NCBI GenBank assembly: GCA_016186945.1
Contig: JACPKR010000009.1
Coordinates: 1-10,107 of the forward strand
From: Deltaproteobacteria bacterium
GTDB taxonomy: Bacteria > Bdellovibrionota_B > Oligoflexia > Oligoflexales > Bog-1112
Reading direction: 5' to 3'
Length of the DNA stretch: 10,107 nt
Shown: positions 1 to 10,107 of the stretch, piece after piece
Numbering within the stretch: position 1 is the stretch's first letter
Layout: each line of letters starts with the position of its first letter
The notes under the pieces: model-generated
Told to the model about the DNA's origin: nothing
Databases searched by the model: none
What the model saw: the letters and a program-made list of their open reading frames with translations, nothing else
Program-made: the position numbers and the translations under genes

Positions 1-61
1 GCAGTGCTTCCACTGCTACCTTTGCTTTAAACTGGGCTGTATGCCGTTTCCTCTGCGCCAT
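1..61 (-). CDS. IS3-family transposase OrfA, N-terminal fragment (cut by window edge)
   Basis: The visible product is MAQRKRHTAQFKAKVAVEAL, the standard N-terminus of the HTH-carrying OrfA of IS3-family elements (families often read RKRHTAEFKAKVALEAL). OrfA supplies DNA binding, and the DDE catalytic OrfB is normally made by programmed frameshifting further downstream, which here would be beyond base 1. The ATG at 61-59 is chosen because AAGGAGGG lies 6 bases upstream of it on the minus strand. Only 20 codons are present, so integrity is unknown. Confidence 0.85.
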   Translation of the reverse strand, partial: MAQRKRHTAQFKAKVAVEAL

Positions 62-115
62 ATGAATCCCTCCTTGGCGATGTTTTAATATACCGGAGGG
101 TCTTACTTAGCAAGC

Positions 116-135
116 TGTCCAGTTTTCGGGGTCCA
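116..135 (-). repeat. Terminal inverted repeat of the IS3-family element
   Basis: On the minus strand the sequence starts TGGACCCCG and ends AACTGGACA. It lies 55 bases upstream of the transposase start, the usual distance between an IS3-family end and orfA. The partner end lies outside the window. Confidence 0.8.
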
Positions 136-164
136 CTATAAGTCATGATTTTTTGCCTAAGACT

Positions 165-1013
165 CTATTTAACAAATTTAATCAACCCGTAGGGGGAAGC
201 TGTTTTATATAAATTTGACTCATGCGATTTCTCGTAACAGTATTTTTCACCTTTTTCTTTCAATAGCTTCGTAACTTCCTCAATTACCTCATTTTCAGAG
301 TCAGTAAATTCAGTGCTATCAAACTTGGTGTTTATCACAAAATTGTGCATTCCTTTTGTGGAAGCATATCCATGTTTGACTATGTATTCATTAATTCTTC
401 GGTAGTCATCGGGAACTGGCCCATACTCAAGAGCTGCGTATCTAAGTCCTGAAATTGTGGATCCAAATTTTCTAAAGTGCTTTTCGTCCATAATAAAAAG
501 AACTTTGAAAAAATATAGCGGACTTGAAGCAAAAGGAACGATGCAAGCTAAAAGTTTTATATACCTGGCTAGTCTGAACTTACAGAACCCTGTGTACTCA
601 TCTTCAGTTGCAAGGTCTTCCATATTTATAACTATGTTGTCGGACATGTAGGAAGGATCGCACCTTGCGCGTATGATCGTGTCATAGACTCGATCTTGCA
701 CTCGATTTGACTCCCATCTTTTTACGCTAGAATCTCCTGCGCCAATCATGCGCGCAAAATCAATTTGATTGAGACCTAAACGATTTCTGTACTCTTTTAT
801 CTGTTTAGAAGTTAGTAATTCATGGCTTGTTCTATAGGAATCGGCCAAATCACGCCTAAATTCTGCCATCTGTATTTCGGTTAGGAATGATTCTCCACAG
901 TCGTCACAGACCGTTTTTTCCGAAATGGTCTCAACTCTCTCGCCTTTTATCTCGCCTTCGCACTTAATTTTGCGAGGCCTAATATTTTTACTGTCGCAAC
1001 TCAAACAAATCAT
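165..1013 (-). CDS. Antitoxin with MqsA-like zinc finger, XRE-type HTH and Panacea (SocA-like, DUF4065) domain
   Basis: Second gene of a two-gene toxin-antitoxin operon, likely to neutralise the upstream toxin and repress the promoter. The 282-residue product begins with two CxxC pairs (C3/C6 and C36/C39), as in the zinc-binding N-terminus of MqsA/YgiT. A helix-turn-helix follows at about 67-107 (LTSKQIKEYRNRLGLNQ...SVKRWE). The C-terminal part, about 150-275, matches the Panacea domain (LYFFKVLFIMDEKHFRKFG, then ISGLRYAALEYGPVPDDY). The start ATG overlaps the toxin stop by ATGA, so the pair is translationally coupled. In MqsA the zinc finger binds the MqsR toxin and the HTH binds DNA; Panacea domains are known as versatile toxin-neutralising modules. 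Which part neutralises here cannot be told from sequence. The gene is visibly A+T-richer than the operon beyond 3850, which suggests acquisition. Confidence 0.85.
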   Translation of the reverse strand: MICLSCDSKNIRPRKIKCEGEIKGERVETISEKTVCDDCGESFLTEIQMAEFRRDLADSYRTSHELLTSKQIKEYRNRLGLNQIDFARMIGAGDSSVKRWESNRVQDRVYDTIIRARCDPSYMSDNIVINMEDLATEDEYTGFCKFRLARYIKLLACIVPFASSPLYFFKVLFIMDEKHFRKFGSTISGLRYAALEYGPVPDDYRRINEYIVKHGYASTKGMHNFVINTKFDSTEFTDSENEVIEEVTKLLKEKGEKYCYEKSHESNLYKTASPYGLIKFVK

Positions 1014-1390
1014 TTTCTTTCTCCTTTCGGAGGATGGAATGAAACATAAACAAAAATTTGATCCTTTTTCAAAGCAAACTTAATGTACATTTCTCGTCCA
1101 ATCTTCGAACAAACTGCCTGAAAGGCCCAGAGGTCACAGCCCTTGATTTTGTTTTCATACGACTTCAGCGGAGGAGAAGCACCTCTCCAGCATTTCATCA
1201 CGCCGTATCCTAGGATTTCGTTTAGAAACCCACCAATGACTTCAAATACTTTGTCTTCACTGACGCCCATATCCTCCAATTCATCGAGTTCCCCATGAAC
1301 TTTCTCGTCCACAAAAACCCGCTTGCCTTCGCTTATCAATTCAATTGCTCTTTTTACTTTCCCCGTGAGTTCCTTTGGAGTCGGGTTCAA
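1010..1390 (-). CDS. Probable toxin of the TA operon, MqsR-like mRNA interferase fold
   Basis: First gene of the operon, 126 residues. I recognise a distant MqsR-like pattern: a central VFEVIGGFLNEI segment comparable to the MqsR helix around NVIIGL, then a Trp (W88) and a C-terminal strand pair MYIKFALKKDQIFVYVSFHP (101-120) comparable to the VYLKI...VLIVSF end of MqsR. MqsR is a RelE-fold ribonuclease cutting mRNA at GCU. Y102 and the nearby lysines are candidate active-site residues; the Gln of the MqsR WQD motif is not clearly aligned. MqsR is about 98 residues, so this protein has an N-terminal extension. The start is TTG (1390-1388), chosen because GAGGAG lies about 9 bases upstream and no better start exists. 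Its partner's MqsA-type zinc finger supports the assignment. The function is inferred from family resemblance and operon layout. Confidence 0.7.
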   Translation of the reverse strand: MNPTPKELTGKVKRAIELISEGKRVFVDEKVHGELDELEDMGVSEDKVFEVIGGFLNEILGYGVMKCWRGASPPLKSYENKIKGCDLWAFQAVCSKIGREMYIKFALKKDQIFVYVSFHPPKGERK

Positions 1391-1409
1391 TTTCGGCTCT
1401 CCTCAGTGT

Positions 1410-1419
1410 CCAATATTGG
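1410..1419. promoter_or_regulatory. Candidate operator palindrome in the TA leader (CCAATATTGG)
   Basis: A perfect 10-base palindrome just downstream of the predicted transcription start, between promoter and toxin ribosome binding site. An HTH antitoxin bound here would block transcription. It is a candidate only; short A+T-rich palindromes also arise by chance. Confidence 0.35.
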
Positions 1420-1430
1420 TATCTTTGGAT

Positions 1431-1459
1431 ACTATAGAATATTCGTCACTTCGATGCAA
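1431..1459 (-). promoter_or_regulatory. Sigma-70-type promoter of the TA operon
   Basis: On the minus strand a -35 box TTGCAT (1459-1454) and a -10 box TATAGT (1436-1431) are separated by exactly 17 bases. Transcription would begin near 1424, giving a leader of about 30 bases before the TTG start of the toxin gene. The match to the consensus is good in both boxes. Confidence 0.65.
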
Positions 1460-1468
1460 TATCTTTAG

Positions 1469-1478
1469 GACCTAGGTT
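1469..1478. promoter_or_regulatory. Candidate MqsA-type operator upstream of the -35 box
   Basis: GACCTAGGTT contains the perfect palindrome ACCTAGGT (1470-1477), ten bases upstream of the -35 box. MqsA of E. coli recognises AACCT and AGGTT half-sites separated by a few bases. Here the same half-sites are fused with overlapping spacing, so the resemblance is suggestive rather than exact. Confidence 0.35.
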
Positions 1479-1547
1479 GAATTGAAGGCTTTTCTCGGAC
1501 TGATCTTGTAATTATCTATTAAATATTAGGTAATTAAGTGATGTATC

Positions 1548-1937
1548 TTAAGCCGAGGGTCCGAGAATTCTCTTTACCATTTCAGGATGCCATTTCTTTC
1601 CACGCTGCTTGGTGGGTACTTTCATTTGATCGAGAATCTCGGCGATCTTTCTCCGCGAGAGACCTTCCGCTTTAAGGTTCTTTACAGTGTCCACAACTCG
1701 TTGCTCGACCAAATGCACAACAGCTGTCCCCTTCCTGATTTTCTCGCCAAACTTTGCCTGCGAGGGGTGCCCGTGATGAAGGTGAGCCTCTCGAATCGGA
1801 ATTTCAAACCTCGCCAAGGCTGCTGTCACGGCACTCTTTGAGGAAAAAATTGCCTGGGCAATTTGTCCAGCCGAGTATCCCTCATGAACGTATTTCTGGG
1901 TGAGGAAAAACTTATTTTTGTAGAGTGGACGGGTCAA
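1548..1937 (-). CDS. Small two-HTH protein resembling the C-terminal part of a recombinase; possibly a remnant
   Basis: 129 residues. Residues 8-47 (FFLTQKYVHEGYSAGQIAQAIFSSKSAVTAALARFEI) form a homeodomain-like HTH. Residues 75-126 (VVDTVKNLKAEGLSRRKIAEILDQMKVPT...KWHPEMVKRIL) match the DNA-binding segment found after the catalytic domain in serine recombinases, including the typical KWHP...V..IL ending. No resolvase catalytic domain is visible, so it cannot recombine DNA by itself. The only usual start is TTG at 1937, with a weak AGAG upstream, yet the same frame stays open for about 25 more codons to a stop near 2013. This fits either a small DNA-binding protein or a 5'-truncated recombinase. 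There is no evident partner gene. Confidence 0.55.
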   Translation of the reverse strand: MTRPLYKNKFFLTQKYVHEGYSAGQIAQAIFSSKSAVTAALARFEIPIREAHLHHGHPSQAKFGEKIRKGTAVVHLVEQRVVDTVKNLKAEGLSRRKIAEILDQMKVPTKQRGKKWHPEMVKRILGPSA

Positions 1938-2143
1938 AAACTCTGTGATACCAAGGAGTTTAGGGGTTGAGGAAAAAAGTTTGCATGGCCCGGGCTTGGG
2001 CCGCCAACTTAATCAAATCAAGCACTTAGCCTTGGTTAGATCAAAAATCCCAACAAAATACGTCGTTTAAACCAAACAGTATCCTGACTCTAAAAGTCCG
2101 ATATCACCCAAAATCACAGCAAATTTCGCCTCTCGTATGACAT

Positions 2144-2341
2144 TTGTATTCGATTTTGTATGCTGCCTCCCGTCGCATACATGAATTGAGGTTACTGGTT
2201 GCAATTTTAGGCGAAGCCTTTCTATGCGAGGCTTATGTGAAGGGTGGCTCCAAAGAAGAGCAGCGAAAGCTTGCGCGGTTTAAAACCCACCTGCAACTGA
2301 TTCGCATGGGGCGTCACAGAGTACGAGGGAGATTAAAATGA
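2144..2341 (+). CDS. Short ORF coupled to an HTH gene; possible truncated toxin of a second TA pair
   Basis: 65 residues from a TTG start, without a clear ribosome binding site. I do not recognise the family. The C-terminal part (HELRLLVAILGEAFLCEAYVKGGSKEEQRKLARFKTHLQLI) has the style of the end of a RelE/HigB-like toxin: two strands followed by a Lys-rich helix. The stop overlaps the ATG of the next gene by ATGA, as in toxin-first TA operons. Such toxins usually have 90-120 residues and the frame is closed by a TGA at 2138, so the N-terminal half appears missing. A nearby ATG at 2137 opens another frame that ends after 15 codons, which would fit a frameshift or deletion. The coding status is likely, the function is a guess. 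Confidence 0.4.
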   Translation: MYSILYAASRRIHELRLLVAILGEAFLCEAYVKGGSKEEQRKLARFKTHLQLIRMGRHRVRGRLK

Positions 2342-2829
2342 AGGCACAAGTATTAACACCTGACAGAGAGCTTGAGATCTATCAGATCGGACTGAAGATG
2401 AAAGAGCAGCATCTAACTTCTGACTTTATTTCAGCCGCTGTGCGTACTGCCGTTGAGTTTGAAGGCGTCTATGATCTCATGAGAATGTGGGATGAAGAAA
2501 CCGACCAAAAAGAGCGAGACGAAACCCTCGCCGACATTCAAGACATGATTGACGACTGTGCACAGACAGAAACTGGCGAAGCACCCTATATTAAATTTAC
2601 CGACCTCGATGCGATCGCCAAAAACGTTCACAAATTCAAAGACAACCTTAGAATCATTGTCGAAAAAAAATGTGGTCTGAAAGAACTTTCAAAACTCACT
2701 GGTATCCCTCAGCCTTCCCTCTCCCGCTTTTTCAGCACAAGCTCTATGCCTAGACGCACCACCTTGCTCAAGATTGCGCATGCGCTTAAGCTCGATGCCG
2801 TGACGATCGCAACGGAGTGGTATCGGTAG
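2338..2829 (+). CDS. HTH (XRE/Cro-like) protein, probable antitoxin/repressor of the second TA-like pair
   Basis: 163 residues. The C-terminal part, about 103-153, is a lambda-repressor-like HTH: LRIIVEKKCGLKELSKLTGIPQPSLSRFF followed by MPRRTTLLKIAHALKL, ending ATEWYR. The N-terminal 100 residues are helical and acidic, with no motif I recognise; they could be the partner-binding part. The ATG at 2338 overlaps the preceding stop (ATGA), with GAGGGA about 6 bases upstream. HTH antitoxins in second position of the operon are typical for HigBA-like systems and repress their own promoter. DNA binding is well supported; the antitoxin role rests on context only, because the upstream partner looks truncated. 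Confidence 0.6.
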   Translation: MKAQVLTPDRELEIYQIGLKMKEQHLTSDFISAAVRTAVEFEGVYDLMRMWDEETDQKERDETLADIQDMIDDCAQTETGEAPYIKFTDLDAIAKNVHKFKDNLRIIVEKKCGLKELSKLTGIPQPSLSRFFSTSSMPRRTTLLKIAHALKLDAVTIATEWYR

Positions 2830-2926
2830 TATCAGTAAAGACACCCAACGTCAGATGCTTGAGGAAAGTGTTTAACCTGAGGCCCCGATGATCCGAAAGT
2901 CTTTTATATCGGGGGAAGGGGGATGG

Positions 2927-3070
2927 ATGGGTCTTTGTAACAATCAAAAATTACTGGTATTTGCGATCGTCCACCCAATCGGAGTTGATGCTAAAGATGT
3001 CCTAGCAAATTTGGAAGGAAAACTTCGAGCCGAGAACTTTGACGTAAAACTAATGAATCTATCTCACTAA
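2927..3070 (+). pseudogene. N-terminal fragment resembling an anti-phage dCTP deaminase (AvcD-like P-loop region)
   Basis: From the ATG at 2927 (purine-rich GGGGGAAGGGGG just upstream) the product is only 47 residues: a short leader, then KLLVFAIVHPIGVDAKDVLANLEGKLRAENFDVKLMNLSH. This resembles the start of AvcD-type anti-phage deaminases and related dNMP-kinase-like proteins (pattern LvfGlVgpvGtdl..v...L...L...gY.v..irLs). Full-length AvcD proteins have roughly 500 residues and carry a C-terminal deaminase domain. Here the frame ends in TAA directly after the first beta-alpha-beta unit, and I could not find a continuation in the other frames before 3290. An in-frame upstream ATG at 2888 lacks a ribosome binding site. 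It reads as a decayed defence gene. The resemblance is from memory of the family and the segment is short. Confidence 0.45.
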
Positions 3071-3250
3071 ACAAATTTTCCTGATCCAAAGCATGATGAT
3101 CCCCAAGGAAAAAATTAGTGAGATATACTCAAGTAATTTTTTGTAAACCTTAACGAACTCCTCTTTGGAGATTACATCCTCGAAACTTTTGGTATTGAGA
3201 AGGTGCTTGGCAAATGCCTCGCATTTTTTGGTGGCATCTGGATCAATCAA
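3059..3250 (-). CDS. Possible small hypothetical ORF or gene remnant
   Basis: A 63-codon frame from a TTG start. The first 45 residues are Lys/Glu-rich and look protein-like (KKCEAFAKHLLNTKSFEDVISKEEFVKVYKKLLEYIS), followed by a hydrophobic stretch (LIFSLGIIMLW). There is no recognisable ribosome binding site or known family. Its end overlaps the end of the deaminase-like fragment on the other strand by 12 bases. It could be a piece of a larger lost gene or non-coding. Confidence 0.2.
   Translation of the reverse strand: MIDPDATKKCEAFAKHLLNTKSFEDVISKEEFVKVYKKLLEYISLIFSLGIIMLWIRKICLVR
3060..3125. repeat. 11-base inverted repeat with 44-base spacer
   Basis: TATCTCACTAA (3060-3070) and TTAGTGAGATA (3115-3125) are perfect inverted copies. 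The left arm contains the stop of the deaminase-like fragment on the plus strand. No U-tract follows either arm, so it is not a standard terminator. It may mark a small rearrangement. Confidence 0.6.
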
Positions 3251-3296
3251 CTTATTGTTTTATATTGATAATCTTGTGAAATTCTAGGTTCAGAGT

Positions 3297-3370
3297 TGGA
3301 GGCGCCGACCGGAGTCGAACCGGTGTTCACGGATTTGCAATCCGCTGCCTAGCCACTTGGCTACGGCGCC
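3297..3370 (-). tRNA. tRNA-Cys (anticodon GCA), CCA encoded
   Basis: On the minus strand all arms fold. The acceptor stem GGCGCCG pairs with CGGCGCC. The D arm is GCC-AAGTGGCTA-GGC in outline. The anticodon stem GCGGA/TCCGT (one G-U pair) encloses the loop TTGCAAA with GCA at 3338-3336. The T stem ACCGG/CCGGT encloses TTCGACT. The discriminator is U, as expected for Cys identity, and CCA is encoded at 3299-3297. The total is 74 bases. It stands alone between the accessory region and the conserved operon. No terminator is evident downstream of its 3' end. Confidence 0.97.
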
Positions 3371-3426
3371 CGCATGGAGGAGATAAGTTAATCAAAAAAA
3401 ATAGGGAAGGAAAGGACTAAGATTGT

Positions 3427-3444
3427 GGCAAGGAGGTGGTTTGG
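3427..3444 (+). repeat. Partial copy of the palindromic repeat family (leader segment)
   Basis: An 18-base segment (GGCAAGGAGGTGGTTTGG) is identical, in inverted orientation, to 7675-7692, the part of the pyrE-embedded element that precedes its main hairpin. Here the hairpin is missing and unrelated sequence (CTGACCGCCGGCG) follows, so this is a truncated copy. Confidence 0.6.
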
Positions 3445-3500
3445 CTGACCGCCGGCGTGAAGCTCACAAACATACTGTTACGACAAACGACTTTGAATCA

Positions 3501-3515
3501 GCCCTGCCCCAGGGC
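3501..3515. repeat. Small intergenic hairpin
   Basis: GCCCT, loop GCCCC, then AGGGC gives a 5-bp G+C-rich stem. No T-run follows, so it is not a terminator. It may be a decayed member of the neighbouring palindromic elements. Confidence 0.35.
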
Positions 3516-3582
3516 GTGTTCATATGAGAAAAGATTAAGTCGCAAGGAAGTTTGAGTTGTAAGTATGCTGTCTGGCCCGGTA

Positions 3583-3626
3583 GCAAGGAGGGGTTCAGGG
3601 GAAACTTCGCAGATGGTTCCCCTGAA
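3583..3626 (+). repeat. REP-like palindromic element, copy A
   Basis: It begins with the family leader GCAAGGAGG and continues into a hairpin with perfect 10-base arms TTCAGGGGAA (3594-3603) and TTCCCCTGAA (3617-3626) around a 13-base loop. The loop (ACTTCGCAGATGG) matches the loop of copies B and C (ACTGCGCAGCTGG) except at two positions, while the arms differ in sequence but pair perfectly. That is covariation, as expected when the structure is what is kept. Confidence 0.75.
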
Positions 3627-3658
3627 TTGGAATCGCCTAGAATTTAAATGAGACGGCC

Positions 3659-3726
3659 CTTGGAGGGAACTGCGCAGCTGGTTCCTCCAAGAAATCCGGG
3701 GGAGGCGACGCTTCACTCGCCCCCCC
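3659..3726 (+). repeat. REP-like two-hairpin element, copy B
   Basis: Hairpin 1 has arms CTTGGAGGGAAC (3659-3670) and GTTCCTCCAAG (3681-3691) with one bulged G and loop TGCGCAGCTG. Hairpin 2 pairs GGGGGAGGCGA (3698-3708) with TCGCCCCCCC (from 3717) around CGCTTCAC. Positions 3660-3689 match the reverse complement of 7649-7678 at 29 of 30 bases. The order of hairpin 1, a short linker and a G/C-rich hairpin 2 is the same as in the copy inside pyrE. Confidence 0.8.
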
Positions 3727-3851
3727 AAACCCCCCTCTCCCTATTTGCCCCAAGTGGCTTACGCATTACTCCTCCAAGATAAACTCACTGGAAACTTTAG
3801 GGGAGTCGGGTTAATCTTCTAAGAGTTGTTTTTTCCGGAAAGGACGCGGTT

Positions 3852-4544
3852 GTGGGGGTTAAAGCAAGACTATCACTTGCATCGGCGTTTGCACTGCTTG
3901 CAGATGGGATAGGGGCGTTGCTCCTGACGATTTATGCAATTCTGCTGGGCCCTTTGGGAATTTTACGCGGCCCTTTGGTTTTGGAACGCTTCTTTTGGTA
4001 TGCCTGGGTCTTGACTCCACTTGGTGTTTTGACGTGCATTGTAAGGGCGGTTTTGGATTGGCGATTGGGCAATTTTCCCATTGCCATCATTCAGATGGAG
4101 GGGATCATCGATTGTCTGGTGCAAAGTTACCTGAAGCGTCCGACCCCCTCAAAACGTAGAGTTCTTGTCGATTTATTTACACTTCTTACGCGCGCTTACC
4201 TCCACATTGGCCAGATTGACAAGGCGATGCAGGTCATCTTGCAGGCACAGAAATCGATCGGTGCGGAAAGGTTGCCTGGTTTATCGGAGTCTGACGCCAA
4301 GACAGCCCACTTGATTCGCGCGGGTATAGCTGCGGGGCGGCTTCTCGATGGAGGTGGGCTGGCGACCATGTTTATCAAATCAGACGCTCGCCATCCTCTG
4401 GCGCCGGAGAACGTAATTCCGCCTCAAATGAAGCCCGGGCAGCCTTCTAAGGAAGCTCGCGCTTCCGAGAAAGTGAAAGCGAGAAAAAAGGAGGCGAAAA
4501 TCATCCCGTTCCGGGTTTCAAGGAACCCTCATGGCAAGATCTGA
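3852..4544 (+). CDS. Unknown membrane protein with TPR-like helices and a basic tail, first gene of the operon
   Basis: 230 residues from a GTG start, with GGAAAGGA about 7 bases upstream. I do not recognise the family. Two hydrophobic segments (about 9-35, ALLADGIGALLLTIYAILLGP, and about 46-67, FFWYAWVLTPLGVLTCIV) suggest an inner-membrane hairpin. Residues 100-165 are helical in a TPR-like pattern (VDLFTLLTRAYLHIGQIDKAMQVILQAQKSI). The tail from about 195 is basic and likely disordered (KARKKEAKIIPFRVSRN). A cytoplasmic C-terminus is plausible from the positive charge. The end overlaps the KorA-like gene by 14 bases, so the two are translated together. The combination suggests a membrane-bound scaffold or partner for a neighbour, but no function can be assigned. 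Confidence 0.75.
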   Translation: MGVKARLSLASAFALLADGIGALLLTIYAILLGPLGILRGPLVLERFFWYAWVLTPLGVLTCIVRAVLDWRLGNFPIAIIQMEGIIDCLVQSYLKRPTPSKRRVLVDLFTLLTRAYLHIGQIDKAMQVILQAQKSIGAERLPGLSESDAKTAHLIRAGIAAGRLLDGGGLATMFIKSDARHPLAPENVIPPQMKPGQPSKEARASEKVKARKKEAKIIPFRVSRNPHGKI

Positions 4545-6360
4545 CTTTGTCATCCGTTTTGCAAACGTCAACGGCACTGGCTCAGCCAGTGCGAACGGGA
4601 TTGTCGCCCGCACCTTGTTTCGCATGGGCTTACATATTGGCCCCAAGAACATGTTTCCGTCAAACATTCAGGGGATGCCTACTTGGTATGATGTCCGGGT
4701 GAGCGATAGACCGTACTCGGCACGACGTGAAAAGGCAGATATCCTGGTTTCCATGAACCGCAATTCATTGAAGACAGATCTCAAAGCGGTTAACTCAGGT
4801 GGCTTCGTCCTCTATGACTCGACAGCCTTCCTGCATGAAGGTGAGGAACGTAGCGACGTGACCTATCTTCCCGTACCGCTCTCACATCTTGCTATCACTG
4901 CGTTTTCTCAAAGCCGCAAGCGGATACAACTTCAGAACCTTATTTATGTCGGTGCCTTGGCTGCATTGATCAAGTTAGATTGGGACTTGTTGTTGCAAGT
5001 GATGGAGGAGCGTTATGGAAAAAAAGCGAGAGATGATCGTAAGGCTTTGGAAATAGGATCCGCGTACGCGCAGGAGCATTTTACATGTCCTCTGGAATTT
5101 CAAGTGGAGAAGGGAGCTGCACGGGATAGCATATTGGTTGAAGGCAACTATGCGATGGCCTTGGGCTGCCTTTATGCAGGTGCGAGTGTCGTGGGATGGT
5201 ATCCGATCACGCCTTCCACGGGGCTGATCGAACATTTTTCCTCCCTGTGTTCACGTTATCGTATAGATGCTGATACGAAGGAGAAACGTTACGCCATCGT
5301 TCAGGCAGAAGATGAAATGACAGCCCTTGGTGTTGTTGTCGGGGCATCCTGGAACGGTTGTCGGGCCTTCACAGCAAGTAGCGGTCCCGGAATTTCTCTC
5401 ATGAACGAGTTCCTGGGTTTTGCCTACTATGCGGAAATTCCCGTCGTTCTTTTTGACGTCCAGCGTGCGGGGCCTTCGACGGGGTTACCGACCCGCACAC
5501 AGCAGGCTGACCTGCTTCTTGCCGCTTATGCAGCGCATGGGGATACGAAGCACGTCCTCCTTTTTCCAGCAAATCCGGAAGAAGGCTTTCGCATGGCAGT
5601 GCAGGCGTTTGACCTTGCGGAACGATTCCAGACGCCTGTTATCGTCATGTCGGACCTGGAATTGGGGATGAACGAGTATGCCTCAGCACCCTTTTCCTGG
5701 GATCCGTCGTTCGTGCCCGATAGGGGCAAAGTTGTGAGCATCAGGGAGCAGAAAGAAAAAGGACGACCTTTCTTTCGTTATACAGATGAAGATGGTGACG
5801 GAATCCCCTACAGAAGCCTTCCGGGAATTGACCCTAGCCTGGCTTATTTCACTCGCGGGTCCGGTCACGATGTGTATGGGCGCTATACGGAAGATGCCGA
5901 TGCGTACACGGAAAACGTACAACGCATCGTTAAGAAGTTTGCCCATGCGGCAGAGATCCTCCCGGAGCCTATACTGATCGAGAGGAACAATAAGACCCAC
6001 TCAGCCTGCGTGGTGTATTTCGGCACATCCCACGAAGCACTGCATGAGGCGCTCGACAGTCTCGAAGCAAAGGGTGTGGTCATCGACTCCCTGAGAATTC
6101 GCGCGTTTCCATTCAGTACAAGGCTCGAAACAATTCTGGCTCATTATGAAACTCTTCTCGTGCTTGAGCAAAACCGAGACGGTCAGCTGAAAAAACTACT
6201 CTGTGCGGAACTGGAACTGAAAAACGAAATTCATTCTCTAACCTTCTTCGATGGATTGCCGCTTTTAGTGGAAAAGGTTGCCGTTGCTGTCGAAGGTGCG
6301 CTGAAGTCCCGTCCGACAGTCGGCGACGGTTCCCTCCATCCATCTCTTAATCCTAAATGA
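4531..6360 (+). CDS. korA: 2-oxoacid:acceptor (ferredoxin) oxidoreductase, fused gamma-alpha subunit, KorA-like
   Basis: 609 residues. Enzymes of this family decarboxylate 2-oxoacids (often 2-oxoglutarate) to acyl-CoA while reducing ferredoxin or a similar acceptor. The N-terminal gamma domain (about 5-190) has VNGTGSASANGIVARTLFRMG and the FPSNIQGMPTWYDVRVS motif. The alpha (pyrimidine-binding) domain from about 203 has EGNYAMALG, YPITPST (224-230), QAEDEMTALG (258-267), SSGPG (283-287) and QRAGPSTGLPTRTQQ (311-325), all family hallmarks. A C-terminal transketolase-like domain occupies about 490-600. The thiamine-diphosphate beta subunit KorB is needed for activity and is not in the window. 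The ATG is preceded by AAGGA. The substrate cannot be fixed from sequence; 2-oxoglutarate is the usual one for this fused architecture. The gene symbol is provisional. Confidence 0.88.
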   Translation: MARSDFVIRFANVNGTGSASANGIVARTLFRMGLHIGPKNMFPSNIQGMPTWYDVRVSDRPYSARREKADILVSMNRNSLKTDLKAVNSGGFVLYDSTAFLHEGEERSDVTYLPVPLSHLAITAFSQSRKRIQLQNLIYVGALAALIKLDWDLLLQVMEERYGKKARDDRKALEIGSAYAQEHFTCPLEFQVEKGAARDSILVEGNYAMALGCLYAGASVVGWYPITPSTGLIEHFSSLCSRYRIDADTKEKRYAIVQAEDEMTALGVVVGASWNGCRAFTASSGPGISLMNEFLGFAYYAEIPVVLFDVQRAGPSTGLPTRTQQADLLLAAYAAHGDTKHVLLFPANPEEGFRMAVQAFDLAERFQTPVIVMSDLELGMNEYASAPFSWDPSFVPDRGKVVSIREQKEKGRPFFRYTDEDGDGIPYRSLPGIDPSLAYFTRGSGHDVYGRYTEDADAYTENVQRIVKKFAHAAEILPEPILIERNNKTHSACVVYFGTSHEALHEALDSLEAKGVVIDSLRIRAFPFSTRLETILAHYETLLVLEQNRDGQLKKLLCAELELKNEIHSLTFFDGLPLLVEKVAVAVEGALKSRPTVGDGSLHPSLNPK

Positions 6361-6370
6361 GGTACAAGAT

Positions 6371-7042
6371 ATGCCCTCACGAGTGATTGTCGCTCTTGAT
6401 GAACCCGATTATGAGGAATGCTTGGCACTTGCCAGGCGTGTTGATCCCAAAAAATGTCGGGTCAAAGTGGGTAAGGCGCTTTTTACCCAGTGTGGGCCCA
6501 AAGTTATCGACAGTCTTCATAAGCTTGGTTTTGAAATTTTTTTGGACCTCAAAATCCATGACATACCCATGCAAACCGCAAAAACTTGCCGAGTTTGCGC
6601 AGACCTGGGTGTGTGGATGAGCAACGTTCATGCGTCGGGAGGTTTTGAGATGATGCGTGCTGCCAAGGAAGCCGTGCTGGCTTCGAAGAACCCGGGTATG
6701 AAACTGATTGCCGTCACTCTGCTCACAAGTTTGGGAGAAAACGACCTGCGCCGAGTTGAGATCCCTCTTTTGGCGGAAGACTACGTGTCTCGCATGGCTG
6801 CTCTCACTGCGGAAGCGGGATTGGATGGGGTCGTCTGTTCAGCAGGGGAAGCGTCTCGTCTACGACAGGAACGGGGACCTTCGTTTTGCCTTGTAACGCC
6901 GGGGATTCGCTTTGCAGAGGACCCTCGGAACGATCAGCGTCGCACTGCCACTCCTGAGGAAGCGCTGTGCAACGGCAGCGACTATCTTGTCGTCGGTCGC
7001 TCTTATTTCTCTTCAGTCGAAAGGTGGGAAGATGTCCGATAG
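6371..7042 (+). CDS. pyrF: Orotidine 5'-phosphate decarboxylase
   Basis: Converts OMP to UMP, the last step of de novo UMP synthesis, in the cytoplasm. The 223-residue TIM-barrel protein shows VIVALD (5-10), KVGK (32-35), the catalytic DLKIHDIP (59-66, with D59, K61 and D64), NVHASGG, and TPGIR (176-180). The ribosome binding site TGAGG overlaps the korA stop, 8 bases before the ATG, so the pair is coupled. The phosphate-binding end is unusual: the family reads GRPIT, here GRSYF (209-213, R210 kept), and only 13 residues follow the Arg against about 22 in E. coli PyrF. The gene end overlaps pyrE by 11 bases. All catalytic residues remain, so I expect an active enzyme. Confidence 0.95.
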   Translation: MPSRVIVALDEPDYEECLALARRVDPKKCRVKVGKALFTQCGPKVIDSLHKLGFEIFLDLKIHDIPMQTAKTCRVCADLGVWMSNVHASGGFEMMRAAKEAVLASKNPGMKLIAVTLLTSLGENDLRRVEIPLLAEDYVSRMAALTAEAGLDGVVCSAGEASRLRQERGPSFCLVTPGIRFAEDPRNDQRRTATPEEALCNGSDYLVVGRSYFSSVERWEDVR

Positions 7043-7727
7043 CACGAAGAAAGAATTTCTTAATTTCTGCGAAAGTCATGATGTCATCCGTTTTGGTGAT
7101 TTTACGTTGAAGTCGGGACGGAAAAGCTCTTACTTTTTCAACCTGGGAAAACTTCAAAGCGGCGCTGCCTGGGCAAAGCTGGGGAGTTTTTTCGCCGATG
7201 CAATTGTTCAATCTCGGATTACATACGATGTTCTTTTCGGCCCCGCTTACAAGGGGATCCCCATCGTGTTTAGTACGGCAATCGCACTTTTCGAAAAGCA
7301 CGGGATTGATGCTCCCGTCTGTTTCAATCGAAAGGAAGCGAAAGACCATGGAGAAGGAGGGGTCTTGATAGGCGCTCCTTTGAAAGGTCGAGTCTTGCTC
7401 GTCGACGATGTGATTACCGCTGGGACCGCCATCTACGAATCTGCGGAAACGATCCGTCGTCAAGGTGCCGCACTGACCGGAGTTCTAGTCGCTCTCGACA
7501 GAGAAGAGGAAGGGAGCAGGAGCCGGTTGCAAGCCTCGGAAGAGATTGCGAAGGAACTTAACGTAAGGGTTTTTAGCCTCGCAAGGAGATCTGAATTCCT
7601 CACAAAGGCTGTGCAGAGCCAATTGGGGTCGCTCCCCCAAGGAATTCCTGGAGGAACCAGCTGCGCAGTTTCCTCCAAACCACCTCCTTGCCCCTCGCTA
7701 AGATCCTTCAGGGAGGTAAGCTTGTGA
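7032..7727 (+). CDS. pyrE: Orotate phosphoribosyltransferase with repeat-derived C-terminus
   Basis: Joins orotate and PRPP to OMP, the substrate of PyrF. Taken from the ATG at 7032 (AAGGTGGG upstream), the product has 231 residues against 213 in E. coli. Core motifs are intact: [14 protein letters not shown] (24-37), [11 protein letters not shown] (68-78), [13 protein letters not shown] (98-110) with the flexible catalytic loop, and the PRPP motif [13 protein letters not shown] (121-133). Homology with E. coli PyrE fades after [10 protein letters not shown] (about 188-197). From L198 on, the codons lie inside a REP-like element, so the last family helix (E. coli AEHLAAVKAYREEFGV) is replaced by a Pro/Ser-rich tail ([20 protein letters not shown]...). 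The stop overlaps the upp start by 4 bases. The enzyme probably still works, since the catalytic parts are upstream. Confidence 0.95.
7623..7692 (-). repeat. REP-like two-hairpin element, copy C, inside the 3' end of pyrE
   Basis: In minus orientation the order is leader (18 bases shared with 3427-3444), hairpin 1 with arms TGGAGGAA (7649-7656) and TTCCTCCA (7670-7677), linker GGAATTCC, then hairpin 2 with TTGGGG and CCCCAA arms (7623-7640). The loop of hairpin 1 holds the palindrome CTGCGCAG, also present in copy B. The element begins exactly at codon 198 of pyrE and ends about 30 bases before the upp start, leaving the upp ribosome binding site (GGGAGGT) intact. Confidence 0.8.
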
Positions 7728-8356
7728 AAAATGTCCACGTCATCAATCACCCTCTCGTTCAGCATAAGTTGTCTTTAATGCGCATGAAAGACACAAGTAC
7801 AGGAAAATTTCGCACTCTCTTGCGAGAACTCAGCATCCTGCTGGGTTACGAGGTGACACGAAACATGCCTATGACAAGCGTCAGGATTGAAACTCCGCTC
7901 GGTTATGAGATGGACGCTCCTGTTTTGCAAAAAAAGAAAATGGCACTTATCCCCATTTTGCGAGCGGGAAACGGGATGCTGGAAGGCTTCTTGCAGCTGA
8001 TGCCCACCTGCAAGGTCGGTCACATAGGTTTGTACCGGGATGTTCAGACAGCAAGTGTGGTTGAGTACTACTTCAAAGTTCCCAAGGACATAAAGACTCG
8101 GCACGCTCTCGTCCTCGACCCGATGTTGGCAACTGGCTACTCGGCAGTAGCAGCAGTGTCTCGGTTGAAGGAAAAACAACCCAAGTCCATCGACCTTGTC
8201 TGCATCCTTGCCGCGCCGGAAGGCATCCGCTACCTTCAGGAACACCACCCTGATGTTACTGTCTATACAGCCGGTATTGATGAAGGGTTGGATGAGAAAA
8301 AATACATCATCCCAGGAATAGGTGACGCTGGCGACCGACTATATGGTACGCTATAA
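7724..8356 (+). CDS. upp: Uracil phosphoribosyltransferase
   Basis: Salvages uracil with PRPP to UMP, complementing the two preceding de novo enzymes. From the GTG at 7724 the protein has 210 residues, the usual length (E. coli 208). It starts in family style ([18 protein letters not shown]). Motifs include PILRAGNGM (77-85), GLYRD (102-106), the PRPP-binding [10 protein letters not shown] (131-140; many homologues have GG where this has GY) and the uracil-binding end [16 protein letters not shown] (194-209). The GTG is preferred over the in-frame ATG at 7688 because GGGAGGT lies 6 bases before it and the extra 12 residues match nothing in the family. It overlaps pyrE by GTGA. Confidence 0.95.
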
Positions 8357-9975
8357 TGAGCTGGGGCAATCGAAAGAGGTGTACGTTGAATGCAAGGATT
8401 GGATTTGTGCTCGTTTCCTTAGTCGCCCTTCTTGCCTGTAAACCTCGCTCCAAAGATTCAGCGCAAGTAGCGGCTGTAAACATAAAGGAAGGAGCAAGTC
8501 AGGAGCCAGCTACTCCTTGGTCTCTCTCGTTGAGTAGTGCGGATCTGGGGGATGTCACTGTTACCGCTCACAAAGAAACTATGTGCGAAAGCGAAGCGCT
8601 TCGCCTCGATGTGGGACAGTTTCAGCCCCAGACTCAATATTTTGAATTCGCTTTGTGTGATACCGAAACTTGTGAGTCAGAGCCTTCTCAAGAGGTATTC
8701 ACCTTTTCGAAGCCCTCCTGGGTGTTTCCCAATACAAGTTCAGTGTCCGAACCTATTGTGAAAGTTCGTAGTTGCGTCAGATCTTACAATGTTTCTCTCG
8801 GTTCAGCTTCCTGTTCCGATAAGTGGACCCAAGCGAAAGTTCTGGAAGCCGTTACAACGTCCCAAGATCTGAGGAAGGCACTTCTAGACGAGTTTCGCAT
8901 CAATAACGCTCTCGTCCAACAATGCCTTCAAGCGAGGAGTCGCATCGAATCTTTTCTGAAAGAGCAGCAGGATGAGCAAGCTTGGATAGAAAACTTGAGA
9001 AACTTCATGAGCATCGGCGTGGACCGATGCGCCGAGGCAATTCAGTCTGGTCTGCTCTCAGAAATCGACACCGAGATGGCTGGGGTACCGCCTGAACAGG
9101 CAGCTCCGGACACGTTAGGCTTAGCAGAAAGCGAAGAGAAGGATTCTTTGCCGGTTGCCATGGTAGCGGGAGGTGCCCTGGGAGGTGTTCTCGGTTTCTT
9201 TGCGATGGGGAGCTACGTGATGTACTCCAGGCAACAGAAGGGTGTGGAAGACCTAGCGAAACTGCAAGGGGTCGCTTCGCCTGTTTCTACAGCACCTACT
9301 ACTTTTGAGGAAAGAAGGGGGGCCTTAAGACAACTCGAAGAAGAAATAGCTGAAATCAAAAAGCGAACAACGATTTCATTCGAGGGAAAGACGTATCGGA
9401 AAGCCTTGTTCATCAATCCAGACCTAGAACGTGCAACCTTACAGGAAAACAAGAGCAAGATGGAGTGGACTCGGACGAGCTTGCAAAGGCAGGTACGCTT
9501 AGGGAATAAGACAATTCATCCAACGCGTTCGGATTTGACCTCCGTATATGGATTTTCTCCGGAACAAGTATCCAAACTTAGTTTTACGGACACAGTGCCT
9601 GTAAACCCGCGGATCCCTCTAGAAAGACGGTCGGTTGCGGTTTCTGTAGATGAATTGATAAAAGCTGGATACGAGCATATCCCTCAAATGGAGGAAGAGA
9701 TTAGGTTCATTGAAGGGAATGATTTTCTAAGGGTTAAGCAACAATGGGAACTTGTAAAAACAATGGAAGGTAAGAGACTTGCTGAGCTGGAAGCTCGCAG
9801 GCCAGCGCTTCTTGCTGAGATGATCGAAAACTTCGAGATCAATGGCAAAAAGATTGATCCCGAATTCTTGAGGTCAGCAGATCAGTGGTTTGGCAATCAG
9901 AAGCAGTATAAAGAACGCTTGGAGGAGGTTAAAAAAATCATGGGCACTCAGGATGTGAAACGTATCAGTAACTGA
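8356..9975 (+). CDS. Cys-rich lipoprotein with a central transmembrane segment and coiled-coil C-terminal part, unknown function
   Basis: 539 residues. The signal sequence ends in a lipobox, L-L-A-C with C28 (LVSLVALLACKP). Residues about 50-170 look like a beta-rich extracytoplasmic domain with many Cys (C77, CDTETC, SCVRS, SCSDKW), probably in disulfides. A helical stretch to about 250 follows, then an acidic linker and a Gly-rich transmembrane segment (about 266-287, VAMVAGGALGGVLGFFAMGSYVMY), flanked by SRQQK. The rest is charged and helical with coiled-coil character (LRQLEEEIAEIKKR, MEEEIRFIEG, LEARRPALLAEMIENFEI). Positive-inside logic puts the C-terminal 250 residues in the cytoplasm, so the protein would be held in the inner membrane twice. 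The ATG shares one base with the upp stop (TAATG). TTG at 8386, with AAAGAGG before it, is an alternative start that keeps the lipobox. I know no family for it. Confidence 0.75.
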   Translation: MSWGNRKRCTLNARIGFVLVSLVALLACKPRSKDSAQVAAVNIKEGASQEPATPWSLSLSSADLGDVTVTAHKETMCESEALRLDVGQFQPQTQYFEFALCDTETCESEPSQEVFTFSKPSWVFPNTSSVSEPIVKVRSCVRSYNVSLGSASCSDKWTQAKVLEAVTTSQDLRKALLDEFRINNALVQQCLQARSRIESFLKEQQDEQAWIENLRNFMSIGVDRCAEAIQSGLLSEIDTEMAGVPPEQAAPDTLGLAESEEKDSLPVAMVAGGALGGVLGFFAMGSYVMYSRQQKGVEDLAKLQGVASPVSTAPTTFEERRGALRQLEEEIAEIKKRTTISFEGKTYRKALFINPDLERATLQENKSKMEWTRTSLQRQVRLGNKTIHPTRSDLTSVYGFSPEQVSKLSFTDTVPVNPRIPLERRSVAVSVDELIKAGYEHIPQMEEEIRFIEGNDFLRVKQQWELVKTMEGKRLAELEARRPALLAEMIENFEINGKKIDPEFLRSADQWFGNQKQYKERLEEVKKIMGTQDVKRISN

Positions 9976-10020
9976 TGTTACGCACCCTGCAGTTTTTGTA
10001 GCTGAAAATAAGCCTGCTGA

Positions 10021-10040
10021 GTTGCTGTAAGCAACAGTTT
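10021..10040 (+). terminator. Weak candidate terminator of the operon
   Basis: A 6-bp stem GTTGCT/AGCAAC with a 3-base loop GTA is followed by AGTTTT, about 45 bases after the lipoprotein stop. The stem is short and the T-run only four bases, so this is a tentative call. Confidence 0.35.
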
Positions 10041-10107
10041 TACCCTCAAAGCAAAATGATTCATCTTGTGTTTTATTTTCAGGCATTCGAGTTTAAAAAC
10101 AGCGCAA

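Follow-up and report, generated by a model that had tools for sequence, protein, structure and literature searches.

The window, the whole 10,107-nucleotide stretch analysed here, is contig C74 of a 76-contig, 2.66-Mb source genome that is 91% complete. It encodes PyrE and a POR protein whose nearest named relative (66% identity) comes from a bog 'Deltaproteobacteria' MAG. An antitoxin gene of the MqsA type, encoding a Panacea domain, adjoins an uncharacterised 126-aa reading frame, possibly as a toxin-antitoxin pair, and inspection by eye suggests that the contig starts in the end of an IS3-like insertion sequence. Four sites in the window, copies A, B, C and D, are clearly recognisable as remnants or copies from a single dispersed family (Table 1), and there is also a probable head stub of the beta subtype, recognised by comparing the sequence with beta heads and short enough that the match could be due to chance. 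A separate dispersed repeat has several further partial copies in the genome (86–97%).

Table 1. Positions of repeat copies and other features in the window
Feature	Position	Strand	Description
Contig start	1–140		Resembles an IS3-like end (tgtccagttttcggggtccacta)
MqsA-type antitoxin gene and 126-aa reading frame	165–1390	−	Possible toxin-antitoxin pair
Copy D	3427–3443	+	17-nt stub of head, GCAAGGAGGTGGTTTGG; from head scan
Separate dispersed repeat	3507–3539		GCCCTGCCCCAGGGCGTGTTCATATGAGAAAAG
Probable beta-subtype head stub	3541–3555	+	GCAAGGAAGTTTGAG
Copy A	3583–3626	+	Gamma subtype; GCAAGG head and hairpin TTCAGGGGA...TCCCCTGAA; terminal repeats absent
Copy B	3660–3768 (start ~3659)	+	Left-truncated; profile match 112.5 bits, model 35–145 of 146
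Right terminal repeat of copy B	3744–3768	+	TTGCCCCAAGTGGCTTACGCATTAC, complete
Last part of pyrE reading frame	7587–7727		Made partly of copy C
Copy C	7626–7695	−	Truncated; profile match 66.6 bits, model positions 18–88 only

A preliminary description of this DNA had reported two-hairpin copies, and these are real. Copies B and C, on opposite strands, have TTGGAGG[G/A]AACTGCGCAGCTGGTTCCTCC in common; the loop of copy A (AACTTCGCAGATGGTT) is related to theirs, and its arms, TTCAGGGGA and TCCCCTGAA, differ from theirs and pair perfectly. The leader GCAAGGAGG precedes A, C and D, as described. The sequence claims of that description stood, as did the assignment of copy C to the opposite strand, and two extents changed. 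Copy B, previously delimited at 3659–3726, continues through CCAAACCCCCCTCTCCC in the profile match; its two hairpins are followed by a C-rich tract and then by the right terminal repeat, which is complete, whereas the left end is absent; copy C moved from 7623–7692 to the position in Table 1. Stretches of 101 nt that are 96–99% identical to copy B occur at ~40 other places, which is the number scored, while copy A has an exact copy at C33 and a 98% copy at C54.

Copy C runs from the head through hairpin 1 into the first part of hairpin 2 and has neither terminal repeat. Comparison of PyrE proteins places it in frame at the 3′ end of pyrE, a region in which the window protein diverges from related PyrE proteins, whose own ends are different and mostly shorter. 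This is similar in kind to the Rickettsia palindromic elements found inside genes.

Abundance and distribution of the family

A 21-base core of hairpin 1, allowing at most 3 mismatches, matched the whole genome 412 times (196 forward, 216 reverse). The reversed control pattern gave 0 matches genome-wide, so the hits to the core cannot be put down to chance. The 31-base hairpin gave 390 matches. The core is thus not confined to this locus, and the dispersed, high-copy palindromic family envisaged in the preliminary description survives the genome search, with copies that are mostly intergenic.

Classes of copy were counted in sampled stretches that total ~785 kb and cover about 30% of the genome. 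There, a profile built from complete copies detected 194 fragments, making up 2.2% of the sampled DNA. Only 11 of the 194 lie inside predicted genes, though 87% of the sample is coding, as computed with a home-made gene finder. The orientations of genes flanking the copies (−− 51, −+ 46, +− 38, ++ 38) revealed no terminator-like bias when set against those at intergenic gaps in general (91, 97, 54 and 80, in the same order). Among internal forms, the most frequent one (94 nt, 15 copies) shows 98.6% identity between copies, so the amplification is recent.

A search of 55 relatives, among them the one genome from the same genus (75% complete), found neither the 31-base hairpin nor the core, and neither core nor element matched the viral contigs or plasmids searched. 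Within the limits of these collections, the family is lineage-specific. The relatives searched are too distant to supply empty sites, with PyrE identity of at most 41%, and lack the core.

Architecture and target duplications of complete copies

Terminal inverted repeats (TIRs) of 25 bp were found at both ends of 40 of the 194 sampled fragments. These complete copies span 143–169 bp, carry no transposase gene and are bounded by TIRs that begin GTAATGCGTAAGCCACTTGGGGCAA (GTAATGCGTAAG inverted repeats); the element ends read GTAATGCG. A complete copy opens with GTAATGCGTAAGCCACTTGGGGCAA and GGAGGTGG; hairpin 1 comes next, a short linker joins it to hairpin 2 and the C-rich tract of the latter, and TTGCCCCAAGTGGCTTACGCATTAC closes the element. 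On the opposite strand, the second half reads GCAA, a G-rich head, TTTGG and then a hairpin. It therefore repeats the head and hairpin of the first half, and the unit is a head-to-head doublet. Other copies have a beta unit, its GCAAGG head clearly recognisable, as their second hairpin, and the C33 copy combines a delta unit with a gamma unit in the facing orientation (heads: GCAAGGAGGTGG in alpha, GCAAGGAAGGGAG in beta). The complete copies and these beta and delta/gamma pairings agree with the earlier suggestion of BIME- or REPIN-like head-to-head hairpin doublets. One copy, at L127 from position 1501, has a TIR that runs directly into hairpin 2 with hairpin 1 missing, an internal deletion form.

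The complete sequence is predicted to fold into a long stem capped by two hairpins (−89.8 kcal/mol and z −10.7 as RNA; z −12.5 as single-stranded DNA). Compensatory pairing was not seen between the two TIR arms, whose likeness within a copy was no better than that of shuffled arms (p 0.26). The hairpins, by comparison, fall into subtypes (alpha, beta, gamma, which includes copy A, delta and epsilon) that differ in their arms and in one loop pair, and they carry compensatory base changes. Across 18 distinct hairpin sequences, 96.3% of cells were paired and both sides had changed in 36 cells, where shuffling led to an expectation of 12; shifting the pairing partner by one base abolished the signal. 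The sequences had been preselected for having 5 or more of the 9 arm pairs, and much of the signal reflects shared ancestry within subtypes, so it amounts to a handful of events rather than 36.

Direct repeats of at least 7 bp, mostly 8–9 bp, flank 15 of 39 complete copies (examples are caactaac, gtttcttgg, ctccgccag, cataagcgg, ctgaaggt and ctggctta); the shuffled null averaged 0.47 and never exceeded 4. Where an exact duplication immediately abuts the TIRs, it measures 8 bp in 8 copies and 9 bp in 3, and over half of all complete copies lack an exact duplication. Target duplications are characteristic of transposases that cut the target in a staggered fashion, which places the complete copies among the miniature inverted-repeat elements (MITEs). 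To our knowledge, Y1/HUH transposition does not produce them.

About half of the 194 sampled fragments reach neither terminal repeat, and none of 60 such TIR-less copies has a target duplication. Among 132 alpha cores, 38 begin at GGCAAGG or GCAAGG and only 2 begin further inside, while 27 are short solos that terminate just past CCTCCAAG; the right ends of solos are not sharp. The shortest TIR-less class averages 0.37 mismatches per 45 nt, close to the 0.33 of complete copies, compared with 0.81 in the left-remnant class, and 13 of the 19 members of the shortest class carry the exact consensus 45-mer. With their sharp GCAAGG start, consensus-like sequence and absence of duplications, many of the TIR-less copies look like REPs. 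Tandem half-copies were also observed, on the minus strand of L067 (13588–13658) and L056 (12657–12721), each with a head and an incomplete hairpin 1 that a short spacer separates from a full hairpin 1; they may arise from replication slipping at the hairpin.

Candidate transposases

The preliminary description expected a RAYT-type enzyme, encoded by a gene flanked by the element, to move the family. Four Y1-transposase matches are present in the genome. The three long enough to test fit IS200/IS605 (NF033573), the third being a fragment just below the cut-off, and score at most 26.5 bits against the RAYT model NF047646, whose cut-off is 80. No family copy lies within ~1.5 kb of the two matches on C40, and the remaining two of the four are flanked by copies on just one side. 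No RAYT gene was found in the 91%-complete assembly. Movement by a RAYT is not borne out by these IS200/IS605-type genes, nor by the 25-bp TIRs and 7–9-bp duplications of the complete copies.

Among the enzymes that use terminal inverted repeats, IS66 was attractive for its ends and duplication length. IS66 ends begin GTAAGCG and the duplication is 8 bp (PMC11946415); like IS66, the family has an inverted repeat in the 20–30-bp range beginning GTAA and duplications that are most commonly 8 bp, but its ends read GTAATGCG rather than GTAAGCG, and the genome yielded no match to the IS66 transposase (PF03050). IS256 is represented by one fragment and DDE_Tnp_1 by two, none with the family's ends, and all were rejected as drivers. 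A strict whole-genome pattern for an autonomous partner, in which a TIR runs into other sequence, returned five places, all of them ordinary or rearranged family copies. The searches of the 91%-complete assembly thus yielded no transposon or transposase that has the ends of this family. Many described MITEs likewise have no identified autonomous partner, and we do not treat this result as decisive. The driver could be encoded in the 9% of the genome that the assembly lacks, could have ends too diverged for the pattern, or could have been lost.

A probable MITE-like family with REP-like units

Taken together, the family very probably consists of non-autonomous, MITE-like elements in which 25-bp TIRs enclose two head-to-head REP-like units, mobilised in trans, most likely by a DDE-type transposase. 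Each unit would comprise a GCAA or GCAAGG head followed by a hairpin. A transposase supplied in trans would recognise the inverted repeats, make staggered cuts of 8 (sometimes 9) bp and insert copies mostly into intergenic DNA; a DDE enzyme appears most likely, as the end sequence and the duplication length resemble those of IS66. No host function is needed to explain the family. The missing transposase with these ends, and the many complete copies that lack an exact duplication, weaken this reading.

For the TIR-less copies we prefer an origin by truncation or by hairpin-arrested replication, which would also account for the tandem half-units on L067 and L056. By the same reasoning, copies A and C would derive from complete copies rather than from a separate transposition system. 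Plain decay, however, does not predict that the shortest TIR-less copies should be so consensus-like or start so sharply at GCAAGG. This leaves some room, as a less likely alternative, for two routes of mobility: complete elements moving through their TIRs and a DDE transposase, and solo GCAAGG units moving separately, with neither duplication nor RAYT. The lack of target duplications around all 60 TIR-less copies, the exact consensus 45-mer in most of the shortest class and the clustering of left ends at GCAAGG or one base before it are consistent with a second route. Against it, the right ends of solos are not sharp, left-remnant copies are slightly more diverged, no enzyme is known for such a route, and gene conversion between copies could keep solos close to the consensus. 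Were two routes operating, REPs and MITEs would be linked as stages of one system.

We consider it improbable that this is a true REP/REPIN family, in which the doublet or a single GCAAGG hairpin moves as single-stranded DNA, the outer inverted repeats are secondary and a RAYT (Y1) transposase is missing from the incomplete assembly. REPINs and BIMEs (PMC3116915, PMC3733652, PMC2817692) also consist of two inverted REP-like hairpins in hundreds of intergenic, species-specific copies, and the compensatory hairpin changes and the sharp solo units without target duplication would fit as well. In contrast to RAYT-moved families, this one has an outer 25-bp TIR and 7–9-bp target duplications, its genome, 91% complete, yielded no RAYT, and its head is GCAAGG rather than the GTAG or CGTC tag of most REP families (PMC3733652). 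Functional RNA or terminator elements held by selection at gene ends, for which the strong fold, compensatory changes and intergenic location might argue, are very improbable, given target duplications that show mobility, the absence of an Rfam match and flanking-gene orientations like those of intergenic gaps in general.

The MITE-like reading has close parallels. Coxiella QMITE2 and Geobacter Chunjie (PMC10969869) are likewise short, non-coding and intergenic, with TIRs and direct repeats in complete copies and many truncated copies that have lost both and are then REP-like; truncated MITE copies that resemble REPs are known from QMITE2 (PMC10969869). Judged by descriptions rather than by sequence, the present family differs in its much higher copy number (412 cores), its internal head-to-head doublet with compensatory subtypes and the sharp GCAAGG start of its solos. 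ERIC and Correia/NEMIS elements (PMC10969869) are also imperfect palindromes of 100–200 bp with tens to hundreds of intergenic copies, from which the family is set apart, again by descriptions and not by sequence, by its two-hairpin doublet and its different lineage.

The family is real, abundant, recently active and apparently previously undescribed; its complete form works like a MITE, and its internal units and solos are REP-like. In the DNA sampled from this uncultivated bacterium it accounts for about 2%, and its many near-identical copies probably break assemblies of such genomes. By combining the traits of MITEs and REPs, it is well suited to examining whether MITEs give rise to the REP-like repeats of genomes that lack RAYTs.

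Follow-up and report, generated by a model that had tools for sequence, protein, structure and literature searches.

In the genome studied here, the 3′ end of pyrE carries an in-frame copy of a REP-like palindromic repeat, predicted to be read as residues 199–221 of an orotate phosphoribosyltransferase (OPRTase) whose catalytic domain is complete. The gene lies in the window (the whole 10,107-nt stretch of DNA that was analysed) between pyrF and upp, and the features on which this reading is based are collected in Table 1. The explanation that we consider quite likely is that a non-autonomous REP-like palindrome, spread to about 400 genome sites, entered pyrE, probably itself a horizontal acquisition, near its 3′ end and left behind an in-frame 69-nt core copy, translated as the residues named above. 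The frame would survive because this copy is free of stop codons in every frame and its length is a multiple of three; translation would then continue to a GTGA overlap, thereby keeping pyrE and upp coupled. The catalytic domain would remain complete and the repeat-coded stretch would most likely be a disordered passenger, probably tolerated because the first de novo pyrimidine steps seem to have been lost in this lineage.

Table 1. Features of the window and repeat-coded extensions at other loci of the same genome
Feature	Position	Strand	Evidence
pyrF, orotidine 5′-phosphate decarboxylase, upstream of pyrE	6371..7042	+	PF00215, 182.5 bits
pyrE, orotate phosphoribosyltransferase, 231 aa, gammaproteobacterial type	7032..7727	+	TIGR00336, 1oro, tree
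Palindromic repeat, inner part, truncated at both ends	7625..7694	-	genome copies, copy alignment, left border test
REP core hairpin (TTGGAGGAA stem)	7648..7678	-	390 genome copies within 3 mismatches; fold
GTGG tetranucleotide, one base 5′ of the hairpin (REP orientation)	7680..7683	-	sequence; flank conservation
Last ten PyrE codons and stop, downstream of the element; holds the upp Shine-Dalgarno; possible remnant of the native helix	7695..7727	+	weak AYRxxYG likeness, low-confidence helix 223-230
upp, uracil phosphoribosyltransferase, GTG start overlapping the pyrE stop (GTGA)	7724..8356	+	PF14681, 248 bits; same-genus homologue
Second repeat copy, with G/C hairpin arm	3660..3735	-	sequence match
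Third repeat copy, diverged core hairpin (AACCATCTGCGAAGTT loop variant)	3596..3625	-	sequence match
Repeat-coded C-terminal extensions of HemA, Maf and a protein kinase	L066:1495-2967, L060:7905-8831, L057:5346-6770		

The repeat copy and its junction with upp

The sequence common to other copies of the repeat runs from GGGTCGC to TTGCCCC (7626–7694), a stretch of 69 nt or exactly 23 codons that lies in the pyrE frame and encodes residues 199–221; homology of the protein to other PyrE fades at residues 185–203, where the element begins. An earlier note on this DNA had set the edge of the element at codon 198 and regarded a 34-residue tail as repeat-coded. An edge near that codon was found, and 34 residues do follow residue 197; however, the shared sequence starts at 7625/7626, with codon 199, and the element codes for residues 199–221 only, the last ten (222–231) being encoded 3′ of it, outside the repeat. 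A longer element reaching to the left of 7625, judged by its likeness to the AAAGCCTGCCC..GAGC stretch of a long variant, was rejected as not significant (p 0.12). The inner 69 nt, a stretch picked because it lies inside pyrE, has no stop in all six frames (p 0.009), and the full repeat consensus has two of its six frames open, no more than expected by chance (p 0.31). Translation of the repeat-coded tail of PyrE is predicted from the open frame.

Contrary to the same note, which had the tail ending before the upp ribosome binding site, the pyrE ORF passes through the upp Shine-Dalgarno (GGGAGG; AGG GAG GTA, read as R-E-V) and ends with TGA, sharing four nucleotides (GTGA, from 7724) with upp. 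A start of upp at this position is backed by a same-genus homologue (73% identical) that begins at the matching methionine. The order pyrF-pyrE-upp was not found in the relatives checked and is thus a local arrangement. Directly 3′ of upp, positions 8356–9975 encode a protein of 539 aa that has a lipobox-like N-terminus (VALLAC) and matches no Pfam family. The window also holds, at 165–1390 on the minus strand, a protein with HTH and SocA/Panacea-like antitoxin domains beside a family-less 126-aa protein, a candidate toxin-antitoxin pair, and at 2338–2829 an HTH protein that weakly matches an addiction-module antidote family, with no intact partner seen upstream.

The encoded protein and its origin

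Judged by its sequence, the pyrE product is a real OPRTase, as it scores above the profile cut-off (182.5 bits against TIGR00336, cut-off 106.8) and keeps the conserved catalytic residues; the match to PDB 1oro reaches 222 bits, and all invariant columns of the OPRTase alignment, found at residues 9–171, are retained. An AlphaFold2 model has a good fold (mean pLDDT 86) in which the element-coded stretch is disordered, and it aligns to the gammaproteobacterial structures 1oro, 1lh0 and 1sto with Z of 27–28. Fold and conserved residues are common to these enzymes and the window protein, which differs from them in that the native C-terminal helix is displaced or lost and 23 repeat-coded residues are extra. 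Identity is 57% to gammaproteobacterial PyrE (best segment) versus about 40% to PyrE of its own order, and the tree sets the protein among gammaproteobacterial rows on a long end branch (1.06), with moderate support and a bootstrap that is not fully settled. The gene was probably acquired horizontally and is gammaproteobacterial in type. The same pyrE, which would show the empty site, was not found in any of the closely related genomes compared, a set with one genome per species.

A terminal helix near AxxAYRxxYG is present in most PyrE homologues checked, which came from the gammaproteobacteria and from the order and family of this bacterium, and none of them has an insert. This comparison of 3′ ends agrees at that level with the intrusion claimed by the earlier note, which had named homologues of the group naturally lacking the helix as a point that would speak against it. 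No such protein was seen among the own-order and gammaproteobacterial homologues checked, but the M. tuberculosis type of OPRTase stops near model residue 191 in the structure comparison and is naturally without this helix, so that the OPRTase fold can dispense with it in at least one other branch. As the invariant residues are kept and the fold tolerates absence of the helix in that branch, we infer that catalysis by the window PyrE is possible; its activity is a prediction.

Pyrimidine genes

In whole-genome searches, carB was not found in this genome (G000) or in two other genomes of the family, G005 and G007 (assemblies about 92% complete), and it is present, in full or in part, in five other family genomes. 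In this genome pyrB was likewise not found and pyrD is present. The three in which carB was not found are also the only family genomes with the repeat, and its expansion may be linked to the loss of de novo pyrimidine synthesis, although three cases are no proof and the coincidence may be due to chance. Since carB was not found in the three repeat-bearing genomes and pyrB was not found here, constraint on pyrE may be relaxed, which is a reasonable reading.

The repeat family in this and related genomes

The 2.66-Mb genome holds 390 copies of the 31-nt core TTGGAGGAACCAGCTGCGCAGTTTCCTCCAA with up to three mismatches (209 + 181 by strand), versus 0 copies of the reversed control; together with the 69 nt in frame, this upholds the earlier claim of a REP-like repeat read in the pyrE frame. 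The claim that the repeat occurs twice more upstream also held, as the copies at 3596–3625 and 3660–3690 match 7648–7678, and the longer pair 3660–3702/7636–7678 is 88% alike. A tRNA-Cys followed by these two copies occupies a single intergenic region (window 3297–3735). In an alignment of 121 copies, the complete unit is about 146 nt long, up to 169 in a variant, and consists of 25-bp inverted ends (GTAATGCGTAAGCCACTTGGGGCAA / TTGCCCCAAGTGGCTTACGCATTAC) around two hairpins, the core one and a G/C-rich one whose length varies; in the predicted fold of the consensus, a single long stem bears two internal arms (-89 to -103 kcal/mol). The core hairpin itself is a short imperfect palindrome with a 9-bp basal stem and a bulged upper part, and GTGG stands one base from it in nearly all copies of this genome, the flank being 97–99% conserved among the 121 copies. 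In 378 kb of stretches picked regardless of ORFs, to which targeted regions were added separately, 71 copies were counted, mostly lying between genes by a crude gene call. At one locus (L063 near 6000, G000:C20), more than 30 consecutive G come after a copy, possibly a slippage or assembly feature. No RAYT scored above the cut-off in this genome, 91% complete (best NF047646 score 25.5 versus 80), and only IS200/IS605-type Y1 matches were returned by the transposase search; the element has the anatomy of a REP and is classed as REP-like, but is not assigned to the RAYT-mobilised class.

Distribution of the repeat within the family is patchy, with 420 copies here, 120 in G007 and 102 in G005; none was found in the same-genus genome G001 (75% complete) or in G002, G003, G004 and G006, and a stricter 27-nt pattern had no match in the rest of the phylum sample. 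In copies from sister genera both arms of the stem have changed (GGGGG..CCCCC, GGAGA..TCTCC, GGTGG..CCACC) and the loop is nearly constant, which indicates that the hairpin itself is conserved; they read GGGG or similar where this genome has GTGG. G005 holds a sub-threshold RAYT candidate (74 bits), for which flanking by this repeat was not shown. G007 has a larger palindromic repeat family, whose members (L207–L210; about 520 bp, 79–84% alike between loci) are partly self-complementary and bear a core at each end.

Alternative explanations for the C-terminus

The terminal helix of the window PyrE is displaced or destroyed, and both a clean insertion and a replacement were considered. As a sub-case of the translated repeat, a clean in-frame insertion would have kept the native end, with the C-terminal helix lying beyond a 23-residue flexible insert and the native stop overlapping upp; this reading is tentative, with somewhat less than an even chance. 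It fits an insert length of 3n and a GTGA overlap that is a usual native operon junction, and a MAFFT alignment sets F226-R227 on the conserved YR of the helix. The score of the last ten residues against an AYRxxYG helix profile is reached by just 0.7–2% of controls, so that the helix which the earlier note calls lost may only be displaced. The score itself is nevertheless just below zero, the conserved YG after YR is missing from the tail, and the protein minus the insert would have about 208 aa, below the usual 213. When left untrimmed, the alignment of the model to the Salmonella structure 1sto does extend to residue 231 and AlphaFold2 predicts a helix at residues 223–230; however, that helix is of low confidence and neither result is an independent test of a remnant, because the input alignment of the predictor had already placed the tail there. 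The alternative, to which we give nearly an even chance, is that pyrE lost its native helix by deletion, or arrived without it, and became fused to a repeat that already stood upstream of upp, the last ten residues being former upp leader. This would suit a repeat copy lacking both ends, the roughly seven residues of the usual helix region that have no counterpart, the coincidence of the last codons with the upp Shine-Dalgarno region and the foreign type of pyrE, but both frame and stop would have to match fortuitously, and the weak helix likeness of the tail speaks against it.

Decay of pyrE to a pseudogene in a lineage without de novo pyrimidine synthesis, with the repeat as one sign of it, is rather unlikely. 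The failure to find carB and pyrB beside a present pyrD, the long end branch (1.06) and the lack of a PyrE match in the sister genome G005 point in this direction, against which stand an open frame, an intact pyrF and the intact state of all invariant OPRTase residues. An assembly artefact, in which unrelated loci were joined through the repeat and pyrE and upp are not true neighbours, is highly improbable. It could be suspected from some 400 repeat copies, a contig of just 10 kb and the absence of pyrE-upp adjacency from the relatives checked, but the shared stretch of 70 nt is below the usual read length, both borders are specific to the pyrE copy, the frame is open as far as a typical GTGA junction and pyrF-pyrE-upp makes operon sense. 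A conserved operon, considered as proof against a chimera, fails as such because pyrE is not next to upp in any relative checked.

Other genes reading into the repeat

Besides pyrE, four other ORFs in a wider, partly targeted sample run into the element at their 3′ end: hemA, maf, a protein kinase and a lipoprotein-like ORF. The first three have repeat-coded extensions that follow the end of the matched domain, and pyrE is the only one of the five where the element was seen to enter a conserved region. Taking all repeat-overlapping ORFs as genes was rejected, most being overcalled starts or short spurious ORFs. A more far-reaching proposal, which we consider doubtful, is that a REP family newly seen here repeatedly supplies C-termini (HemA, Maf, PyrE), that clean entry before the last helix of PyrE created a 23-residue linker with helix and upp coupling kept, and that its expansion accompanies loss of early de novo pyrimidine synthesis. 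Extensions beyond a domain (HemA, Maf, kinase) and intrusion into a conserved region (PyrE) form a series for study within one genome, with sister genera with and without the repeat available for comparison. They are also a caution to annotators of such genomes, where a repeat may code for a C-terminus.

Comparison with known systems

REPs inside genes and at gene ends have been described for several bacteria by Di Nocera et al. 2013 (PMC3733652), and in-frame translation within genes is known for Rickettsia palindromic elements, where it is more frequent than for REPs (PMC10969869, PMC3767692). The phenomenon is thus already known and the pyrE copy is a new instance of it; Rickettsia, the example in the earlier note, is not the only group concerned. 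What the pyrE copy adds is an example, from a bacterium other than Rickettsia, in which a conserved core enzyme contains protein read from a selfish palindrome.

With the GTAG/CGTC REPs (PMC3733652) the family has in common hundreds of short tagged hairpins that are mostly intergenic, some being in frame (20–30 residues) or at gene ends; it differs in its GTGG tag, which varies in sister genera, in that no RAYT was found in this genome, and in the larger unit, bounded by 25-bp inverted ends, in which its core often lies. REP-stem-loop composites at the long TIRs of tyrosine transposases in Pseudomonas (PMC3733652) likewise combine a REP and an unrelated stem-loop in a long inverted repeat with hundreds of copies, whereas no transposase gene was found adjoining the element here. 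Rickettsia palindromic elements are 100–150 bp palindromes translated in frame inside conserved enzymes (PMC10969869, PMC3767692), while copies here are nearly all intergenic and the coding ones lie at C-termini; the two are likened by behaviour, and no relation in sequence is claimed.
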